From positions 240,704 through 304,703 of the forward strand of contig NZ_JACSET010000001.1 in NCBI RefSeq assembly GCF_014334325.1: a stretch of DNA of 64,000 nucleotides, given 5' to 3'. The position numbers and the translations under genes are program-made. Origin of the DNA: Treponema sp. Marseille-Q4130 (lineage in GTDB: Bacteria > Spirochaetota > Spirochaetia > Treponematales > Treponemataceae). Below are positions 1-64,000 of this stretch, piece by piece. The notes below the pieces were generated by a model, which saw only the letters and a program-made list of their open reading frames with translations, was not told the origin of the DNA and did not search any database. Every line of letters begins with the position of its first letter. Positions within the stretch are counted from its first letter, which is position 1.

Positions 1-1
1 C

Positions 2-85
2 GCACTTGCAACGGCGATCCTCGCGATCGTCATCATCATGAATACGGTGCTGAATAAATTGACAAAGGGCAAATTTTCGATTTAG
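2..85 (+). CDS. ABC transporter permease, C-terminal end (partial)
   Basis: Frame 2 stays open from the window edge to a TAG at 83-85. The last residues are a hydrophobic segment (ILAIVIIMN) followed by a basic tail, as at the end of the last membrane helix of a binding-protein-dependent permease. The ATPase gene begins 78 bases downstream on the same strand, which fits a permease-ATPase pair of the FbpB/FbpC type. Only about 27 residues are visible, so family assignment rests on context. Confidence 0.6.
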   Translation, partial: ALATAILAIVIIMNTVLNKLTKGKFSI

Positions 86-163
86 CTTCGAGCGCGCGGG
101 GCGCAGGTCGCCGCAAGCCCTGCGAAATTTTTATTTATAAGTTAGGATAGTTTAGGAGAAATT

Positions 164-1234
164 ATGTCAACGGTGAGTATTAAAAACGTAACGAAAGTAT
201 ACGACGATGAAACGGTCATCGATACGTTCAACGCGGAGATAAAAGACGGAGAGTTCATAACGCTGCTCGGCCCTTCCGGCTGCGGCAAAACGACGCTTTT
301 GCGTATGATAGCGGGCTTCAGAAAACCTTCGACCGGTTCGATTTCGATCGCCGGAAAAATCGTGTCGGACGATACGACTTTCGTGCCGCCGGAAAAGCGC
401 GGCATCGGCATGGTCTTTCAAACCTACGCGGTGTGGCCGCACATGAACGTGTTCGACAACGTCGCTTATCCGCTGAAAATTCAAAAGCTGAAAAAAGACG
501 AAATCAAAAAGCGCGTCGGTGCGATCCTCGAAATCGTGCATTTGAGTCAATACGAAAAACGTATGCCGTCCCAGCTTTCAGGCGGTCAGCAGCAGCGCGT
601 AGCGCTCGGAAGAGCCCTCGTCGCCGAGCCGAAACTGCTCCTCCTCGACGAACCGCTTTCAAACCTCGACGCCAAGCTGCGGGAAAGTATGCGCTTCGAA
701 ATCAAAGATATTCAAAAAAAGCTCGGCATCACCGTCGTCTATGTCACGCACGATCAAGTCGAAGCGATGACGATGAGCGACCGCGTGTTTTTAATAAACA
801 ACGGCGTCGTACAGCAAGTCGGTTCTCCGCTCGAAATCTACCGCAATCCCGTCAATCAATTCGTCGCAAACTTTGTCGGAAAAGCGAACTTCCTCAAGGG
901 GACGGCGTCCGACGGCCGCATTTCGATTGCAGGAACGAATCAAAGCGTGCCGTATTCGGGAAATCTTTCGGGAAACGTCGTGCTGACGCTGCGTCCGGAA
1001 AATGTAAAGATCGTTCCGTCGGGAGGAGATCTCACCGGCACGATTCAAAATATGTACTATCTCGGAGATGAAAACGACTGCCGCGTCGACTTGGGCGGCG
1101 TTTCGCTTCGCATCATCGCAGATCCGCACAGCTTCGATTCGCTTTCAGCCGGTCAAAAGATCGATATGAAAATTCAGGATGAATTGGTATACGCCGACGA
1201 CGGCAAAGACGATCAATATAAAATTTTGACGTGA
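164..1234 (+). CDS. ABC transporter ATP-binding protein, FbpC/AfuC/PotA type
   Basis: This 356-residue protein is the ATPase of an import ABC transporter. Walker A (GPSGCGKTT) lies at residues 36-44, the signature LSGGQQQR starts at residue 138, Walker B is LLLLDEPLS around 158-166, and the H-loop VTHDQ follows. The last ~120 residues form a TOBE-like regulatory domain typical of the ferric, spermidine and sugar importers. The start has a good ribosome site (AGGAG). It follows a permease end, so the missing upstream genes are probably that permease and a binding protein. The substrate could be iron(III) or phosphosugars (Afu-like); the ATPase alone cannot decide. A second ATPase of the same type lies at 29075-30154. 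Confidence 0.9.
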   Translation: MSTVSIKNVTKVYDDETVIDTFNAEIKDGEFITLLGPSGCGKTTLLRMIAGFRKPSTGSISIAGKIVSDDTTFVPPEKRGIGMVFQTYAVWPHMNVFDNVAYPLKIQKLKKDEIKKRVGAILEIVHLSQYEKRMPSQLSGGQQQRVALGRALVAEPKLLLLDEPLSNLDAKLRESMRFEIKDIQKKLGITVVYVTHDQVEAMTMSDRVFLINNGVVQQVGSPLEIYRNPVNQFVANFVGKANFLKGTASDGRISIAGTNQSVPYSGNLSGNVVLTLRPENVKIVPSGGDLTGTIQNMYYLGDENDCRVDLGGVSLRIIADPHSFDSLSAGQKIDMKIQDELVYADDGKDDQYKILT

Positions 1235-1242
1235 TGAAAGGA

Positions 1243-1280
1243 CGGGAGCCGTATCGGAGCGCTTTACGGCTTCCGTTTTT
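1243..1280 (+). terminator. Rho-independent terminator after the ABC ATPase
   Basis: An 11-bp stem (1243-1253 with 1265-1275, one G-T pair) is followed by five T at 1276-1280. It sits 8 bases after the ATPase stop codon. Confidence 0.75.
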
Positions 1281-1307
1281 CCGCGCGCAGCTTGTTTTAT
1301 TCGTGCG

Positions 1308-1325
1308 GAGGGTTCAATATTCCGA
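1308..1325. repeat. Half copy of an intergenic repeat also seen at 32094
   Basis: These 18 bases match 32094-32111 at 15 of 18 positions. At 32 kb the motif is the left arm of a 12-bp inverted repeat; here the right arm is missing. It may be the decayed end of a dispersed palindromic element. Confidence 0.35.
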
Positions 1326-1415
1326 CGCCGCTTGAAGCTTCGCTGCGAGACTGTGTCGGACTTGTTGATTAAAAAAGAATTCATAAAAAAATCACCTTTT
1401 TTTCTCATATCGTGT

Positions 1416-1421
1416 TATAAT
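1416..1421 (+). promoter_or_regulatory. Possible -10 element for the amylase-family gene
   Basis: A perfect TATAAT lies 38 bases before the GTG start. No convincing -35 hexamer is seen 16-18 bases upstream. Confidence 0.4.
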
Positions 1422-1459
1422 TTACGAGTGTACGTCGATAAAGCGAACACGGAGATGCG

Positions 1460-4400
1460 GTGAAAATTTCGTATAATGAATTTCATGTAAGTAAAAAAGT
1501 CAGAGACCTCTGCCGTTTCAACGAAACGCTGTTCGCTTCTTCCGGCAACGTAATTTTCTCCGACCTGTATCAAGTGCGCACCTTTGCCGAAAAACTGAAC
1601 GCCTACTTCGATAAACGAAACGAACACGAAAAGCGCGTGTCGGCAGGCGAACTCAACGCGATGGGTCTTATCGATGAAATCTTCCATTACGTGTGTATGC
1701 TGTATCGAAGAGATGCGGCAGGGGAGTCGTTCAGCGCCCTCCTTGCAAAACTCGATGACGAATTCGGAGTCGCACAGACGGACGCTCTCCTCTTGTCGTT
1801 TATCGCCGAGTTTCCGCCGGCGGCCGTTCGTAACGGTACGGTGAGCGCCGAAGAGTATCTTTCCGAGACCGCATTCGACGAAGGTGCGAATCGCGAGCGG
1901 ACAAATCGTGAACAGACGCTTGAAGAACTTATACTCCTGCACCTTGCAAACGAAAATCCCGCATTTAAAAAATTCGCGATTTTGTTTGACGATGCGAAAC
2001 TCGCTCAAAACCCGTTGTATGGGAAGTCATGGGAAAGTATAAAAACGCATTTCGCTCTGCTTCCGCCGTTCGGTCCCTTCGCTCACGACCTCATTTCCAT
2101 GCTGAAAGAACCCGTTGTCTACAGTCCCGAAAGCCTCAAAGGTCAGCTCGATTACATCCGCCTGCACTGGGGGACGATGCTCGGGGATATGATCAAGCGC
2201 CTGCTCGCCGGCATCGATACGATGCAGGAAGAAGAAAAAGCGGCGTGGCAGGGCGGGGGTGAGATCGAAGCGGTGCCGTACAGCTACGAAAATCTCACAA
2301 AAGAATACGAGCGTTTCAGCGCGGACAGCGCCTGGATGCCGCGCGTCGTGCTCATTGCAAAGATGGTGCTCGTGTGGCTCGATCAGCTTTCAAAAAAATA
2401 TTCCCGCGCGATTACCCGTCTCGACGAAATCCCCAACGAAGAGCTCGACACACTTCGGGACGAAGGCTTTACGGGGCTCTGGCTCATCGGCTTATGGGAG
2501 CGGAGTTATGCGAGTAAGCGCATCAAGCAGATCAACGGAAATGCGGATGCGGCAGCGAGCGCATACAGCCTCTATGATTATGAAATCGCGCACGATATCG
2601 GCGGCTGGGATGCGCTCATAAACCTGCGTACACGGCTATGGCAGCGCGGCATCCGTCTCGCATCCGACATGGTGCCGAATCACACGGGTATGGATTCGAA
2701 GTGGGTCGTCGAAAAACCCGACCTCTTCATTCAGCGAAGGGATTGCCCCTTTCCGCACTACACGTTCAACGGCGAAAATCTTTCGCGCGACGGGCGGGTC
2801 GGCATCTATCTCGAAGATCACTATTATACGAAAACGGACTGCGCCGTCATCTTTAAGCGAGTCGACAACTATACCGGAGATGTGCGCTATATCTACCACG
2901 GAAACGACGGCACGGGTCTTCCGTGGAACGATACGGCACAGATCGATTTTTTGAATCCTGTTGCGCGAGAAGAAGTGATGCAGGAGATCGTCAACGTCGC
3001 GAAAAATTTTCCGATCATCAGATTCGATGCGGCGATGGTGCTCGCAAAAAAACACATCAGACGGCTGTGGTACCCTGAGCCGGGGCACGGAGGGGACATC
3101 GCGACGCGGAGTGAAACTTCTCTTTCGACGGAAGAATTCAATCAGGCGATCCCGAACGAATTTTGGAGAGAAGTCGTCGACAGGATCGCAGCCGAAGTTC
3201 CCGACACGCTCTTGCTCGCCGAAGCATTTTGGATGATGGAAGGTTACTTCGTCCGTACGCTCGGTATGCACCGTGTCTACAACAGCGCGTTTATGAACAT
3301 GCTCAAAAAAGAGGAAAATCAAAAATACCGCGATACGATAAAGAATACGTTGCGTTTCGATCCGCAAGTGCTCAAACGCTTTGTAAACTTCGTCAACAAT
3401 CCCGACGAAGAAACCGCCGTCGCGCAGTTCGGTAAGGGCGACAAATACTTCGGCGTGTGTACGCTCATGGTTACGATGCCCGGTCTTCCGATGTTCGGAC
3501 ACGGCCAGATCGAAGGTTTCGAAGAAAAGTACGGCATGGAATATACGCGCGCATATCGGAATGAAGTTCCCGACGAAGGGTTCGTCGCGCGTCATCGTCG
3601 CGATATTTTCCCGCTTATGAAAAAGCGCCGCCTTTTTGCGGACGTCGAAAATTTTTTATTTTACGATCTGTGGAACGAAGGCAGCGTCGATGAAAACGTA
3701 TTCGCCTATTCGAACTGTGCGGACGGAGAATGTTCGATCGTCGTCTACAACAATACGTACGGGAGATCCGCAGGGTGGATCAAAGATTCCGTGCCCTATG
3801 CCGTTAAAACGGGAAGCGGCGAAAACGACAGACAGCTTGTAACGCGGACTATAGTCGATGGACTGCATCTCAGCGGCGAACGCGATACGTACTGTATTTT
3901 CTATGAACAGCGGTTGGGGCTCTATTATATACGCGAAAACGGCGATATTCGTGAAAACGGATTGTTTATTTCGCTGAACGGATTCGAATCGCAGGTCTAT
4001 ACGGGTATCCGTCAAGTTAAGGACACCGACACGCATAAATACCGCACTTTGTGTGAAGCACTCGCAGGTCGAGGCGCAGAAGATTTGGATACGCTTTGGG
4101 AAGAGATCGAATACTGGGAATTGTATATGCCACTCGAAGCCTTCGCGATTTTTTTGATTGCGAAAACGGAATCGCTGCTGTATTCTGCGGACAGGCCGTA
4201 CTTGGATAAAAAAGCACTTGCAGATAAAGTGCAGTCGCTCATGGATGAAGTCGAAGAAACTGCGCTTGCATTCTACGCCGTAGCACGACGGTTTGCCGAA
4301 GACGCGGGTTTTAAAGTCGCGCCGCCTGAAAAACAATTTCGACAATTTAATAAAATGTTTTCCGCCGTTGTGTCGTCCCTTACGGATGCCGCTCTTTGCG

Positions 4401-5395
4401 ACCTGCACTCAGACGATTATGAAAAATTATTAAAATCTAAATCAGGCGGAGATTTTATCGCATTTGCGGCATCTGTCGAAAAATCGATTCCGTTATTATT
4501 AATTTGTCTTGCATCGGTCGGAGAACTCGCCGCATGCGGATGCGCGAAAAGATTTAATTTCGCACGGAAATTTGCCGAACATATAAAACGAACGGGATGT
4601 GCGAACGCGCCCGATAGGCATCAGCTGATGCGTGTCTTTGCTCTTGCACCTCTTGCCGAAAAAACAGTATTATTAAATAATTTGAAGAAAGCAGCTTACG
4701 GGCTTGCAGCGCTTTTCGTGCAAAGCGAAGACGCGGCGCTGCTCTCGGGAAATAATTTCTTCAACGGCATACAGTGGTTTAACAAAGAGTTGTCGGACAG
4801 CAGCTTGATATACTTTACCGCTGCGGCAACATTGTATGCACCGGAAGGGAAGAAAGACTTTGTTCGTGCATTGTATTTTCTTCTCAATGATGCTAAAATA
4901 AACGCATCGTTTAAGAGCGAATTATTTATTAATCAATTCGCACCCGGAAAAGGTTCTAAAGCTTTACCTCCCGTCGGGAAGAGAGAAGCTTCAAAGATAA
5001 CAACCGCCGGAGTATCCGGCAAGAAGCACAAGGAGCTGACTATGGAGACAACCACAGCAAAAAAACCGGCTGAAAAAAAAGCAGCGGTAAAAAAGACCGT
5101 TGCTAAAAAAACGACGGCGAAAAAGCCGGCGGCGAAAACTGCAACAAAGAAGGCTGCAGTAAAAAAGGCCCCCGCAAAAAAATCGGCTGCGAGCAAAACC
5201 GTCGCAAAGAAAACAACGGTAAAGAAACCCGTTGCAAAGAAGACGGCAGCAAAAAAAACCGTCGCAAGCAAGACGACGGCGAAAAAAACGACCGCTAAAA
5301 AGACTGCCGTAAAAAAGACACCTGCAAAAAAAGCTCCGGCAAAGAAGACCGTTGCTAAAAAGACGACGGCAAAGAAAACCGCCGAAAAAAAATAA
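1460..5395 (+). CDS. GH13 alpha-amylase-family protein continuous with a histone-H1-like tail
   Basis: This open frame encodes 1311 residues and starts at GTG after GGAGATG. Residues ~1-280 are an uncharacterised helical region. A GH13 barrel follows: region I SDMVPNHTG, region II IIRFDAAM with the likely nucleophile D523, and region III LLAEAFW with the likely acid/base E588. Region IV is atypical (NFVNNPDEE instead of the usual NHD), so activity is plausible but not certain. The amylase-like part fills about 1180 residues. From residue 1195 the frame continues without a stop into a 117-residue Lys/Ala/Thr-rich tail. That tail has its own start signals (see 5042). No signal peptide is visible, so the protein is probably cytoplasmic and may act on storage glucans. 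Whether the long fusion protein is really made is unknown. Confidence 0.8.
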   Translation: MKISYNEFHVSKKVRDLCRFNETLFASSGNVIFSDLYQVRTFAEKLNAYFDKRNEHEKRVSAGELNAMGLIDEIFHYVCMLYRRDAAGESFSALLAKLDDEFGVAQTDALLLSFIAEFPPAAVRNGTVSAEEYLSETAFDEGANRERTNREQTLEELILLHLANENPAFKKFAILFDDAKLAQNPLYGKSWESIKTHFALLPPFGPFAHDLISMLKEPVVYSPESLKGQLDYIRLHWGTMLGDMIKRLLAGIDTMQEEEKAAWQGGGEIEAVPYSYENLTKEYERFSADSAWMPRVVLIAKMVLVWLDQLSKKYSRAITRLDEIPNEELDTLRDEGFTGLWLIGLWERSYASKRIKQINGNADAAASAYSLYDYEIAHDIGGWDALINLRTRLWQRGIRLASDMVPNHTGMDSKWVVEKPDLFIQRRDCPFPHYTFNGENLSRDGRVGIYLEDHYYTKTDCAVIFKRVDNYTGDVRYIYHGNDGTGLPWNDTAQIDFLNPVAREEVMQEIVNVAKNFPIIRFDAAMVLAKKHIRRLWYPEPGHGGDIATRSETSLSTEEFNQAIPNEFWREVVDRIAAEVPDTLLLAEAFWMMEGYFVRTLGMHRVYNSAFMNMLKKEENQKYRDTIKNTLRFDPQVLKRFVNFVNNPDEETAVAQFGKGDKYFGVCTLMVTMPGLPMFGHGQIEGFEEKYGMEYTRAYRNEVPDEGFVARHRRDIFPLMKKRRLFADVENFLFYDLWNEGSVDENVFAYSNCADGECSIVVYNNTYGRSAGWIKDSVPYAVKTGSGENDRQLVTRTIVDGLHLSGERDTYCIFYEQRLGLYYIRENGDIRENGLFISLNGFESQVYTGIRQVKDTDTHKYRTLCEALAGRGAEDLDTLWEEIEYWELYMPLEAFAIFLIAKTESLLYSADRPYLDKKALADKVQSLMDEVEETALAFYAVARRFAEDAGFKVAPPEKQFRQFNKMFSAVVSSLTDAALCDLHSDDYEKLLKSKSGGDFIAFAASVEKSIPLLLICLASVGELAACGCAKRFNFARKFAEHIKRTGCANAPDRHQLMRVFALAPLAEKTVLLNNLKKAAYGLAALFVQSEDAALLSGNNFFNGIQWFNKELSDSSLIYFTAAATLYAPEGKKDFVRALYFLLNDAKINASFKSELFINQFAPGKGSKALPPVGKREASKITTAGVSGKKHKELTMETTTAKKPAEKKAAVKKTVAKKTTAKKPAAKTATKKAAVKKAPAKKSAASKTVAKKTTVKKPVAKKTAAKKTVASKTTAKKTTAKKTAVKKTPAKKAPAKKTVAKKTTAKKTAEKK
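4871..4899 (+). promoter_or_regulatory. Putative promoter inside the amylase gene, upstream of the H1-like part
   Basis: TTGTAT (4871-4876), a 17-base spacer and TAAAAT (4894-4899) match a sigma-70-type promoter. A 7-bp inverted repeat (4917-4923 with 4935-4941) follows. The internal ATG at 5042 is about 135 bases downstream. Confidence 0.45.
5042..5395 (+). CDS. Histone-H1-like Lys/Ala/Thr-rich protein from an internal start
   Basis: An AGGAG (5031-5035) stands 6 bases before an in-frame ATG. The predicted 117-residue product begins METTTAKKPAEKK and consists almost entirely of degenerate KKTxAKK/AKKPA units, like the C-terminal domain of histone H1 and bacterial H1-like proteins. Such proteins bind DNA without sequence specificity. 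It shares its frame with the preceding GH13 gene and no stop separates them. It could therefore be made alone from the internal start, as a tail on the amylase, or both. A promoter-like sequence inside the upstream gene and a terminator just after the stop favour separate expression. Confidence 0.65.
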   Translation: METTTAKKPAEKKAAVKKTVAKKTTAKKPAAKTATKKAAVKKAPAKKSAASKTVAKKTTVKKPVAKKTAAKKTVASKTTAKKTTAKKTAVKKTPAKKAPAKKTVAKKTTAKKTAEKK

Positions 5396-5420
5396 TCAAA
5401 AGCAATTAATTATTTGTGAT

Positions 5421-5453
5421 AAAAGCGGTGCATGGACGCCGCTTTTTGTTTTT
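5421..5453 (+). terminator. Rho-independent terminator after the amylase/H1 gene
   Basis: A 10-bp stem (5421-5430 with 5437-5446, one G-T pair) with a 6-base loop runs into a T-rich tract, 25 bases after the stop codon. Confidence 0.8.
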
Positions 5454-5462
5454 ACGACGGTG

Positions 5463-5796
5463 TTTCCCCTATCGTAAAAAATGCGGTTTCGCTTTCCCAA
5501 TCGAAGACGGTGTTTTCGCGTGCGCTTTCGAGGAGACGCACGATTTTTTCGAACTCTTTCGATGAAAGCGCATCTGCGATCCGTGCGCCGTATGCGGACG
5601 ATTTCGCATCGAACCACTTTGCAAGTTCTTCTTCCGTGATCCGCCGTTTTTCGACAAAGCGGCGCGATAAGCTTCTTACAATAAAGCCTTTGTTTTCGAA
5701 TGTGCGGACGACGGACGATGCATCCCAGTTGAAAAGAGGGTTTTCCGTATCGCCGAAAAATTCGTCTTCCGCCGCTTTCATTTTTGCAAGCGTGTC
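5463..5796 (-). pseudogene. Duplicated 3' fragment of rarA, fused to helicase remnants
   Basis: These 334 bases match 11880-12213, the 3' end of the intact rarA gene, without indels at a constant offset of 6417; about nine in ten bases look identical by eye. Read on the minus strand, it carries the last ~110 codons of RarA, starting at about [13 protein letters not shown] and ending in its own stop. Upstream on the same strand it abuts pieces of a UvrD/PcrA-type helicase, not the rest of rarA. The junction lies at about 5796. It is a recombination scar with no start signals of its own. Confidence 0.85.
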
Positions 5797-5811
5797 GGGG
5801 TGTTCATGGAA

Positions 5812-6201
5812 CAGGCGGGATCGGCAGCATGATGAGATCGTCGAAGTCGACCGCGTTGTACAGCTTCAATCCCCGCTCGTACGATTCGTAGAGCGCGCGG
5901 TACATATCGTTTATCTCTCCCAATTTTTGATGTCTAAAAAGAGGTTCGCGATTTTGTAAACGGCGAGCACGTCGGACGTAAACTGCAGTTCGCGCGCGGC
6001 TTTATTCGGAAAAGTCAGTGCAAGGATCACGCTTTGAGGGATGCCCTTGTCGAGGATGTGCGCGATGCGGTACGTGATGACGCGCGTTTTGCGGCTTCCT
6101 GCTCCGGCGATGATCAAAATCGGTCCGTCGATTGTCATGACGGCTCGCAGCTGTTCGGGGTTGAGTTCCGTTTCCAATGCATGTATGTCGAGTTCGGACA
6201 T
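5812..6201 (-). pseudogene. Broken N-terminal part of a UvrD/PcrA-type DNA helicase
   Basis: On the minus strand the frame from ATG 6201 reads MSELDIHALETELNPEQL and continues into a helicase motif I. The P-loop is AGAGSRKTR, where the family has GAGSGKT, so an essential glycine is changed to arginine. The frame stops at 5911-5913. In another frame the homology continues with a segment ending NAVDFDDLI, a family landmark that normally lies further along. The gene therefore has a frameshift, a large internal deletion and a mutated ATP site. It then runs into the rarA fragment. It is almost certainly non-functional. Confidence 0.85.
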
Positions 6202-6290
6202 GGCGCACAATGTAGTACTCGGAACGCTTTTTGTGCAAGCGCACACGGGGTGAAAATGAAAAATATACAATATATCTCCATTTTCCGGAT

Positions 6291-6308
6291 AATGTAAACG
6301 TTTATCAT
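6291..6308. promoter_or_regulatory. Upstream LacI-type operator
   Basis: The palindromic core TAAACGTTTA (6295-6304) with the flank ATG...TCAT is the same sequence as at 6441-6458. A central CG is typical of LacI/GalR-family operators. The two cores are 149 bases apart centre to centre, which would allow DNA looping. Confidence 0.7.
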
Positions 6309-6402
6309 TTACTTTTTCGGAACTAAGGCGTGTTACTATGTATTATATTGATAATATTTGATATTTAGTGATAAAATTTTTTTATAATTTTATTTTTTTT
6401 TC

Positions 6403-6430
6403 TTGACAGCGCTATATTATGTGGTATACT
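6403..6430 (+). promoter_or_regulatory. Promoter of the aroA-like/TRAP operon
   Basis: TTGACA (6403-6408), a 16-base spacer and TATACT (6425-6430). Transcription should start near 6437, immediately before the downstream operator. Confidence 0.75.
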
Positions 6431-6440
6431 TGTTGATAAA

Positions 6441-6458
6441 GTGTAAACGTTTATCATT
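6441..6458. promoter_or_regulatory. Proximal LacI-type operator
   Basis: The core TAAACGTTTA (6444-6453) lies just after the predicted transcription start and before the ribosome site (GGAGG near 6465). A bound repressor here would block the operon. The likely ligand-responsive regulator is the LacI-family protein encoded at the far end of the operon. Confidence 0.75.
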
Positions 6459-6478
6459 TTTGTCGGAGGCATACTGTT

Positions 6479-7765
6479 ATGGAATATGTTGTCAAACCTT
6501 CCGTTTTGTCGGGGCGGAGTGCAATTCCGGGAAATAAATCCGGTACGGCGCGCGGAATTGTTTTCGGCTCTCTGGCAAGCGGCAGAAGTATTTTATACAA
6601 TCCTTTAAATAATTTGGACAGTTATTCGATCGTATATATGATGCGTGCGCTCGGAGCTGAAATCGATACGTCCGATAATGCAAAATGGATTATCGACGGC
6701 GTGGACGGAAAACCGAAACAACCGGCATGCGTGCTCGACGCGCAAAATTCCGGAACGGGATTTTATTTTGCGTTGGCCGTAGCGAGTCTTATCGACGGAT
6801 ACAGCGTTCTTACCGGCGACTATCAAATTTGCTACAGACCTGCACAGCCGATGATCGATGCGATCAATTCGATGGGCGGTACCGCTTTTTCGACGCGCGA
6901 TTCCGGTACGGCGCCGATTGTTGTGCGGGGACCTATCAAAGGCGGAGAATTTTCAATGCCGGGTGTCAACTCGCAATGGATGACACCCTTTTTATGCGCG
7001 TGCGCTTTGACGGAAAAAGGCGCGCTGATTCATGAAACAAATCTATTGGAGCATCCCTATGTCGATATGACAATCGGTATGCTGCGAATTGCCGGTGTTA
7101 CCGTTGAAAATCGCAATTACGATGAATTCTACGTACCGGGAAACCAAAAGTTTCATGCGTTTGAATATACGTTGCCGGGAGATTGGGGTTCTGCCGGTTA
7201 TCCGCTGGTTGCGACCGCGATTTCGCCGGGTTCAAAAGTACAATTTACGGGTCTCGATATCAATGATTTTGCGGGAGAGACCGCATATGTACAAATTTTA
7301 AAAGATATGGGTGCTCGTGTCGAAGTTATCGATGAAGGCAGAGGTGGTGTCATCGTTGAGGGATGTGCCGATTTGCAGGGTATAGAAATAGATTGCTCCG
7401 GTACTCCCGATGCGGTTCCTGCGCTTGCCGTACTCGGAACACAGGCTTCGGGAAAAACGGTGCTGAGGAATATCGGTGCCTGCCGTTTAAAAGAAACCGA
7501 TAGGGCGAAATCGATAAAAGAAGAATTAACAAAAATGGGCGCACGGCTTGAAGAAACGGAGGATACGCTGACCGTTTATCGTTCCCGGCTGCACGGTACG
7601 CATATCAGCGGGCATAATGATCATCGCATCGTCATGGCGATGAGTGTCGCCGGTCTTGCTGCAGAAGGAGAAACTGTCATCGATACTGCCGAGTGTTCTG
7701 CTGTATCCTTTCCGAATTTTTTTGAAGTGATGACTTCGATACGGGCTGATATAGTACGCAGGTGA
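6479..7765 (+). CDS. Divergent EPSP synthase (AroA-family) paralogue
   Basis: This 428-residue protein has the enolpyruvyl-transferase fold. By eye against E. coli AroA, many ligand residues remain: K20-S21-x3-R25 in the N-terminal PGNKSGTAR, the YRP arginine, SQ in VNSQW, the Asp in TPDAVPALA, KETDR, and NDHR. Two are lost. The NAGTxxR motif reads NSGTGFY, so its arginine is replaced by tyrosine, and the C-terminal catalytic lysine position reads Val (SAVSFPNFF). These changes suggest a different substrate or reaction, not shikimate-pathway duty. The gene leads an operon with a TAXI-TRAP transporter under a LacI-type operator, which points to metabolism of an imported carboxylate. Start ATG follows GGAGG. 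Confidence 0.8.
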   Translation: MEYVVKPSVLSGRSAIPGNKSGTARGIVFGSLASGRSILYNPLNNLDSYSIVYMMRALGAEIDTSDNAKWIIDGVDGKPKQPACVLDAQNSGTGFYFALAVASLIDGYSVLTGDYQICYRPAQPMIDAINSMGGTAFSTRDSGTAPIVVRGPIKGGEFSMPGVNSQWMTPFLCACALTEKGALIHETNLLEHPYVDMTIGMLRIAGVTVENRNYDEFYVPGNQKFHAFEYTLPGDWGSAGYPLVATAISPGSKVQFTGLDINDFAGETAYVQILKDMGARVEVIDEGRGGVIVEGCADLQGIEIDCSGTPDAVPALAVLGTQASGKTVLRNIGACRLKETDRAKSIKEELTKMGARLEETEDTLTVYRSRLHGTHISGHNDHRIVMAMSVAGLAAEGETVIDTAECSAVSFPNFFEVMTSIRADIVRR

Positions 7766-7811
7766 TTTTGAATACTTGATGTTTTCTGCAAAATTTTTTA
7801 TAGGAGGTTAT

Positions 7812-8801
7812 ATGAAAAAATTATTAAGTGCGTTGTTGATTTGCAGCGCAGCGATGACGGGTGTTTTTGCCGACGGTCAGTCTAAAGTGAAGAGAATCTC
7901 CATCGGCACTGCAGGAACTGCGGGATCCTTGTATCCTATGGGAGTCGCAATGGCCGCGACGATTACCAAACACGTTCCCGGTATTGCATGTACGGGTGAG
8001 GCGACTGCCGCATCCGTAGAGAATATCAGAAATTTGACTTCCGGAAAGCTTGCGATGGGGATATCGCAAAGCGAAATAGCGTATTTGGCATATAACGGAC
8101 TCGGGGATTTTTCAAAGAGAAAAGCCGGTGATCTCCGTGCTATGTTCAGTACCATCTACAGTTATGTTCAGATTTTTACAAAGGACGGCAGTCCGATACA
8201 TAAGGTCCAAGATTTAAAAGGCAAATCCGTCGGTGTCGGTGCGGCAGGTTCCGGAGGAGAGATGGCATCGCGCATGATTCTGGATTATTATAAAATCACT
8301 TACAAAGATATCAAACCTCAGTTTATTCCCGAATCGGAAGCCGTGTCCGCTTTGAAAGACGGTAAAATCGACGCATTTATCTGTACGCATCCGCTGAAAT
8401 CCGCCGCTTTGACGGATCTGACAACATCGACAAAGGTGAAAATGATTTCGATAGATGATGCCGATTTTTATAAACATTTTCCGTTTTGGACACGCTATAC
8501 GATTCCGGCGGGAACATACGAAAATGTATCATATCCGGTCGTTGTCCCGATAAGCCGCGTCAATATGCTGACTTCGACGAAAAGCACTTTGACGGAAGAC
8601 GATGTATATGCCATTACAAAAGCCGTTTGGGAAAATCGTGACGAGTGGAGCGGTGCAACGAACTCCGTAAAAAAGCAAGTCGTGTGGGATACGGTGATAA
8701 ACGAAATTTCCGTTCCGCTGCACGCCGGTGCGGTAAAATATTTTCGAGAAAAAGGCTTAACGATTCCCGCTTCTTTACTGCCGCCTGAAGCGCAACGGTA
8801 A
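7812..8801 (+). CDS. TAXI-family TRAP transporter solute-binding protein
   Basis: The product is 329 residues from an ATG preceded by AGGAGG. A signal peptide (MKKLLSALLICSAAMTGVFA) is followed by ISIGTAGTAGSLYPMGVAMA, the opening typical of TAXI receptors, and later by GKSVGVGAAGSGGEMASRMI. TAXI proteins capture small acids in the periplasm and pass them to a fused TRAP permease, which is the next gene. The gene lies 46 bases after the aroA-like gene and shares its promoter. The ligand cannot be read from the sequence. Confidence 0.9.
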   Translation: MKKLLSALLICSAAMTGVFADGQSKVKRISIGTAGTAGSLYPMGVAMAATITKHVPGIACTGEATAASVENIRNLTSGKLAMGISQSEIAYLAYNGLGDFSKRKAGDLRAMFSTIYSYVQIFTKDGSPIHKVQDLKGKSVGVGAAGSGGEMASRMILDYYKITYKDIKPQFIPESEAVSALKDGKIDAFICTHPLKSAALTDLTTSTKVKMISIDDADFYKHFPFWTRYTIPAGTYENVSYPVVVPISRVNMLTSTKSTLTEDDVYAITKAVWENRDEWSGATNSVKKQVVWDTVINEISVPLHAGAVKYFREKGLTIPASLLPPEAQR

Positions 8802-8861
8802 ACTTGCAGCGCTATCGTACGGTTTGCCGAGTTTTCTTGCAAAAGCAATGGGGCACTGAAT

Positions 8862-10751
8862 ATGGAAAAAAATAAACAAAAGAACGATATCGTTTTTGCG
8901 ACTATCTTGATACTTTCGATTTTTATTTGTGCTTTTCATATATTCATTACATTGACGGTGAGTGTCAGCGTAATGCAACAGCGAGTTGTGCATGTATTTA
9001 CATTGATGCTTTTGTGGTATGTCTATCGTCTTAAAGAAAATCCGGCAATCGATTTGAGACGAATACTTTTTGCCGTTGCAGCGGTCGTTATATGTACGGG
9101 CGGTATTTATTATGTACTGCAGTGCCGTACGGATGCGCTTATGGAAAAAGGAATTTTCGGCATCACTTTCAGCGATATCGTTTTCGGTGTACTGTTGATG
9201 TTGTTCGTTTTGGAAATCGCCCGAGAAACGATAGGGATCGCGTTGCCTATTATAGCCGCCGTGTTTTTGCTTTATGCCTTTAGCGGTCCCTATCTTCCCA
9301 ATATTATAGCGCATAGAGGATACGATATACCGTACATTATAAACTATGTGTGCTGGACGAATGAAGGAATCTTCGGAACGCCTGTGGGAGCTGCCGCTTC
9401 GTTTGTCGTTTTATATATCATCTTCGGTGAACTGCTCGATCAGTTCGGTTCGGGTAAATTCTTTATCGATATATCGTATGCGTTGACGGGGCGGATGCGG
9501 GGCGGGCCTGCCGAAGCATCTGTTTTGTCCAGTGCATTGATGGGATCCATCAACGGCAGTGCAGTCGCCAATGTGGTTACGACGGGGACGTTTACGATTC
9601 CGCTCATGAAAAAAGTCGGGTATCGTAAAGAATATGCCGGCGCCGTGGAAGCAGTTGCATCTACCGGCGGGCAGATTTTACCGCCGGTTATGGGCGCAGC
9701 CGCTTTTGTTATGGCGGATATGACCGGGATTGCGTATTCAACGATTGTCATTTCCGCGCTGATTCCCGGTTTGCTGTATTATATCAGTCTCGGTATAGCC
9801 GTTTATCTTGAAGCGGGGAGAATGGGGATCAAAGCGGAAAGCGACGTACGGTTCCGTACGGTAGGAGCTATATTAAAAGAGGGCTGGTATCATATCGTTC
9901 CTCTGGCAGTTTTATTAATTTGCTTGTTGGTATGTAAGTTTTCCGCAAATTACAGCGCAATCTTTGCGATTCTTTCCGTGTCGATTATCGGAATTATAAA
10001 AAGCGTGATTTTCGAACATACGTTTCCTCTTGAACAATTTAAAAATATGTGTATCCGTGCCGCGCGTTCGAGTGTTGCCGTGTCTGCCGCGTGTGCTTGT
10101 GCCGGTATCGTTATCGGCATTGTGAGTATGACGGGACTCGGCGTACGTTTTGCGCAGATAGTGCTCGATGTTTCTCACGGACATCTTTTTCTTATGCTGC
10201 TTATGACTATGGTCGCATGCATCGTTCTCGGAATGGGATTGCCGTCGACGGCCGCATACGTCATCGCGGCAACAGTTGCTTCTCCGGCATTGATTCAAGC
10301 GGGCGTATCCGCCATTGCGGCAAATCTATTTGTTTTTTATTTTGCGATTATTTCGTTTATCACACCTCCCGTTGCGATAGCGGCATATGCCGCTTCGGGA
10401 ATCGCCGAATCCGATGCGATAAAGACTGGATTTCAAGCATTTTTGCTCGGCCTCGCGGGGTTTATCATTCCGTTTATACTGATCTATCATCCGGGTATTT
10501 TGATACTCGGTACATCGGTTCTCCCGACGATTCGAGCTGTTGTCATCGCGTTTTGTGCCGTATGTATGACGGCAGTATGTATTGAAGGTTGGCTGGGAAC
10601 GCCCGTATCCGCCGCATACCGCGTATTCTGTTTTATTGCGGCCGTCTTATTATTGATACCGACTGCCGGTACGATGGCGATCGGGCTTCTTTTATGTACT
10701 GTATTAATAATTTTTTCTTTTGTTAAAAAGAAACGGAATCGCGCGCAGTAA
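8862..10751 (+). CDS. TRAP transporter permease, fused 4TM/12TM type
   Basis: This 629-residue, very hydrophobic protein combines a short DctQ-like N-terminal membrane region (~residues 1-150) with a large DctM-like domain. Typical DctM stretches include EASVLSSALMGSINGSAVANV near residue 220, the GQILPPVMGAAAF loop, and a second half with GLPSTAAYVIAA. Fused permeases of this kind pair with TAXI receptors, as here. It uses an ion gradient, not ATP, for high-affinity uptake. The ribosome site is weak. It is the last gene of the LacI-controlled operon and is followed by the convergent regulator gene 35 bases on. Confidence 0.92.
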   Translation: MEKNKQKNDIVFATILILSIFICAFHIFITLTVSVSVMQQRVVHVFTLMLLWYVYRLKENPAIDLRRILFAVAAVVICTGGIYYVLQCRTDALMEKGIFGITFSDIVFGVLLMLFVLEIARETIGIALPIIAAVFLLYAFSGPYLPNIIAHRGYDIPYIINYVCWTNEGIFGTPVGAAASFVVLYIIFGELLDQFGSGKFFIDISYALTGRMRGGPAEASVLSSALMGSINGSAVANVVTTGTFTIPLMKKVGYRKEYAGAVEAVASTGGQILPPVMGAAAFVMADMTGIAYSTIVISALIPGLLYYISLGIAVYLEAGRMGIKAESDVRFRTVGAILKEGWYHIVPLAVLLICLLVCKFSANYSAIFAILSVSIIGIIKSVIFEHTFPLEQFKNMCIRAARSSVAVSAACACAGIVIGIVSMTGLGVRFAQIVLDVSHGHLFLMLLMTMVACIVLGMGLPSTAAYVIAATVASPALIQAGVSAIAANLFVFYFAIISFITPPVAIAAYAASGIAESDAIKTGFQAFLLGLAGFIIPFILIYHPGILILGTSVLPTIRAVVIAFCAVCMTAVCIEGWLGTPVSAAYRVFCFIAAVLLLIPTAGTMAIGLLLCTVLIIFSFVKKKRNRAQ

Positions 10752-10786
10752 AATAATTGTTCAGTTCGGAAAACAAGCGATATAGG

Positions 10787-11857
10787 TTACTTGTTTTTCA
10801 AAACGGTCGTTGTTTTATCCGGTACGAGCGTTACATCGAGTGCGATATCGTGTACCGATTTATTATCTATGACGTTCTTTAATGCTTTTACGGATTCTTC
10901 TCCCATTTTTTTTAATTGCAGTTCTACTTTTGAAAAATGCGAAGCGCCGTTGCGACCCTTTGCATCGAATATGACGATCGATATGTCATTAGGAATATTC
11001 AAGCCTTGCGATCGTAACTGCTCGGTACATCCCGTTGCGATAATCGGATCCATGAGGATAATACCGGTACACGATCCCATCTGTCCGAGAATGGCGGTAG
11101 CGGCATCTTTTCCGTTTTCGGCGGAATAAGTCGATATGATTATTAAATTCGGATTGACTTCGATATTCGATTCGGAGAGCGCTTTGATATATCCTCTGAG
11201 TCTGTCGCACGAAGAAAAGGTGCTGCTGTACGGATCGTTGAGAAATTGCAGAAGTTCGGTTCCCGTTTCGCACGGCGGATTCCAAAAACTTGCAACGAAT
11301 GCGATATGCTTTCTCCCCATTTGAAGCAAAAAGCGTGTTGCGAGGTAGCCGCCTTTTTCTCCGTTGTGATATACATGAGGTATGTTTGGGAACAGATTTC
11401 GTCTGGCAGCGATAACGAGCGGGAGATTCCGAAAGCTCTCGATACTCGGTATGTTTTTTGCTCTGGCTACGGGGATGTAAATCAATCCGTCGAGAATGGA
11501 GTGCGAAAACTGCTCGATAATTTCATTTTCTTCTTTTTCCGAACCTTGACAAGATGCGCACAAAACGGCCAGACCGTTTCGGCTTGCTTCTTCCATGATC
11601 CCTTCGGCAACGGCTGAAAAAAAATAATGCGTCAGCTTCGGTAAAATCAATCCGATTATCCCGGTCCGCTGCCCTTTCATAAAGCGCGCGGCGATATTCG
11701 GTTTATAGTTTGTTTTTTCAAGAACCGCCCGTATTTTCTCTTCGTTCGATTTCCGTATCGATTGTCCGTTGAAATAGCGAGAAAGCGTTGCAATGGAAAT
11801 TCCGGAAAGGGCTGCGATGTCTTTTATTGAATACTCTTTTATCTGTTTCCGCGTCAT
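10787..11857 (-). CDS. LacI-family transcriptional regulator
   Basis: This 356-residue protein has an N-terminal helix-turn-helix (IKDIAALSGISIATLSRYFNG, residues ~10-30), a hinge-like segment and a periplasmic-binding-protein-like sensor domain. Its start codon overlaps the rarA stop as ATGA (11854-11857), so it is probably translated from the rarA mRNA. It converges on the aroA-like/TRAP operon, whose promoter carries two copies of a LacI-type palindrome. It is therefore the likely specific repressor of that operon, with the imported compound or a product as inducer. Direct binding is inferred. Confidence 0.9.
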   Translation of the reverse strand: MTRKQIKEYSIKDIAALSGISIATLSRYFNGQSIRKSNEEKIRAVLEKTNYKPNIAARFMKGQRTGIIGLILPKLTHYFFSAVAEGIMEEASRNGLAVLCASCQGSEKEENEIIEQFSHSILDGLIYIPVARAKNIPSIESFRNLPLVIAARRNLFPNIPHVYHNGEKGGYLATRFLLQMGRKHIAFVASFWNPPCETGTELLQFLNDPYSSTFSSCDRLRGYIKALSESNIEVNPNLIIISTYSAENGKDAATAILGQMGSCTGIILMDPIIATGCTEQLRSQGLNIPNDISIVIFDAKGRNGASHFSKVELQLKKMGEESVKALKNVIDNKSVHDIALDVTLVPDKTTTVLKNK

Positions 11858-14337
11858 TCTTGTATTTTCCGTTCTTTATTTTCCTCTATCGTAAAAAATG
11901 TGGTTTCGCTTTCCCAATCGAAAACGGTATTTTCTCGCGCACTTTCGAGGAGGCGCACGATTTTTTCAAGCTCTTTCGATGAAAGCGCATCTGCGATCCG
12001 TGCACCGTATGCGGACGATTTCGCATCGAACCACTTTGCAAGCTCAGCTTCCGTGATCCGCCGTTTTTCGACGAAGCGGCGCGATAAGCTTCGTACGGTA
12101 AAGCCTTCGTTTTCGAATGTGCGGACGACGGACGACGCATCCCAGTTGAAAAGCGGGTTTTCCGTATCGCCGAAAAATTCGTCTTCCGCCGCTTTCATTT
12201 TTGCAAGCGTGTCTTCGTATGCGCCGAGCGTTGCGGGCGTGAGTATCTGCGTTTCGACGATGCGGCTCAGGTATTGTGCGCTTTTGGGAATGCGCTGCGC
12301 GATGACGGCGAGCCATCCTTCGGCGAAAACCACATCACCCGACTGTTCGCTTTCGGAGGTAGGGGAGGGCGCTTCTTTTTTTAGTCCCGTGTGCGAAAGA
12401 GAAGCGGCTAGGGATTCGATCGATGCGGGTGAGGTAAAAGGATTTCGGAAAAAGAGGCGGTCGAATTCGGCGCCCCGATATGCGAACTGCAAGACGATAT
12501 CGGAAAAGATTTCGCTTGTAATGCCTTCTCCGCCCGCTCCTTCGGGAAGTACTTGCAGGACGGGTTTATCCAAATCGCCGAGCGTCCTTCCGTACTGTTC
12601 AAGGATTTCTTTTCCTTTTTCGGTACGGCACAGCCCGCACGTCATCCCTTCGGGCGTTTTCCGCGCGACGTCCCACAACAAAAGACCGTCGTCCGCGTTC
12701 CACACGAGCGAGCGGTGATGGCGGAGAAGGCCTGCAAGTTCGGTCATCGTATCGCGCACGGCGAGAAGCACTTCCGCACGGTTCGAGTCGAGACGCGCCC
12801 TCCACGATTTATCGGCTCTGTCGAGCGCCGTCTCTTTTGCCGCGTCTGCGGGGCTGAAGGTGAGGTGTTCGCCTTTTTTATTATTAATAAAATGTACTGA
12901 GTCGAGCTTCGTGCCGGCTGCCGTTTTATACTGCGTACTTTCGCCGCCGCCGGCCGAGGGTGCTTCCCGTTCGAGAAGTGAAGCGATTTGAATTTCGCGC
13001 CTTGAAAGCACGTCGCCTCGTATCGTTTTTTCGTAGCCCTGCGTACCCGGCGTATAAAAAACGCGGCCGACGAGAGCGTCGGGTAAATACTGTTGTGCGA
13101 CCCAGTGATCGCGGTATGCGTGCGGGTAGAGGTAGCCTTCTCCGTGACCGAAACCTTCGGCATCGCGGTTTCCGTCGCGCAAGTGATTGGGCACTTCCGC
13201 GTCTTCTTTTTCCACCGATGCAAGCGCATCAAAAAACGCCATACTGCTGTTCGATTTCGGCGCGGTCGAAAGATAGAGCGCCGCGTGTGCGAGAAAGTAG
13301 CGCCCCTCGGGCATGCCGACCCGGTCGAATGCGTCGGCACAGCTTGCGACGATGCTCACTGCGTTCGGATCTGCAAGTCCCGTGTCTTCGCATGCCGATA
13401 TGAGCATCCTCCGGAAGATAAACGAAGCGTCTTCTCCGGCGGCGACCATGCGCGCGAGCCAATACATTGCGGCATCTGGATCGCGCCCCCTCAGGCTTTT
13501 AATAAACGCGCTGATGATATCGTAGTGATAATCGCCGTCGCGGTCGTAGAGTACGACTTTTTTTTGAATCGATTCTTCGGCGGCTTCGCGGCTTATGTAG
13601 ATCGTCGAACCCCACGCAGGAACGGGAGGCGAGGCTGCGGCATCCCATTTTTCTGGTGTCGTTTCTACTGCGAGTTCGAGCGCGTTCAGCAAACTGCGCG
13701 CGTCTCCGTTCGCCGTTTCGATCAAGTGTTCGAGTGCGCCTTTTTCGAATTCGACTTTCCAATGACCGTAGCCGCGCTCTTTGTCGCCGAGCGCCTGTTC
13801 TGCCGCTTTTCGCAAATCGCCGTTTGTCAGCGGTTTCAGTTGAAACACGCGGCTCCTGCTCACGAGCGCTTTATTGACTTCGAAAAACGGATTTTCGGTC
13901 GTCGCTCCGATTAAAATGATCGTACCGTTTTCGACCCACGGCAGAAGGGCGTCCTGCTGCGCTTTGTTCCAGCGGTGCACTTCGTCGACGAATAAAATCG
14001 TGCGGCGGCTGTAAAGACTGTAAAAGTCTTCGGCCTGTTTGATCGCCGTTCTGATGTCGGCGACTCCCGTGAGTACGGCATTCAGCGTGATAAAATTACT
14101 TTTCGTATGATTTGCGATGACGCGGGCGAGCGTCGTTTTTCCGCTTCCCGGCGGTCCGTAAAAGATAACCGACGAAAGCTGATCGGCTGCGATCGCGCGC
14201 CTCAAAAGCCTGCCCTTGCCGACGATGTGATCCTGCCCGATGTATTCGTCGAGCGTTCGCGGTCTCATCCGTGCGGCCAGCGGTTCGCGGAGCGCGTGTG
14301 CGTTTTTAAAAAGATCGGCATCGTTCGAGTGGGGCAT
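11854..14337 (-). CDS. rarA: RarA/MgsA-type AAA+ ATPase with long C-terminal extension
   Basis: The product is 827 residues from ATG 14337. Residues ~25-430 are a RarA/WHIP-family clamp-loader-like ATPase: [18 protein letters not shown], Walker [10 protein letters not shown] at 61-69, Walker [10 protein letters not shown], and the sensor [11 protein letters not shown]. RarA acts at stalled replication forks. The usual protein is about 430-450 residues; the extra ~390 residues are of unknown fold and include a Cys-containing [10 protein letters not shown] segment. The 3' end exists as a second partial copy at 5463-5796. A TATACT 6 bases before the start suggests a leaderless mRNA. An upstream in-frame ATG at 14361 is less likely. 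Confidence 0.85.
11880..12213. repeat. Parent copy of a 334-bp direct repeat
   Basis: The 3' end of rarA is repeated at 5463-5796 in the same orientation without indels. The copies flank the whole aroA-like/TRAP/lacI locus, so recombination between them could delete about 6.4 kb. Confidence 0.85.
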
Positions 14338-14343
14338 GATATC

Positions 14344-14372
14344 AGTATACATCAGTACCACACGTTTGACTA
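14344..14372 (-). promoter_or_regulatory. Promoter of rarA-lacI
   Basis: On the minus strand TATACT (14349-14344) has a weak TAGTCA 17 bases upstream (14372-14367). The expected start of transcription falls at or next to the ATG at 14337. Confidence 0.5.
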
Positions 14373-14591
14373 TCGGAAATCAAATTTCAATCAAATGCTC
14401 CCGAAACGGGAATATCGTCAAAATATCTTCCTTAATTCATTTTGATTTTCATGTACAATCGATGATCCGTTCCGTCAGTTCCGTCAGGTCGATTGCAAAA
14501 GAGTGTATGCGCATGTATACTGTTGGTGAGTCGGATATAGAATGCCATACGGTATTCGGTACGGCATAAATTATTAAAAAAGGGGATCGCT

Positions 14592-15647
14592 ATGGAATCG
14601 AAATCTGTCGGCATACTCGGAAGCGGTGCATGGGGTACGGGTTTGGCCCAAGCGCTCGCCCGCGGTAATCATCGGATACGGATGTGGGCGCGCGAACAGG
14701 ACGTCGCCGACTCGGTCAATAATGATCACGAAAATAAGCGCTATCTCCCGGGCTACAGGCTGTCGGAAAACATCACCGTTTCAAACGATATCGCCGAAGT
14801 CGCTTCCGATAAAGAATTTTTAATAATCGCTTCTCCGTCGCTGTATATTGCCGACACGGTAAAAATGATCACTGCTCTTCCCGGTATCGCCGACGGCAGT
14901 ACCTGTATCGCCGTTCTTACGAAAGGCTTTGTTCCGGCCGCCGACGGGCCGAAGCTCGTGCTTACGACGATAGAAAATCTTTTGCCGGGCATCTACAAGG
15001 GATGCACGGTTTACGTGTCGGGTCCGAGCCACGCGGAAGAAGTTGCAGTCGGGAAAATTACGGGACTCGTCGCCGCGTGCGAAAACCCTCGCAATTCGAT
15101 CAGAGTGCGGGAGCTTTTGCGCGTGCCGGGGATTTTGCCCTATTCGTCGTTCGACGTCGTCGGCGTGCAGATCTGCGCCGCCGCGAAAAACGTCATCGCC
15201 GTCGTATACGGTGCGATGGATGCGCTTGCCGAAACGTCGGAAGAATTCGGCGACAATGCGGAATCCCTTTTGATGGCCGCAGGCTTAAACGAAATTCAAA
15301 CGCTCGGATTTGCGATGGGTGCGACGCACGCGGAAACTTTTACGTCGATCGCGGGCGTGGGCGATTTGGACGTAACGTGCAAAAGTAAATACGGACGAAA
15401 CCGCCGCTTCGGACAGGATTTGATAAAAAAAGATATCATGTCGCAGTTTTCGAATCTCGACGATTTGATCGAAAATATGACAAGGCTCGGCTATCTTTCC
15501 GAAGGTGCGATCGCGTGTAAATACGTGCACGAAATCGCGCAACGGAAAAATCTCAAACTGACGATCTGCGACGGACTGTATCGCATATTGAACAAGGAGA
15601 TTTATCCGCGCGATTTTATCGCACAGCTTTTGACGCAGGAAAAATAA
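14592..15647 (+). CDS. gpsA: NAD(P)H-dependent glycerol-3-phosphate dehydrogenase
   Basis: This 351-residue enzyme makes sn-glycerol 3-phosphate from dihydroxyacetone phosphate for phospholipid synthesis. The Rossmann motif GILGSGAWGTGLA is at residues ~7-19. Family landmarks follow: VSGPSHAEEVA, AAKNVIAV with the catalytic lysine, and GVGDLDVTC with the later RNRRFG. The length is slightly above the usual ~335. The start follows AAAAAGGGG. The gene is divergent from rarA, and ffh follows 122 bases downstream with its own promoter. Confidence 0.95.
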   Translation: MESKSVGILGSGAWGTGLAQALARGNHRIRMWAREQDVADSVNNDHENKRYLPGYRLSENITVSNDIAEVASDKEFLIIASPSLYIADTVKMITALPGIADGSTCIAVLTKGFVPAADGPKLVLTTIENLLPGIYKGCTVYVSGPSHAEEVAVGKITGLVAACENPRNSIRVRELLRVPGILPYSSFDVVGVQICAAAKNVIAVVYGAMDALAETSEEFGDNAESLLMAAGLNEIQTLGFAMGATHAETFTSIAGVGDLDVTCKSKYGRNRRFGQDLIKKDIMSQFSNLDDLIENMTRLGYLSEGAIACKYVHEIAQRKNLKLTICDGLYRILNKEIYPRDFIAQLLTQEK

Positions 15648-15734
15648 GCGCGAGGGCGAACGTACGGGCATTCCGTCCGCAGCACAGTGCCATCGCACTC
15701 GTTCCGTGAGGTGCTTTGTTCGGAGCGCGCCGCA

Positions 15735-15763
15735 TTGCAAAAAAGAAGCGAGGCGGGTATAAT
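15735..15763 (+). promoter_or_regulatory. Promoter of ffh, placed for a leaderless mRNA
   Basis: TTGCAA (15735-15740), a 17-base spacer and TATAAT (15758-15763). The ATG begins 7 bases after the -10 element and no Shine-Dalgarno sequence is present. Confidence 0.7.
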
Positions 15764-15769
15764 CTGCCT

Positions 15770-17140
15770 ATGCTTGAAAAATTAACAAATACCTTTTCAT
15801 CGATTATCCAAACGGTGAGCGGAAAATCGACGATCACCGAAAAAAATATTGAAGATACGGTCGAGCGCATTAAGACGGCGCTCCTCGAAGCCGACGTCAA
15901 TCTCCGCGTCGTGCGCCGCTTTGTCAATTCGACGATCGAAGAAGCGAAGGGCGAAAAAGTTCTTCGCGCCGTCGATCCCGGCGAACAGTTCGTTAAAATC
16001 ATTTACGACAAACTCGCCTCTATGCTCGGAGACGCGAAAACCGATCTGCATTTAAAAGGGCCTGACACGCAGTCTGTGATTTTGCTGCTCGGTTTACAGG
16101 GGTCGGGTAAAACAACCGCGGCGCATAAACTCGCATACCGCTTGGCAAAAGAAGGACGGAAGCCGCTGCTGGCCGCGTGCGATTTGGTCCGCCCTGCCGC
16201 CGTCGAACAGCTTTCGCAGCTCGGCGAAAAAATCGGTGTGCCGGTATTTAAAGAAGAAGGCGTATCCGCCGTTCGCGTTGCAAAAGATGCGCTCGACTAT
16301 GCGCGGAAAAATTCGCTTGATACGCTTATCGTCGATACTGCGGGGCGCTTGCAGATAGACGACGCAATGATGGCCGAACTCGTCGATATTAAAAAAGCGC
16401 TTTCTCCCGACGAAACGATCCTCGTCGCCGATGCGATGACCGGTCAAAACGCGGTAGACATCGCAAAAACTTTCGATGAGCGGCTTTCGCTTTCAGGCGT
16501 TATTTTAACAAAATTCGATTCCGATGCCAGAGGCGGTGCGGCTCTTTCGCTTAAAACGATGACCGGTAAACCCATTCTGTTTATCGGTACGGGCGAAAAA
16601 ACCGAAGACCTCGAAGTCTTTCACCCCGATCGCATCGCAAGCCGCATCCTCGGCATGGGCGATATCGTTTCGCTCGTCGAAAAGGCGCAGGAAACGGTCG
16701 ACCGCGAAGAAGCGGAAAAGCTGCAAAAAAAGATGGCGCGCAACGAGTTTACGCTCGACGATATGCTCACGCAGTTTCGGCAAGTGCGCAAGATGGGCAG
16801 TATGCAGCAGCTTATGGAGATGATGCCGGGCATCGCACAGCAGATGCAGGGGCGCGATTTCGATACGGACGGCATGAAAAAGCAGGAAGCGATTATCCTG
16901 TCGATGACGAAAAAAGAGCGGGCGAACCATTTTATCATCGGACCCGCGCGCCGTAAGCGCATCGCAAAGGGATCGGGGACTTCGGTCGCTGACGTCAACA
17001 AATTGATAAAGCAGTTTGAAAAGACGAAGCTCGCGATGAAAAAGCTCAGCAAAAACCGCGGTATGCAGGCGCAGTTTATGAATCAGCTCGGCGGCGCCTC
17101 CCTCGACATGGAAGCGCTTGCAAGGAAATTCGGCAGATAG
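15770..17140 (+). CDS. ffh: Signal recognition particle protein Ffh
   Basis: This 456-residue GTPase binds signal sequences and SRP RNA and delivers ribosomes to the membrane receptor FtsY. The order is N domain (MLEKLTNTF...), G domain with GLQGSGKTT at ~108-116, DLVRPAA, DTAGRLQ, TKFDSDARGGAALS, then the methionine-rich M domain (MGSMQQLMEMMPG...). Its SRP-RNA-binding region includes RRKRIAKGSGTSVADVNKLI. I chose the start MLEKL because it matches the family N-terminus; an in-frame upstream ATG (15716) lies before the promoter. It converges with the next gene, with only 15 bases between the stops. Confidence 0.97.
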   Translation: MLEKLTNTFSSIIQTVSGKSTITEKNIEDTVERIKTALLEADVNLRVVRRFVNSTIEEAKGEKVLRAVDPGEQFVKIIYDKLASMLGDAKTDLHLKGPDTQSVILLLGLQGSGKTTAAHKLAYRLAKEGRKPLLAACDLVRPAAVEQLSQLGEKIGVPVFKEEGVSAVRVAKDALDYARKNSLDTLIVDTAGRLQIDDAMMAELVDIKKALSPDETILVADAMTGQNAVDIAKTFDERLSLSGVILTKFDSDARGGAALSLKTMTGKPILFIGTGEKTEDLEVFHPDRIASRILGMGDIVSLVEKAQETVDREEAEKLQKKMARNEFTLDDMLTQFRQVRKMGSMQQLMEMMPGIAQQMQGRDFDTDGMKKQEAIILSMTKKERANHFIIGPARRKRIAKGSGTSVADVNKLIKQFEKTKLAMKKLSKNRGMQAQFMNQLGGASLDMEALARKFGR

Positions 17141-17155
17141 CGGTATCCCCATCGA

Positions 17156-17866
17156 CTACGGCACCGTGATGACCGATGCGACGCGACCGTCTTTTGTATA
17201 CGCTTTGTTCGGATTCGTCGAGTCGGTGAGCGCATCCATTCCCGAATAATAATTATAATAATGCGTGCCGGACGGCAAGGGCAGTGCGATTTCGTACAAG
17301 CCGCGCGACGTTTCTTTCATTTCGTAAATCCACGGATCCCAGTTCGTAAACGAGCCTGCAAGGTATATCTTTTGATGCGTATTTGCGCGGCAGATAAATC
17401 GGACGATTTTTTCAGACGACGCGTTTGTCGCGATGGGCGCGGTTTTTTGCGGCAGATCGGAAGCGAAAGTAAAGCGTGAAAGAGAGATGCCTGCTTTTTC
17501 GTCATAGTAGCTGTCGGGGTTTGCGGGATCGGTTGTCCACAATCCGTCGATAACGAGGCGGTACGAAAGGCTTCGCGCCGCTTCGGGACGATGTAAAATA
17601 TAAAACAGTACCGAACCTTTTGCTTTTCCGTCCATGTCGCGCATCGTATGTATGCGGAAAGGATGGATCGTTTTGTATCCTTCAAAATCGAATGCGATTC
17701 CGGTAAAGCGCGATTTTGCGTCGGCGGTAAAAACGACCGTACCGTCTTTTTCGTACGGCACGCCGACGCCGCGGATTTCGAGAACGGTTTCGTCGTTATA
17801 ATCCGCCGCAAATATGTGACAAAGCGATGCCGTAAGCGCGCACAGCAAAAAAAGAAAGCGTTTCAT
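17156..17866 (-). CDS. Secreted protein with CBM48-like glycogen-binding domain
   Basis: This 236-residue protein begins with a signal peptide (MKRFLFLLCALTASLCHIFA). The middle has beta-rich sequence with SYRLVIDGLWTTDPANPD, and the C-terminal ~80 residues read FICRANTHQKIYLAGSFTNWD and GTHYYNYYSG. This is the isoamylase-N/AMPK-beta (CBM48/E-set) pattern, which binds alpha-glucans. Two such domains may be present in tandem. No catalytic domain is visible. It may be a periplasmic or surface glucan-binding protein. The start lacks a ribosome site; a GATAAT lies 6 bases upstream, so the mRNA may be leaderless. Confidence 0.75.
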   Translation of the reverse strand: MKRFLFLLCALTASLCHIFAADYNDETVLEIRGVGVPYEKDGTVVFTADAKSRFTGIAFDFEGYKTIHPFRIHTMRDMDGKAKGSVLFYILHRPEAARSLSYRLVIDGLWTTDPANPDSYYDEKAGISLSRFTFASDLPQKTAPIATNASSEKIVRFICRANTHQKIYLAGSFTNWDPWIYEMKETSRGLYEIALPLPSGTHYYNYYSGMDALTDSTNPNKAYTKDGRVASVITVP

Positions 17867-17965
17867 ACTACGATTATCGGCAAAACGGCGCCGAAGATTT
17901 ACCGTGTCGGTAAAAGAACATGGGCGCGTCGCGCGAGACTTTTCTAATGTACGCGCAAAAATCAT

Positions 17966-18260
17966 CCGTTATTATAATAGGTCGAAAGTCGAGTTTCGAA
18001 AGTATTTCTAAATAAAGATATGCTTTCGGCGAGAACTTCGTTCGCTGCGCTCACTACCGAGTTTGCAACGCAAACTCGCCGTGTATATGCCGCGGTCGAG
18101 CTTTTAGGGTACGCTTCCGTAAGCCTAACGCTCGAAACGGCACGCAGCCGGAACCTCGCCTCCGCATCATTTTATTTACTTTCGAAACTCGCCATTCAGT
18201 TGGTGAACGAAACGGATGGAAAATTTCGAGTTTTAGAAAACTCGAAATTAGACCTAATAG
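17966..18260. repeat. Noncoding spacer with nested palindromes
   Basis: This spacer holds several inverted repeats. One pair of 15-base arms lies at 17990-18004 and 18177-18191. A 9-bp hairpin lies at 18058-18066/18070-18078. A perfect 13-bp stem with a 2-base loop lies at 18222-18234/18237-18249. The motif TTCGAAACTCG or its complement recurs in several of them. An open frame across it (18020-18322) has no ribosome site and looks like a by-product of the repeats. It may be a miniature mobile or REP-like element. Confidence 0.55.
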
Positions 18261-18336
18261 AGAATACGCAGGGTAAACGCACCGGAGATGTATACCTGCA
18301 AAGAAAGTGTACAGCCAAATAAAAGGCGGAACGCGA

Positions 18337-18362
18337 GGCAGCGGCACTGCCGCCGTTTTTTG
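18337..18362 (+). terminator. Rho-independent terminator-like hairpin
   Basis: A GC-rich hairpin (GGCAGCGGCACTGCC) is followed by T residues to about 18361. It has no coding gene just before it and may end transcripts entering from the palindromic spacer. Confidence 0.5.
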
Positions 18363-18427
18363 AATGCTGTTAACTTTAATAAAAGTATATTTTCCGGTGC
18401 GTTTGCCTTGAGGGTACGGTCAAATAC

Positions 18428-18457
18428 TTGTAAAGACGGGCGTTTTAACGATACAAT
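18428..18457 (+). promoter_or_regulatory. Promoter of the FlcA-like gene
   Basis: TTGTAA (18428-18433), an 18-base spacer and TACAAT (18452-18457), 15 bases before the ATG. Confidence 0.5.
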
Positions 18458-18471
18458 AAATCGGGTGGATT

Positions 18472-21400
18472 ATGCCGGGGTTAAGCCAGCTAAAGAAATT
18501 CAATTCAGATATTCTCGCACTCGGCAATGAGGTACACGAGCGTGCATCCCGCGGCGAAAAGCCGATCCTGATTCCGTTTTCGAAAACGATACGCGATGTC
18601 GATGATTCCGAAGATTTTGTTCTCGGTATGCCTGAAGTTCCGGAGCAGACGGTACCGTCGCAGGCTTCATCCGACGCTGAAGATTTTTCCGATATTACCG
18701 GAACGGGAAAAAATGATGCGGCGTCCAAAGAAAACGGCGAAACGTCTTCAGCCGCCGTTCCCGATCTTTCCGATTTGCTCAATCCCGTTATCCCTTCCGC
18801 ATCGGCAGGAGAGGCGGAAATGCCCGACCTTTCCGAATTCGCCGATGAAGCGGAACAAAAAATCGAAGAAGCTGAACCGGAAGAAGTGTCGATTGCGGAT
18901 ATGAATCTCGACGATCTGCTCGGCGATATGAGCGGAGTGGAAGCGGAAGCGAGCGATGTGCTGCCGGAAGAAGCCGCGTCCGATGTGCCCTCCGACGAGG
19001 GCGGCGAGCCGCCCCGTACATCCGCGTCGAACCGAAACGGCGGCCCGTCCCGAACGAGCGCCGTTTTGTCGGATGCATTTTCTCTTCCCTCCGACGACGC
19101 GTTTTCGTCGGCAGTATCGGATATCCCCGCTCATACCGACCATGCTCATACCGTGCCCGATCTTCCATCGCTTGATGCGTTTACGCTTTCTCCGGAAAAT
19201 GATTTTTCCGTTCCTGCGCCCCTTGTAGATGAAGCGCCGTCCGAACGTCAAGTGCGCTCCGAGCATGAGGCGCCGTCCGGACATCAAACGCTTTCCGAAC
19301 ACGTTCTGCCGTCAGAAGATGCGGGACATCTTGACACTTCCTCATTAGCAGCTCCTTCTCCAACTCAACGGAGCGCGGATCAAAAAACGGACGAAGCTCC
19401 TCCTCCGGCGGTCGAGTCTTCGGCTTCCGATTGGGCGGATGATTTCGATACGGGCGGACAGGCGATCGATATGAATATCGAAATCCCCGGCGATATGCCT
19501 GAGGGTGAAATCGAAAGTGCCGTACAGTCCGCAGGTAAAACCGCACTTCCCGAAAAAGATGCGGATCGCGTATCGGCTTTCGGCAAAGCGCCTGAAGAAC
19601 AAAAAATCGTCCGAGCGTCCGGTGCGGATGAAACATCGTCCGATGCGGGTACAGACCGAACGCAAAGCAGTGCGTCCGGGACGACTGTAAACGGAGAGCC
19701 GCTTTCTCCGCTTGATGGCACTCCCGACAGTTTGGAACTTCCCGATTTCGATTTTTCTTCCATGTTCAATGATGACGGGCTTTCGCCTGCGGCCGATCTT
19801 TCCGAAGAGAAAAAAACATCTTCCGGCTTTTACGAAGCGGCACCCGATACGGCTTTCGGTCCCGATGAAATTTCTCTCAGCGGTGAAGGAAACGAAATCG
19901 CTGAAAAACCGCTGCGGCAAACGACGGATGAAATTTCTCTCAGAGATGAAGGGGCGGAAAATGAAGGAACGATGCAAAGGTCGGGCGCACTTTCCTCTTC
20001 TGACGAGATTTCTCTCGGCGGCGATGCGGCGGAACCAAGCGAAGAAACGCCTTCGGATATGCTTGCCGCCCGCTTGCCGCAGGAAACTTTCGATCCCGAT
20101 ACTTTCGATTTCGACCTCGATATGGGTGACGGAGAGACGGACGACGGCGGGACGACGGCTCGCGGTGAAACGGGAGCGATCGGGAGCGATGAAAAATCCG
20201 GCGATACGACATCGGAAAATGCGGACGACGAAGAAAAGGTTCCGATAGAACATTTCGATACATCCGAAATGGAAGGGCTCGACTTTACGGTCAAAGAGCC
20301 GGAAAAATCCGAAGCGGATAAAACCGACTTCGAACTCGGCATGCACGGCGATCTCGGCGATTTTGAAATACCCGGCTTTTCCGATACAACAGAAGTCAAA
20401 ACCGATAAAAGCGGCCGCATCAAACTTCCTACTCCCGATTTCCGCGGAGCGACCGAAGGCGAAAAGCCTCCGAAAAATACGCTTACCGATGCGCAGTATA
20501 AAAAATTTCTTGCAAACCTCGCGCTCTATCCGCTCAACGTGCGCCTTGCCGTTGAAAATCTGCTCGTCGCAAACGAGTTTACCGACGACGCGCAGTTTGA
20601 AATCGTTGAAAAAATTCTCAACAAAGCGCCCGCGCGTCAAGTTGCTTCGACCCTCGAAAAGATGCTCGATATCGCCATTCCTGTTCCGCGCGATTTTGAG
20701 CGGCGTACCGTAGCCGAATACAATGCATATAAAGCGTCTTTTCAGTATCAGCTGCAAAACAGGATCGTTCCGGGCATCGTACTCGCCCTTCTTTCCGCTG
20801 CAGCCGTATTCGGATTAATAATTTTTACGCGTAATTTTATCTGGCGCCCGCTGAGAGCGAACGGCCTGTACAAACAGGGATACGCGCTCATTAAAGCCGA
20901 CGAATACCCTCAGTCGGAAGCGCTGTTCAATGAGGCCGCCGGCGTGCAGCTGCAAAAAAAGTGGCTTTTCAAATATGCGCGCGCATACCGCGAACGAAAG
21001 CAATACCTTAGGGCGGAGCGGATGTATCGCAATATCCTTTATTATTTTAATTACGATAAGGAAGCGGGTATCGAATACGCGCGCATGGAATGCGACGATT
21101 TGGCAAATTATGAAAAGGCCGAAGAGATCGCACGGCGGAGCGTGCTCGACTATCACATAAACGATGCCGACGGTATCCTCCTGCTCGGCGATATCTTTCT
21201 CGAATGGGCGACTGAAAAAGACCCTTCGAAATTCGAAGAAGCGCGCAAGCAGTATGCATCCCTCGTGCAGCTCTACGGTCCGACCGATCAATACCTCGCG
21301 CGCATGATGCGCTATTTTGTGCGCACCGACAATCTCCGCGAAGTGCTGCAGCTCAAAGACCGATTTTATCCGAAAGCGAAATCGCTCGATGCCGACGATT

Positions 21401-22458
21401 GGACGGAAATGAGCGGGTATCTTCTCGACAAATTGTACGGGCCGCTTCCGCCCAAGGACGAATACCTTCGCACGAAGATCGAAGACGTGCGCGATATGCT
21501 CGACCGTGCGGTGAACGCCGATCGGTCGAACCCCGTCGCCTTCTACAATCTTTCGCGCTACTTTGTGCAGATGCACGATTCGGAGCGTGCCCTCAGAATG
21601 CTCGAACACACGGTCAAATTGTTTGAAGAGAAGTCTCAAAATCTCCGCCGCCGCGACATCTACAAACAGATCGATTCGTACCGCCTGCTCGGCGAGCAGT
21701 ACGTTCTGGGCAAAGAATATTTGACGGCCGAAGAAAAATACACCGACGGGATTTCGCTGTACGAGAGGGAAAAGGCGAACAGCGGTTTTGCCGGAAACGA
21801 AGCCATCGGAAAACTCTATGCCGATTCAGGCGATATCGATTATTTTATCCGCGGCGATTACGAGGGCGCATATAACGATTATCTTTCGGCGATCCGCACG
21901 CACTACGATACGGCATCCCTGCATTACCGCGTCGGTTTTATACAGTATTCCAAAAACGATTTGGACGGCGCGGTCGGCTCTTTTATCAAAGCGGGAGCCG
22001 AAAAGCCGGACGACGATCATTTGCTGCTTGCGATGGGCAATACGCTTTCACTCCGCGATTCGGACTATGCGGCTGAAGGCTACTACACGCAGCTCGTACG
22101 CAACCTCGACGACGAGTTCGCAAAAAAAGGACTCGCGTTTACGCAGACGAAAGCCGCCGAAGACGCGCTCACGGAACTCTACTTGAAGGCGGCGAATAAT
22201 CTCGGCGTGACGCTTTTCCGTCTCGCCCGCCGTACGGGCAACAGCCGAATGAATGCCGATGCGATGGTACAGCTTTCCGTGTCGATGCGGGCGTGGGATG
22301 CACTCACGCGAAACGAAGCGACGATGGTGCGCCTTCCCGGCGGCAATCTGGCCGAACAGAATATGCGCTATATGAGCCGTCCGATGCCGGATTACGAACC
22401 CGCGATTTATACGGATATTCCGAAGATTCTCACCGGTGAAAAGGAATTGACGCAATGA
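18472..22458 (+). CDS. flcA: TPR membrane protein, likely periplasmic flagellar collar protein FlcA
   Basis: This 1328-residue protein has three parts. After a conserved-looking start (MPGLSQLKKFNSDILALGNE) comes a ~600-residue acidic, Ser/Asp/Glu-rich, probably disordered region that should be cytoplasmic. A conserved segment at ~660-760 leads into a single membrane helix at ~766-784 (IVPGIVLALLSAAAVFGLIIF). The remaining ~540 residues are TPR-like helical repeats, which should lie in the periplasm. This layout matches Borrelia BB0326 (FlcA), a component of the collar around spirochaetal flagellar motors. The disordered region seems very long. It overlaps the next gene by ATGA. Confidence 0.72.
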   Translation: MPGLSQLKKFNSDILALGNEVHERASRGEKPILIPFSKTIRDVDDSEDFVLGMPEVPEQTVPSQASSDAEDFSDITGTGKNDAASKENGETSSAAVPDLSDLLNPVIPSASAGEAEMPDLSEFADEAEQKIEEAEPEEVSIADMNLDDLLGDMSGVEAEASDVLPEEAASDVPSDEGGEPPRTSASNRNGGPSRTSAVLSDAFSLPSDDAFSSAVSDIPAHTDHAHTVPDLPSLDAFTLSPENDFSVPAPLVDEAPSERQVRSEHEAPSGHQTLSEHVLPSEDAGHLDTSSLAAPSPTQRSADQKTDEAPPPAVESSASDWADDFDTGGQAIDMNIEIPGDMPEGEIESAVQSAGKTALPEKDADRVSAFGKAPEEQKIVRASGADETSSDAGTDRTQSSASGTTVNGEPLSPLDGTPDSLELPDFDFSSMFNDDGLSPAADLSEEKKTSSGFYEAAPDTAFGPDEISLSGEGNEIAEKPLRQTTDEISLRDEGAENEGTMQRSGALSSSDEISLGGDAAEPSEETPSDMLAARLPQETFDPDTFDFDLDMGDGETDDGGTTARGETGAIGSDEKSGDTTSENADDEEKVPIEHFDTSEMEGLDFTVKEPEKSEADKTDFELGMHGDLGDFEIPGFSDTTEVKTDKSGRIKLPTPDFRGATEGEKPPKNTLTDAQYKKFLANLALYPLNVRLAVENLLVANEFTDDAQFEIVEKILNKAPARQVASTLEKMLDIAIPVPRDFERRTVAEYNAYKASFQYQLQNRIVPGIVLALLSAAAVFGLIIFTRNFIWRPLRANGLYKQGYALIKADEYPQSEALFNEAAGVQLQKKWLFKYARAYRERKQYLRAERMYRNILYYFNYDKEAGIEYARMECDDLANYEKAEEIARRSVLDYHINDADGILLLGDIFLEWATEKDPSKFEEARKQYASLVQLYGPTDQYLARMMRYFVRTDNLREVLQLKDRFYPKAKSLDADDWTEMSGYLLDKLYGPLPPKDEYLRTKIEDVRDMLDRAVNADRSNPVAFYNLSRYFVQMHDSERALRMLEHTVKLFEEKSQNLRRRDIYKQIDSYRLLGEQYVLGKEYLTAEEKYTDGISLYEREKANSGFAGNEAIGKLYADSGDIDYFIRGDYEGAYNDYLSAIRTHYDTASLHYRVGFIQYSKNDLDGAVGSFIKAGAEKPDDDHLLLAMGNTLSLRDSDYAAEGYYTQLVRNLDDEFAKKGLAFTQTKAAEDALTELYLKAANNLGVTLFRLARRTGNSRMNADAMVQLSVSMRAWDALTRNEATMVRLPGGNLAEQNMRYMSRPMPDYEPAIYTDIPKILTGEKELTQ

Positions 22459-23075
22459 GCGCCGACGAAAACAGAGCCGGCATACTGCAGGCACAATACA
22501 GAAACAGCATAAAAAAAGAACTCGTCCGAAAAACGATCCACATTTGCAGTGCGCTTATCCCCACTCTTTTGACCTTTGCGTATTATCCTGTTATCGGCTG
22601 TCTTGCAGTCGTTCTTGTGCTCTACGTCGCGTCCGAAACGCTCAGAAAATGCGGCGTCTCCGTTCCCGTCGTATCGCATATAACCGAAGTCGCCTCTCGA
22701 AAGCGCGATGAAAATAAATTCGTGCTCGGCCCCGTAACGCTCGTGCTCGGCATTATCGTTACCGTGCTTTTATGGAAACCGGAAGCCGCCCGCATCGGCA
22801 TCTATGCGCTCGCGTTCGGCGACGGGCTTGCGAGCCTCGGCGGAAAACTTTTCGGCCGCACGGTCATTCCGTTTACGCACGGAAAAACGGTCGCAGGAAG
22901 CCTCACGTGCTTTTTCGCGGTATTGTGCTCGTCGTTTTTTGTGTGCAAAAACGGATTCGTATCGCTTGTGCTGGCACTTTCCGCCATGGCGATAGAACTC
23001 GTTCCTCTCGGCGATTTCGATAACCTCGTCATCCCTGTTGCGATCGGCGGACTATCAACATTATTAATACGCTGA
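22455..23075 (+). CDS. Dolichol/polyprenol kinase-like (SEC59/VTE5) membrane protein
   Basis: The 206-residue protein has about six membrane segments after a cytoplasmic start containing KKELVRKTIHICSALIP, typical of the family. The conserved block GIYALAFGDGLASLGGKLFGR is followed by FTHGKTVAGSL and a late ELVPLGDFDNLVIP. Relatives are CTP-dependent polyprenol or phytol kinases, or cytidylyltransferase-like enzymes. Its start overlaps the FlcA-like stop (ATGA), so the two are translationally coupled. The substrate is unknown. Confidence 0.85.
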   Translation: MSADENRAGILQAQYRNSIKKELVRKTIHICSALIPTLLTFAYYPVIGCLAVVLVLYVASETLRKCGVSVPVVSHITEVASRKRDENKFVLGPVTLVLGIIVTVLLWKPEAARIGIYALAFGDGLASLGGKLFGRTVIPFTHGKTVAGSLTCFFAVLCSSFFVCKNGFVSLVLALSAMAIELVPLGDFDNLVIPVAIGGLSTLLIR

Positions 23076-23077
23076 TT

Positions 23078-23893
23078 CTATTGCCACAGGTATTTTCGGT
23101 GCAGACTTTTAAGGTATGCCGCAGTTCCCGCGAAAAGCAATATGCCGCCCCCAGCTGCCGCCGCGTATGACGTCGCATAGCACGAGAATTCGTATCCGAG
23201 TGCAAGAGATGCAAAGCCGAACAAGGATGCATCCTTCGTCCCGAGCGACCATGCGTTCATGAAAAGCGAAAAAATCGCCGCGGCGAGGATGAGCGCGCGA
23301 ATTACGATGAACGCTTGGCCGTTGCCCCATTTTATGCAAAAGTTCGGAAGTACGACTGCGGTGTTGAGCGGCATCAGCATCGAGATCATAACGGAAAGCA
23401 CAACGAGTATGACGAGGTTCCGCTCGACGTGCTGGCGCGCCTCCGTTCCGCTGAAAACCGCGCCGAACAGCAGCGCCGTCGGAGCGAGTGTCCTCGCAAA
23501 GAGAACGACTCTCCCTGTAAAAAGCAAAAAAGCCGAAAGCTCGTGCCACAGATTGAAAAGCGGTACGCACAGCCGCACCGTTTCCGCAAAACAGCCGATG
23601 AGAAACAGGGCGAAAAAAATCACTTCCGTCGACTGCGTTTTTTCAAATTCGACGTAGAGGTAGATAACGGCAAGCAGCGCATACAGCGCGAAGATAAAGA
23701 GCGAGGCGATTGTCGCGATAAACGAATAGCCTTTCGTATAAAAACCGGCGATGTGTTCGGCCGGAAAAACATCGGGGCGAGTGAGCGTACCCGAGTAGAT
23801 CGAATATCCGAGCATCGCGGAAGCGCCTAAAAGAAATAGCGAAAAAACAATAATGAGAGCGAGAAAAAAATAATTCCGCGTTTTAATAGTCAT
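23078..23893 (-). CDS. Polytopic membrane protein of unknown function
   Basis: The 271-residue protein has about seven hydrophobic segments, beginning with NYFFLALIIVFSLFLLGASA. The region between includes a Glu/Arg-containing helix (CFAETVRLCVPLFNLWHE). The pattern resembles 7TM sensor modules of spirochaetes, but no output domain follows. I do not recognise the family. I chose ATG 23893 because TATCAT lies 7 bases upstream and no ribosome site is seen, suggesting a leaderless mRNA. Its stop is 3 bases from the convergent kinase-like gene. Confidence 0.65.
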   Translation of the reverse strand: MTIKTRNYFFLALIIVFSLFLLGASAMLGYSIYSGTLTRPDVFPAEHIAGFYTKGYSFIATIASLFIFALYALLAVIYLYVEFEKTQSTEVIFFALFLIGCFAETVRLCVPLFNLWHELSAFLLFTGRVVLFARTLAPTALLFGAVFSGTEARQHVERNLVILVVLSVMISMLMPLNTAVVLPNFCIKWGNGQAFIVIRALILAAAIFSLFMNAWSLGTKDASLFGFASLALGYEFSCYATSYAAAAGGGILLFAGTAAYLKSLHRKYLWQ

Positions 23894-23932
23894 AGAAACG
23901 ATGATACCCGTAACGGAAATAATAGTAAAGGA

Positions 23933-23952
23933 CTTGTCGTGAAATTCCGACA
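23933..23952. promoter_or_regulatory. Small inverted repeat between divergent genes
   Basis: TTGTCG and CGACAA form 6-base arms around an 8-base centre, between the membrane protein gene and the DUF2259-like gene. It could be an operator or chance. Confidence 0.25.
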
Positions 23953-23976
23953 ATATAAAAAACGGGAGGATGTCGT

Positions 23977-24684
23977 ATGAAAAAAATTATTGCAGGCGGA
24001 GTGATTTTCGCACTGTGTCTATCTTTTGCGCTTGCCGGCGACGCTGCGGTTTTTGTCGATGCGGGATTTTCATCCGACGGGTCGGTATACCTCTTCGGGC
24101 AGTACGGCAAAACCGACAAATCGTTTCGAGGCTGGGCGGAAATCTATACGGTCGATGTCGCAAAGAACGATTTTGTTAAGGGTGGCACATATAAAATACA
24201 ACCGTCTTCCGTTACGGCGGGGAAATCGGGACGTGAAGTGTACGATTCTCTCGCGGCAAAAAGCTATTTAGATACGAAAAAATATAATTGCACACCCGCC
24301 TCTCCCGATCAGATACTCTACCTCTGCGTAGATGAAAGCAAAGACGGAAGGGATGAAATCGTTTTTAAAGACTTTGCCGGAAAACTCGGAAGCAAGTCGA
24401 CATACCGCATACGGCTCATCCCGACGGTGAGCGGCGCGGGCGAAAACGCGAGATCGTCGTTTTACATTTTAATGGAAAAGCTCGATGAAAACGGCAGCGT
24501 CGTAAGCCGGCAAAAAATCGGCTCACCCGATGTCGTCAGAAAAGGAGTCACGTCGTACAAGATAGAAAAAATACTGTGCAATAAAAGCGGCGACGGCATC
24601 GTCTTTATCGTCGCGAAAACAATGGAAGATAAAACGGGAATACTCATCCGCTATATGGCGGAAACGGCAAAACTCTCCGATTGA
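23977..24684 (+). CDS. Secreted protein, DUF2259-like
   Basis: The 235-residue protein has a signal peptide (MKKIIAGGVIFALCLSFALA, cut before GDAAVF). Next comes VDAGFSSDGSVYLFGQYG with FRGWAEIYTVDVAKNDFV, which I recognise as the opening of the DUF2259 family of secreted proteins common in treponemes. A second half has RIRLIPTVSG and ends with VFIVAKTMEDKTGILIRYM. The family has no known function; it may be periplasmic. The start has GGGAGG 7-12 bases upstream. A stretch of 175 bases with no gene follows before guaB ends. Confidence 0.7.
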   Translation: MKKIIAGGVIFALCLSFALAGDAAVFVDAGFSSDGSVYLFGQYGKTDKSFRGWAEIYTVDVAKNDFVKGGTYKIQPSSVTAGKSGREVYDSLAAKSYLDTKKYNCTPASPDQILYLCVDESKDGRDEIVFKDFAGKLGSKSTYRIRLIPTVSGAGENARSSFYILMEKLDENGSVVSRQKIGSPDVVRKGVTSYKIEKILCNKSGDGIVFIVAKTMEDKTGILIRYMAETAKLSD

Positions 24685-24859
24685 ATCCGGGTTTTGTTGA
24701 AAGCATCGGGCGAATCAATAAGCTCGATGCAGAGCGTCGGGAATGTAAAATCCCGTCCGAATAAAAGCTTGTGAACGCCGCATCGCATAAGCGTGAAACA
24801 CATATCGCGCAAACATGAAGTGCGGCGCTTTTCGTTTATTCGGTCGATGTGTTTGCAGC

Positions 24860-26371
24860 TCAGTCGGCGCGGATGCTTGCGTTTTTGACGATGACATCGT
24901 GCGCGGAACCTTCGCGAATCGACGCTTGGCTTACGAGCGTGATCTTCGCTTTTTGTTGCAGTTCGGGGATCGTGAGCGCACCGCAGTTGCACATCGTGTG
25001 GATCACTTTGCTCGTCGTCGTCTGTACGTTGTCGTGGAGGCTTCCGGCGTACGGAACGTAACTGTCGACGCCTTCTTCGAACGCCATCTTTTTTGCGCCG
25101 CCCAAATCGTAGCGCTGCCAGTTGCGCGCTCTGTTCGAGCCTTCACCCCAATATTCTTTAACGTAATTGCCGTTGACGATAAGCTTATGCGTCGGGCTTT
25201 CGTCGAATCTCGCAAAGTATCGGCCGAGCATGACGAAGTCCGCGCCCATCGCGAGCGCGAGCGTTATATGATAGTCGTGTACGATGCCGCCGTCCGAGCA
25301 TATCGGAATATAAACGCCGGTTTTTTCGTACCACTCGTCGCGCGCTTTCGCCACTTCGATCGTCGCAGTCGCTTGTCCTCTTCCGATTCCTTTTTGTTCC
25401 CGCGTAATGCAGATGGAGCCGCCTCCGATCCCGACCTTAACAAAATCGGCGCCCGATTCGGCGAGAAAGTTAAAACCGTCTTTGTCGACGACGTTGCCGG
25501 CTCCGACTTTGACGCCGTCTCCCCATTTTTTGTGGATGTCTTTGAGCGCGCGTCGCTGCCATTCGGTAAACCCTTCGGAAGAATCGAGGCAGAGTACGTC
25601 GGCACCCGCATCCAAAAGAAGGGGCACGCGTTCCATATAATCGCGCGTATTGATACCGGCGCCGACCGTGTAGCGCTTTTGCGCGTCGTGAATTTCGAGC
25701 GGGTGCTCTTCGCGGTTTTCGATGTCTTTTCGGAATACGAGCGACTGCAGATTGCCGTTTTTATCGATGATCGGAAGCTGATTGATTTTGTGATCCCAAA
25801 TCAAATCGTTCGCATCGTCGAGCGAAATGCCCGCTTCCGCTTTTATTAATTTTTCAAACGGTGTCATATAGTCGCGCACTTTCGCGCCGCTTTCACAGCG
25901 GTTGATGCGGAAATCTCTCTCGGTGATGATGCCTGCGAGCTTTCCGTTCGGGCTTCCGTCTTCGGTGACGGCGACCGTCGAGTGTCCCGTTTTTGCGATG
26001 ATGGCGGTGAGTTCTTCGAGCGTCTGATCCGGGCGAATGTTTGAATCCGACGGTACGAATCCCGCCTTGTACGACTTGACGCGCGCGATCATCGCCGCCT
26101 GATCGGAGGGCGTCTGCGAACCGTAGATAAAGCTGATGCCGCCTTCCTGCGCGAGCGCGATCGCAAGCGTGTCGTTTGAGACCGACTGCATGACGGCGGA
26201 CACCATCGGAATATTCATCGTGAGCGGACAGGCATCTCCGGCTTTTTTATTGTATTTGACGACGGGCGTGCGCAGCGACACGTTTGAGGGAATGCACGTT
26301 TCGGACGTGTAGCCGGGAATCAAAAGGTATTCGTCGAATGTATGCGAGGGTTCGTCAAAAAAATATGCCAT
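24860..26371 (-). CDS. guaB: Inosine-5'-monophosphate dehydrogenase
   Basis: The 503-residue enzyme converts IMP to XMP, the first step to GMP. The start ATG 26371 follows AAGGAG; a frame extension to 26404 lies over the promoter. A (beta/alpha)8 barrel is interrupted by paired CBS domains (from ~[19 protein letters not shown] to ~RKDIENREE). The catalytic loop [10 protein letters not shown] holds Cys321, and the flap contains [16 protein letters not shown]. It is divergently transcribed from purA, so the two branches from IMP to GMP and AMP share one control region. Confidence 0.95.
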
Positions 26372-26392
26372 GGAAACGCTCCTTGAAAAATC

Positions 26393-26421
26393 AGTATATG
26401 CCATATCGTTTGAACCGTCAA
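26393..26421 (-). promoter_or_regulatory. Promoter of guaB
   Basis: On the minus strand TTGACG (26421-26416), a 17-base spacer and TATACT (26398-26393), 22 bases before the guaB start. Confidence 0.75.
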
Positions 26422-26439
26422 CAATTACAGTTGACCGGA

Positions 26440-26498
26440 ATTGAAGTTGTACAAAAATATTAGGTCTCCGCGATATTGAAGTTGTAATTGAAGTTGTA
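26440..26498 (+). repeat. Three 12-bp direct repeats between guaB and purA
   Basis: ATTGAAGTTGTA occurs exactly at 26440-26451, 26475-26486 and 26487-26498. The third copy overlaps the purA -35 element. The arrangement suggests a regulator binding site for the shared purine control region. Confidence 0.75.
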
Positions 26499-26522
26499 CG
26501 AATCGGAATCTTACGCTATACT
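26494..26522 (+). promoter_or_regulatory. Promoter of purA
   Basis: TTGTAC (26494-26499), a 17-base spacer and TATACT (26517-26522). Confidence 0.7.
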
Positions 26523-26569
26523 GATGCAATCGGCGATACATACGGCCGGCGATACACGTGGAGGAAGCG

Positions 26570-27796
26570 ATGAACATTGTTGTTATGGGTGCACAGTGGG
26601 GCGACGAAGGAAAGGGAAAGATAGTCGATTTTCTTGCGCAGGATGCGAAATACATCGTGCGTTTTGCAGGCGGCGCGAATGCCGGTCATACGATTGTCGT
26701 CGACGGAAAAAAATACGCGCTGCACCAAGTGCCGTCCGGTATTTTATATCCCGATAAATCGGTATTTCTCGGCTCGGGTATGGTAATCGACCCCGAAGCG
26801 CTCTTTACGGAACTGCAGATGCTCACTGACAACGGTGTTTCGTGGGAAGGCCGCGTGTTCATCTCAGACCGCGCGCACATCGTTTTGCCCGCGTACCGCA
26901 GAATGGACAAAGAACGCGATGCCGCCCGCAAGCGTCCGATCGGAACGACGGGGCGGGGCATCGGAACTTCGTATTCGCAAAAATCCGAACGCGACGGAAT
27001 CAGGCTCGCCGATTTGGATTGGAAAGAAAAGATGGCCGACCTCGATGCCGAAGACAAGCAATTCATCGATACGTATGCATCCCGCCTCATGGCGATGCGC
27101 GTCGATATCGCTGCAAAGCTGTGGGAATACCGCAAAGAAAATATTTTATTCGAAGGTGCGCAAGGCGCCATGCTCGATTTGGACAGCGGAACGTATCCGT
27201 ATGTAAGTTCCGGTGCATCCTGTTCGGCGGGCGCGGCTTTGGGATCGGGGATCGGACCGCGCTCCCTCGACAGAGTGTACGGCGTTTTTAAAGCTTACGA
27301 AACGCGTGTCGGAAACGGTCCCATGCCGAGCGAGTTCAACAACGACACCGAAAGCGAACTCTGCGATTACGTGCGCACGACCGGAAACGAATTCGGAGTT
27401 ACGACGGGGCGGCCGCGCAGGTGCGGTTATCTCGATTTGGTTGCGCTCCGCTATGCATGCCGCGTCAATTCGATCGATTCGCTCGTTTTGACGCACCTCG
27501 ACATCTACGACGAAATGGAATCGATTGAAGCCTGTGTCGCATACGATATCGGCGGAAAAACGGTTACGGATTTTCCGGCGAGCATTCCCGCACTCAATGC
27601 GGCGCGTCCGGTGCTGAAAAAATTTGACGGTTGGAAAAGCGACCTCCGCCGGTGCGGCTCTTATGAAAAGATGCCGGCGACCGCGAAGGCTTATGTGGAA
27701 TTTATCGAAACCTTTACCGAAACGCCCGTCGGCATCGTATCCGTCGGGCAAGACAGGAACGAAACCTATCTCCGCATACAGCCGTGGAAAAAATAA
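26570..27796 (+). CDS. purA: Adenylosuccinate synthetase
   Basis: The 408-residue enzyme joins IMP and aspartate with GTP to give adenylosuccinate. The start MNIVVMGAQWGDEGKGK with the catalytic Asp and the P-loop, then GGANAGHTI, GTTGRGIGTSY, EGAQGAMLDLDSGTYPYVSSG and TTGRPRRCGYLDLV cover the family motifs. ATG 26570 has GGAGG upstream; a GTG at 26558 is less likely. The length is a little under the usual 425-430. The gene is divergent from guaB. Confidence 0.96.
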   Translation: MNIVVMGAQWGDEGKGKIVDFLAQDAKYIVRFAGGANAGHTIVVDGKKYALHQVPSGILYPDKSVFLGSGMVIDPEALFTELQMLTDNGVSWEGRVFISDRAHIVLPAYRRMDKERDAARKRPIGTTGRGIGTSYSQKSERDGIRLADLDWKEKMADLDAEDKQFIDTYASRLMAMRVDIAAKLWEYRKENILFEGAQGAMLDLDSGTYPYVSSGASCSAGAALGSGIGPRSLDRVYGVFKAYETRVGNGPMPSEFNNDTESELCDYVRTTGNEFGVTTGRPRRCGYLDLVALRYACRVNSIDSLVLTHLDIYDEMESIEACVAYDIGGKTVTDFPASIPALNAARPVLKKFDGWKSDLRRCGSYEKMPATAKAYVEFIETFTETPVGIVSVGQDRNETYLRIQPWKK

Positions 27797-27870
27797 CGGT
27801 TGTTCGTACGCCGAGCCGCTGAAATAGTGCGTCGAGTCGCTCAAAACTTCGGGCTTACGCACTCCGGCGA

Positions 27871-28479
27871 TTATGATTCCGCCGTTACCGTTTTTTCGAT
27901 TTCGGCAAAAAGGGAAGCGTAGTCGACGGCGTCGTAATCGGTTACGTCGACGGTGAACACATCTCCGATTTCGATGCGGTAATTTTTCCGTTCGCAGGCT
28001 GCGACGAAACTTTCAAAATCCGGTTCGGGAATGACGTCTTCCGGTTTGACGGGGACGCCTTTGTGATACGCGCGCAAAAGGTGTCCCGGATTCCGCGGTT
28101 CATGTACGTCGCGGTGCACGGCGCGTTCGTACAGCGCGCGCCAGTCGCCCGTAAGGCGGATCGTCGCAGCTTTGTATCCGAGCGATGAAACCATATCGCA
28201 GAGCTTTTGTTCGTGTATTTTATTGAAGGGATATTCGATGAGGATATTTTTTTTCGTCCGCATCGTGTCTTCCAAAAGCGTATAAAACGCCGCGATCGAC
28301 ATATCGTTGACGCGCTGCTTTTCTTCCATGTTGTCGAAACCGTACTCATCGAAATAGCGCTCTTTGATCGTGTCGTATGCGAGCACCGTGAGTGCCGGAA
28401 AATAATTTTTGACACGTGCTGCAAAATGCGTTTTACCGCATCCCGGCGGACCGGTTATGATAAGGAGAAAGGGAGACAT
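27871..28479 (-). CDS. P-loop kinase-like protein (AAA/zeta-toxin-like fold)
   Basis: The 202-residue protein has Walker A GPPGCGKTH near its start, a following YDTIKERYFDEYGF segment, and NILIEYPFNKIHEQ as Walker-B-like strand. It resembles small ATP-dependent kinases of the sugar/nucleoside type; the phosphate acceptor is unknown. The upstream gene ends in TAG that overlaps a GTG at 28482, and ATG 28479 follows directly, so the two are translationally coupled. The operon encodes an ABC importer and a sedoheptulose-phosphate-isomerase-like protein, suggesting a role in sugar or sugar-phosphate handling. Confidence 0.7.
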   Translation of the reverse strand: MSPFLLIITGPPGCGKTHFAARVKNYFPALTVLAYDTIKERYFDEYGFDNMEEKQRVNDMSIAAFYTLLEDTMRTKKNILIEYPFNKIHEQKLCDMVSSLGYKAATIRLTGDWRALYERAVHRDVHEPRNPGHLLRAYHKGVPVKPEDVIPEPDFESFVAACERKNYRIEIGDVFTVDVTDYDAVDYASLFAEIEKTVTAES

Positions 28480-28481
28480 CA

Positions 28482-29060
28482 CTACTTGTCCTTGATGCCG
28501 AATATGCGGTTTATGACGTTCATCAATAGATGATTGAGTATCATGTGCATGTCTTCGACGATCTGCATATTGTGCACGGCGACGTGAAAGACCGCGTCCG
28601 CCGTTTGTTTGAGTTTTCCGCCGTCGTAGCCGCAGATACCGAGCGTTTTGACATGCTGGTCTTTTGCGTACTCGATCGCATATAAAACATTTTTACTGTT
28701 GCCGCTGCCGCTGATACCGATGACGAGGTCATTCGGCTTGAGTTTGTTTTTGAGTTGGAAACGGAATACTTCGTCGTAGCTGATATCGTTCGCGATCGCC
28801 ATAAGCGTCGCGATATTGTCGTTGAGACAGATCACGCGGAATTTTTTTTCGACATATTCGGAAATGCCCTTATTAAAATCGTTCGCCATGTGCGAAGCGG
28901 TACTTGCACTGCCGCCGTTGCCGAATACATAAATCATTCCTTCGCGATTATACGCTTCCATAAACAGATCGAGTACGCGCTCTATGTCGCCGACGCTCAA
29001 ATCTTCGAGCGTCTTTTTTTCCAGTGCGATATAATCGTCGATGTATGTTGTCGTATTCAT
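28482..29060 (-). CDS. SIS-domain isomerase, GmhA/DiaA-like
   Basis: The 192-residue protein is a single SIS domain. FGNGGSASTASHMANDF is the phosphosugar-binding loop seen in D-sedoheptulose-7-phosphate isomerase (GmhA), and GISGSGNSKNVLYAI is the second conserved block. ATG 29060 has GAGGAAG upstream and lies only 14 bases after the ABC ATPase stop, so it belongs to the transporter operon. In most bacteria GmhA feeds heptose synthesis for LPS. Here it may process an imported sugar phosphate. DiaA, a replication-initiation SIS protein, is the alternative. Confidence 0.8.
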   Translation of the reverse strand: MNTTTYIDDYIALEKKTLEDLSVGDIERVLDLFMEAYNREGMIYVFGNGGSASTASHMANDFNKGISEYVEKKFRVICLNDNIATLMAIANDISYDEVFRFQLKNKLKPNDLVIGISGSGNSKNVLYAIEYAKDQHVKTLGICGYDGGKLKQTADAVFHVAVHNMQIVEDMHMILNHLLMNVINRIFGIKDK

Positions 29061-29074
29061 AATATCTTCCTCAA

Positions 29075-30154
29075 TCAAATCGCATGAATGTCGGTCGTGT
29101 CGATCGAGAGGTAGGCTTTTTCGCCGGCATCTTTGATGTTTTTATTTTTCGGATTGTTTTCGTGTACGATGAAATTTTGCCCTGCGATGTTCAACTCGTA
29201 CAGTTGATATTCTCCCATAAACATCGACACGGTGACCTCCGCTTCAAAGGTACCGCTCTCGCATACCGAACACGCTTCAGGCCGCACGATGAGCGTACAG
29301 GTATCTCCCGGCGAATATTGCTTATGCGTCGGAATGCGATCGAGCCGTTTCCCGTAAAGAACGACGGAAACGGTTCCGTCTTCGGAGACGCTTTGTACCG
29401 TTGCGCGGAGGATATTTGCCGTTCCGATGAAATTTGCCGTAAATTCGCTGTTCGGATGATAATAGATTTCGCGCGGATTACCCACCTGTTCGATTTTTCC
29501 GTTATTGAGAATCACGATTTTATCCGACATGCTCATCGCTTCGGCTTGATCGTGGGTAACATAGATTGCCGTAATGCCGACGGTACGCTGAATTTTTCTG
29601 ATTTCGGTGCGCATTTGAATACGAAGCTTTGCGTCAAGGTTCGAAAGCGGTTCGTCGAAGAGCAGAACGTCGGGTTCCATGACAAGAGCGCGCGCGAGAG
29701 CGATACGCTGCTGCTGCCCGCCGGAGAGCTCGTTCGTGTGCCTGTTTTCCAATCCGGTCAAGCCGATCATCTTTAAAATAGAGCCGACCTTTTGAGCGAT
29801 GACATCGTTTGCAAGCCCCTTGATGCGTAAGCCGTATGCGATGTTGTCGTACACGTTGTAGTTCGGAAAGAGCGCGTAGGTTTGGAACACCATAGCGGTA
29901 TTGCGTTTATTCGGCGGCAGATTTTTTATCGATTTGCCGTCGAGGAAGATGTCTCCGCCGCTCGGCTTATCGAAGCCCGCAATCATTCTGAGCGTCGTCG
30001 TTTTGCCGCAGCCTGACGGGCCGAGCAGAGTGACGAATTCGCCCGGCTGTATCGTAAGGGAGATATTGTCGACGGCGACAAATTTTTTTCTGCCCGTTCC
30101 CCTGTCCGTGTATATTTTTGATAAATTTTGTAAAGTGACGCTTTTTGAACCCAT
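29075..30154 (-). CDS. ABC transporter ATP-binding protein, AfuC/FbpC type
   Basis: The 359-residue ATPase has Walker A GPSGCGKTT, the signature LSGGQQQR, Walker B DVLLFDEPLS, H-loop VTHDQAEA and a C-terminal TOBE-like domain (RPEACSVCESG, VSMFMGEYQLYEL). It energises the two-domain permease encoded just upstream on the same strand (25 bases apart). The start follows GAGGA. Sequence resembles ferric, thiamine and hexose-phosphate importers. The neighbouring GmhA-like gene favours a phosphosugar. Confidence 0.9.
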   Translation of the reverse strand: MGSKSVTLQNLSKIYTDRGTGRKKFVAVDNISLTIQPGEFVTLLGPSGCGKTTTLRMIAGFDKPSGGDIFLDGKSIKNLPPNKRNTAMVFQTYALFPNYNVYDNIAYGLRIKGLANDVIAQKVGSILKMIGLTGLENRHTNELSGGQQQRIALARALVMEPDVLLFDEPLSNLDAKLRIQMRTEIRKIQRTVGITAIYVTHDQAEAMSMSDKIVILNNGKIEQVGNPREIYYHPNSEFTANFIGTANILRATVQSVSEDGTVSVVLYGKRLDRIPTHKQYSPGDTCTLIVRPEACSVCESGTFEAEVTVSMFMGEYQLYELNIAGQNFIVHENNPKNKNIKDAGEKAYLSIDTTDIHAI

Positions 30155-30179
30155 CGTTTTTCCTCTTTCTATTTAATCG

Positions 30180-31856
30180 TTACATATAATTTTTATCGAC
30201 GCTTTGACCGAGCCGGCTCAATACGGCGTTCATGATTCCGACTGCGACGAAAACGATTGCCATGAGAATTACCGACAGTGCGGATGCGTAGCCGAACTGA
30301 CCTTTATCGACGTGCTGCATGACGCGCACCGTAAGCAGATTATAATTTGCGGAGACGAGGAAGATGACCGCGCTTATTGCCGTCATACTTTTGATAAAGC
30401 TGAATACGAGACCGGTAAAAAATGCCGGGCGGATGAGCGGCAGCGTAACGGATGTAAATACTTTTGCCGTACCGGCGCCGAGATTCGTCGCAGCCTCTTC
30501 GATGCTTCCGTCGATTTGCCGCAGGGAAGCCATGCCGGATCTCACGCCGACGGGAAGCCTCGTCATCACAAGGACGATGACGAGAATCCACAGCGTGTTG
30601 GTAAGGACGAAAGGTTTCGTGTTGAACGTGAGGATGTACCCGAGGCCGAAAACCGTACCGGGAACCGCCATACCGAACATGGAAACGTATTCCATAAAGC
30701 GTCTCCCGATAAAATTTTTACGAACGACGAGATACGCGATGATCATCGAAAAGACGCCGCAGATCGGAGATGCAAGGATGGCGATGAGCAGCGTATCTTT
30801 TACCGGCTTCATGCTGTAGCGGAATACGTATTTGAAATTATCCGTGACCAAAGTAAAATCCGCTCCCCACGTTTTAAAAAACGCTCCGAACACGAGGAAC
30901 ACGTAGAACAGCAGCACCCAAAACGATATGAACAGGCAGATGATATTTGCAGGGATGACGATGCTTTTATCTTCGATCATTTCACGGACGCGGCTCGCTT
31001 TGCCGGTAAGCGTGACATAGCTCCGTTTGTCGAGCAGAATTTTTTGAATGCAAAAGATGAGCAGGGTTACCGAAAATAAAACGACTGCGATCGTGGTTCC
31101 CGCCCGCATATCGTAGTTCGCTATCGCTTGAATATAGATTTGCGAAGCGAGCGTTTTGTACCCGCCGCCCAAAATCATCGGATTCGAAAAGTCGGTGACG
31201 GATTCGATAAACGAGAGCAAAAATACGTTTGCGAGACCCGATGCGAGCATCGGCAGCGTGATCGAAACGAAAACTTTTAAGCGGCCCGCACCCATGTTAC
31301 GAGCGGCTTCTTCAAGCGTGCCGTCGAAGTTTGCGAGCATACCGTCGAGCGTAAGAGCGGCGATCGGAAAAAACGTCATCGTCTGTACGACGACCAATCC
31401 TTTTAATCCGTAGATATCGAAATTCGAAATGTGCAGCAATGAATAAGTGATGAGACCGCGCCGTCCGAGCAGCGTGATTGCCGACAGCGCGAGAACAAAG
31501 GGCGGCGTGATGATAGGCATGATTTCGATAACGCTGAATAATTTTTTGAACGGGCTTTTGACCCATTGCTTTACGTATGCGAACATAAAGCCGACGACGG
31601 TAGAAAAAAAGCCGACGATAAAACCGAGCTTGAGGGTGTTGGAAAGCGTCGTCAAAAATTGTTTATTGTGAAACAGCCGTACGTAAGATGAAAACGATAT
31701 GCTGTTATTGTCATCCAAAAAACTTCCCCGCATGATGGAAATAAGCGGAAGCAGAATAAAAAAGAAGAGGACGACGATGACGAAGACGATACCGAAAAAG
31801 ACAATCGGTTCATGCAATAAATTTTTTTTATCGGAAACGGGGGCGTTTTTTTTCAT
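30180..31856 (-). CDS. ABC transporter permease, fused double-domain (AfuB/FbpB type)
   Basis: The 558-residue protein has about 12 membrane segments in two homologous halves. Each contains the EAA loop that docks the ATPase: EEAARNMGAGRLKVFVSITLP in the first and EEAATNLGAGTAKVFTSVTLP in the second. This fused form is typical of the FbpB/AfuB family. I chose ATG 31856 because GGAG stands upstream and a membrane segment soon follows; an open extension to 31934 has no such signal. It lies between the binding-protein gene (353-base gap) and the ATPase. Confidence 0.9.
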   Translation of the reverse strand: MKKNAPVSDKKNLLHEPIVFFGIVFVIVVLFFFILLPLISIMRGSFLDDNNSISFSSYVRLFHNKQFLTTLSNTLKLGFIVGFFSTVVGFMFAYVKQWVKSPFKKLFSVIEIMPIITPPFVLALSAITLLGRRGLITYSLLHISNFDIYGLKGLVVVQTMTFFPIAALTLDGMLANFDGTLEEAARNMGAGRLKVFVSITLPMLASGLANVFLLSFIESVTDFSNPMILGGGYKTLASQIYIQAIANYDMRAGTTIAVVLFSVTLLIFCIQKILLDKRSYVTLTGKASRVREMIEDKSIVIPANIICLFISFWVLLFYVFLVFGAFFKTWGADFTLVTDNFKYVFRYSMKPVKDTLLIAILASPICGVFSMIIAYLVVRKNFIGRRFMEYVSMFGMAVPGTVFGLGYILTFNTKPFVLTNTLWILVIVLVMTRLPVGVRSGMASLRQIDGSIEEAATNLGAGTAKVFTSVTLPLIRPAFFTGLVFSFIKSMTAISAVIFLVSANYNLLTVRVMQHVDKGQFGYASALSVILMAIVFVAVGIMNAVLSRLGQSVDKNYM

Positions 31857-32209
31857 GAAAGCTCCGTAACAAAGAGGACAACTCTGCGCCTCATTTTTCA
31901 TACAGCCACAGAATGGCGGGTTTCGGCTGCGCATAGTGAATCAAGGAAACTGTGCGAAAACCGATTCACCGTTCGCGTTAGCGAACCGCCTAAAATAATT
32001 TTCTTACAGAACAAGCCGATAAGCTTGCAGTTTTCGGACAGTACCGAACGCCGCGTATGAAGTTTTCGTCCGAGCGTATTTTTTATCCGCCCAGAGGGTT
32101 TAATACCCCGATACTTTGCGTCGTAACAAAGGGTATTAAACCGATATCGATTTCGTGCCGTCCACGGTATTCATCTTCACGTGAATCGATACTTGGAAGA
32201 CACAAACTG
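31857..32209 (-). other. Gap between binding-protein and permease genes, with stem-loops
   Basis: No coding sequence is seen. It holds a GTTCGC/GCGAAC hairpin near 31972-31987 and a large inverted repeat at 32097-32142. The binding-protein mRNA is probably partly stopped or protected here, giving more binding protein than permease. Confidence 0.5.
32097..32142. repeat. 12-bp inverted repeat (GGTTTAATACCC) with nested stem
   Basis: Arms 32097-32108 and 32131-32142 are perfect complements. Inside the loop CTTTG and CAAAG can pair as well. The left arm with its flank resembles 1308-1325. No long T-run follows on the minus strand, so mRNA stabilisation or partial termination is more likely than full termination. 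Confidence 0.6.
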
Positions 32210-33232
32210 TCAGTTGCCGGTTAACTGTGCCCACTTTGCGGTATTGGTGGAGCGGGTTGCGCCTGCCCATGCCGTGTCGTAGTTGATCGTCTTAGATTTT
32301 GCGAGCGATTTCGTTGCTTCGGGATTGTGACCGTCCTTTGCCGTAAGGAATTGGAAAGCGCCGTATTGCTGGTACATATCCTGGCATTCCGCGGTCAAAG
32401 CCCAATCGTAGAAAACGCGGGCAGCTTCCTGATCGGGACCGTTTTTGATGATAGCGATGGCGCCCGTTTCATAGCCCGTACCTTCTGCCGGAACCGTAAC
32501 GGTTAAAAGCTTTTGATAGCCGGAAAGCTGGTTTTTGATCGCATCGTGGGCGAAGCAGACGCCGACTGCGATTTCTCCGGAGATGACCGAAGCAATACAT
32601 CCCGATCCGCGTTCCGTGTACTGTAAAACGTTTTTATTGAGGTCTGTCATATAGGCAAATCCGGTGTCGTTTCCCATAAGCTGCAGTACGGACGCTAAAA
32701 TAACGTAGCCCGTCGAAGAAGCGGCAGGGGAGGCCATCATGATTTCACCTTTGAGTTTCGGGTTGAGCAATTCTTTCCATGTCGTCGGCGCTTTTATTCC
32801 GAGTTCAGCCAGACGGTTGTTATTGCTTACAAAACCGACATAGCCGATGTAAATACCCGTCCAGTAATTATCGGGATCCTTGTATTTCGCGTCGATCGAT
32901 GCGGCGTTCGGCGACGTGTACTGCGCGAGTAAACCCTGTTCTTTTGCCGTGATAAAAGAATCGCAGGGGCCGCCGAACCAGACGGACGCGGTCGCATTGT
33001 GCTGTTCCGCTTTTACGCGGGCGAGGATTTCTCCGCCTCCGAGCACGACGCAGTCGGTTTTGATGCCCGTTTTTTCCTGAAACTTTTTGCAGATAGCTTG
33101 GGTTTCGTCGTCGTATACGGCGGAATAAATGGTAAGATGCTGCGCCTTTCCGGATCCGGAATCGTTTGTTCCGAGTGCAAATATCGATGCTGTTAAGGCG
33201 GCAAAAGCGACAGCGAACATTGTTTTTTTCAT
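32210..33232 (-). CDS. ABC transporter substrate-binding protein, AfuA/FbpA type
   Basis: The 340-residue periplasmic protein has a signal peptide (MKKTMFAVAFAALTASIFALG) without a lipobox cysteine. LTIYSAVYDDETQAICKKF is the usual opening of ferric/phosphosugar-binding proteins, followed by GGEILARVKAE, WFGGPCDSFITA, and GYVGFVSNNNRLAELGIKAPTTW. It heads an operon with a fused permease, an ATPase, a GmhA-like isomerase and a kinase-like protein. Actinobacillus AfuA, of the same family, binds hexose and sedoheptulose phosphates. That is my preferred ligand class; iron(III) remains possible. The start follows AAGGAGG. Confidence 0.88.
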   Translation of the reverse strand: MKKTMFAVAFAALTASIFALGTNDSGSGKAQHLTIYSAVYDDETQAICKKFQEKTGIKTDCVVLGGGEILARVKAEQHNATASVWFGGPCDSFITAKEQGLLAQYTSPNAASIDAKYKDPDNYWTGIYIGYVGFVSNNNRLAELGIKAPTTWKELLNPKLKGEIMMASPAASSTGYVILASVLQLMGNDTGFAYMTDLNKNVLQYTERGSGCIASVISGEIAVGVCFAHDAIKNQLSGYQKLLTVTVPAEGTGYETGAIAIIKNGPDQEAARVFYDWALTAECQDMYQQYGAFQFLTAKDGHNPEATKSLAKSKTINYDTAWAGATRSTNTAKWAQLTGN

Positions 33233-33265
33233 GATTTGAAATCCTCCTTGTAAAATATGTTTTTC

Positions 33266-33294
33266 AGTGTATCACTGCTTATTTTGTTTGTCAA
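33266..33294 (-). promoter_or_regulatory. Promoter of the Afu-like operon
   Basis: On the minus strand TTGACA (33294-33289), a 17-base spacer and TACACT (33271-33266). Confidence 0.75.
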
Positions 33295-33391
33295 ACGCCG
33301 TAAGTGCGACTATCGCAAGCGAGGCTGCAAGCGACGACAGGCGCAAGTGCATATCAGTTGCAGGCAACAGGCGCCGCAAGCGATGTATCGA

Positions 33392-33420
33392 TTGCATAAG
33401 GCGCGCGAAAGTCATATTAT
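33392..33420 (+). promoter_or_regulatory. Promoter of pepT, placed for a leaderless mRNA
   Basis: TTGCAT (33392-33397), a 17-base spacer and TATTAT (33415-33420). The ATG starts 7 bases after the -10 and there is no Shine-Dalgarno sequence. Confidence 0.7.
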
Positions 33421-33426
33421 AGTCGT

Positions 33427-34698
33427 ATGAACTACATCAAAAAAAATTCACAAGAAGAAAAAGAATTGCTCGAACGTTTTTTGCGCTATGTAAAAACATA
33501 TTCCGAAAGCGATTCGAATAAAGCCGACGAAGGGATCATGCCTTCCACTCCGCAGCAAAGGGATTTTGCAAATATGATTGCCGAAGAGATGAAAGCTGCG
33601 GGTTTGGAAAACGTGCATGTCACGGACTTTTGCTACGCGTACGGCGTTCTCCCCGCTTCCGAAGGTTTTGAAAACGTCCCGCCTTTTTGTCTCCTTGCAC
33701 ACATGGACACGGTCGACGAAGTGAGCGGAAAAAACGTCAATCCCGTCGTGCATGAAAACTACGACGGCGATCTCATCGAACTTGCGGAAACGAATCCTCT
33801 CGATGCGGCTTCGGACGAAGCGCTCGCAGAGGCGGCACGCGAGCGGGATACGATTATCACGACGGACGGGCACACGCTCCTCGGTGCGGACGATAAGGCG
33901 GGCATCGCGGCGATCATGACGGCGATTTCGTACCTTAAAGCGCACGAAGAGATCAAGCACGGAAAAATCGAAGTGATCTTTTCACCCGACGAAGAGACGG
34001 GGCACGGCATGGATAAGGTGCCGCTCGAATCGATTCAATCGAAACGCGCATACACTGTCGACGGCGGGCATATCGGCGAGCTTGAAACGGAATGCTTCAA
34101 TGCGGTCGGAACGACGGTCGTCTTTACAGGCAAATCGACGCACACGGGAACGGCACGGAAAGCGGGCATGATAAACGCGATCGCTATGGCATCGCATTTT
34201 GTGTCCTCGCTCCCCATTACCGAGCGTCCCGAAACCTCGGACGGTATGGCAGGCTTTTATGCGCCGATCGAATTTACGGGAACGATCGAAAAATCGACGG
34301 TGTATCTTTTGCTGCGCGACTTTGACGGGGAAAATATGAAAATGCGGCAAAAAACCGTCGAAGCGCTCGCTGAAGCTGCCGCACTTTCTTTCGGCGGCAG
34401 TGCAAAAGTGACGCATAAAACGCAGTATTTCAATATGAAGCGAAAGCTTGACGAACATCCCGAAGTCGTGCGCGATTTGGAAACGGCGTATCGAAAAGCC
34501 GGCGTGGAACCCGTCTTTATGCCGATCAGAGGCGGCACCGACGGTTCGCGGCTCACCGAAATGGGCATCCCCACGCCGAACATTTTTACCGGCGGACACA
34601 ATTATCATTCGCGTATGGAGTGGGCTTCGCTTAACCAAATGTGTAAAGCTGCCGATATTTTAATAAACCTCGCGGGCATTATCGGTACGGCAAATTAA
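33427..34698 (+). CDS. pepT: Peptidase T (tripeptide aminopeptidase)
   Basis: The 423-residue M20-family zinc peptidase removes N-terminal residues from tripeptides in the cytosol. The first metal motif LLAHMDTVD has His92 and Asp94. GADDKAGIAAIM supplies the bridging Asp, and FSPDEETGHGMD the catalytic Glu. The inserted dimerisation domain follows (TVVFTGKSTHTGTARKAGMINAI), then IRGGTDGSRLTEMG and the final GGHNYHSRMEW. The length matches the family. It has its own promoter and is followed 50 bases on by murA. Confidence 0.96.
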   Translation: MNYIKKNSQEEKELLERFLRYVKTYSESDSNKADEGIMPSTPQQRDFANMIAEEMKAAGLENVHVTDFCYAYGVLPASEGFENVPPFCLLAHMDTVDEVSGKNVNPVVHENYDGDLIELAETNPLDAASDEALAEAARERDTIITTDGHTLLGADDKAGIAAIMTAISYLKAHEEIKHGKIEVIFSPDEETGHGMDKVPLESIQSKRAYTVDGGHIGELETECFNAVGTTVVFTGKSTHTGTARKAGMINAIAMASHFVSSLPITERPETSDGMAGFYAPIEFTGTIEKSTVYLLLRDFDGENMKMRQKTVEALAEAAALSFGGSAKVTHKTQYFNMKRKLDEHPEVVRDLETAYRKAGVEPVFMPIRGGTDGSRLTEMGIPTPNIFTGGHNYHSRMEWASLNQMCKAADILINLAGIIGTAN

Positions 34699-34747
34699 CC
34701 CCCGATGCGCCTGTGTGTGAAGCGCACTATAAAGACGGGAGGCGGCA

Positions 34748-36031
34748 ATGCACGAATACATAATCGACGGCGGATATCCGATTCGGGGAAGCATCACCGC
34801 AGGCGGCAATAAAAACGCGGCGCTCCCGTGCATTGCGGCGGCTTTGCTCACGGAAGAAAGCGTTACGCTGCACAATATTCCGGACATAGAAGACACGCGT
34901 GTTATGCTCGACATTGCCCGATCCTTCGGTGCCGACGTCGAGTGCGTAAAAAATCACAGCTGGAAAATCACCGCCAATCGATTTGCAAACACGATGATCC
35001 CTCCGGAGCTTTCAAAAAAGATACGCGCATCGATTTTATTTGCAGGTCCCCTCCTCGCTCGAACGGGAAGAGCTGAAATGCTGCCGCCGGGCGGAGACGT
35101 TATCGGCAGGAGAAGGCTCGACACGCACTTTCTCGCGCTCACCGAACTCGGCGCACGCGTAGACATAAACGGTAAATTCGTGTTTTATGCGGACGCGCTC
35201 AAAGGCGCCGATATCTTTCTCGACGAAATGTCGGTAACCGCGACGGAAAACGCCGTCATGGCGGCAGTGCTTGCAAAAGGCGAAACGATCATTTCAAATG
35301 CGGCGAGCGAACCCCACATACAGACCTTGTGCGCCATGCTCGTGAGTATGGGCGCAAAAATCAGCGGCATCGGAAGCAATATTTTACGCATCGAAGGAGT
35401 CGAGTCCCTGCACGGCTGCGAATGTACGATAGGCCCGGACTACATGGAAATCGGTTCGTTTATCGGACTTGCAGCGGCCACCCGCGGTTCGCTCACGATC
35501 GAAGGCGTCAATCCTCAGGATATGCGGCCGCTCAGGCTCGGTTTCAGCAAACTCGGCATCGCATGGAATATCGACGGCACGACGCTCACCGTTCCCGAAC
35601 GGCAGGAACTCAAAGTAAACGGCGATATCGGAAACTCGACGCCGAAAATCGACGACGCTCCGTGGCCGGGTTTTCCGCCCGATTTGACGAGCATTATGAC
35701 GGTCGTCGCAACGCAAGTCGAAGGCACGGTGCTCATCTTCGAAAAGATGTTCGAATCGCGCATGTTTTTCGTCGACAAACTGATAAACATGGGTGCCTGC
35801 ATCACGCTCTGCGATCCGCACCGCGCCGTCGTGTCGGGCCCGCGCATCCTCCACGGCGACCACCTCGTCTCTCCCGACGTGCGAGCCGGCATGGCAATGG
35901 TGATCGCGGCGATGACGGCACACGGGCAAAGCAGAATTTCAAACGTGTACCAGATCGAACGCGGCTACGAACACTTGGTCGAACGGCTTCAGTCGGTCGG
36001 AGCGCACATCACGACGGTCGACGTCGAGTAA
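34748..36031 (+). CDS. murA: UDP-N-acetylglucosamine 1-carboxyvinyltransferase, Asp-type active site
   Basis: The 427-residue enzyme transfers enolpyruvate to UDP-GlcNAc, the first committed step of peptidoglycan synthesis. GGNKNAA with K22 and LLARTGRAEMLPPGGDVIGR mark the fold. In the catalytic loop the residue that is Cys in E. coli MurA (GGCxIG) is Asp117 here. This change is known to make MurA insensitive to fosfomycin. The start follows GGGAGG. A separate AroA-family enolpyruvyl transferase lies at 6479. Confidence 0.95.
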   Translation: MHEYIIDGGYPIRGSITAGGNKNAALPCIAAALLTEESVTLHNIPDIEDTRVMLDIARSFGADVECVKNHSWKITANRFANTMIPPELSKKIRASILFAGPLLARTGRAEMLPPGGDVIGRRRLDTHFLALTELGARVDINGKFVFYADALKGADIFLDEMSVTATENAVMAAVLAKGETIISNAASEPHIQTLCAMLVSMGAKISGIGSNILRIEGVESLHGCECTIGPDYMEIGSFIGLAAATRGSLTIEGVNPQDMRPLRLGFSKLGIAWNIDGTTLTVPERQELKVNGDIGNSTPKIDDAPWPGFPPDLTSIMTVVATQVEGTVLIFEKMFESRMFFVDKLINMGACITLCDPHRAVVSGPRILHGDHLVSPDVRAGMAMVIAAMTAHGQSRISNVYQIERGYEHLVERLQSVGAHITTVDVE

Positions 36032-36148
36032 AAGCAAGGGACTTTCGACAGGGGGAGTTCCTTCGTGCAGGGACAGCGAAAAAACGGTGCAGTATACGAT
36101 ATCCTGCAGTGAGATACTTGTTCCCTGTCATATATGCATACAGCACCG

Positions 36149-36184
36149 ATCCTGTAGTTTTCAAAAGAAAATTACAGGATTTTA
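36149..36184 (+). terminator. Terminator-like hairpin after murA
   Basis: A 14-bp stem (36149-36162 with 36167-36180, one G-T pair) with an AAAA loop, followed by a short T-run. It lies between murA and the convergent hypothetical gene. Confidence 0.6.
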
Positions 36185-36193
36185 GAAAAATTA

Positions 36194-36874
36194 TTAATAC
36201 CAACCGGTAAAGTCATTGCCGTAATTTACAGATTGTCTTAATTGTATTTCAGACAAATTGCTGTCATCAAATTCCGTAAAAACCTTCGACGATGTTATTT
36301 TTACAAATGCCTTTGAAATACAGAGCCTTTCTATCGAAAAAAGAATCATAAAATCATATTCTCCATTTTCAGCAGCTCTTAAAATATCGAATACCGCTCC
36401 TGTTGATGTCCATTTTTCTTTATTTTTTACATTCCAAGTTATTTCACTTACGATTTTCCCCGTATTTAAATTGAAAATCGTAAAAATGCCGGAATTATAA
36501 ATACCCTCATTCATTAAATAAATCCCTGTCGCATCCATGCGAGCACCGAAAGGTACTTTTCCAAGAAATTTAACATCTCCGGTATTTCCATCTAAATAAT
36601 ATAAAGGCATACTCCTTTCAAAAGTATTCTTCCAAAAAATCATTGTTTTTTTATCTTTTGAAATCTGATAACCGCCCCATAAAGCCTCTGTATTCTCAAA
36701 ATAAATCTGCTTTTTTGATTCATTAATTTTATAAATAGTCAAAATATCTTTATCAAGATTATAGGAATAATCTAAAGTTTCCGATTTTGACAATGGGGCT
36801 AATTTTTTGATTGTTTGTGAATATATCGGAAACACAATTGTAATTATAAATGTAATAATAAAAATCTTTTTCAT
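36194..36874 (-). CDS. Exported hypothetical protein in the AT-rich island
   Basis: The 226-residue protein starts at ATG 36874 after GAGGTG and has a signal peptide (MKKIFIITFIITIVFPIYS). The mature part is beta-rich with Trp/Tyr/Asp-containing repeats (NTEALWGGYQISKDKKTMIFW; DGNTGDVKFLGKVPFGARMD; NLNTGKIVSEI), like a small propeller-type domain. I do not recognise a family. Base composition is markedly lower in GC than in neighbouring murA, and gene fragments lie upstream, so it is probably acquired DNA. An immunity role in a toxin locus is possible but unsupported. Confidence 0.65.
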   Translation of the reverse strand: MKKIFIITFIITIVFPIYSQTIKKLAPLSKSETLDYSYNLDKDILTIYKINESKKQIYFENTEALWGGYQISKDKKTMIFWKNTFERSMPLYYLDGNTGDVKFLGKVPFGARMDATGIYLMNEGIYNSGIFTIFNLNTGKIVSEITWNVKNKEKWTSTGAVFDILRAAENGEYDFMILFSIERLCISKAFVKITSSKVFTEFDDSNLSEIQLRQSVNYGNDFTGWY

Positions 36875-36887
36875 AATTTCACCTCTC

Positions 36888-37031
36888 TTACTCGTATACA
36901 ACTGGAGCTTTGAAATTTACATACCCTTTTGTTTCTGATACAGGAACTAAAATATTACCATTGTCATATTTCAACCATCCTTGCTTACCTCTCAAATTTT
37001 CTTTTCCAAAGTTTCCCAAAACTCTTTCATT
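36888..37031 (-). pseudogene. Orphan gene tail, 47 codons
   Basis: On the minus strand an open frame from 37031 to the TAA at 36888-36890 lacks any start codon. It reads like a real protein end (GWLKYDNGNILVPVSETKG). It is immediately followed by the ribosome site of the exported hypothetical gene. It looks like the 3' end of a lost gene; relation to a toxin is a guess. Confidence 0.45.
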
Positions 37032-37060
37032 TCAGGAATCCCCATTCGCATATTGAACAT
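36992..37060 (-). pseudogene. Truncated partner of the antitoxin gene
   Basis: ATG at 37060 overlaps the antitoxin stop as TGATG, the usual coupling of toxin-antitoxin pairs. The frame ends after 22 codons (MFNMRMGIPEMKEFW...). The start resembles the beginning of small toxin genes paired with AbrB-like antitoxins, but the remainder is missing. Confidence 0.45.
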
Positions 37061-37317
37061 CAGATACTATCCTCATAGGCAGATAAATCGATCGCTTCGG
37101 AAACAAGTCTTTTGTTAAAATTTTCCATGCTTGAATCCGTCATTTTGAGGGTATTTTCGGAAACTTGAAACGGTTTTGTAAGTTCACGCGGTTCAAGAAG
37201 AATTCTGCCGTCTCCGAATTCTTTTACATGATAGTAGTCGTAATATACATTCCTTAATGTGATTCTTTTCTTTGAGTCAAGTTTGGCATCATAGGATTTT
37301 ACTATTTGCATCGGCAC
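37060..37317 (-). CDS. Small AbrB/MazE-like antitoxin-type protein
   Basis: The 85-residue protein starts at GTG 37317 after GGGAGG; ATG 37311 is the alternative. DAKLDSKKRITLRNVYYDYYHV resembles the SpoVT/AbrB swapped-hairpin motif (consensus KVDSKGRITLP), used by many antitoxins to bind DNA. The acidic C-terminus would bind a toxin. A truncated gene overlaps its end, so it is probably the surviving half of a broken toxin-antitoxin pair. A perfect hairpin (AGAGCC, GTGA loop, GGCTCT) lies at 37353-37368 in its leader. Confidence 0.6.
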   Translation of the reverse strand: MPMQIVKSYDAKLDSKKRITLRNVYYDYYHVKEFGDGRILLEPRELTKPFQVSENTLKMTDSSMENFNKRLVSEAIDLSAYEDSI

Positions 37318-37595
37318 AATACACCTCCCATAAAAACTTTTGCAGGAAATATAGAGCCTCACGGCTCTGTTCTACAAAGGACCGATTTACGCGCCCGCTC
37401 ACGCAGGCTGCGAATCAATTTCCGAAAAAGTTTTTAGCCGTGCGCGTACGCGCACACGTTCAATAATCGAGTTTGCAAAATAAAGCGTATCGTATTTATG
37501 CGATTTTTATCGAAATGCCACCGTATACACGTCTTCTGCAAACATCCAAGCAAACTCGATATCAAGAGCGACGACGATATTTCAGACGGCGCTTT

Positions 37596-37847
37596 TTATC
37601 GTACCTCCTCAAATTTCATATGTACATAATTGTAAATAATTATAACAAAGACCGAACAAGCTGAAATTATTAATCCAATTTGGCTTAATGAATAAAATAG
37701 CTCCGCATCTTTTGAAATATACAATATATAAAAAAATAAATTAATAAAGAACAGCAAATATATGTATATAACTAATAATTTATAAAAAACAAAAGTTTTT
37801 CCGACTTTAAAAATCCATAAGCATGAAAACCTGTACATCGTTTTCAT
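37596..37847 (-). CDS. Small AT-rich membrane protein, hypothetical
   Basis: The 83-residue frame has two long hydrophobic stretches (FYKLLVIYIYLLFFINLFFYILYI and IGLIISACSVFVIIIYNYV) separated by KDAELFYSLSQ. The ribosome site is weak. It could be a small membrane protein of the island or a gene remnant. No family was recognised. Confidence 0.35.
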   Translation of the reverse strand: MKTMYRFSCLWIFKVGKTFVFYKLLVIYIYLLFFINLFFYILYISKDAELFYSLSQIGLIISACSVFVIIIYNYVHMKFEEVR

Positions 37848-37893
37848 TTTGTTTTTTATACCTAATTTCTTTCGTTTTTTCTTTGTTAGGGAG

Positions 37894-38079
37894 CTATTTA
37901 TTCACCACTAGGAATAGTTGGAATAAAAATAACCCGAATATGCCGAATATATTCATCAAATAAACTTTATTCATCTTTCGAAACTCCGCTAAAACCTCAT
38001 TTACAAAATCATCAAGAATCTTACTTGATACAATATCTCTTATAGCGTCTTTAAAAGCTTCTTTTATGCTACCTATTGA
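37894..38079 (-). pseudogene. Fragment of a small helical/membrane protein
   Basis: On the minus strand an open frame without an ordinary start codon reads SIGSIKEAFKDAIRDIV and continues to a hydrophobic end (MNIFGIFGLFLFQLFLVVNK) before TAG 37894-37896. The composition looks protein-like. It may use an unrecognised start or be the 3' part of a lost gene. Confidence 0.4.
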
Positions 38080-38098
38080 TTAGGAAATTTCCCACATC

Positions 38099-38698
38099 CT
38101 AAATACCTCTGTAGCTTTCCAAAAGCCGTTTCAAGTCAACCTTTATCGTTTTCGCCGATATACGATCAAACGATAAATAGCACGGTAAAAATCCTTTTTG
38201 CCTATTATACTCTTCTGTCTGTGCTATCATCTTTCCTGTTACAACAACGTGAGGACGTGCACTGAATCGGACACCAGCGGCTCTGCTGTCTTCCTGTAAT
38301 TTTTGATACGCTTCTCCTCGCTCCATCAATATGTCATATAGATATCTATCAAATGAATAAATTATCCTTTCGGAAAAGCCTAATGTCCATGCAGGTGTAG
38401 GTGCGTCGGTCACCAATAAATAATCATCGTCGATATTCGGAAAATCGTGATAGCGCATAAAAAAGATATCTGTTGCATGTGGTTTCAATTCGTGTCCTTG
38501 CACGCTCATCGCCCCGCCCCAACATTCATAATTAATAAGAAAAAAATCATTTTCCGAAACTCTCGTTTCCCTAACGCAAAAACCTTTTGTCTTTAGATAA
38601 ATCGCAAATACTCGTATTATAAAATGTCTCGCGTATAAAATCTCTTTAGCCGTCAATTGTCCCCAATCTTTTGATGCATCGATATGCATTATTTCCAT
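38099..38698 (-). CDS. Hypothetical cytoplasmic protein in the AT-rich island
   Basis: The 199-residue protein starts at ATG 38698 with AGGAT upstream. It has no signal peptide or membrane segment. It contains GHELKPHATDIFFMRYHDFPNID and a later VRFSARPHVVVTGKM. I do not recognise the family. It is the first gene of the island on this strand, and its neighbours are fragments; an immunity-type or toxin-associated role is only a guess. Confidence 0.6.
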   Translation of the reverse strand: MEIMHIDASKDWGQLTAKEILYARHFIIRVFAIYLKTKGFCVRETRVSENDFFLINYECWGGAMSVQGHELKPHATDIFFMRYHDFPNIDDDYLLVTDAPTPAWTLGFSERIIYSFDRYLYDILMERGEAYQKLQEDSRAAGVRFSARPHVVVTGKMIAQTEEYNRQKGFLPCYLSFDRISAKTIKVDLKRLLESYRGI

Positions 38699-38791
38699 AT
38701 TAATAATCCTATCTTAGAATTCCGAGCTCAAACCGCAACGGTACACTCATGACAAACATTGCGGCCGGCGAATACTTGTTCCGTCATCCCC

Positions 38792-40129
38792 TTAAAAATC
38801 GGGTTCGCATTCAAAGGCGATCCGCTCGCCCGTTACAGGATGGATAAACGACAGATACGAAGCGTGAAGCATGAGACGCTCCCCCGCCCCGCACGTTCCG
38901 TACAGAGAATCGCCGACGATCGGAAGACCGAAGCCGTGCATATCGCTTGACGCGACGCGCAGCTGGTGCGTGCGCCCCGTGTGCGGAATAAACAAAATGC
39001 GCGTCACCTTTCTGTTTTTTCCGTCGGTTCCGCGGTACCAGTTGTAGCCGATTTTTTTCCATTCGGTGATGCCGAGCTTGCCGTTTGTTTCATCGTAGAC
39101 GCGCTTCGGACGATTCGGCCAGTCGAGCGAAAACTTCAATTCCATGCGCCCTTCGCCGACACTTGGAAGAGGTGCGTATCGGCCGGGCGCGTTTTCGAGA
39201 GATCCATCAAGCAGTGCGATATAACGCTTATGCACATCGCCTTTTTCGAACTGCATCGAAAGCGAGCGCTGCGCGTCCTGCGTAAAGGCGAGCACCATGA
39301 GCCCCGACGTTTCCATGTCGAGCCGATGTACCGACGGATACGGAATCGTTTTCGGAAAGAGGCGCTTCATACGGTTTACGATGCAGTCCTGTTTTTCAGG
39401 CCCGCGTCCCGGAACGGAAAGGAGTCCGCTCGGTTTATTGACGACAAGGATCGCGTCGTCCCGGTAGACGATTTCAAGGCCGAGCATCGAAGGCAAAACG
39501 AGCGCACAGCGTTCGTCGCACGGCGGATAGGATGTGCCGCTCTCTTTGCTTTGCGTCGGCTTACCCCAATACATTTCATCCATGCTCACGGGAAAAAGCG
39601 AGTGCGAAAACGCGTAGTCGAGCAGCTTCGGCGCACAGCAGTCGCCGGTACCTGTCGGCGGCAGTTTCGTTTTGCAGATATCGCTAAGATGCCGAACGTT
39701 TCCGTCTATGCAGTGAAATCGATAGAGTTCATGTACTTTTCGAAGCGACTCCGTCGTTAATATTTCCCTTTCGGCGGCGATGCGGCGCCGGGCGTTTTCG
39801 GGAGCGCTTTTCAATTTCGCGGTCAATTCGTGGATGCGTTTGTCGTTCGGTAAAAGCGCGCGGGCAATAAGTTTTGCGCTCACGATCGGCGGTACCCATA
39901 TCCCTTCCGATTCGCCTTCGACGACGAGACTGTTTCCCGAAACCGCATTGAGAATTATTTTATTGCCTTCGGTATCGGCACAGACGAGACATCCGATCAT
40001 AACGCCGTGCCCGTCGCGCTCTTCACTCGGAAGCGACACTTGTTTTAAAACGAGGGAACCGTCTTGAAGCCGCTCGAAAATCTTTTTCAGATAGAGATGT
40101 GCGCGTTTTGTCGGAAGAGGCGGAAACAT
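38792..40129 (-). CDS. RluA-family pseudouridine synthase with N-terminal extension
   Basis: The 445-residue protein isomerises uridine to pseudouridine in RNA. The catalytic motif HRLDMETSG holds Asp271, followed by RYIALLDG and RILFIPHTGRTHQLRV. The first ~215 residues come before the catalytic domain (which begins about LEIVYRDDAILVVNKPSG) and have no recognised fold; they include the Cys-containing segment DCCAPKLLDYAF. The layout resembles the RluA-type group with long N-termini. Its start lies 3 bases after the aroDE stop, so it is the last gene of a long minus-strand run. Confidence 0.9.
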   Translation of the reverse strand: MFPPLPTKRAHLYLKKIFERLQDGSLVLKQVSLPSEERDGHGVMIGCLVCADTEGNKIILNAVSGNSLVVEGESEGIWVPPIVSAKLIARALLPNDKRIHELTAKLKSAPENARRRIAAEREILTTESLRKVHELYRFHCIDGNVRHLSDICKTKLPPTGTGDCCAPKLLDYAFSHSLFPVSMDEMYWGKPTQSKESGTSYPPCDERCALVLPSMLGLEIVYRDDAILVVNKPSGLLSVPGRGPEKQDCIVNRMKRLFPKTIPYPSVHRLDMETSGLMVLAFTQDAQRSLSMQFEKGDVHKRYIALLDGSLENAPGRYAPLPSVGEGRMELKFSLDWPNRPKRVYDETNGKLGITEWKKIGYNWYRGTDGKNRKVTRILFIPHTGRTHQLRVASSDMHGFGLPIVGDSLYGTCGAGERLMLHASYLSFIHPVTGERIAFECEPDF

Positions 40130-40132
40130 CGG

Positions 40133-41650
40133 CTAACAAAGCCTCTCGCAGTCGGCACCGTAATCGATTCCCGTAAAAATTTTAAACTGCTTGTAGCCCT
40201 GATACTTGAGCATTTCCGCGCCGTTACAGGTTTTGCAGCCCGCTTCCGAAGCGCGTGCCATGATCGGTGTGACGGCGGGCACGTACACCAAATCGAATAC
40301 CGTTTCCGTTCCGTTGAATTGATAAAAATACAGTGGGTCGCCGTCTTTCGACGCTTGCCCGTTCGAGTTCATACCCTTCGACGTCGTCTGAACGATGATG
40401 TCTGCGTACTTTTCGATTTTTTTCGCAGCTTCCGGTCCGAGCGGCGCATAGTCGAAGCCGTACCGTTCGGCAAGCGCTTTCGCATGAGAAAGCGTTCTGT
40501 TGAAGACACACGCTTTTGCGCCGAGGGATTTTACGACGTACGCGACGGCTTTTGCAGCTCCTCCCGCACCGATGATCGCAACACGGCGGCGGCGAAGTTT
40601 TTTTACGCCGAGAAAACGCAAAAGCGCCGTTTGAAATCCGTACGCGTCGGTATTGCAGCCCGCCCACCCCTCGTCGGTGTGTACGACGGTATTGCACGCA
40701 CCGATCGCCTGCGCTTCCGAATCGAGCTTTATCAATTCGGGGATCACGGCTTCTTTATGCGGAACGGTTACCGCAAGCCCCCGCACGCCCAAGTATGCCG
40801 CACAGTCGAGCACATCGGAAACGGACGGCGAGCGCAGCGGCAAAAGGAGGGCATCGATATTATTGATTTTATATCCTTCGTTGTGAAGCGCGGGACTCGA
40901 TGTTTTTGCAAGCGGCCAGCCGGTCACCGCATAGAGCGTTGTTCGATCGCTTAAAGAGCGGAAACGGTATACGTCGTTCAACGATACAGGATCGATATGT
41001 CCGATGCCGGAAATATTGTTTTCCGTTTCTTCGGGCGACACGTAGGTAAGGTACGAATGAAGTTTATATGCCAAAATACGCGAAACCTGTCCGAGCGGGC
41101 CCATCGCGCACAGTATGTGCTCGTAATCGGTCATCGACTCCGCTTCGCGGAACATATCGGAAACGTCGGCAAGCGTTTTCGGCATAAAGGCGATCTTCGG
41201 AATTTCATAGCCGGTCGTGCGCATCGCTTCGCATTTCGCTTTGAGATTTTTTATCGGCTTTTCCATGTCGTGGCAGCTTCTGATGATGCGGACGCCGAAA
41301 GCGAGTGAGGCATCTTGCAGACTCGGCACTCGGAAGTCCTCTTCAAAATCGACGTACGCGAAATTCTTTTGCGGGTTTTGGTCGGCAAACGCGAGGGCGC
41401 GTCCGAAAAGCATCGTACGCGACATTTCATTGCTCGTAAATCTTCCGCCGTCGGCCGTACGGCGGATCGTCAATATGCACGGTACGTTGACCATCGCCGG
41501 AAAGCGGCGCACCGAAAGCTGTTCGTCGGGAGCAAGGAAATCGACGCGGAGTTCTGCGACGTCGATATAGCGGTTATACTTCCGCACGAGAGCCGCGTTC
41601 TCTTCGAGCGTCGAAGCGGTGAGCGTCAAACAGACAAGCGGTTGACTCAT
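40133..41650 (-). CDS. aroDE: Fused 3-dehydroquinate dehydratase / shikimate dehydrogenase
   Basis: The 505-residue bifunctional enzyme covers steps 3 and 4 of the shikimate pathway. The N-terminal half is a type I dehydratase: ELRVDFLAPDE, IIRSCHDMEKP with the catalytic His, and KIAFMPKTLADV. The C-terminal half is AroE: AVTGWPLAKTSSPALHN, VTVPHKEAVI with the catalytic Lys, GACNTVVHTD, GCNTDAYGF, and the NADP-binding GAGGAAKAVAY with FNRT. The fusion is known in plants, chlamydiae and some spirochaetes. Start has GAGGAT upstream. Its aroA partner is not in this window. Confidence 0.95.
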   Translation of the reverse strand: MSQPLVCLTLTASTLEENAALVRKYNRYIDVAELRVDFLAPDEQLSVRRFPAMVNVPCILTIRRTADGGRFTSNEMSRTMLFGRALAFADQNPQKNFAYVDFEEDFRVPSLQDASLAFGVRIIRSCHDMEKPIKNLKAKCEAMRTTGYEIPKIAFMPKTLADVSDMFREAESMTDYEHILCAMGPLGQVSRILAYKLHSYLTYVSPEETENNISGIGHIDPVSLNDVYRFRSLSDRTTLYAVTGWPLAKTSSPALHNEGYKINNIDALLLPLRSPSVSDVLDCAAYLGVRGLAVTVPHKEAVIPELIKLDSEAQAIGACNTVVHTDEGWAGCNTDAYGFQTALLRFLGVKKLRRRRVAIIGAGGAAKAVAYVVKSLGAKACVFNRTLSHAKALAERYGFDYAPLGPEAAKKIEKYADIIVQTTSKGMNSNGQASKDGDPLYFYQFNGTETVFDLVYVPAVTPIMARASEAGCKTCNGAEMLKYQGYKQFKIFTGIDYGADCERLC

Positions 41651-41685
41651 CGGTATATCCTCATCGATGATTATTAATTATTAAT

Positions 41686-42738
41686 TTATCTGACGGAGAT
41701 ACGCTTATGTTCTTTTTCTCCGGCGGACGATACGACATAAAGCACAAGCTCCGTACCTTTCGGAACGGCGTAGGGGATCGTAACGGCACCTCCCGGATGA
41801 GAAAATGTCACAATCGTATAGGCGTCTCCGTCTTCCGGTTCCGCAGTCAGCTTTATCTGTACGGGATAAGGATAAACCGGCAGCACGTCTTCAAATATGC
41901 CGTATATGTTGCCGCCTTGGGCTTGACGCGGAAATGCGAATTCGACCGCGACATGCGTATAATTTGCGACGAGTTCTTCGGAAAAAGTCTGCTCGTGCAC
42001 GACCGTTCCCGCACCTTCGCCCGGCTCCGCTGTATGCGCCGTAAAATCGAAAACGAGGCGCGTACGTGACATCTGCTGGAGCACGTCGCTGACGGAATTG
42101 CCGATCAAATCGGGAACTCTCGTATTTTCGAAATTCGGTCCGCGGCTTACGACAAAATGCACCGTTACGGGATCGGTTATATTCGTACCTTCCGGCGGAT
42201 CCTGTTCGAGGATCGTACCCGCTTCGGCGGTATCGGCTTTGTATTGCGGGGGAGCGATGACGATGAGCGGCCGCGCCGTTCCGGCAAAGAGCGTTTGCAG
42301 TTTCATGCGCACCGAGTCGATATTTTCTCCGATATAATTTTCCACGTGGTCGATGACGACGCCGCGGCTTACGACGAGCGAAATGTGGCTGAATCCTTTT
42401 CTGATCGCTCCTCCCGACGGATCCTGTTCGAGGATCGTTCCCTCGTCGCCCGGCGTTTCCGAATAGCGCAGTTGGATTTCAGGGTACAATTTTTTCGCCT
42501 GCATTTCGATAAGCGCGGCGGTCAGTTTTTTGCCCGTAACATCGGGAACGAGTACCTGTTCGGGACCTTTTACGTTTACGCTAAAGACGGCCAGGCATGC
42601 AAGCGCCATCACGACAAAGGTGACGATGACGGTCGATAAAAGCAGTTTGCCGCTCGATTGGAGTTTTTCAAGCGCATCGTGAAAATCGATTTGAAACGCT
42701 TTTTCTTTTAATTTTAATAATATATCTCTGAGCTTCAT
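41686..42738 (-). CDS. PASTA-domain membrane protein
   Basis: The 350-residue protein has a short cytoplasmic start, one membrane helix (~33-56, LLLSTVIVTFVVMALACLAVF) and a periplasmic part with three PASTA repeats. Each contains the family's EQDP-type turn or its equivalent (TILEQDPSGGAIRKG, TILEQDPPEGTNI, VVHEQTFSEEL). PASTA domains bind peptidoglycan fragments or beta-lactam-like ligands in kinases and penicillin-binding proteins. Here no kinase or PBP domain is attached. It may help sense or organise cell wall growth. GAGGAT precedes the start. Confidence 0.88.
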   Translation of the reverse strand: MKLRDILLKLKEKAFQIDFHDALEKLQSSGKLLLSTVIVTFVVMALACLAVFSVNVKGPEQVLVPDVTGKKLTAALIEMQAKKLYPEIQLRYSETPGDEGTILEQDPSGGAIRKGFSHISLVVSRGVVIDHVENYIGENIDSVRMKLQTLFAGTARPLIVIAPPQYKADTAEAGTILEQDPPEGTNITDPVTVHFVVSRGPNFENTRVPDLIGNSVSDVLQQMSRTRLVFDFTAHTAEPGEGAGTVVHEQTFSEELVANYTHVAVEFAFPRQAQGGNIYGIFEDVLPVYPYPVQIKLTAEPEDGDAYTIVTFSHPGGAVTIPYAVPKGTELVLYVVSSAGEKEHKRISVR

Positions 42739-42789
42739 ATCAATCGCATCCTCGACGGTTTTTTATCGTATCATTTTCCGCACACATAA

Positions 42790-43305
42790 TCAATGTTGCA
42801 ATTGCGGACGTACGTCGAATATCGCCTGCAACACGGCGTCCCGTTCGCCCTCATCGGCATAGCTTATGCGCCGCATCCCTTTTCCGCGGACGTCCAATTC
42901 CACGATGCACTCTCCCCGTATTTCGCCCGTCTCCGAACCTTTTTTTGCGCCGCATATAGCCGTAAACAAAATCACTTCTCCTTCCGTTACGACGCCTTTT
43001 TCATACACGCCCGACGAACGCAACGTCGAAGCTTCTCGGACGGCGATTTCCGTTGCGAGCAATGCGACTGCGCACAGCATCCATTTAAAATAAAATCGCA
43101 GATCGACGAAGACGCTGAAAAGCATGATAAAGGGAGCGCAGGCGATGATCGCCGCCGAAAATTTGGCGGGGCGCGGCCGCGCCGAAAATATGCATTTTCC
43201 CGCGCGTTTTAAAATCAGTTTTTTTCGCAGAAAAATTGTTAAAACGAGCAGCACGTACAAAACCGCCGACGCGGCGTACACGGCTTTCGTTATCGTTGCG
43301 TCCAT
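42790..43305 (-). CDS. Membrane protein of unknown function
   Basis: The 171-residue protein has an N-terminal membrane segment (YAASAVLYVLLVLTIFL), a second hydrophobic pair (AAIIACAPFIMLFSVFVDLRFYFKWMLCAVALLATEIAV), and a hydrophilic C-terminal domain. I chose ATG 43305 because GGAGG stands upstream and it lies one base after the nudix stop. A longer frame extends back through that gene. No family was recognised. Confidence 0.7.
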   Translation of the reverse strand: MDATITKAVYAASAVLYVLLVLTIFLRKKLILKRAGKCIFSARPRPAKFSAAIIACAPFIMLFSVFVDLRFYFKWMLCAVALLATEIAVREASTLRSSGVYEKGVVTEGEVILFTAICGAKKGSETGEIRGECIVELDVRGKGMRRISYADEGERDAVLQAIFDVRPQLQH

Positions 43306-43306
43306 T

Positions 43307-43867
43307 TTACCGCCGCCTCCGCTTGAGCCAGACGCCGAGCGCACGGCGCGAATTTTCAAATGCGAGCGGAACGGCGGCAAGCTCCGCATCGTTCGTAATC
43401 CGCACCGACGTAAAGCTTTCGACTTCGCTCTTTTGCGCACGAAGATTTTTTATGAGCTCATCGATCGTTTCGATGCCGCGCGGAAGGGATGCACGGTAAA
43501 ATACGTCGCAGGTTTTATACAAAATGCGTTTATATTCGTATGTGTTCGGAAACGAGCACAGATATTGCACGCGCCGTATTTCCAAAGCGGCTTCTTCCCT
43601 GCATTCGCGAAGAGCCGCTTCGTTGGCGCTTTCGTCCGGATCGATAAAACCGCCGGGCAGCGCGAGAAATCCCTTGCGCGGTTCTTTTGCCCTTTTTTCA
43701 AGCAGCACATTTCCTTCCCTGTCGGCGACGATAACGCATACGGCAGCGGCGACATTGTGATACAGCGTAAAAGCGCAGTCGGAGCAAAACCATTTTTTGT
43801 TATCGACAAAGCCGATATTTTTTCCGCCGCACATGGGGCACAAATTAAAATTATTATTGCAGTTCAT
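43307..43867 (-). CDS. NUDIX hydrolase with zinc ribbon
   Basis: The 186-residue protein has a zinc ribbon at its start (CPMCGG...CSDC) and a NUDIX box (GGFIDPDESANEAALRECREEA) that coordinates the metal for pyrophosphate hydrolysis. The combination resembles NudC-type or ADP-ribose/NADH pyrophosphatases. Its ATG overlaps the upstream ABC gene as ATGA, so the two are coupled. The substrate is not predictable. Confidence 0.88.
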   Translation of the reverse strand: MNCNNNFNLCPMCGGKNIGFVDNKKWFCSDCAFTLYHNVAAAVCVIVADREGNVLLEKRAKEPRKGFLALPGGFIDPDESANEAALRECREEAALEIRRVQYLCSFPNTYEYKRILYKTCDVFYRASLPRGIETIDELIKNLRAQKSEVESFTSVRITNDAELAAVPLAFENSRRALGVWLKRRRR

Positions 43868-46206
43868 GAAAAACACCTTTCGGTCAGCGCATCCGCAAGC
43901 GCTTCCGATCTCCGTATCGTCTGCATGACGAGCGGTACAAAAAGCGGAATGAGCGAGCGCACGCGGCCGAAAAATCCTTTCGCATCCCTGAGTCCGCCGC
44001 GGATGAGCTGCGTTTTAATAATTTCCGACGCTTCGTCCAAAAGCAGGGGCATAAAGCGAAAAACGATTTCCGTTATTATGATAACGTATCGCACGGGAAT
44101 ATGAAATACGGCAAGCGGTTTTAACAAAACCGAAAGACCGTCGACGATATCGTATTCCGGCGTCGTGTATGAAAACGAAAGTATACAGGCGATAGCCCCT
44201 TCGGTGCGGATGAGCGTCGTAAGGCAAAGCAAAAGCTTCGACGGCGTGACGGTAAAATATCGATAAGCGAGGAAGATCCGTTCGCCTTCAAGCGGCGGAT
44301 AAAAAATCATCTGAAAGATGCAAAAAAACAGCAAGAGCGGAACCGTCTTTACGAGCGATAAAAAAAGGCGCCGTTTCGGGTACTTTGCCGAAAACGCGTA
44401 GATGAGCGAAAGCAAAAACATACACGCGCACAGCGAGAGGGGACGAACGGCAAGAGAGGCGGCAAAGAGCGCGATAAAAACGATGAATTTAACTGCCGGC
44501 GGAAGTTTCGCTGCGATACCGCCGTTTTTTTTGACATTCCCCGTATTCGCCGAAGCCGCGCGGATCGAATTTAATAATTTCGCGCCTTCAAGCGGCATCT
44601 GCACCGTATCGGGAAGCGTATGCCGTTTCATCTGCGCATCGAAGCCTGCGGCACCATCCGCATCGGATTTTCCCTTTTTAATAATTTTCCCGCCGTTCGA
44701 TGAAGCCGCGTTACTTCGAACGAGAAAAAGATTGCCATCCCGAACGGATATCTCTTCGTCGGCAAAATCGGCTTCGTCCGGGCGGTGCGTGCTGAACAGC
44801 ACCGTATGTCCCGAAGCGGCCAGCGAGCGGAGGAGCGCCATCGTCTTTGCGCGGGAAGGGCCGTCGAGCCCCGCAGTCGGTTCGTCGAAGAGCAGCACCG
44901 GAGCGTCGAGCGCGATGATCCCCGCAACGGCAAGCCGCCGTTTTTCGCCGCCCGAAAGTTCGGCCGTCTGCCGTTCGGCGTATTCTGCGTACGGGATACC
45001 CGCTTCATCCATCGAGCGCTTTACGAGCGAAACGAGCGCTTTTCCCCGCACACCGCGGTTTCCGGGTCCGAAGGCGACGTCGTCTGCGGCAAAGCGTTCG
45101 AAAAGGGCTGCATCGCTGTTTTGCCTGCACAAAGCGGGACGGGAATCAGAGCGGATTTCACCGTAAGACGGAGCGAGCAGCCCCGCCGCCATTTCCAGCA
45201 GCGTCGATTTGCCGCTGCCCGAAACGCCGGTGAGTGCGGTGAGCGTCCCTTTTGTAAGCGAAAAATTAATATTGTTAAAAATGACGTTTTCACCGTAGGA
45301 AAAGCCGACGTTGCAAAAAGCGAGCGCGGCTTCGGCTTTTGCGGCCGCGTCTGCCGTGCACGCTTTCGTGCCGGTCTCTTGCGCGGCAGTTTGAATCGAG
45401 GTCGCATTCGCAGGCGATGTATGTACCGCCGCCGCACACGTTTCAGTTCCGGCTTTGAGCGAATTCGAAGCAGCGGACAAATCCGTCGGTTTTTTATTAT
45501 TTTTTTTTAAAACGGAACGTACGAGGCCGTCTCCCGTAATGCGTTCGCACAATTCGGTATCGGTAAAAAAATCATCCGTCGTTCCCGAATATACGATCTT
45601 CCCCTTTTCCATCGCGATGACATCCTGCGCTTTTCGGATCGCATCCGTATCATGCGTGATGTGGACGACCGTACGCCCCTTTCGAACCCAATACGAAAGA
45701 AACGCAAAGATATCGTTTTTCGAATCGGGGTCAAGCATGGAAAGCGCTTCATCGAGTATGATCACGTCCGGATCGATCGCGATGATGCCGGCAAGCGCTT
45801 CTTTTTGCGTTTGCCCGAGAGACAGCGTCACGGACGGCGAAGCGGCTTTGTGCAGCAGACCGACGACGGTAAGCGATTCGATCGTGCGGAGTTCGACTTC
45901 ATCGGGCGAAAGGGCGAGATTTTGCGGACCGAAAGCCGTATCGCGGAAAACGACGCTGCAGATGATTTGATCTTTCGGCGATTGAAACACGAGAGCCGAG
46001 CGGACGCCACTCGCATACGAAACTTCGCCGCACTCGGCATCGAGAAGCCCGCACAAAATCCGCGCAAGCGTACTCTTTCCGCTTCCGTTCAATCCGACAA
46101 TGGCCGTGTACGAACCGCGTTCGAGCGAAAAATCGACGTCGTTGACGGCCGGCATATTTTGCTGTGGATAAGTGTAGCTTACGTGATCGACGGAAAGAAC
46201 TCGCAT
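43864..46206 (-). CDS. Energy-coupling factor transporter, ATPase-ATPase-EcfT fusion
   Basis: The ~780-residue protein joins two ATPases and a membrane EcfT in one chain. ATPase 1 has Walker A GLNGSGKST at 38-46, a degenerate signature SLGQTQK, and Walker B DVIILDEALS. A Thr/Ala-rich linker leads to ATPase 2, with GVSGSGKST, a canonical LSGGEKRR and VLLFDEPTAG. From ~residue 560 on, membrane helices and an EcfT-like coupling end (ETLIKTQL-like EIIKTQLIRGG, then SLIPLFVPLVMQTIRRSEALADAL) follow. No substrate-binding S component is in the window. Start is unclear; ATGs at 46218, 46215 and 46206 are possible. Confidence 0.88.
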   Translation of the reverse strand: MRVLSVDHVSYTYPQQNMPAVNDVDFSLERGSYTAIVGLNGSGKSTLARILCGLLDAECGEVSYASGVRSALVFQSPKDQIICSVVFRDTAFGPQNLALSPDEVELRTIESLTVVGLLHKAASPSVTLSLGQTQKEALAGIIAIDPDVIILDEALSMLDPDSKNDIFAFLSYWVRKGRTVVHITHDTDAIRKAQDVIAMEKGKIVYSGTTDDFFTDTELCERITGDGLVRSVLKKNNKKPTDLSAASNSLKAGTETCAAAVHTSPANATSIQTAAQETGTKACTADAAAKAEAALAFCNVGFSYGENVIFNNINFSLTKGTLTALTGVSGSGKSTLLEMAAGLLAPSYGEIRSDSRPALCRQNSDAALFERFAADDVAFGPGNRGVRGKALVSLVKRSMDEAGIPYAEYAERQTAELSGGEKRRLAVAGIIALDAPVLLFDEPTAGLDGPSRAKTMALLRSLAASGHTVLFSTHRPDEADFADEEISVRDGNLFLVRSNAASSNGGKIIKKGKSDADGAAGFDAQMKRHTLPDTVQMPLEGAKLLNSIRAASANTGNVKKNGGIAAKLPPAVKFIVFIALFAASLAVRPLSLCACMFLLSLIYAFSAKYPKRRLFLSLVKTVPLLLFFCIFQMIFYPPLEGERIFLAYRYFTVTPSKLLLCLTTLIRTEGAIACILSFSYTTPEYDIVDGLSVLLKPLAVFHIPVRYVIIITEIVFRFMPLLLDEASEIIKTQLIRGGLRDAKGFFGRVRSLIPLFVPLVMQTIRRSEALADALTERCFS

Positions 46207-46337
46207 CACACTCATCATATCCGAAACGGCGGAAAAAGCCAATTCGCATATTTGTCGTGCGCGGCATTTTTCAGCACAGTTACCTATTTGCGCATACGGC
46301 GGCTCGTGTTTTGCCGAATACACATTCGATACGGCAT

Positions 46338-46366
46338 TTGACGGTCGGGCGCATTCGCGGTATTGT
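46338..46366 (+). promoter_or_regulatory. Promoter of the flavodoxin gene, placed for a leaderless mRNA
   Basis: TTGACG (46338-46343), a 17-base spacer and TATTGT (46361-46366). The ATG at 46374 starts 8 bases after the -10 element, with no Shine-Dalgarno sequence. Confidence 0.65.
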
Positions 46367-46373
46367 TATCGTT

Positions 46374-46859
46374 ATGGAAGATACAGCAATCGTATATTAT
46401 TCGCTCGACGGAAATACCGATTATATAGCGCGGCGCATTGCAGAAAAAACGGGCGCAAAACTCATACGGCTCGAAACGAAAAGAGCATACCCGCGTAAAG
46501 GCTTCAAAAAATTTTTTATCGGAGGACGCGATGCTCTCTTCGGCGCACGACCCGAATTGAAAGCTTCTCTTCCCGATCTTGGGCCTTTCGGCAACATCGT
46601 CATCGGCACTCCCGTTTGGGCAAGCCGTCCCGCTCCGGCAATCAATGCTTTTTTGCGGCGCGCAAAGCTTGACGGAAAACGCATCGCGCTCTTTGCCTGT
46701 TCGGGCGGAGGACAAGCGGAAACTTGTCTCGATAAAATGCAAGCGCTCCTCGCCGGCAATGAAATTCTCTGCCGAGCATCCTTTGTGAGTCCCGCGTTGA
46801 AAAAGGGAACAGCGGTCGACGATGCGATCGATGACATCGTCTCCGCTCTGGCCGAGTAA
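46374..46859 (+). CDS. Flavodoxin-like protein
   Basis: The 161-residue protein starts AIVYYSLDGNTDYIARRIAE, the phosphate-binding loop of FMN (T/S-x-x-G-N-T). It continues with VIGTPVWASRPAPAINAFL, the second FMN loop, and FACSGGGQAETC. It is likely a small electron carrier. It lies directly before the flavocytochrome-type reductase gene and could be an electron partner, though no experiment links them. The start at 46374 is chosen from the N-terminal flavodoxin motif. Confidence 0.88.
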   Translation: MEDTAIVYYSLDGNTDYIARRIAEKTGAKLIRLETKRAYPRKGFKKFFIGGRDALFGARPELKASLPDLGPFGNIVIGTPVWASRPAPAINAFLRRAKLDGKRIALFACSGGGQAETCLDKMQALLAGNEILCRASFVSPALKKGTAVDDAIDDIVSALAE

Positions 46860-46942
46860 AAGCGTTGCGTGTAAAATTTTACGAAACTATCACGTGTCCT
46901 CAATGATACCGCAGGAACGAATCGATAGTGTAAAAATCTTTC

Positions 46943-46971
46943 TTGACAAAGCGAATATAAGGGAATAATAT
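46943..46971 (+). promoter_or_regulatory. Promoter of the first flavocytochrome-type reductase
   Basis: TTGACA (46943-46948), a 17-base spacer and TAATAT (46966-46971). Confidence 0.75.
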
Positions 46972-46985
46972 GGAAAGGTATCGCT

Positions 46986-47009
46986 ATGAATGACACAGCG
47001 ATCGTTTAA
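46986..47009 (+). other. Short leader ORF (MNDTAIV)
   Basis: A seven-codon frame ATG-TAA lies in the reductase leader. It resembles the start of the adjacent flavodoxin (MEDTAIV). It may be a duplication scar or chance; no strong ribosome site precedes it. Confidence 0.3.
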
Positions 47010-47030
47010 TAATATTTGGAGGCATGAATA

Positions 47031-48995
47031 ATGCAAAAGAAAGCACTTTTATTTACGCTGATCGCGTTTGCCGTTGCGGGTTTGATTTCCTGCGGCGGTA
47101 AATCGATCAAAAACGGAACCTACACTTCGTCCATACAGGGTATGAACGATGCGATCGAAGTATCCGTTACGATTGCAAACAAAAAGATCGCGGATGTACG
47201 AGTCACGAAAAACTCGGAAACGCCGGGAATCGGCAGTCCCTTGATGGATGCGAACGGCACGGTTTTGACGGCCGGAGGAATGGCTCCTACCGAATTGATC
47301 CCCGCCGAAATCGTAAAGCATCAGTCGGTCAACGTCGATGTCGTGACGGGTGCGACGATCACGTCGGCTGCAATCAAAGCGGCGGTATCGAACTGTCTGA
47401 AAGAAGCGAAAGCGAACCCCGCCGATTGGAATGCAAAACCGGAAGCGGCAGCCGCTCCGGCGAATGCGAGCGCCGATGTCGTCGTTGTCGGCGGCGGCGG
47501 TGCGGGACTTGCGGCTGCTATCGCGGCAGGACAGCAGAATAAATCGGTTATCATCGTAGAAAAGAACGGCGAAGTCGGAGGCGATACGCTCGTGTGCGGC
47601 GCCATCTACAATACGCCCGATGAAGCGCTGCAGAAAAAAGCGACGATGGGCGATGCGGTAAAACGCACGATCGAAGCGGCTCTCGCCGAAGCTCCGAAAA
47701 GCGGCGAACACGCCGCGCTCCAAGCGCAGGTGCGCTCACAGTGGAACGCGTACAAAGCGAGCGGCAGAACCGACCTCTTCGATTCGAAAGAATGGTTCGC
47801 GCTGCAGACGTGGAACGGCGGCGATAAAGTCGGTAATTTGAACCTCGTCAAAGTGTTGTGCTACAACGCATACGACGGACTTAACTGGATCGACGATTTG
47901 GGCATGAGCTTTTCCGACGTCATCAGCCAGGGAGCGGGTTCTCTGTGGCAGCGCACGCACACCAGTACTATGAAGATGGGAACGGGCTTTATTTCGACCT
48001 ATGTCGAGAACATCGCCAAGATGAACAATATCACGGTTATGGTAGAGACGACGGGCAAATCGCTCGTTAAAGACGGCGACAGAGTTACCGGCGTCGTGTG
48101 CGTCGACAGAAACGGCAATCAATTTACCCTTTCGGCAAAGGACGGTGTTATCCTCGCGACCGGCGGTTTTGCCGCAAACGGTGCGATGGTGCAAAAATAC
48201 AATACGTCGGGCAAATGGCAGGATTTGAGCAAAGTCGCGACGACGAACCGCTTTTCGTGCTCTCAGGGAGACGGCATCGAAATGGCCGTCGCTGCCGGTG
48301 CTTCACTCACCGATATGGAACAGCTCCAGCTTTTGTATCTCGGTAACTTAAAAGACGGACAGCTGACGAAGTATCCGCCGAGAGACGTCAACGGCACCGA
48401 CCAGATCATCTTTATCAATAAAGAAGGCAAACGCTTTACGAACGAAGGCGGCAGGCGCGACAATATTTGTCTCGCGGTTTTTGCACAGCCCGATAAAGTG
48501 TTCTATATGCTCGAATCCGGCGACGGCGACAAATACAAAGATATCAAAGATCCTTCATGGAGAAGTGCCGACGGATTTACGTTCGACTATCTCGAATCGA
48601 ACGGCTATATCTACACGGGCAACACGCTCGAAGAGCTTACCGGAAAACTCGGCATGAACGCTGCGACGCTCCAAGCGACGATCGACACGTTCAATGCGAG
48701 CGTCGATTCCGGCCGCGACGAATTCGGCAGAACGCTCTATTCGACGAAGCTGACGAAGGGTCCGTGGGTTGCCACTCCGAGACAAGCCTGCGTTCACCAC
48801 ACGATGGGCGGCGTTACGATCGACACGAGCGGACACGTCATCGGCACGAACGGCAAAGTTATTCCCGGTCTGTATGCGGCAGGTGAAATCACCGGCGGTA
48901 TTCACGGCGCGAACCGCTTGGGCGGAAATGCCGTCGTCGATACGGTCGTCTTCGGCAAGCTCGCAGGCGATACGGTTGTCGCGGATGCGCGCTAA
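47031..48995 (+). CDS. Lipoprotein FMN/FAD reductase, flavocytochrome c/fumarate reductase type
   Basis: The 654-residue protein has a lipoprotein signal (AGLISCGG). Residues ~25-125 form an FMN-binding domain with VVTGATITSAAI, the site where FMN is bonded to Thr by an ApbE/Ftp-type enzyme. The FAD domain follows (VVVVGGGGAGLAAAIAAG), with a fumarate-reductase-like C-terminal part ending GLYAAGEITGGIHGANRLGG. Such enzymes reduce fumarate, urocanate or similar acids outside the cytoplasm. The substrate is unknown. GGAGG 8 bases before ATG fixes the start. Confidence 0.9.
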   Translation: MQKKALLFTLIAFAVAGLISCGGKSIKNGTYTSSIQGMNDAIEVSVTIANKKIADVRVTKNSETPGIGSPLMDANGTVLTAGGMAPTELIPAEIVKHQSVNVDVVTGATITSAAIKAAVSNCLKEAKANPADWNAKPEAAAAPANASADVVVVGGGGAGLAAAIAAGQQNKSVIIVEKNGEVGGDTLVCGAIYNTPDEALQKKATMGDAVKRTIEAALAEAPKSGEHAALQAQVRSQWNAYKASGRTDLFDSKEWFALQTWNGGDKVGNLNLVKVLCYNAYDGLNWIDDLGMSFSDVISQGAGSLWQRTHTSTMKMGTGFISTYVENIAKMNNITVMVETTGKSLVKDGDRVTGVVCVDRNGNQFTLSAKDGVILATGGFAANGAMVQKYNTSGKWQDLSKVATTNRFSCSQGDGIEMAVAAGASLTDMEQLQLLYLGNLKDGQLTKYPPRDVNGTDQIIFINKEGKRFTNEGGRRDNICLAVFAQPDKVFYMLESGDGDKYKDIKDPSWRSADGFTFDYLESNGYIYTGNTLEELTGKLGMNAATLQATIDTFNASVDSGRDEFGRTLYSTKLTKGPWVATPRQACVHHTMGGVTIDTSGHVIGTNGKVIPGLYAAGEITGGIHGANRLGGNAVVDTVVFGKLAGDTVVADAR

Positions 48996-49043
48996 CCGCG
49001 AAAGCGGAACAGAGGCTTAGACAGGCTAAGCCCTAACATAAAT

Positions 49044-49072
49044 CGCCGCCGATTTTCGGCGGCGGTTTTTTT
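49044..49072 (+). terminator. Strong Rho-independent terminator
   Basis: A perfect 9-bp stem (49044-49052 with 49056-49064) with a TTT loop and seven T follows the reductase gene. Confidence 0.92.
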
Positions 49073-49098
49073 ATGCCGAGCACAGAGCGCCGTACGTA

Positions 49099-49127
49099 TT
49101 GACGCGAAAAAATCATTTTACTATACT
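49099..49127 (+). promoter_or_regulatory. Promoter of the thiamine transport operon
   Basis: TTGACG (49099-49104), a 17-base spacer and TATACT (49122-49127). Transcription should begin near 49134, just before the riboswitch. Confidence 0.85.
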
Positions 49128-49137
49128 GATTCCATAA

Positions 49138-49229
49138 CCGGGGTGGAAACGGCAGTGCCGTGACCTGAGATTATACCCGCAGAATACCGTACGGTATTCC
49201 AACCTGATCCGGATAATGCCGGCGGAGGA
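49138..49229 (+). ncRNA. TPP riboswitch
   Basis: The THI-box landmarks are in order: GGGG near the start, CTGAGA at 49165-49170, a variable arm made by GAATACCGTACGGTATTC (49182-49199), and CCTGATCCGGATAATGCC (49203-49220). The ribosome site GGAGG (49224-49228) lies in the 3' end of the aptamer, 6 bases before the thiB start. Binding of thiamine pyrophosphate should hide it and stop translation. No terminator is seen in the short leader. Confidence 0.95.
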
Positions 49230-49234
49230 AGACT

Positions 49235-50269
49235 ATGAACGCTCATCGTTTTATCCTTTCAATTTTATTAATTACCGATCTCTTCGTATCGGCTGCGTGC
49301 AGTAAAAAAACTGCGGTGCAGGATGCACAGAAAAAAGAAGTCGTCGTCTACACTTACGATTCTTTTATGAGCGAGTGGGGGCCGGGAAGTGCGATCGCAA
49401 GCGGCTTTGAAAAAGCGACCGGATTTTCCGCCGTATACGTAAACTGCGGAGATGCCGCGCAGATCCTTTCGAAAGCCGTGCTTGAAAAAAACAAAGTACA
49501 GGCGGACGTGCTTCTCGGCATCGACAACAATTTAATAAACAAAGCGCGAAAAGAAAACGTTCTTGTATCTTTTAAACCCGAAGGCGCCGACGACGTCATC
49601 CCGACCGAGCTTTCGGACGGCTTGGGCGGCGATTGGCTCCTTACGCCCTACGACTGGAGCAAATTCGCGCTCATCTACGACACGCACTCGAATACGCCTG
49701 CGCCGAAAAGTCTTGAAGATTTAACGAAGAGTGAATACGCAAAAAAACTCATCCTCATGGATCCGAGGACGAGTACGCCGGGACTCGGGTTCGCCGCATG
49801 GACGATCGCCGTGTTCGGAAGCGATTACGAAAGCTATTGGCAAAAGCTCAAACCCGCCGTCTTGACAATGGCATCCGGCTGGAGCAGCGGTTACGGTCTC
49901 TTTACAAAAGGGGAAGCGCCGCTCGTCGTAAGCTACGTGACAAGCCCCGCCTATCACGTCTATGCCGATAAAACGAGCCGTTACCGGGCGCTCGTCTTTC
50001 CGGAAGGGCACGTCGAACAGATCGAAGGCGCGGGCATTGCAAAAGGCGCTCCGAACGAAAAAGGTGCAAAAGCGTTTATCGCCTACCTTATCGGAAGCGA
50101 AGCGCAAAACGCGATCCCGCTCACGCAGTGGATGTACCCCGCAAATAAAACGGTCGTCCTTCCCGAATGCTATGAGCTTGCAGCCTCGGCGGAATCGAAA
50201 ACGCTTACGTACGATGCGCTTGCCGTCGAAGAAGCCGTTCCGCACATCGTCGAAGCGCTCGGCAAATGA
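49235..50269 (+). CDS. thiB: Thiamine-binding lipoprotein
   Basis: The 344-residue protein has a signal sequence with a relaxed lipobox (VSAACS). VVVYTYDSFMSEWGPGSAIASGFEKATGF is the opening of TbpA/ThiB proteins, followed by LLGIDNNLINKA and the later DPRTSTPGLGFAAW. The TPP riboswitch immediately upstream supports thiamine or a phosphate ester as ligand. Its stop overlaps the permease start by ATGA. Confidence 0.94.
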   Translation: MNAHRFILSILLITDLFVSAACSKKTAVQDAQKKEVVVYTYDSFMSEWGPGSAIASGFEKATGFSAVYVNCGDAAQILSKAVLEKNKVQADVLLGIDNNLINKARKENVLVSFKPEGADDVIPTELSDGLGGDWLLTPYDWSKFALIYDTHSNTPAPKSLEDLTKSEYAKKLILMDPRTSTPGLGFAAWTIAVFGSDYESYWQKLKPAVLTMASGWSSGYGLFTKGEAPLVVSYVTSPAYHVYADKTSRYRALVFPEGHVEQIEGAGIAKGAPNEKGAKAFIAYLIGSEAQNAIPLTQWMYPANKTVVLPECYELAASAESKTLTYDALAVEEAVPHIVEALGK

Positions 50270-51906
50270 CGAAGCGCCGCACGGGAATCTTCGAATACGG
50301 GGCATGCGCGATCGCTTCGGCATTTTTTATTTTAATAATCGGAGCCTTCGCCATTCCCCTCACCGCCTCTTTTTTGCCGCTCTTTACGAAAACCGAAAGC
50401 GCGTGCATCGCAGGGGGATATATAGCCCGCGTCGCGCTCCGCACGCTCGCCATCGCGTTTTTTTCCACGCTGACGGCTGCGGCGGTCGGCATCGGCGCAG
50501 CTTTTTTTACCGCAAACAGAAGCTTTCCGGGAAAACGCCTTATCCTTTCGCTTTCCGCCGTTCCGCTGTGCGTTCCCTCGCTTATCATCGCGCTCGGCTT
50601 TGTCGCCGTATTCGGCATCAACGGAGCGGTCAATTCAATTTTAATAAAAATCTTTCATGTGAAAAACGCACCGCTTACCTTCCTTTATTCGACGGCGGGC
50701 ATCGTCGTCGTACAGGGCTTTTACAATTTTCCGCTCGTCACCGCCGTCGTTTCATCTTCTTGGGAAACGCTTTCGCCCGTAAAGCGCGATGCAGCGCGGC
50801 TGCTCGGAGCGAACGAGCGGCGCATCTTTTTTACCGTGACGCTGCACGAGCTTTCCCCCGCCATTGCGGCATCCTGTGTCCCCGTATTTCTCTACTGTTT
50901 TTTCAGTTTTATGATCGTACTCCTGTTCGGCAGTCCCGGCTCTTCGACGCTTGAAGTGGAAATATACCGAGCGGCGCGCGCTTCCCTCGATTTTAAAACG
51001 GCGGCAGCTCTCGCGCTCATCGAAACCCTGTGCGCGATGACGGTGCTCTTTGTCTACGGCGCGTGCAAGAGTACGGCGGAAACGGGAGAAGTGCGGCATA
51101 CGGGTGAAGCAATCGCTCCTCCGATAGGGCGCGCGCCTTTTGAAGAGAAACCTGCGAAAATCATCGAATACGTTTTTGCCGCCTTCCTCGCTTTCCTCGT
51201 CGCGCTTTTTTTTCTCGCGCCTCTTGCAGGGATTGCAGCCGGAGGTTTTTCGGCACAGGGCGGACTTCCATCCTTTATTAAAATTATCAATTCGCAGGGA
51301 TTCAAAAAGGCGCTTTGCGGTACGTGCATGACCGCTCCCTGTACCGCCCTTTTATGCGTGACGGCGGGGTTCACCTACGCTTCATATATCCGCATCCGCG
51401 ACCCGCTCGGAAAATCGGAAATCCTCAGGACTCTTCCCATGCTTCCGATGGCGCTTTCATCGGTCGTCATGGGAGTCGGTATGACAATCGCCGTACGCCG
51501 CGCGTCAGTAACGACGCTCGTTCTAGCGGAAGCCGCCCTCGCGTGGCCGCTCGCGTTCAGGCAAATCTACGCATCTTTGTGCGCCCTACCGCAGTCGACG
51601 ATCGACGCCTGCCGCATGCTTTCGCCTGTCGCACCCGATACGGTCTTCCGCATTATGATTCCGTCCGCAAAGCGCGGTATCGTTTCGGCATTCGGTTTTT
51701 GCTTTGCCGTGAGTATGGGAGACACCGCGCTGCCGCTCGTTCTCTCCGTACCGCGCTTCGATACGCTTTCGTTGTATACGTATCGACTCGCATCGGCATA
51801 TCGATTTTCCGACGCATGCATCTGCGGCACGATCCTCTGCGTTTTGTGCGCCCTCGTTTTTGCGTGTTGTAAAAAAATTAATAATTCCGGAGCCGCGTAT
51901 GGATAA
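50266..51906 (+). CDS. thiP: Thiamine ABC transporter permease, double-domain
   Basis: The 546-residue protein has about 12 membrane segments in two halves. The EAA loops are readable as RDAARLLGANERRIFFTVTLH (first half) and DACRMLSPVAPDTVFRIMIP (second half). The fused form is standard for ThiP. It overlaps thiB by ATGA and thiQ by 8 bases, so the three are one translationally coupled operon. Confidence 0.92.
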   Translation: MTKRRTGIFEYGACAIASAFFILIIGAFAIPLTASFLPLFTKTESACIAGGYIARVALRTLAIAFFSTLTAAAVGIGAAFFTANRSFPGKRLILSLSAVPLCVPSLIIALGFVAVFGINGAVNSILIKIFHVKNAPLTFLYSTAGIVVVQGFYNFPLVTAVVSSSWETLSPVKRDAARLLGANERRIFFTVTLHELSPAIAASCVPVFLYCFFSFMIVLLFGSPGSSTLEVEIYRAARASLDFKTAAALALIETLCAMTVLFVYGACKSTAETGEVRHTGEAIAPPIGRAPFEEKPAKIIEYVFAAFLAFLVALFFLAPLAGIAAGGFSAQGGLPSFIKIINSQGFKKALCGTCMTAPCTALLCVTAGFTYASYIRIRDPLGKSEILRTLPMLPMALSSVVMGVGMTIAVRRASVTTLVLAEAALAWPLAFRQIYASLCALPQSTIDACRMLSPVAPDTVFRIMIPSAKRGIVSAFGFCFAVSMGDTALPLVLSVPRFDTLSLYTYRLASAYRFSDACICGTILCVLCALVFACCKKINNSGAAYG

Positions 51907-52597
51907 TTATTTTATTGCGGATAATCTTTTTCGCGTGTGGGATTCGGTTACCGTCGACTTTTCATTTACGGCGGCGAAAGGCACGATGACCGTCATCGTC
52001 GGAAAAAGCGGGAGCGGAAAGTCTACCGTGCTCCGTCTCATCGCAGGACTCGAACAACCGAGCAGGCGAAATGACGGAAAAGAATGCGTTATAGCGCTCG
52101 ACGGAAAAATATTGACAAAAATCGCTCCGGGAAAGCGGGGCGTCGGCATGGTCTTTCAAAGTCCCGCACTCTTTTCTCATTTGACGGTTGCTCAAAACGT
52201 CGCGTACGGTCTGCGTTCCAAAGGCGTCGGTAAAAGACGGGCGGAAGCCGAAGCCGAAAAATATATTGCGGAATTCGCTCTCGGAGGTTTCGGAAAACGC
52301 ATGCCCGATACGCTTTCGGGCGGCGAAGCTCAGCGCGTATCGCTCGCACGGACACTCATCGTAAAGCCGCCCCTCGTCCTCTTTGACGAGCCGCTTTCGT
52401 CGCTCGACGCGCCGCTTCGAAAAAAGCTCGCCTTCGATATCTGCGAAAGTCAAAAGCGCGAAGGTTTTACCGGCATCTTCGTCACGCACGATATAGCCGA
52501 AGCGAAAGCCGTTGCGGACACTGTTATCATAATGGAAAGCGGCAAAAAAAAATGGGAAGGCGCGCCGGAAGCATTCAGCGAAACGCTGCTCGAATAG
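51899..52597 (+). CDS. thiQ: Thiamine ABC transporter ATP-binding protein
   Basis: The 232-residue ATPase has Walker A GKSGSGKST, signature LSGGEAQR, Walker B PLVLFDEPLSSLDAPLR and H-loop VTHDIAEA. It lacks the C-terminal TOBE extension of the larger FbpC-type ATPases, as usual for ThiQ. ATG 51899 overlaps the thiP stop; a longer frame from 51860 lies inside thiP and is not used. Confidence 0.93.
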   Translation: MDNYFIADNLFRVWDSVTVDFSFTAAKGTMTVIVGKSGSGKSTVLRLIAGLEQPSRRNDGKECVIALDGKILTKIAPGKRGVGMVFQSPALFSHLTVAQNVAYGLRSKGVGKRRAEAEAEKYIAEFALGGFGKRMPDTLSGGEAQRVSLARTLIVKPPLVLFDEPLSSLDAPLRKKLAFDICESQKREGFTGIFVTHDIAEAKAVADTVIIMESGKKKWEGAPEAFSETLLE

Positions 52598-52700
52598 ACG
52601 GCATAGCGGCGTATGTCGAAACAGCGGCAAACCGGCGTACACAAGGGCGAACAGCCGACAGTCGGTGTATGGTAAAACTGATAACCGGTCAATCGGCATA

Positions 52701-52729
52701 TTGCCATAATTCGGTAATTATGCTATAGT
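52701..52729 (+). promoter_or_regulatory. Promoter of tRNA-Thr
   Basis: TTGCCA (52701-52706), a 17-base spacer and TATAGT (52724-52729); the tRNA begins 13 bases after the -10. Confidence 0.7.
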
Positions 52730-52741
52730 TCCCGCATATTT

Positions 52742-52814
52742 GCCAACTTAGCTCATCCGGTAGAGCATCGCATTCGTAATGCGGCGGTGATCGGTTCAAG
52801 TCCGGTAGTTGGCT
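52742..52814 (+). tRNA. tRNA-Thr (anticodon CGT)
   Basis: The 7-bp acceptor stem (GCCAACT with AGTTGGC), D arm, the anticodon stem-loop CGCAT-TCGTA-ATGCG with anticodon CGT, and the T-loop GGTTCAAGTCC form a full cloverleaf. CCA is not encoded. It decodes ACG. The methyltransferase ATG lies only 10 bases after the tRNA. Confidence 0.95.
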
Positions 52815-52823
52815 TTTTTCTTT

Positions 52824-54110
52824 ATGTCTACGGATCAGCGCTGCGGTCTTGTATGGATCGACGTTCCCGAACGCGCGGACGGTTTTGATGCGGAGTATTA
52901 TTCGCTCGTACCCGTGCCTGAAAAAGCGATTTTCGAAAACGCCGACAAAGGCGCAGCTTCGTCGTCGCAAAACGCACACATCTTTATCGAAGGCGATAAC
53001 TATCCCGTTTTGAAATGTTTATGCAAATCTCGGCACAATGCAATCGACGCGATATACATCGATCCGCCGTACAACACGGGTTCCGATAGTACCTACAAAG
53101 ACAGCCGCTTTTTACGCCGCCTTCCCGACGGCTCGCTCATTTCCAAAAACGATCCCGCCCGCCACTCCGCGTGGCTTTCGTTTATGTTCCGCCGTCTCGA
53201 ACTTGCGAGGGAACTTTTGTGCGAGCGCGGCTGCATTTTTATTTCGATAGGCGATGAAGAATACGCGCGCTTGCGCCTGCTCGGCGATGCGGTTTTCGGC
53301 GAAGAAAATTACGTAAACGATTTTATGTATGTTCACGGAAAAGGGAAAAAAGATTCGTGGTCGCGCACGGTAACGCAGCATACGCTCTGCTTTGCAAAAT
53401 GCAAACGTTCTCTTCCGCCGTTCGAAGCCTCGGAAACGGCGGATTGGGCGCATTCCAACGCGGACGGCGACCTTCGCGGCCCGTGGTTTTCGGGCAGCAT
53501 TTCGTTTACCGAGTCGCGATCGAATCCGAAGCACGTCAATTATTTTTCCATTACGTCTCCTTCGGGCAAAACGTGGGCGCGCCAGTGGCTGTGCGGCAAA
53601 GACGAAATGGAAAGTCTGATACGCGAGGGCCGCATCTACTGGGGAAGAGGCGGAAACGGCGTGCCGCGCAAAAAGATTTTCAACGGGGAACAGAGCCGCG
53701 TCATTCCGAAAAATATCATCGCGTGTGCCGAGTCGACTCGGGAAGCGCAGCGTTATCTCGACGATCTCCTCGGTGTGAAAAACGCTTTCGTCAATCCGAA
53801 ACCCGTAAACCTCATCGAATACCTGCTTGAAATGATGAGCCTGCCGCGCGATGCGGTCGTCCTCGATTTTTTTGCAGGGAGCGGTACGACGCTTGAAGCG
53901 GTGCTGCGCCTTAACAAAAAACACGGCGCCTCTTTCCGCTGCATCGCCGTTCAGTCGGCGGAAAAAGCCGCCTGCGCCGAATTCGATACGATCGCCGACA
54001 TCGCCTACGAACGCATAAGGCGCATCATGTGCGGATATACGGACGGACGCGGCAACCGCGTTGCCGCTTTGGGCGGAAAACTCGAATATTATACGGTTTA
54101 CGAACAATAA
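52824..54110 (+). CDS. Orphan DNA methyltransferase, type III Mod-like
   Basis: The 428-residue enzyme is a beta-class adenine/cytosine-N4 methylase: the catalytic IDPPYNTGSD (from residue ~79) precedes the AdoMet motif DFFAGSGTTLEAVL (~residue 347). The middle part with WAHSNADGDLRGPWFSGS probably recognises DNA. It resembles the Mod subunit of type III systems but is shorter. No restriction gene is adjacent, so it is probably a solitary methylase. A TTG that would extend the frame lies inside the tRNA; ATG 52824 is preferred although its ribosome site is weak. Confidence 0.87.
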   Translation: MSTDQRCGLVWIDVPERADGFDAEYYSLVPVPEKAIFENADKGAASSSQNAHIFIEGDNYPVLKCLCKSRHNAIDAIYIDPPYNTGSDSTYKDSRFLRRLPDGSLISKNDPARHSAWLSFMFRRLELARELLCERGCIFISIGDEEYARLRLLGDAVFGEENYVNDFMYVHGKGKKDSWSRTVTQHTLCFAKCKRSLPPFEASETADWAHSNADGDLRGPWFSGSISFTESRSNPKHVNYFSITSPSGKTWARQWLCGKDEMESLIREGRIYWGRGGNGVPRKKIFNGEQSRVIPKNIIACAESTREAQRYLDDLLGVKNAFVNPKPVNLIEYLLEMMSLPRDAVVLDFFAGSGTTLEAVLRLNKKHGASFRCIAVQSAEKAACAEFDTIADIAYERIRRIMCGYTDGRGNRVAALGGKLEYYTVYEQ

Positions 54111-54167
54111 AGAAGTTGCGGTACATTTAAATTATAAAATTAATGACAATTGTAAAATTAAATGTAT

Positions 54168-54196
54168 TTGACATTATGGTGATTTTGGTGTATAAT
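54168..54196 (+). promoter_or_regulatory. Consensus promoter of the STAS gene
   Basis: TTGACA (54168-54173), a 17-base spacer and TATAAT (54191-54196): a perfect consensus in an AT-rich stretch. Confidence 0.9.
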
Positions 54197-54240
54197 TTGC
54201 GTTAAAATTAGATGAAGTATTTTGGAGATGATTAAGGAGT

Positions 54241-54792
54241 ATGATAAATAACAATACTTTAGTTCCCGGTTTTAATGATGAAAAAGACGACAGTTTAAAA
54301 ATTTCTCTTGAAAAGATTGATGCCGTAAAAAGCGGTTTGTGTATCTATTTGAACGGATACATCGACACGTATAATTCAAACTTTTTTCAAAAGAAAATTC
54401 AAAAAGTCGTCGATGCCGGATATGTCAATTTGATTTTTAATTGTTCTTCACTGAATTATGTTTCATCGACGGGTATCGGTTCGTTTACCGCATTTTTGAA
54501 AATGGTAAAACCGAGAGGCGGCGATATTGTTCTGCTCAACATTCAGCCGAAAGTATCGGAAGTATTTCAGCTACTCGGATTTTCTCAGTTTTTCAATATC
54601 AAAGATACCCTCGAAAATGCGGTCGCGTTTTTCAAAAACGGCATACCCGTTACCGGCAGCGTTTTTCCGAAAGTTTTCGCGTGTCCGGTGTGTACGAAAC
54701 GCCTCAGAGCGATGCGTGCGGGGCGCTTTCGCTGTTCGGAATGCAAATCCATCCTTGCTATCGACGAACAGGGAACGATCACACTCGGATAA
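54241..54792 (+). CDS. STAS-domain anti-sigma factor antagonist with zinc ribbon
   Basis: The 183-residue protein has a STAS domain at ~20-125: GYIDTYNSNFF, then FNCSSLNYVSSTGIGSFTAF, in which Ser76 aligns with the serine phosphorylated in SpoIIAA-like proteins. A C-terminal zinc ribbon (CPVC...CSEC) is unusual and may bind nucleic acid or protein. The role is likely in a partner-switch circuit. AAGGAGT precedes ATG. Expression should be strong given its perfect promoter. Confidence 0.9.
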   Translation: MINNNTLVPGFNDEKDDSLKISLEKIDAVKSGLCIYLNGYIDTYNSNFFQKKIQKVVDAGYVNLIFNCSSLNYVSSTGIGSFTAFLKMVKPRGGDIVLLNIQPKVSEVFQLLGFSQFFNIKDTLENAVAFFKNGIPVTGSVFPKVFACPVCTKRLRAMRAGRFRCSECKSILAIDEQGTITLG

Positions 54793-54802
54793 GTTTAGGA
54801 GT

Positions 54803-54826
54803 CCGGCAGCCGATGCCGGCTTTTTT
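54803..54826 (+). terminator. Terminator-like hairpin after the STAS gene
   Basis: CCGGC pairs with GCCGG around AGCCGAT, followed by six T, 10 bases after the stop. Confidence 0.65.
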
Positions 54827-54828
54827 AT

Positions 54829-55083
54829 TTGTGGATAAGTTGTGGAAAAAAGCGGCGAAAATGCGAAATACCGCATCAAACGGCGATGAATTCGGCAGTT
54901 AAAATAAAAGAGCGCGCCGTGCCTGTCGATAATTTTTCTAAATCATTATAATACAATAAATTACACAAGACTTTGTACCGGCGGCTATTTGTCGGTATTA
55001 CAGAGAAATAGAGCGGCTGCCCTTTGCGGGTGTTTTTCTTGTGGATAAATTGTGGAAACCTTGTGTACGGCCGTGTGGATAAG
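54829..55083. other. Cluster of DnaA boxes in a noncoding region
   Basis: Three perfect boxes TGTGGATAA lie at 54830, 55040 and 55074. Near matches TGTGGAAAA (54841) and TGTGGAAAC (55051) follow the first two at the same 11-base spacing. An AT-rich stretch lies between at ~54928-54966. I see no coding sequence here. It could be an origin-type site, a DnaA-titration locus or DnaA-regulated control DNA. Confidence 0.65.
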
Positions 55084-55268
55084 CGGAACGGAAGAGAGGC
55101 GGTGCATCTTCAGTGGAGTATCTCTATCTGTCGGCCGCCGTACCTTTAAAATCGGCAATATATCGAAACGATCGATTTTTGCCGATAATGATAAGAGCCG
55201 AAGTATCTCGTTTCGGCAGCTTCGATTTTAGCGTCGGGAGCGATCTTTGCGGAACAGGCGGAAGCAGT

Positions 55269-56234
55269 ATGGCTGAATCGGTAAAAAAATCGTTTTTGCT
55301 CATTCCCGCATATATCGGGATTACGGCGTGTTGTATCGTCGTCGGCGAACTTGCCTATATGGTGTATTTCAATACGGCGCATCTTGTCGCCGGCCGCCCG
55401 ATCGAATTGTTCAACGCATATGCGCTTGTCCGCGGTTTTTTTATCGTCGTGCCGGTTTTCATCCTTTTGTCGCCGCTGTTTTTAAGTTTGTACCGTATCC
55501 GCCATTCGGGTGGCGGTTTTTTGCCGGTTCTTGTCTACATCCTTTTGTGTGCGGCGACGTGGATGGTTCTTTTGCCGCTTTTTATCGAATTCAAATGGAA
55601 AGCCGAGCGGACATTGCCGCCTTCGCCGAAGAACTCACTCACTGCCGGATATTTTCGCCCCTATGCCGGAGGTATCGCCTATCTGCCGCACGATGTATCG
55701 GTTACCGAACCTGCGGCCGTCGTGCTTACAAGCGCAGGCGATGAAAACGCGGTGTTTTTTACCCCTATCGATATAAGCGCTATGAAAGCCGAAAGCGCGC
55801 CCTTTGCCGACATCCTCATCCGTGAAACGGTGCCCTCCGTTCCCGCGTGGATCGTAGGCGGCATGGATATGATCGAACTGCATGCGGAGCTGGCGTGGAA
55901 AAGCGGACGTTTTGCGTGGCTCGGTTTTTTGTCGTTTGCGCTTGCGCTCTGTTCGACGTATGCGGTTTCGTTTTGCAGCGATTGGCGACTCGTCAGTATT
56001 TTGTATCTCCTGATAATGGACGGCGGCGTCCTGTCGTTCAATCTTTTGTATTATTCGGAATATTTCAAACACTTGCGGGAAGCGGGTGCTCCGCTCGTAA
56101 ATGCGCTTACGTTTTTTGCGCGATCGGGCGATCCGCTGCTCATCTGCATCAATGTAAGCGTCGCGATCCTGTGCATAGCTGTCGGGTGCCTGGCTGCAGC
56201 CGTCCGCGCAAAGCACCTTGCGAGGGCGAGGTAA
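55269..56234 (+). CDS. Multi-span membrane protein of unknown function
   Basis: The 321-residue protein starts MAESVKKSFLLIPAYIGIT. It has three helices near the N-terminus, a ~100-residue periplasmic or soluble loop (from PPSPKNSLTAGYFRPYAGG to EAWKSG-like ELAWKSGRF), and several helices at the end. A GTG-started longer frame reaches 55113 in the DnaA-box region, but the later ATG fits better with a membrane-protein start. It is followed 6 bases on by a larger membrane protein; they probably form a pair. Confidence 0.65.
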   Translation: MAESVKKSFLLIPAYIGITACCIVVGELAYMVYFNTAHLVAGRPIELFNAYALVRGFFIVVPVFILLSPLFLSLYRIRHSGGGFLPVLVYILLCAATWMVLLPLFIEFKWKAERTLPPSPKNSLTAGYFRPYAGGIAYLPHDVSVTEPAAVVLTSAGDENAVFFTPIDISAMKAESAPFADILIRETVPSVPAWIVGGMDMIELHAELAWKSGRFAWLGFLSFALALCSTYAVSFCSDWRLVSILYLLIMDGGVLSFNLLYYSEYFKHLREAGAPLVNALTFFARSGDPLLICINVSVAILCIAVGCLAAAVRAKHLARAR

Positions 56235-56240
56235 GCGCTT

Positions 56241-58043
56241 ATGAAACGTGTGCTGCAGATTTTGATCGGCTATCTTCTCTTTTGTTTTTGCGTGTGTATG
56301 GCGTTCCGATTTTTTACAGGAACCCTGCCGCTTCTCATTGCGAAAACCGAAACGATCTACCGGTTCTACAGCGGGCTCGAACTTTTTTGCCGCATTCTTC
56401 CCGCCCTCTCCGTGACGGGCTTTGTCATCGGCTACGCCGTTTCGTTCGGACGAAACCCCTCCGGCAGCGAACGGCGGTTTTCCCAAGCGATGTTCCGCCG
56501 CTATAGAAGCGTCGTCGTCACTTCGCTTGTTCTGTCCCTCGTTTTGACTGCGGCGTCGGAAATCGGAACGCCCGTTTTATCCGCCAAGCAAAAACAGCTC
56601 GAGCGCATGCCGCTTCTCGTGCAGGAATACGTCCGTGTCGGACGGCAGGTCGAACAGGCGGGTAGGGGAGCGCTTGCGTACCGTTACGCGGAGCTCGCTC
56701 TTAAAATCGATCCGTCTTCCCCCGACGCGCTCGCACTTTCCCGCGATACCGAAATCGCTTCGCGCGAAGCGCACGATGCCGCACGCGTCCCGGTCCGCCG
56801 GACAGCGAATGCCCCCGTGAGCGAAGAAGGCTATACGGTGCGGGAACTTCGCGCGCTCGCCGAAAAAGCGTATGCCGAAAAAAAATACTTCGATGCGCAC
56901 TACTGGGCGCAAAGCGCCGTATCGATTACGACGCCGCGCGATACGAATTACACAGAGCTGCAGCGCATAGCCGCGGATGCATGGAATGCGCTTTCCTCTT
57001 CGGACTTACCCGCCGCGACCGACGAGCAAAAAATCTATGCGCGAAAACTTTCCGGCTATGCGGCGCTGGTCGAAGGCGACAATCTCAAAGCGTATTATAT
57101 CTTCCGGACGCTTTCGCTTGCATCGCGCGAAAATGCGAACGATCCCGATATCGTGCGCTACCTCGCGATCGCACATGCGCGGCTCGACGCCGAATATTTT
57201 TTTATCGACGAGATTATCGATGCGAAGGAATTCGAAACGGCGGGCGATGTGCATTTTTCACTAAAAAAAGACGACGGCTCGACATCGATCGTCTACATCA
57301 AAGGCATTACTCCGGTAAAAGGCTCCGGCGGCGTTGTGCAATATCTGCGCTCCCTTTCGATTTTTTCCCTCGATGCAAAAGGAACGTACACCGGCAGCAT
57401 CTACGTGCCCTATGCAAAAATGCGCCAAGTCTCTTCCGCCGATTTCGACACGGAGACGAAGCGCTCGCTCGGCATACCTGACGCTGCGCGCTTCGTTCCG
57501 TACATCCTGCTCCGATCGGTCGACAGAGATACGGAAGGAGTGACGGTTGAGCCGCTCTACCGCTATGCTTTGTCCGACAAAAAAGGCGGAAGCGATCAAA
57601 TCGTGCTGCCGCTGTCATACGAAGATTTTTTGCTGCTCACCGAAGTTTCCCGCGGTGCCGAATACATGAATATGATTTCGCTCTTCCGCTTTGTCGGAAA
57701 CGGTCGCCGCTTCGGTTATTCCGACGAAGTGTTCGGGCAAGTGCTTTTGAACCGTATACTCTATCCGCTGTTTATGCTGATCCTCTTCATCTGGTTTGCG
57801 GCGTTCGCGTGGAACTACCGGATCGGCGAAACGATTCTGTTTAAAACATCGTGGATATTCGCATTTCCGTTTTTTTCCGTACTCGCCCACGTTTTGTACG
57901 GAGTGCTCCAGTGGCTCTTTAAAATTATCAATTACGTATTCATCGGTATTGCAGGCGCGTACTGCCTTCCGCTCGGAGCGGGCGTATATGCCGTCATATT
58001 GATAATCGTGTCTCTCGTGTTTTTGGCTCGCAGCGAGGGATAA
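56241..58043 (+). CDS. Large membrane protein with TPR-like middle domain
   Basis: The 600-residue protein has three N-terminal helices and an end with several helices (LNRILYPLFMLILFIWFAAFAW onward). The middle ~350 residues are soluble and include TPR-like stretches (ALAYRYAELALKIDPSSPDAL; YTVRELRALAEKAYAEKKYFDAHYWAQSAV). Topology resembles periplasmic assembly factors, but I do not recognise a family. It follows the preceding membrane gene by 6 bases and is probably co-transcribed. Confidence 0.75.
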   Translation: MKRVLQILIGYLLFCFCVCMAFRFFTGTLPLLIAKTETIYRFYSGLELFCRILPALSVTGFVIGYAVSFGRNPSGSERRFSQAMFRRYRSVVVTSLVLSLVLTAASEIGTPVLSAKQKQLERMPLLVQEYVRVGRQVEQAGRGALAYRYAELALKIDPSSPDALALSRDTEIASREAHDAARVPVRRTANAPVSEEGYTVRELRALAEKAYAEKKYFDAHYWAQSAVSITTPRDTNYTELQRIAADAWNALSSSDLPAATDEQKIYARKLSGYAALVEGDNLKAYYIFRTLSLASRENANDPDIVRYLAIAHARLDAEYFFIDEIIDAKEFETAGDVHFSLKKDDGSTSIVYIKGITPVKGSGGVVQYLRSLSIFSLDAKGTYTGSIYVPYAKMRQVSSADFDTETKRSLGIPDAARFVPYILLRSVDRDTEGVTVEPLYRYALSDKKGGSDQIVLPLSYEDFLLLTEVSRGAEYMNMISLFRFVGNGRRFGYSDEVFGQVLLNRILYPLFMLILFIWFAAFAWNYRIGETILFKTSWIFAFPFFSVLAHVLYGVLQWLFKIINYVFIGIAGAYCLPLGAGVYAVILIIVSLVFLARSEG

Positions 58044-58120
58044 GCGGTCGTGAAGTTAATACGATTGGGAACTTTTTAAAACTCCGATTTTTAGAGGTGG
58101 CTTTTAAAATTATCGTCATA

Positions 58121-58150
58121 TTGACTAAGCTATAAAAAATAAGATACAAT
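58121..58150 (+). promoter_or_regulatory. Promoter of rplM-rpsI-recX
   Basis: TTGACT (58121-58126), an 18-base spacer and TACAAT (58145-58150). Confidence 0.7.
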
Positions 58151-58156
58151 AAGCTT

Positions 58157-58256
58157 CCCCGTATTGTAAAACGGCGGCTGCTCACCGACGTTTTGTGTTC
58201 GACGGCGCGATGCATCGTTATCGGACACGCATACTTTTATTTTGTAGGATTTTATT
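58157..58256 (+). promoter_or_regulatory. Leader of rplM with a stem-loop
   Basis: The ~100-base leader can form a stem with AAAACGGCGG pairing to a CACCGACGTTTT side. Ribosomal protein leaders often bind their own product, and L13 leaders are known in other bacteria. The fit to any named family was not tested. Confidence 0.3.
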
Positions 58257-58685
58257 ATGGATACGATTTTTGTAAAAGCGCAGGATATAAAACGCGCATG
58301 GTACGTGATCGACGCTGCAGGTAAGCCGCTCGGCCGCGTCGCCGCAAAAGCCGCCTCACTCGCGCGCGGCAAACACAAGGCTTCGTATGCGCCGAATCAG
58401 AATACGGGCGATTACGTCGTCATCATCAACGCCGACAAAGTTGCCGTTTCCGGCGGAAAAGAGCAAAAGAAAATGTACTACAATTATACCGGTTTTGTCG
58501 GCAACCTTAAACATTTTACGTTTGAAAAACTGCTTGCCCGCCATCCGGCCGAGCCTCTCGAACGCGCCATCAAAGGTATGCTTCCGCATAACCGGCTCGG
58601 TCGCGTGCTCTTCGAAAATGTAAAAGTATATGCAGGCGCGGAGCATCCGCATAAAGCGCAGAATCCTCAGCCGCTTGAAGTTTGA
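58257..58685 (+). CDS. rplM: 50S ribosomal protein L13
   Basis: The 142-residue protein has WYVIDAAGKPLGRVAAKAASLARGKHK and the GDYVVIINADKVAVSGGK block, ending AGAEHPHKAQNPQPLE, all L13 landmarks. It joins the large subunit early in assembly. Ribosome site TAGGAT precedes ATG. The 14-base gap to rpsI keeps the usual L13-S9 operon. Confidence 0.98.
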   Translation: MDTIFVKAQDIKRAWYVIDAAGKPLGRVAAKAASLARGKHKASYAPNQNTGDYVVIINADKVAVSGGKEQKKMYYNYTGFVGNLKHFTFEKLLARHPAEPLERAIKGMLPHNRLGRVLFENVKVYAGAEHPHKAQNPQPLEV

Positions 58686-58699
58686 TCAGGAGTTTCAGT

Positions 58700-59092
58700 A
58701 TGGTAAAAAATTTGGCAATCGGTACGGGTAGAAGAAAGACTGCGGTCGCGCGTGTTTTCGTGCGTGACGGCTCGGGCAAAATCGTCATCAACGGAAAAGA
58801 GCCTAAGGATTATTTTATCACCGATGAACAGGTGCAGATCGTCCGTCGGCCGCTGCTCGTCACGTCGAACGACAACAAATACGATATACTCATCACCGTT
58901 CAGGGCGGCGGTATGAACGGACAGGCTGCGGCTTGCCTTCACGGCATTTCGCGCGCCCTCGTTCAAATCGATCAGGATTCCCGCACTGCGCTTAAAGCGA
59001 ACGGCTACCTGACACGCGATTCCCGTATGCCGGAACGAAAAAAATACGGTCAGCGCGGCGCACGCAGAAGATTCCAGTTCAGCAAGCGTTAA
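58700..59092 (+). CDS. rpsI: 30S ribosomal protein S9
   Basis: The 130-residue protein has GTGRRKTAVARVFVRDGSG and ends in GQRGARRRFQFSKR, the basic tail that reaches the P-site tRNA. ATG 58700 follows CAGGAG; a frame extension to 58682 overlaps rplM and is not used. Confidence 0.98.
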   Translation: MVKNLAIGTGRRKTAVARVFVRDGSGKIVINGKEPKDYFITDEQVQIVRRPLLVTSNDNKYDILITVQGGGMNGQAAACLHGISRALVQIDQDSRTALKANGYLTRDSRMPERKKYGQRGARRRFQFSKR

Positions 59093-59095
59093 GCT

Positions 59096-59704
59096 GTGGT
59101 CGTTTCGGAAACGAAGCAGGTGTCCTCCGGTTGTATAAAAATCACGACTGAAGAGGGACCTGCTTTTTTTATACGCAAAGCGTATTTGACACACGTTGCC
59201 CCCGAAGCGATTTGTTGCGGCAGCGTCTTTTCCGGTGAAGATGAAGAAGACATCATCGATGCGGGATTTTGTTACGCCGCGGAATCGAAAGCGCTTTCGT
59301 ATTTGGCGAGGGCGGAACAGTCGCGCTTTAATTTGACGCGGAAACTCGGGGCAAAAGGTATCGAAAAGCGCCATATCGAAAAGGTGCTCGATTACCTCGA
59401 ACGCGAAGGCTCTCTTTCCGATACGCGCTTTTCCCGTGCGTGGCTCAATGCAAGAAAAATCAATCATTTGGAAGGAAGGTCGCGCCTCGCTTCGGAGCTC
59501 GCGTTCCGCGGCGTCGCGCGGGATGTCGCCGATGCGGCGCTCGACGAATTCTTTTCGGAAAATTCTGAAGAAGCGATCTGCAAAAAAGCGCTCGAAAAAT
59601 GCAATCGACGCCGCATGCGGGAAGATAAAATTATCGCCTATCTGATGCGTCACGGCTTTTCGCAAAAAACGATACGTGCGGCTGCGAAGGAAAGCTCTTT
59701 GTAG
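59096..59704 (+). CDS. recX: RecA regulator RecX
   Basis: The 202-residue protein uses GTG 59096, 3 bases after rpsI. The helical repeats are readable: ALSYLARAEQSRFNLTRKLGAKG, VLDYLEREGSLSDTRFSRAWL, LASELAFRGVARDVADAAL and IIAYLMRHGFSQKTI. RecX caps RecA filaments and limits recombination. The recX-rpsI-rplM linkage is also seen in other treponemes. No ribosome site is obvious; translation may be coupled to rpsI. Confidence 0.92.
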   Translation: MVVSETKQVSSGCIKITTEEGPAFFIRKAYLTHVAPEAICCGSVFSGEDEEDIIDAGFCYAAESKALSYLARAEQSRFNLTRKLGAKGIEKRHIEKVLDYLEREGSLSDTRFSRAWLNARKINHLEGRSRLASELAFRGVARDVADAALDEFFSENSEEAICKKALEKCNRRRMREDKIIAYLMRHGFSQKTIRAAAKESSL

Positions 59705-59865
59705 CGGGAAGTGTGTTTTGAAAAGCAGGCAGCTGGGGAGGGCAGTGCGTTTTACGGAAAAGGTGCTTTGGCGAGCTGCGTGTTTTAACGCCGTGATTCG
59801 CTTTTCGTGCCGGACGTGTAAGTATCGACTATCAATCAAAAATTATCAAATTATCAAAAATCTTC

Positions 59866-59894
59866 TGGACAAAAATATGCGGAAAACATATAAT
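59866..59894 (+). promoter_or_regulatory. Promoter of the second FAD/FMN reductase
   Basis: TGGACA (59866-59871), a 17-base spacer and TATAAT (59889-59894). A small hairpin (CGCAT/ATGCG) lies just downstream in the leader. Confidence 0.75.
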
Positions 59895-59957
59895 ATTTGC
59901 GCATAAAAATGCGTTTCGGCGTATGATTTTGGCAGAGGTATTATTTAGGAGGCATAT

Positions 59958-62207
59958 ATGAAAGTATCGGACAATCGCGTTTTGTCGAAAATTGCGATTT
60001 TATCTGTGTGTGCGGCTATGATGCTCGCTGTGGGCTGCGGCAGCGGCACGAAAGTCAAATGGGACTACCAAGCGGACGTCGTCATCATCGGAGCCGGCGG
60101 CGCGGGTTTGCCCGCGGGACTCAAAGCGATCGAAGACGGCGCATCCGTTTTGTTCGTGGAAACGAACTGGGATGTCGGCGGACACGCGGCGGTGAGCGAA
60201 GGCCAGCTTCACTCGGGCGGCAGCACGGTTTCTCAAAAAGAATGGGCTATCGAAGATTCGGCCGACCTGTACTACTACGATCATACCAGAGGTCAAGCGG
60301 TCGATTCGCGCTTTAACGAATTTTCCCAAGTGCGTTCCGTTGCGAACAGCATGGCAAAAGCATACGACTTTATCTTAAAGAACGGCGTTAAAGTATTGGA
60401 AATCGAACCGATGGTTCGCAACTACTATCGCGACGGCGGATCGGATCCGGACAGCGTCGGACGCATGACGTACTCCGACAGCGGCGAATGGAAAAACGAA
60501 TACACCGGCACGACGGCTGCAGGCGTTGCGGTTACCCGCCCGCTCGAAAAATCGCTGCGCGACAAAGGTGCGAAATTCCTTTTGAACTACCACATGGACA
60601 AAATCTACCGCGAAGGCGTTCAATCCGGAAAAGTATTGGGTGTACAGGCAAGCTATACGCCGCACATTTTGCCCGGCGAAAGCACACCGCTTACGAGCCT
60701 TATGACGGAAGGAAATATCGACAACACGAAAAAAACGCTGAATATCAAAGCGAACAAAGCCGTTATCATCGCAACGGGTGGTTCGACCGGTAACGTGCAA
60801 TTCCGCACGATGTTCGACCCGCGCCTCGGCCCCGAATACGACGGACTCGGCGGTATGCCCTTCTCCGATCAGGATGCATCGGGTGAAATCGCCGCAATGG
60901 AAATAGGGGCTGCTCTTATGTCGCTTTCGTCCTATCAAATGACGGAAGGCGGCGCGCAGATGAAAGCTCCGAACCGCATCGGCTGCCAGTACGGCTACGG
61001 CCGCGGCTTTATGAAAGACAGCAAACTCTGGGCGCTTTCAAGAGCGACCGGTATTGAAATGGATCTCAACAGCATGATCGTCGTCAATATGCTCGGCCAG
61101 CGCTTTGCCAACGAAGACGATTACCGCGGAGTATTCCCCGGTCCCGAATATCAGCGCTTTTTTAACAGCGCCGCATCGAGCGTATTTATCGACGCGGACG
61201 GCGACGGAAATGCCGAATGCTACGGCGGCCCGGTATGGGCTATCGTCGACGACGCGGCCGCAAAACGCAACGACTGGGTTATGGAACAGGGCGTTCTCGA
61301 CTTCGAAGGCGGCTATGCGTTCAAAGCCGATACGCTTGAAGAGCTTGCACAAAAAGTCGTCAACAAATACTACGAAAACATCAAGATGGATCCCAAAACC
61401 CTCGTCGACACGGTTAACCGCTACAATTCGTTTGTCGCGGCCGGAAAAGACGGTGATTGGGGAAAAACCACGCTTCAAAACCAAATCAAAACCGGACCTT
61501 TCTACGCGCTGTGGGCTGTATCGAACATCCACGATACGCTCGCCGGTTTGCGCGTTGACGACAAAATGCAGGTTGTCGATTTGCACGGAAAACTCATTCC
61601 GAATCTCTTTTGCGCGGGCGAATCCGCCGGCGGTATGAGAGTGCACGGACTCGGCCGCGTTATCACGGCGGGCTATATCGCCGGCCGCTCGGCCGCTTCC
61701 GTCGATAAAGACGGATTTGCGACGGCGAGCACGGCTCTCGATCCCGCATTTGCAGGAGCCGAAACGAACTACAAGACGAAGACCGACAAAGCTTCGTTCT
61801 TTGCGCCCCGCGGTTCCACGCGCGCAACGAAAACGCAGTCCGAAAAAGAAGCCGAATTGAAGGCGATCGCAGCCGGTCAAAAAACGACTGCGGCATCCGG
61901 TTCCATCTTCAACTATACGAGCATGTCGGGAGCCGCGAACAACACCTTTACGGGCGCGTCCGACAAGGGTATGGGCGGAACGGTTCGCGTACAGATCACC
62001 GTTAAGGGCGGCAAGATGACGGACATCAAAGTGATCAAACACTCCGAAACGCCCGGCATCGGCCCCGAAGCGATCGCGAAGTTGACCGAGCAGGCGCTCC
62101 AAAAACAGAGCGCGAACCTCGATACGGTTTCCGGCGCGACGATGACGTCGACCGCTTTCAAAGAAGCGCTCGCGACGGCTATGAAAAAAGCCGGTTTAAT
62201 AAAATAA
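59958..62207 (+). CDS. Lipoprotein FAD/FMN reductase with reversed domain order
   Basis: The 749-residue protein has a signal with a relaxed lipobox (MLAVGCGSG). The FAD domain comes first (ADVVIIGAGGAGLPAGLKAI near residue 40) and carries fumarate-reductase-like landmarks: GGMPFSDQDASGEI and a final LFCAGESAGGMRVHGLGR. After a linker (AELKAIAAGQKTTAASG) comes an FMN-binding domain with VSGATMTSTAFKEAL, the covalent FMN site. The 47031 protein has the same parts in the opposite order. The substrate is unknown. GGAGG precedes the ATG. Confidence 0.9.
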   Translation: MKVSDNRVLSKIAILSVCAAMMLAVGCGSGTKVKWDYQADVVIIGAGGAGLPAGLKAIEDGASVLFVETNWDVGGHAAVSEGQLHSGGSTVSQKEWAIEDSADLYYYDHTRGQAVDSRFNEFSQVRSVANSMAKAYDFILKNGVKVLEIEPMVRNYYRDGGSDPDSVGRMTYSDSGEWKNEYTGTTAAGVAVTRPLEKSLRDKGAKFLLNYHMDKIYREGVQSGKVLGVQASYTPHILPGESTPLTSLMTEGNIDNTKKTLNIKANKAVIIATGGSTGNVQFRTMFDPRLGPEYDGLGGMPFSDQDASGEIAAMEIGAALMSLSSYQMTEGGAQMKAPNRIGCQYGYGRGFMKDSKLWALSRATGIEMDLNSMIVVNMLGQRFANEDDYRGVFPGPEYQRFFNSAASSVFIDADGDGNAECYGGPVWAIVDDAAAKRNDWVMEQGVLDFEGGYAFKADTLEELAQKVVNKYYENIKMDPKTLVDTVNRYNSFVAAGKDGDWGKTTLQNQIKTGPFYALWAVSNIHDTLAGLRVDDKMQVVDLHGKLIPNLFCAGESAGGMRVHGLGRVITAGYIAGRSAASVDKDGFATASTALDPAFAGAETNYKTKTDKASFFAPRGSTRATKTQSEKEAELKAIAAGQKTTAASGSIFNYTSMSGAANNTFTGASDKGMGGTVRVQITVKGGKMTDIKVIKHSETPGIGPEAIAKLTEQALQKQSANLDTVSGATMTSTAFKEALATAMKKAGLIK

Positions 62208-62269
62208 ATTTTTAAACATTGACTTTGCGGCCGCATATCGTGCGGCGTAAAGAGATGTACGAAGAAATG

Positions 62270-62307
62270 TACGGCGGTTCCGATTCGTTCGGCCGCCGTA
62301 TTTTTTT
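62270..62307 (+). terminator. Strong Rho-independent terminator
   Basis: An 8-bp perfect stem (TACGGCGG with CCGCCGTA, 62270-62277/62293-62300) with seven T follows the reductase gene. Confidence 0.9.
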
Positions 62308-62382
62308 ATATGAAACGGTTGGAAGATATCAGGTTTTGAAAAAATCGTGTAGAAAACACGACATTGAATCCGATATGAATAT

Positions 62383-64000
62383 GGGGCTGTCCAAGAAGTT
62401 ATTGCCAACAGCAGTAAGGACAGCCTTTTTTTGTGAAAGGTTCGATTTTCGATTTTTTTGAACGTCGTTTTTTTGTTTTAAACGTTCATCATTCGGGCAA
62501 GCTGCTTAAAGTCATATCCAATCATCAATAATCCCCATTCAGTTCCCACTTTTTCATTCCCACGAAGATAAAATCTCCTAAAGTGTAAATTGCCTTTTAT
62601 CTGTCCAAACACAGTTTCACATTCAGTTGAACGTTTTTTCATAAGTCGTTTGTATTCATCAGTCGAAAGAAGTTCCTTTACTTTTGCTTTCTGTTCAAGC
62701 CAGTGTTCGTTTCTCTGAACCATACGGCCGTATTCAGATTTTGTACACAGTGCTCGGAATGGACATCCTTCGCAATTATCACACCGGTAGACTTCATAAG
62801 TTTGCATATAGCCCGATTCATTTTTCTTCGTTACGGTCTTTTTGTAGGGGACCGGATTTCCACACGGGCAGGTATACTCTTTCTGTTCTGCGTCATACTT
62901 CCAGTTTTCAGCATTAAAGATTTTCTTCTTGAAACTCCTCTTTGTTTCTTTTTCATAACTTGGGTATTTTACAACCCCCATAATTTCTTTTTCTTCAAGA
63001 TAATCATAATTCTCCTCGCTCCCATAACCGGCATCTGCAATAACTGTTTTAAATGTACATTTTAATCGATTCTGAACATTTTCAAGATGAGGGATAAAGG
63101 TTCTTGTATCTGTTGGATTTGGAAAAACATCATACCCTATGACAAAATTGTTCTCCGTCCCGACCTGGATGTTGTAGCCGGGCTTGAGCTGCCCGTTGAG
63201 CATATGATCTTCTTTCATTCGCATGAAAGTTGCCTGTTCATCTGTTTTTGAGTAACTGTTTCTGCCCTTGAAGGTCGCCTTTGCCTTTTCGTACTTTGTT
63301 TTGCGTGGAAGGTAATCAGTTTCTATCTGTCGTTTTGCCTTTTTCAGTTTTTTTTTACGTCTTTTGATGCTTCAGCATCAAGGTTATTTATTTCGGCAAG
63401 TCTCTGTTTGATTTTTTCGGTTGCTTCCTTTATATCTTCGCTTGTTACAGCATCATCATTTCCTGTTTCTGCAAAATCCTTATCCCCGTAAACTTGATCT
63501 TCTTTACGAGTGATTTCTTCTACATCATTCAGAAATACCTTGAGCTTCTCATCGAGCTTTTTCTCGTTTTTCTCAACAGCCTTTTTCCAGACAAAGGTGT
63601 ATTTATTTGCAGCACTTTCGATTTTTGTTCCGTCTACAAAATAGTTCTCAAGACTGACATAGCCTTTTTTATTCAGGAGCTGTACCGTCGCGATAAAGAT
63701 TTCTTCGATTGAGTCTTTTAATTTTTCACTTCGGAATTTATTAATTGTCCGGAAGTCCGGTTTCTGAAATCCTGTCAGCCACATTACCTGTACATTTTCA
63801 CGGCACTGCTTTGCAATCTGCCGTGAAGAATAGGTTCTTGTCATGTAGCAGTAAATCAATAGCTTCACAAGCATCACAGGATTATAACGGCTTGCTCCGC
63901 CTCCTTTCGTATATTTTGCAAATACTTCTTCTATCCCAAGCTCGTCTACTGTTTTACTAACAATTCTTACAAAATGATTTTCCGGTACAAGTTCTTCCAG
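62383..64000 (-). mobile_element. IS1182-like insertion sequence, incomplete at the window edge
   Basis: The element seems to begin at about 62383 with GGGGCTGTCCAAGAAGTT, like IS1182-family ends. GGCTGTCC (62385) pairs with GGACAGCC (62418-62425) and T7 follows, which may stop transcription entering from outside. The transposase is on the minus strand and continues past 64000. The other end is not in the window. Confidence 0.75.
62478..64000 (-). pseudogene. IS1182-family transposase, frameshifted, N-terminus beyond the window
   Basis: On the minus strand the sequence reads LEELVPENHFVRIVSK from the window edge, then SRYNPVMLVKLLIYCYM and the family's VDGTKIES region. The frame stops at 63344. 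It resumes one base off with LKKAKRQIETDYLPRK, then TECETVFGQIKGNLHF and the end at 62478. The shift lies at a run of nine A (minus strand; T9 on the plus strand near 63345-63357). It could be a programmed -1 slip or a broken copy. The two halves together make the usual transposase. Confidence 0.82.

What the first reader, a model, noticed from the sequence alone, without database searches (positions are those of the whole stretch)
6291..11857. LacI-controlled locus coupling an altered EPSP-synthase paralogue to a TAXI-TRAP transporter
The enolpyruvyl transferase keeps most AroA ligand residues but has Tyr for the NAGTxxR arginine and Val at the C-terminal catalytic lysine position. It is not with other aro genes (aroDE lies at 40 kb). 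It is first in an operon with a high-affinity acid importer and a LacI regulator, the layout of a catabolic system. It could perform the reverse reaction, enolpyruvyl removal, or act on an imported cyclic acid. I know of no described pathway of this form.
Basis: partly seen in the sequence, partly recalled or inferred. Interest (0 to 1): 0.75.

Follow-up and report, generated by a model that had tools for sequence, protein, structure and literature searches.

The report
Importer-linked EPSP-synthase relative of unknown substrate
A relative of the enzyme that glyphosate hits is encoded next to an uptake system for acids and its switch gene, and the same pairing recurs in other anaerobic bacteria, including some in which no shikimate pathway could be found, so it probably works on something the cell takes in.

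Summary
Window 6479-7765 encodes an EPSP-synthase (AroA)-family protein, here called EPSPS-A, followed by a TAXI binding protein, a fused TRAP permease and a convergent LacI gene. The genome has another AroA (contig C12) and a MurA.

The wider idea gains support. EPSPS-A is a well-supported clade (33 rows, 100/99). In 32 of 34 loci it adjoins an importer of one of three unrelated families (22 TAXI-TRAP, 7 ABC, 3 TTT); 0 of 21 other AroA loci do. In one Syntrophaceae-containing order, six draft genomes have EPSPS-A but no other AroA, chorismate synthase, prephenate dehydratase, chorismate-binding enzyme or full-length shikimate kinase; five of the six carry a chorismate mutase directly behind it. 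A LacI-type operator stands twice before the window gene and recurs in 9 of 15 spirochaete relatives.

Best reading (0.5): a regulated uptake module whose enzyme puts the enolpyruvyl group of PEP on an imported, probably cyclic, acid outside the chorismate pathway. Substrate and direction are unproven. Main rival: an extra EPSP synthase for shikimate salvage.

The parts
6293..6307 (.). distal LacI-type operator TGTAAACGTTTATCA
   Evidence: exact match; 149 bp upstream of the second copy
6403..6430 (+). sigma-70-like promoter TTGACA-16-TATACT, 11 of 12 matches
   Evidence: consensus match only
6442..6456 (.). proximal LacI-type operator, just downstream of the -10 box; a like site stands 33-37 bp before the EPSPS-A start in 8 spirochaete relatives
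6479..7765 (+). EPSPS-A, AroA-family enolpyruvyl transferase, 428 aa
7776..8801 (+). TAXI-family solute-binding protein (ORF counted from a TTG; an internal ATG at 7812, before a signal-peptide-like stretch, is the likelier start)
   Evidence: signal peptide judged by eye
8862..10751 (+). fused TRAP transporter permease, 629 aa
10787..11857 (-). LacI-family regulator, 356 aa; divergent and upstream of EPSPS-A in L035-L044 and L161, convergent here
5463..5762 (-). duplicate of the rarA 3' end, 93% identical to 11880-12179; the pair brackets the module
11880..12179 (-). rarA 3' end inside the long rarA ORF, second arm of the direct repeat
34748..36031 (+). MurA of this genome (for comparison)
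40133..41650 (-). aroDE (dehydroquinate dehydratase / shikimate dehydrogenase), part of the ordinary pathway (for comparison)

Best explanation
A ligand-switched uptake-and-modification module. LacI (IclR in other genomes) represses a promoter before EPSPS-A. When its ligand is present the cell makes an importer for a small organic, probably cyclic, acid together with EPSPS-A. EPSPS-A then transfers the enolpyruvyl group of phosphoenolpyruvate to a hydroxyl of that acid (or of something made from it), by ordinary EPSP-synthase chemistry but with an altered acceptor site, outside the chorismate pathway. In the Syntrophaceae-containing order the product may go to a chorismate mutase encoded just behind it. 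Shown: gene content, recurring gene pairing, conserved operator-like sites, intact chemistry columns, clade-specific residues next to the shikimate-3-phosphate (S3P) loops, presence in draft genomes where the chorismate pathway was not found. Inferred: repression by LacI, that the importer's ligand is the acceptor or its precursor, that the acid is cyclic, the direction of the reaction, and the hand-over to chorismate mutase.
For: Importer beside EPSPS-A in 32 of 34 loci: 22 TAXI-TRAP, 7 NMT1/SsuA-type ABC, 3 TTT; 21 other AroA loci (up to about 7-8 kb each side, some cut by contig ends) gave 0 with the same queries at a laxer E-value. One clade, 100/99. Of 17 genomes in the order of G073, chorismate synthase is in exactly the 6 with another AroA and in 0 of 6 with EPSPS-A only; those 6 also lack PDT and PF00425, and their PF01202 hits are absent or cover only the P-loop. 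A spirochaete, G068, shows the same pattern. Chorismate mutase follows EPSPS-A in 6 of the 7 EPSPS-A loci of that order. K22, S23, R27, R124, S170, Q171, D313, K340, E341, R344, D384, H385 and R386 equivalents 33 of 33; diagnostic residues A24, G94, N164 and W167 (window numbering) stand beside S3P/PEP motifs. Ring-acid hint: 6 of 7 scanned IclR neighbours score best to PcaR/PcaU/PobR, all below its cut-off. Operator. No chorismate synthase or shikimate kinase homologue in any of the 34 neighbourhoods.
Against: Sequence, fold and family model all call it an EPSP synthase (best matches are S3P-bound EPSPS, TM 0.92-0.94 for the top ten). Its departures at S197 (Glu) and K411 (Val/Ile) are shared with the other spirochaete AroA, so they do not mark a new function. 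11 of 18 EPSPS-A genomes examined have chorismate synthase, and G065 has chorismate synthase and aroB but no other AroA found, so there EPSPS-A may be the EPSPS. The pathway-less genomes are drafts of unstated completeness, and five of the six give PF01202 hits that formally pass its low cut-off (22-25 bits, 23-25 of 159 positions). G072 lacks aroC and aroB but has a shikimate kinase and a CM-PDT gene. No ligand is known for these importers, and two loci (G073, G523) have none adjacent.
Confidence: 0.5

Rival explanations
1. Shikimate salvage: the importer brings in shikimate (or quinate or dehydroshikimate), housekeeping shikimate kinase makes S3P, and EPSPS-A is a dedicated, inducible EPSP synthase that feeds the cell's own chorismate synthase.
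For: AroA equivalog score above cut-off, intact chemistry columns, EPSPS fold; the window genome has shikimate kinase, aroC and aroB, and 9 of the 11 spirochaete carriers scanned for aroC, the window genome included, have it; LacI genes related to the window's sit beside AroA-type genes in Clostridia, two of them next to chorismate synthase.
Against: EPSPS-A persists in 6 genomes of one order and in G068 where chorismate synthase and full-length shikimate kinase were not found, 5 of those 6 and G068 with an importer beside it; no shikimate kinase or chorismate synthase homologue lies in any of the 34 EPSPS-A neighbourhoods; 11 of 18 carriers already have another AroA.
Confidence: 0.25
2. Catabolic reverse reaction: an enolpyruvyl ether such as chorismate or a related compound is imported and EPSPS-A strips it with phosphate, yielding PEP and the ring alcohol; chorismate mutase uses the same imported compound in the Syntrophaceae-containing order.
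For: Regulator, importer and enzyme together are laid out like a catabolic locus; a chorismate mutase without chorismate synthase would make sense if chorismate came from outside; the EPSPS reaction is reversible (recalled).
Against: I saw no recurring ring-degrading enzyme in the neighbourhoods, by eye and in the clustering of 22 loci, but did not search for such enzymes by family; enolpyruvyl ethers are scarce and unstable outside cells (recalled); no direct evidence for direction.
Confidence: 0.1
3. The apparent lack of the shikimate pathway is an artefact of draft genomes, and EPSPS-A is simply an EPSP synthase that became linked to transporters by chance and transfer.
For: The pathway-less genomes are drafts of unstated completeness; where present in that order the aro genes lie largely together (G086:C292, G080:C12, G083:C126), so one missing contig loses most of them. 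G065 shows a likely gap the other way round, and G091 has PDT and PF00425 but no AroA or aroC found.
Against: Six of six EPSPS-A-only genomes lack the set, while MurA was found in all four of those scanned for it; the order-mates with another AroA have the full set; importers of three unrelated families would have to be attached by chance.
Confidence: 0.12

Closest known systems
EPSP synthase (AroA, TIGR01356 / PF00275)
   Same: Fold, above-cut-off score, and the K22, S23, R27, R124, Q171, D313, K340, E341, R344, D384, R386 equivalents in 33 of 33 rows.
   Different: Clade-specific residues beside the S3P loops; tied to importers; present in drafts where chorismate synthase is not found.
Treponema-type AroA of the same genome (L002)
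   Same: 36% identity in the search alignment; shares Tyr at R100, Val at K411 and Glu at S197.
   Different: No importer of these families near it (L105); different clade.
MurA
   Same: Same superfamily; Asn before the catalytic-loop Lys as in some MurA.
   Different: 67.4 bits against a MurA cut-off of 392.7; other MurA columns differ.
TAXI-TRAP, TTT and ABC importers of phthalates
   Same: With MFS, these are the transport systems listed for phthalate uptake (PMC13040137, passages of section 2.5 seen).
   Different: No ligand known here; those loci carry ring-degrading enzymes, not an EPSPS relative.
MqnA step of the futalosine menaquinone pathway
   Same: Its product 3-[(1-carboxyvinyl)oxy]benzoate is an enolpyruvyl ether of a ring acid (PMC8042841, passages seen).
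   Different: There it is made from chorismate by dehydration; mqn genes were not searched for in the carriers.

Membership tests
EPSP synthase (AroA) | TIGR01356 model above its curated cut-off | tested here: met
   359.8 bits against 287.25
EPSP synthase (AroA) | EPSPS fold | tested here: met
   AlphaFold2 model pLDDT 93.9; 50 best PDB matches are EPSPS entries or EPSPS domains, save two chains named as a designed hydrolase
EPSP synthase (AroA) | catalytic and PEP-site residues | tested here: met
   33 of 33 rows at K22, R124, D313, E341, R344, D384, H385, R386 equivalents; K411 is Val/Ile here and Val in all 25 Treponema-type and spirochaete AroA rows
EPSP synthase (AroA) | works in a chorismate pathway (co-occurs with chorismate synthase) | tested here: inconclusive
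   0 of 6 EPSPS-A-only genomes in the order of G073 have PF01264, but 11 of 18 EPSPS-A genomes scanned do; drafts, genome level only
EPSP synthase (AroA) | catalyses S3P + PEP to EPSP | not testable with these tools
   needs an enzyme assay
MurA | above TIGR01072 cut-off | tested here: not met
   67.4 bits against 392.7
TAXI-TRAP transporter | TAXI binding protein plus fused permease | tested here: met
   TIGR02122 264.9 bits (cut-off 84.35), TIGR02123 609.8 bits (cut-off 320.65)
LacI-controlled operon | LacI-family gene plus conserved palindromic operator at the promoter | tested here: met
   two exact copies in the window, like sites at EPSPS-A in 9 of 15 other spirochaete loci; binding itself not tested
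Catabolic locus for a ring acid | enzymes that degrade the ring | tested here: inconclusive
   none seen to recur by eye or in clustering of 22 loci; no targeted family search was made

The most novel reading that the evidence does not exclude
EPSPS-A and the chorismate mutase behind it form a shikimate-independent two-enzyme route: an imported ring acid receives enolpyruvyl directly from PEP and the mutase rearranges the ether to a prephenate-like product, by-passing shikimate kinase and chorismate synthase. In the Syntrophaceae-containing order the product could serve the U32-family protein of the same cluster, since known U32 RNA hydroxylases depend on prephenate. An alternative end point is an enolpyruvyl-benzoate of the futalosine type.
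Probability: 0.13. Interest if true: 0.92.

Novelty: new variant of a known kind. Interest (0 to 1): 0.7.

Why it matters
The enolpyruvyl transferase family is described as two enzymes, EPSPS and MurA (PMC11588093, abstract and start of the introduction seen), with a few antibiotic-pathway relatives (recalled). A conserved, importer-coupled AroA-like clade that persists where the chorismate pathway was not found would be a further kind, with a new metabolite to discover and a ready handle: its substrate, or a precursor, should bind the adjacent TAXI, TctC or NMT1-type protein. It would also mean that an 'aroA' call in an anaerobe need not imply aromatic amino acid synthesis.

Tried and rejected
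Tyr and Val as signs of lost EPSPS function: rejected, shared with other spirochaete AroA. Lack of aro clustering as evidence: rejected, the genes found are scattered in this genome. MurA membership: rejected. Ligand by nearest solved binding protein: the TAXI, TctC and NMT1 matches do not fix a ligand. Plasmid carriage: no match at E 1e-60 in the plasmid collection. aroB as a marker: of little use, because G071, G077 and G078 have a chorismate synthase match but no PF01761 match.

Literature: no description of an EPSPS relative coupled to a TRAP importer turned up in full-text searches (0 papers; 2; 12; 41, of which 20 listed; 6, of which 5 listed; 0; 1). Of these I saw listings with starts of abstracts, and opened passages of PMC8042841 and the outline with abstract of PMC11588093. 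PMC2996986 and PMC5725424 were seen only as listings. Subscription journals are mostly not in that library.

Rows dropped: EPSPS-A means at least 50% identity to the window protein. Of the 22 loci, five (L052-L056, 25-39%) were left out; of 13 matches, two at 42% (L159, L160) were left out. The tree and residue counts use 33 of 34 EPSPS-A loci (the G075 gene is split over two contigs). L163 is counted as TAXI-TRAP on its TAXI part alone, the contig ending there. Of 9 IclR neighbours 7 were scanned against NCBIfam; L205 and L207 were not, and L050 scored best to KdgR, not PcaR. The LysR-like gene of L165 and the Opp/Dpp genes of L052 were judged by eye.
Full report
What is there. The window carries, on the plus strand, an AroA-family gene (6479-7765), a TAXI binding protein (7776-8801) and a fused TRAP permease (8862-10751), and on the minus strand a LacI gene (10787-11857). 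The genome (2.79 Mb, 99.76% complete) has three PF00275 genes: this one, an AroA on contig C12, and MurA in the window at 34748-36031. It also has aroDE, aroC, aroB, prephenate dehydratase and shikimate kinase, so an ordinary pathway with its own AroA is present. It has no PF00425 match.

The enzyme. The protein scores 359.8 bits to the NCBIfam AroA model (cut-off 287.25), more than the C12 copy (334.1). The AlphaFold2 model (20-row alignment, pLDDT 93.9) is closest to S3P-bound EPSP synthases. Tyr at the R100 column and Val at the K411 column are real but common: of 14 rows of the Treponema-type group (11 Treponema-type, 3 Clostridia), 10 have Tyr and 14 Val; of 11 other spirochaete rows, 8 and 11. 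The K22, S23, R27, D49, N94, G96, T97, R124, S170, Q171, Y200, D242, D313, K340, E341, R344, D384, H385 and R386 equivalents are as in E. coli in 33 of 33 rows of the clade; R338 in 32. S197 is Glu in all 33, but also in all 25 rows of those two groups; N336 is Ala in 31. Ten columns separate the clade from the other AroA rows; of them A24, G94, N164 and W167 (window numbering) flank S3P/PEP-binding motifs. So the chemistry looks intact and the acceptor side looks changed; the second half of that is inference. The residue roles are recalled from E. coli EPSPS.

The clade. A scan of genome contigs with the window protein gave 22 relatives, 17 of them EPSPS-A. Among 393 genomes of the class of G063, 13 matched at E 1e-100, 11 of them EPSPS-A; among 395 of the phylum of G071, 16, all at 51-61%. 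In an IQ-TREE analysis of 75 rows the 33 EPSPS-A rows form one clade (100/99), with a 42%-identical spirochaete protein beside TTT genes and a LacI (L159, read in L166) as sister (98/90; its branch is long) and other spirochaete AroA next. None of the 35 same-genus genomes searched has more than one match at E 1e-10 (34 have one, one has none), and the window copy groups with spirochaete copies at 69-75% identity, so it was probably gained by transfer. A 300-bp direct repeat of the rarA 3' end (93%) brackets the module.

Neighbourhood. I read 34 EPSPS-A loci, one per genome (after). An importer adjoins EPSPS-A in 32: TAXI-TRAP in 22 (one, L163, cut by the contig end after TAXI), NMT1/SsuA-type ABC in 7, TTT in 3. 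The exceptions are G073 and G523. The same queries on 21 other AroA loci gave no importer; that control covers these importer families only, and some of its loci are cut by contig ends. A LacI gene is near in 14 loci and an IclR gene in 9. In 12 of 16 spirochaete loci EPSPS-A, TAXI and TRAP run in one direction with a LacI; in L162 and L164 TAXI, TRAP and LacI run divergently from EPSPS-A; L163 is cut; L165 has a LysR-like gene instead. Three spirochaetes (G135, G094, G121) also have a LysE-type gene behind EPSPS-A. No chorismate synthase or shikimate kinase homologue lies in the 34 neighbourhoods (seven queries of each, E 1e-4).

Control. The palindrome TGTAAACGTTTATCA occurs twice exactly before the window gene, the proximal copy just after a promoter-like -10 box. 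A like site stands 33-37 bp before EPSPS-A in L036, L037, L038, L040, L041, L042, L043 and L044, and between EPSPS-A and TAXI in L162, that is in 9 of 15 other spirochaete loci; it is not found in L035 (a near variant), L039, L161, L163, L164 or L165. Elsewhere in the 38 loci scanned it occurs only in L166 and L208. With 3 mismatches allowed the number of window hits is no more than chance gives (3 against 2.0); the weight rests on position and conservation.

Where the pathway is missing. Of 18 EPSPS-A genomes scanned with PF00275 (G000, G059-G075), 11 have another AroA and 7 do not (G065, G068, G069, G070, G072, G073, G075). Chorismate synthase is in 11 of the 18 (in G071 as a fragment at a contig end) and absent from G060, G068, G069, G070, G072, G073 and G075. 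In the order of G073, which includes Syntrophaceae-labelled records (17 genomes), EPSPS-A is in 7, another AroA in 6, both in one (G086), neither in 5. Chorismate synthase is in exactly the 6 with another AroA. The 6 EPSPS-A-only genomes (G069, G070, G073, G075, G084, G088) lack PDT and PF00425. For shikimate kinase, G069 has no hit and the other five have hits of 21-25 bits on 23-25 of 159 positions, the P-loop, which formally pass the low cut-off of 22.1 bits; I read these as other P-loop proteins. The 6 with another AroA have hits of 104-160 bits. The 5 with neither lack chorismate synthase too; one of them, G091, has PDT and PF00425. G068, a spirochaete with LacI, TAXI and TRAP beside EPSPS-A, lacks aroB, aroC, PDT, PF00425 and shikimate kinase. 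These are drafts without a stated completeness, so absence is likely but not proven. Against this reading: G065 has aroC and aroB but no other AroA found, and G072 lacks aroC, aroB and PF00425 but has shikimate kinase and a CM-PDT gene.

Chorismate mutase. In 6 of the 7 EPSPS-A loci of that order (G069, G070, G075, G084, G086, G088; not G073) a small gene follows directly. Three of the proteins were scanned and match PF01817 at E 1e-21 to 1e-23; the other three align to one of these at 52-82%. The one put to NCBIfam passes the cut-off of TIGR01807 (75.8 against 69.55 bits). The six clusters also hold DUF362 and the ABC genes, five a B12 radical-SAM protein, and four (G069, G070, G075, G084) a U32-family protein. 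U32 proteins TrhP and RlhA need prephenate (PMC6599085, passages seen), which prompts the novel case. It stays a conjecture: the U32 protein put to NCBIfam matches no model there.

What the acid might be. TTT, ABC and TAXI-TRAP are, with MFS, the systems listed for phthalates (PMC13040137, passages seen); a putative TAXI-TRAP pair lies in the o-phthalate cluster of Pseudomonas PTH10 (PMC6362003, passages seen). Six of seven scanned IclR neighbours match PcaR/PcaU/PobR best, all below its cut-off. A TAXI protein of known structure was described as binding glutamate and glutamine (PMC5812351, passages seen), which is not cyclic. These are hints only.

Verdict. I hold the importer-coupled, non-chorismate transferase at 0.5, shikimate salvage at 0.25, an artefact of drafts plus chance linkage at 0.12 and the reverse reaction at 0.1.

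Noticed in passing
window 5463-5762 and 11880-12179: Direct repeat of the rarA 3' end (93% identical) brackets the module, as if a donor segment integrated at the end of rarA; I recognised no integrase among the ORFs between.
   Followed up: partly
window 5911-6270 (-): Truncated UvrD-helicase N-terminus (119 aa) between the rarA duplicate and the operator region, a likely remnant.
   Followed up: no
window 1460-5395 (+): Large ORF that looks amylase-like by eye and ends in a long Lys/Ala-rich tail encoded by a 15-bp repeat (about 5046-5390), resembling a histone-H1-like tail.
   Followed up: no
window 11854-14361 (-): RarA/MgsA protein of 835 aa whose last roughly 385 residues match no Pfam family.
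   Followed up: no
L052, L053, L054, L249: AroA-type genes of Clostridia and of one Sphaerochaeta genome (G063) also sit beside a LacI gene related to those of EPSPS-A loci (237-258 bits against 89 and 127 for two unlinked LacI genes); in L052 also beside MmgE/PrpD and M20 peptidase genes and Opp/Dpp-like ABC genes (by eye).
   Followed up: partly
order of G073 (17 genomes): 11 of 17 draft genomes have no detectable chorismate synthase, an unexpectedly common absence.
   Followed up: partly
G000 (window genome): No PF00425 (anthranilate/PABA synthase) match although aroB, aroC and PDT are present.
   Followed up: no
L162:671-4152 and L146:17102-19507: Genes that look like indolepyruvate oxidoreductase subunits (and in L162 an AMP-binding, PaaK-like gene) lie several kb from EPSPS-A; Pfam supports only the L162 pair scanned.
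   Followed up: no
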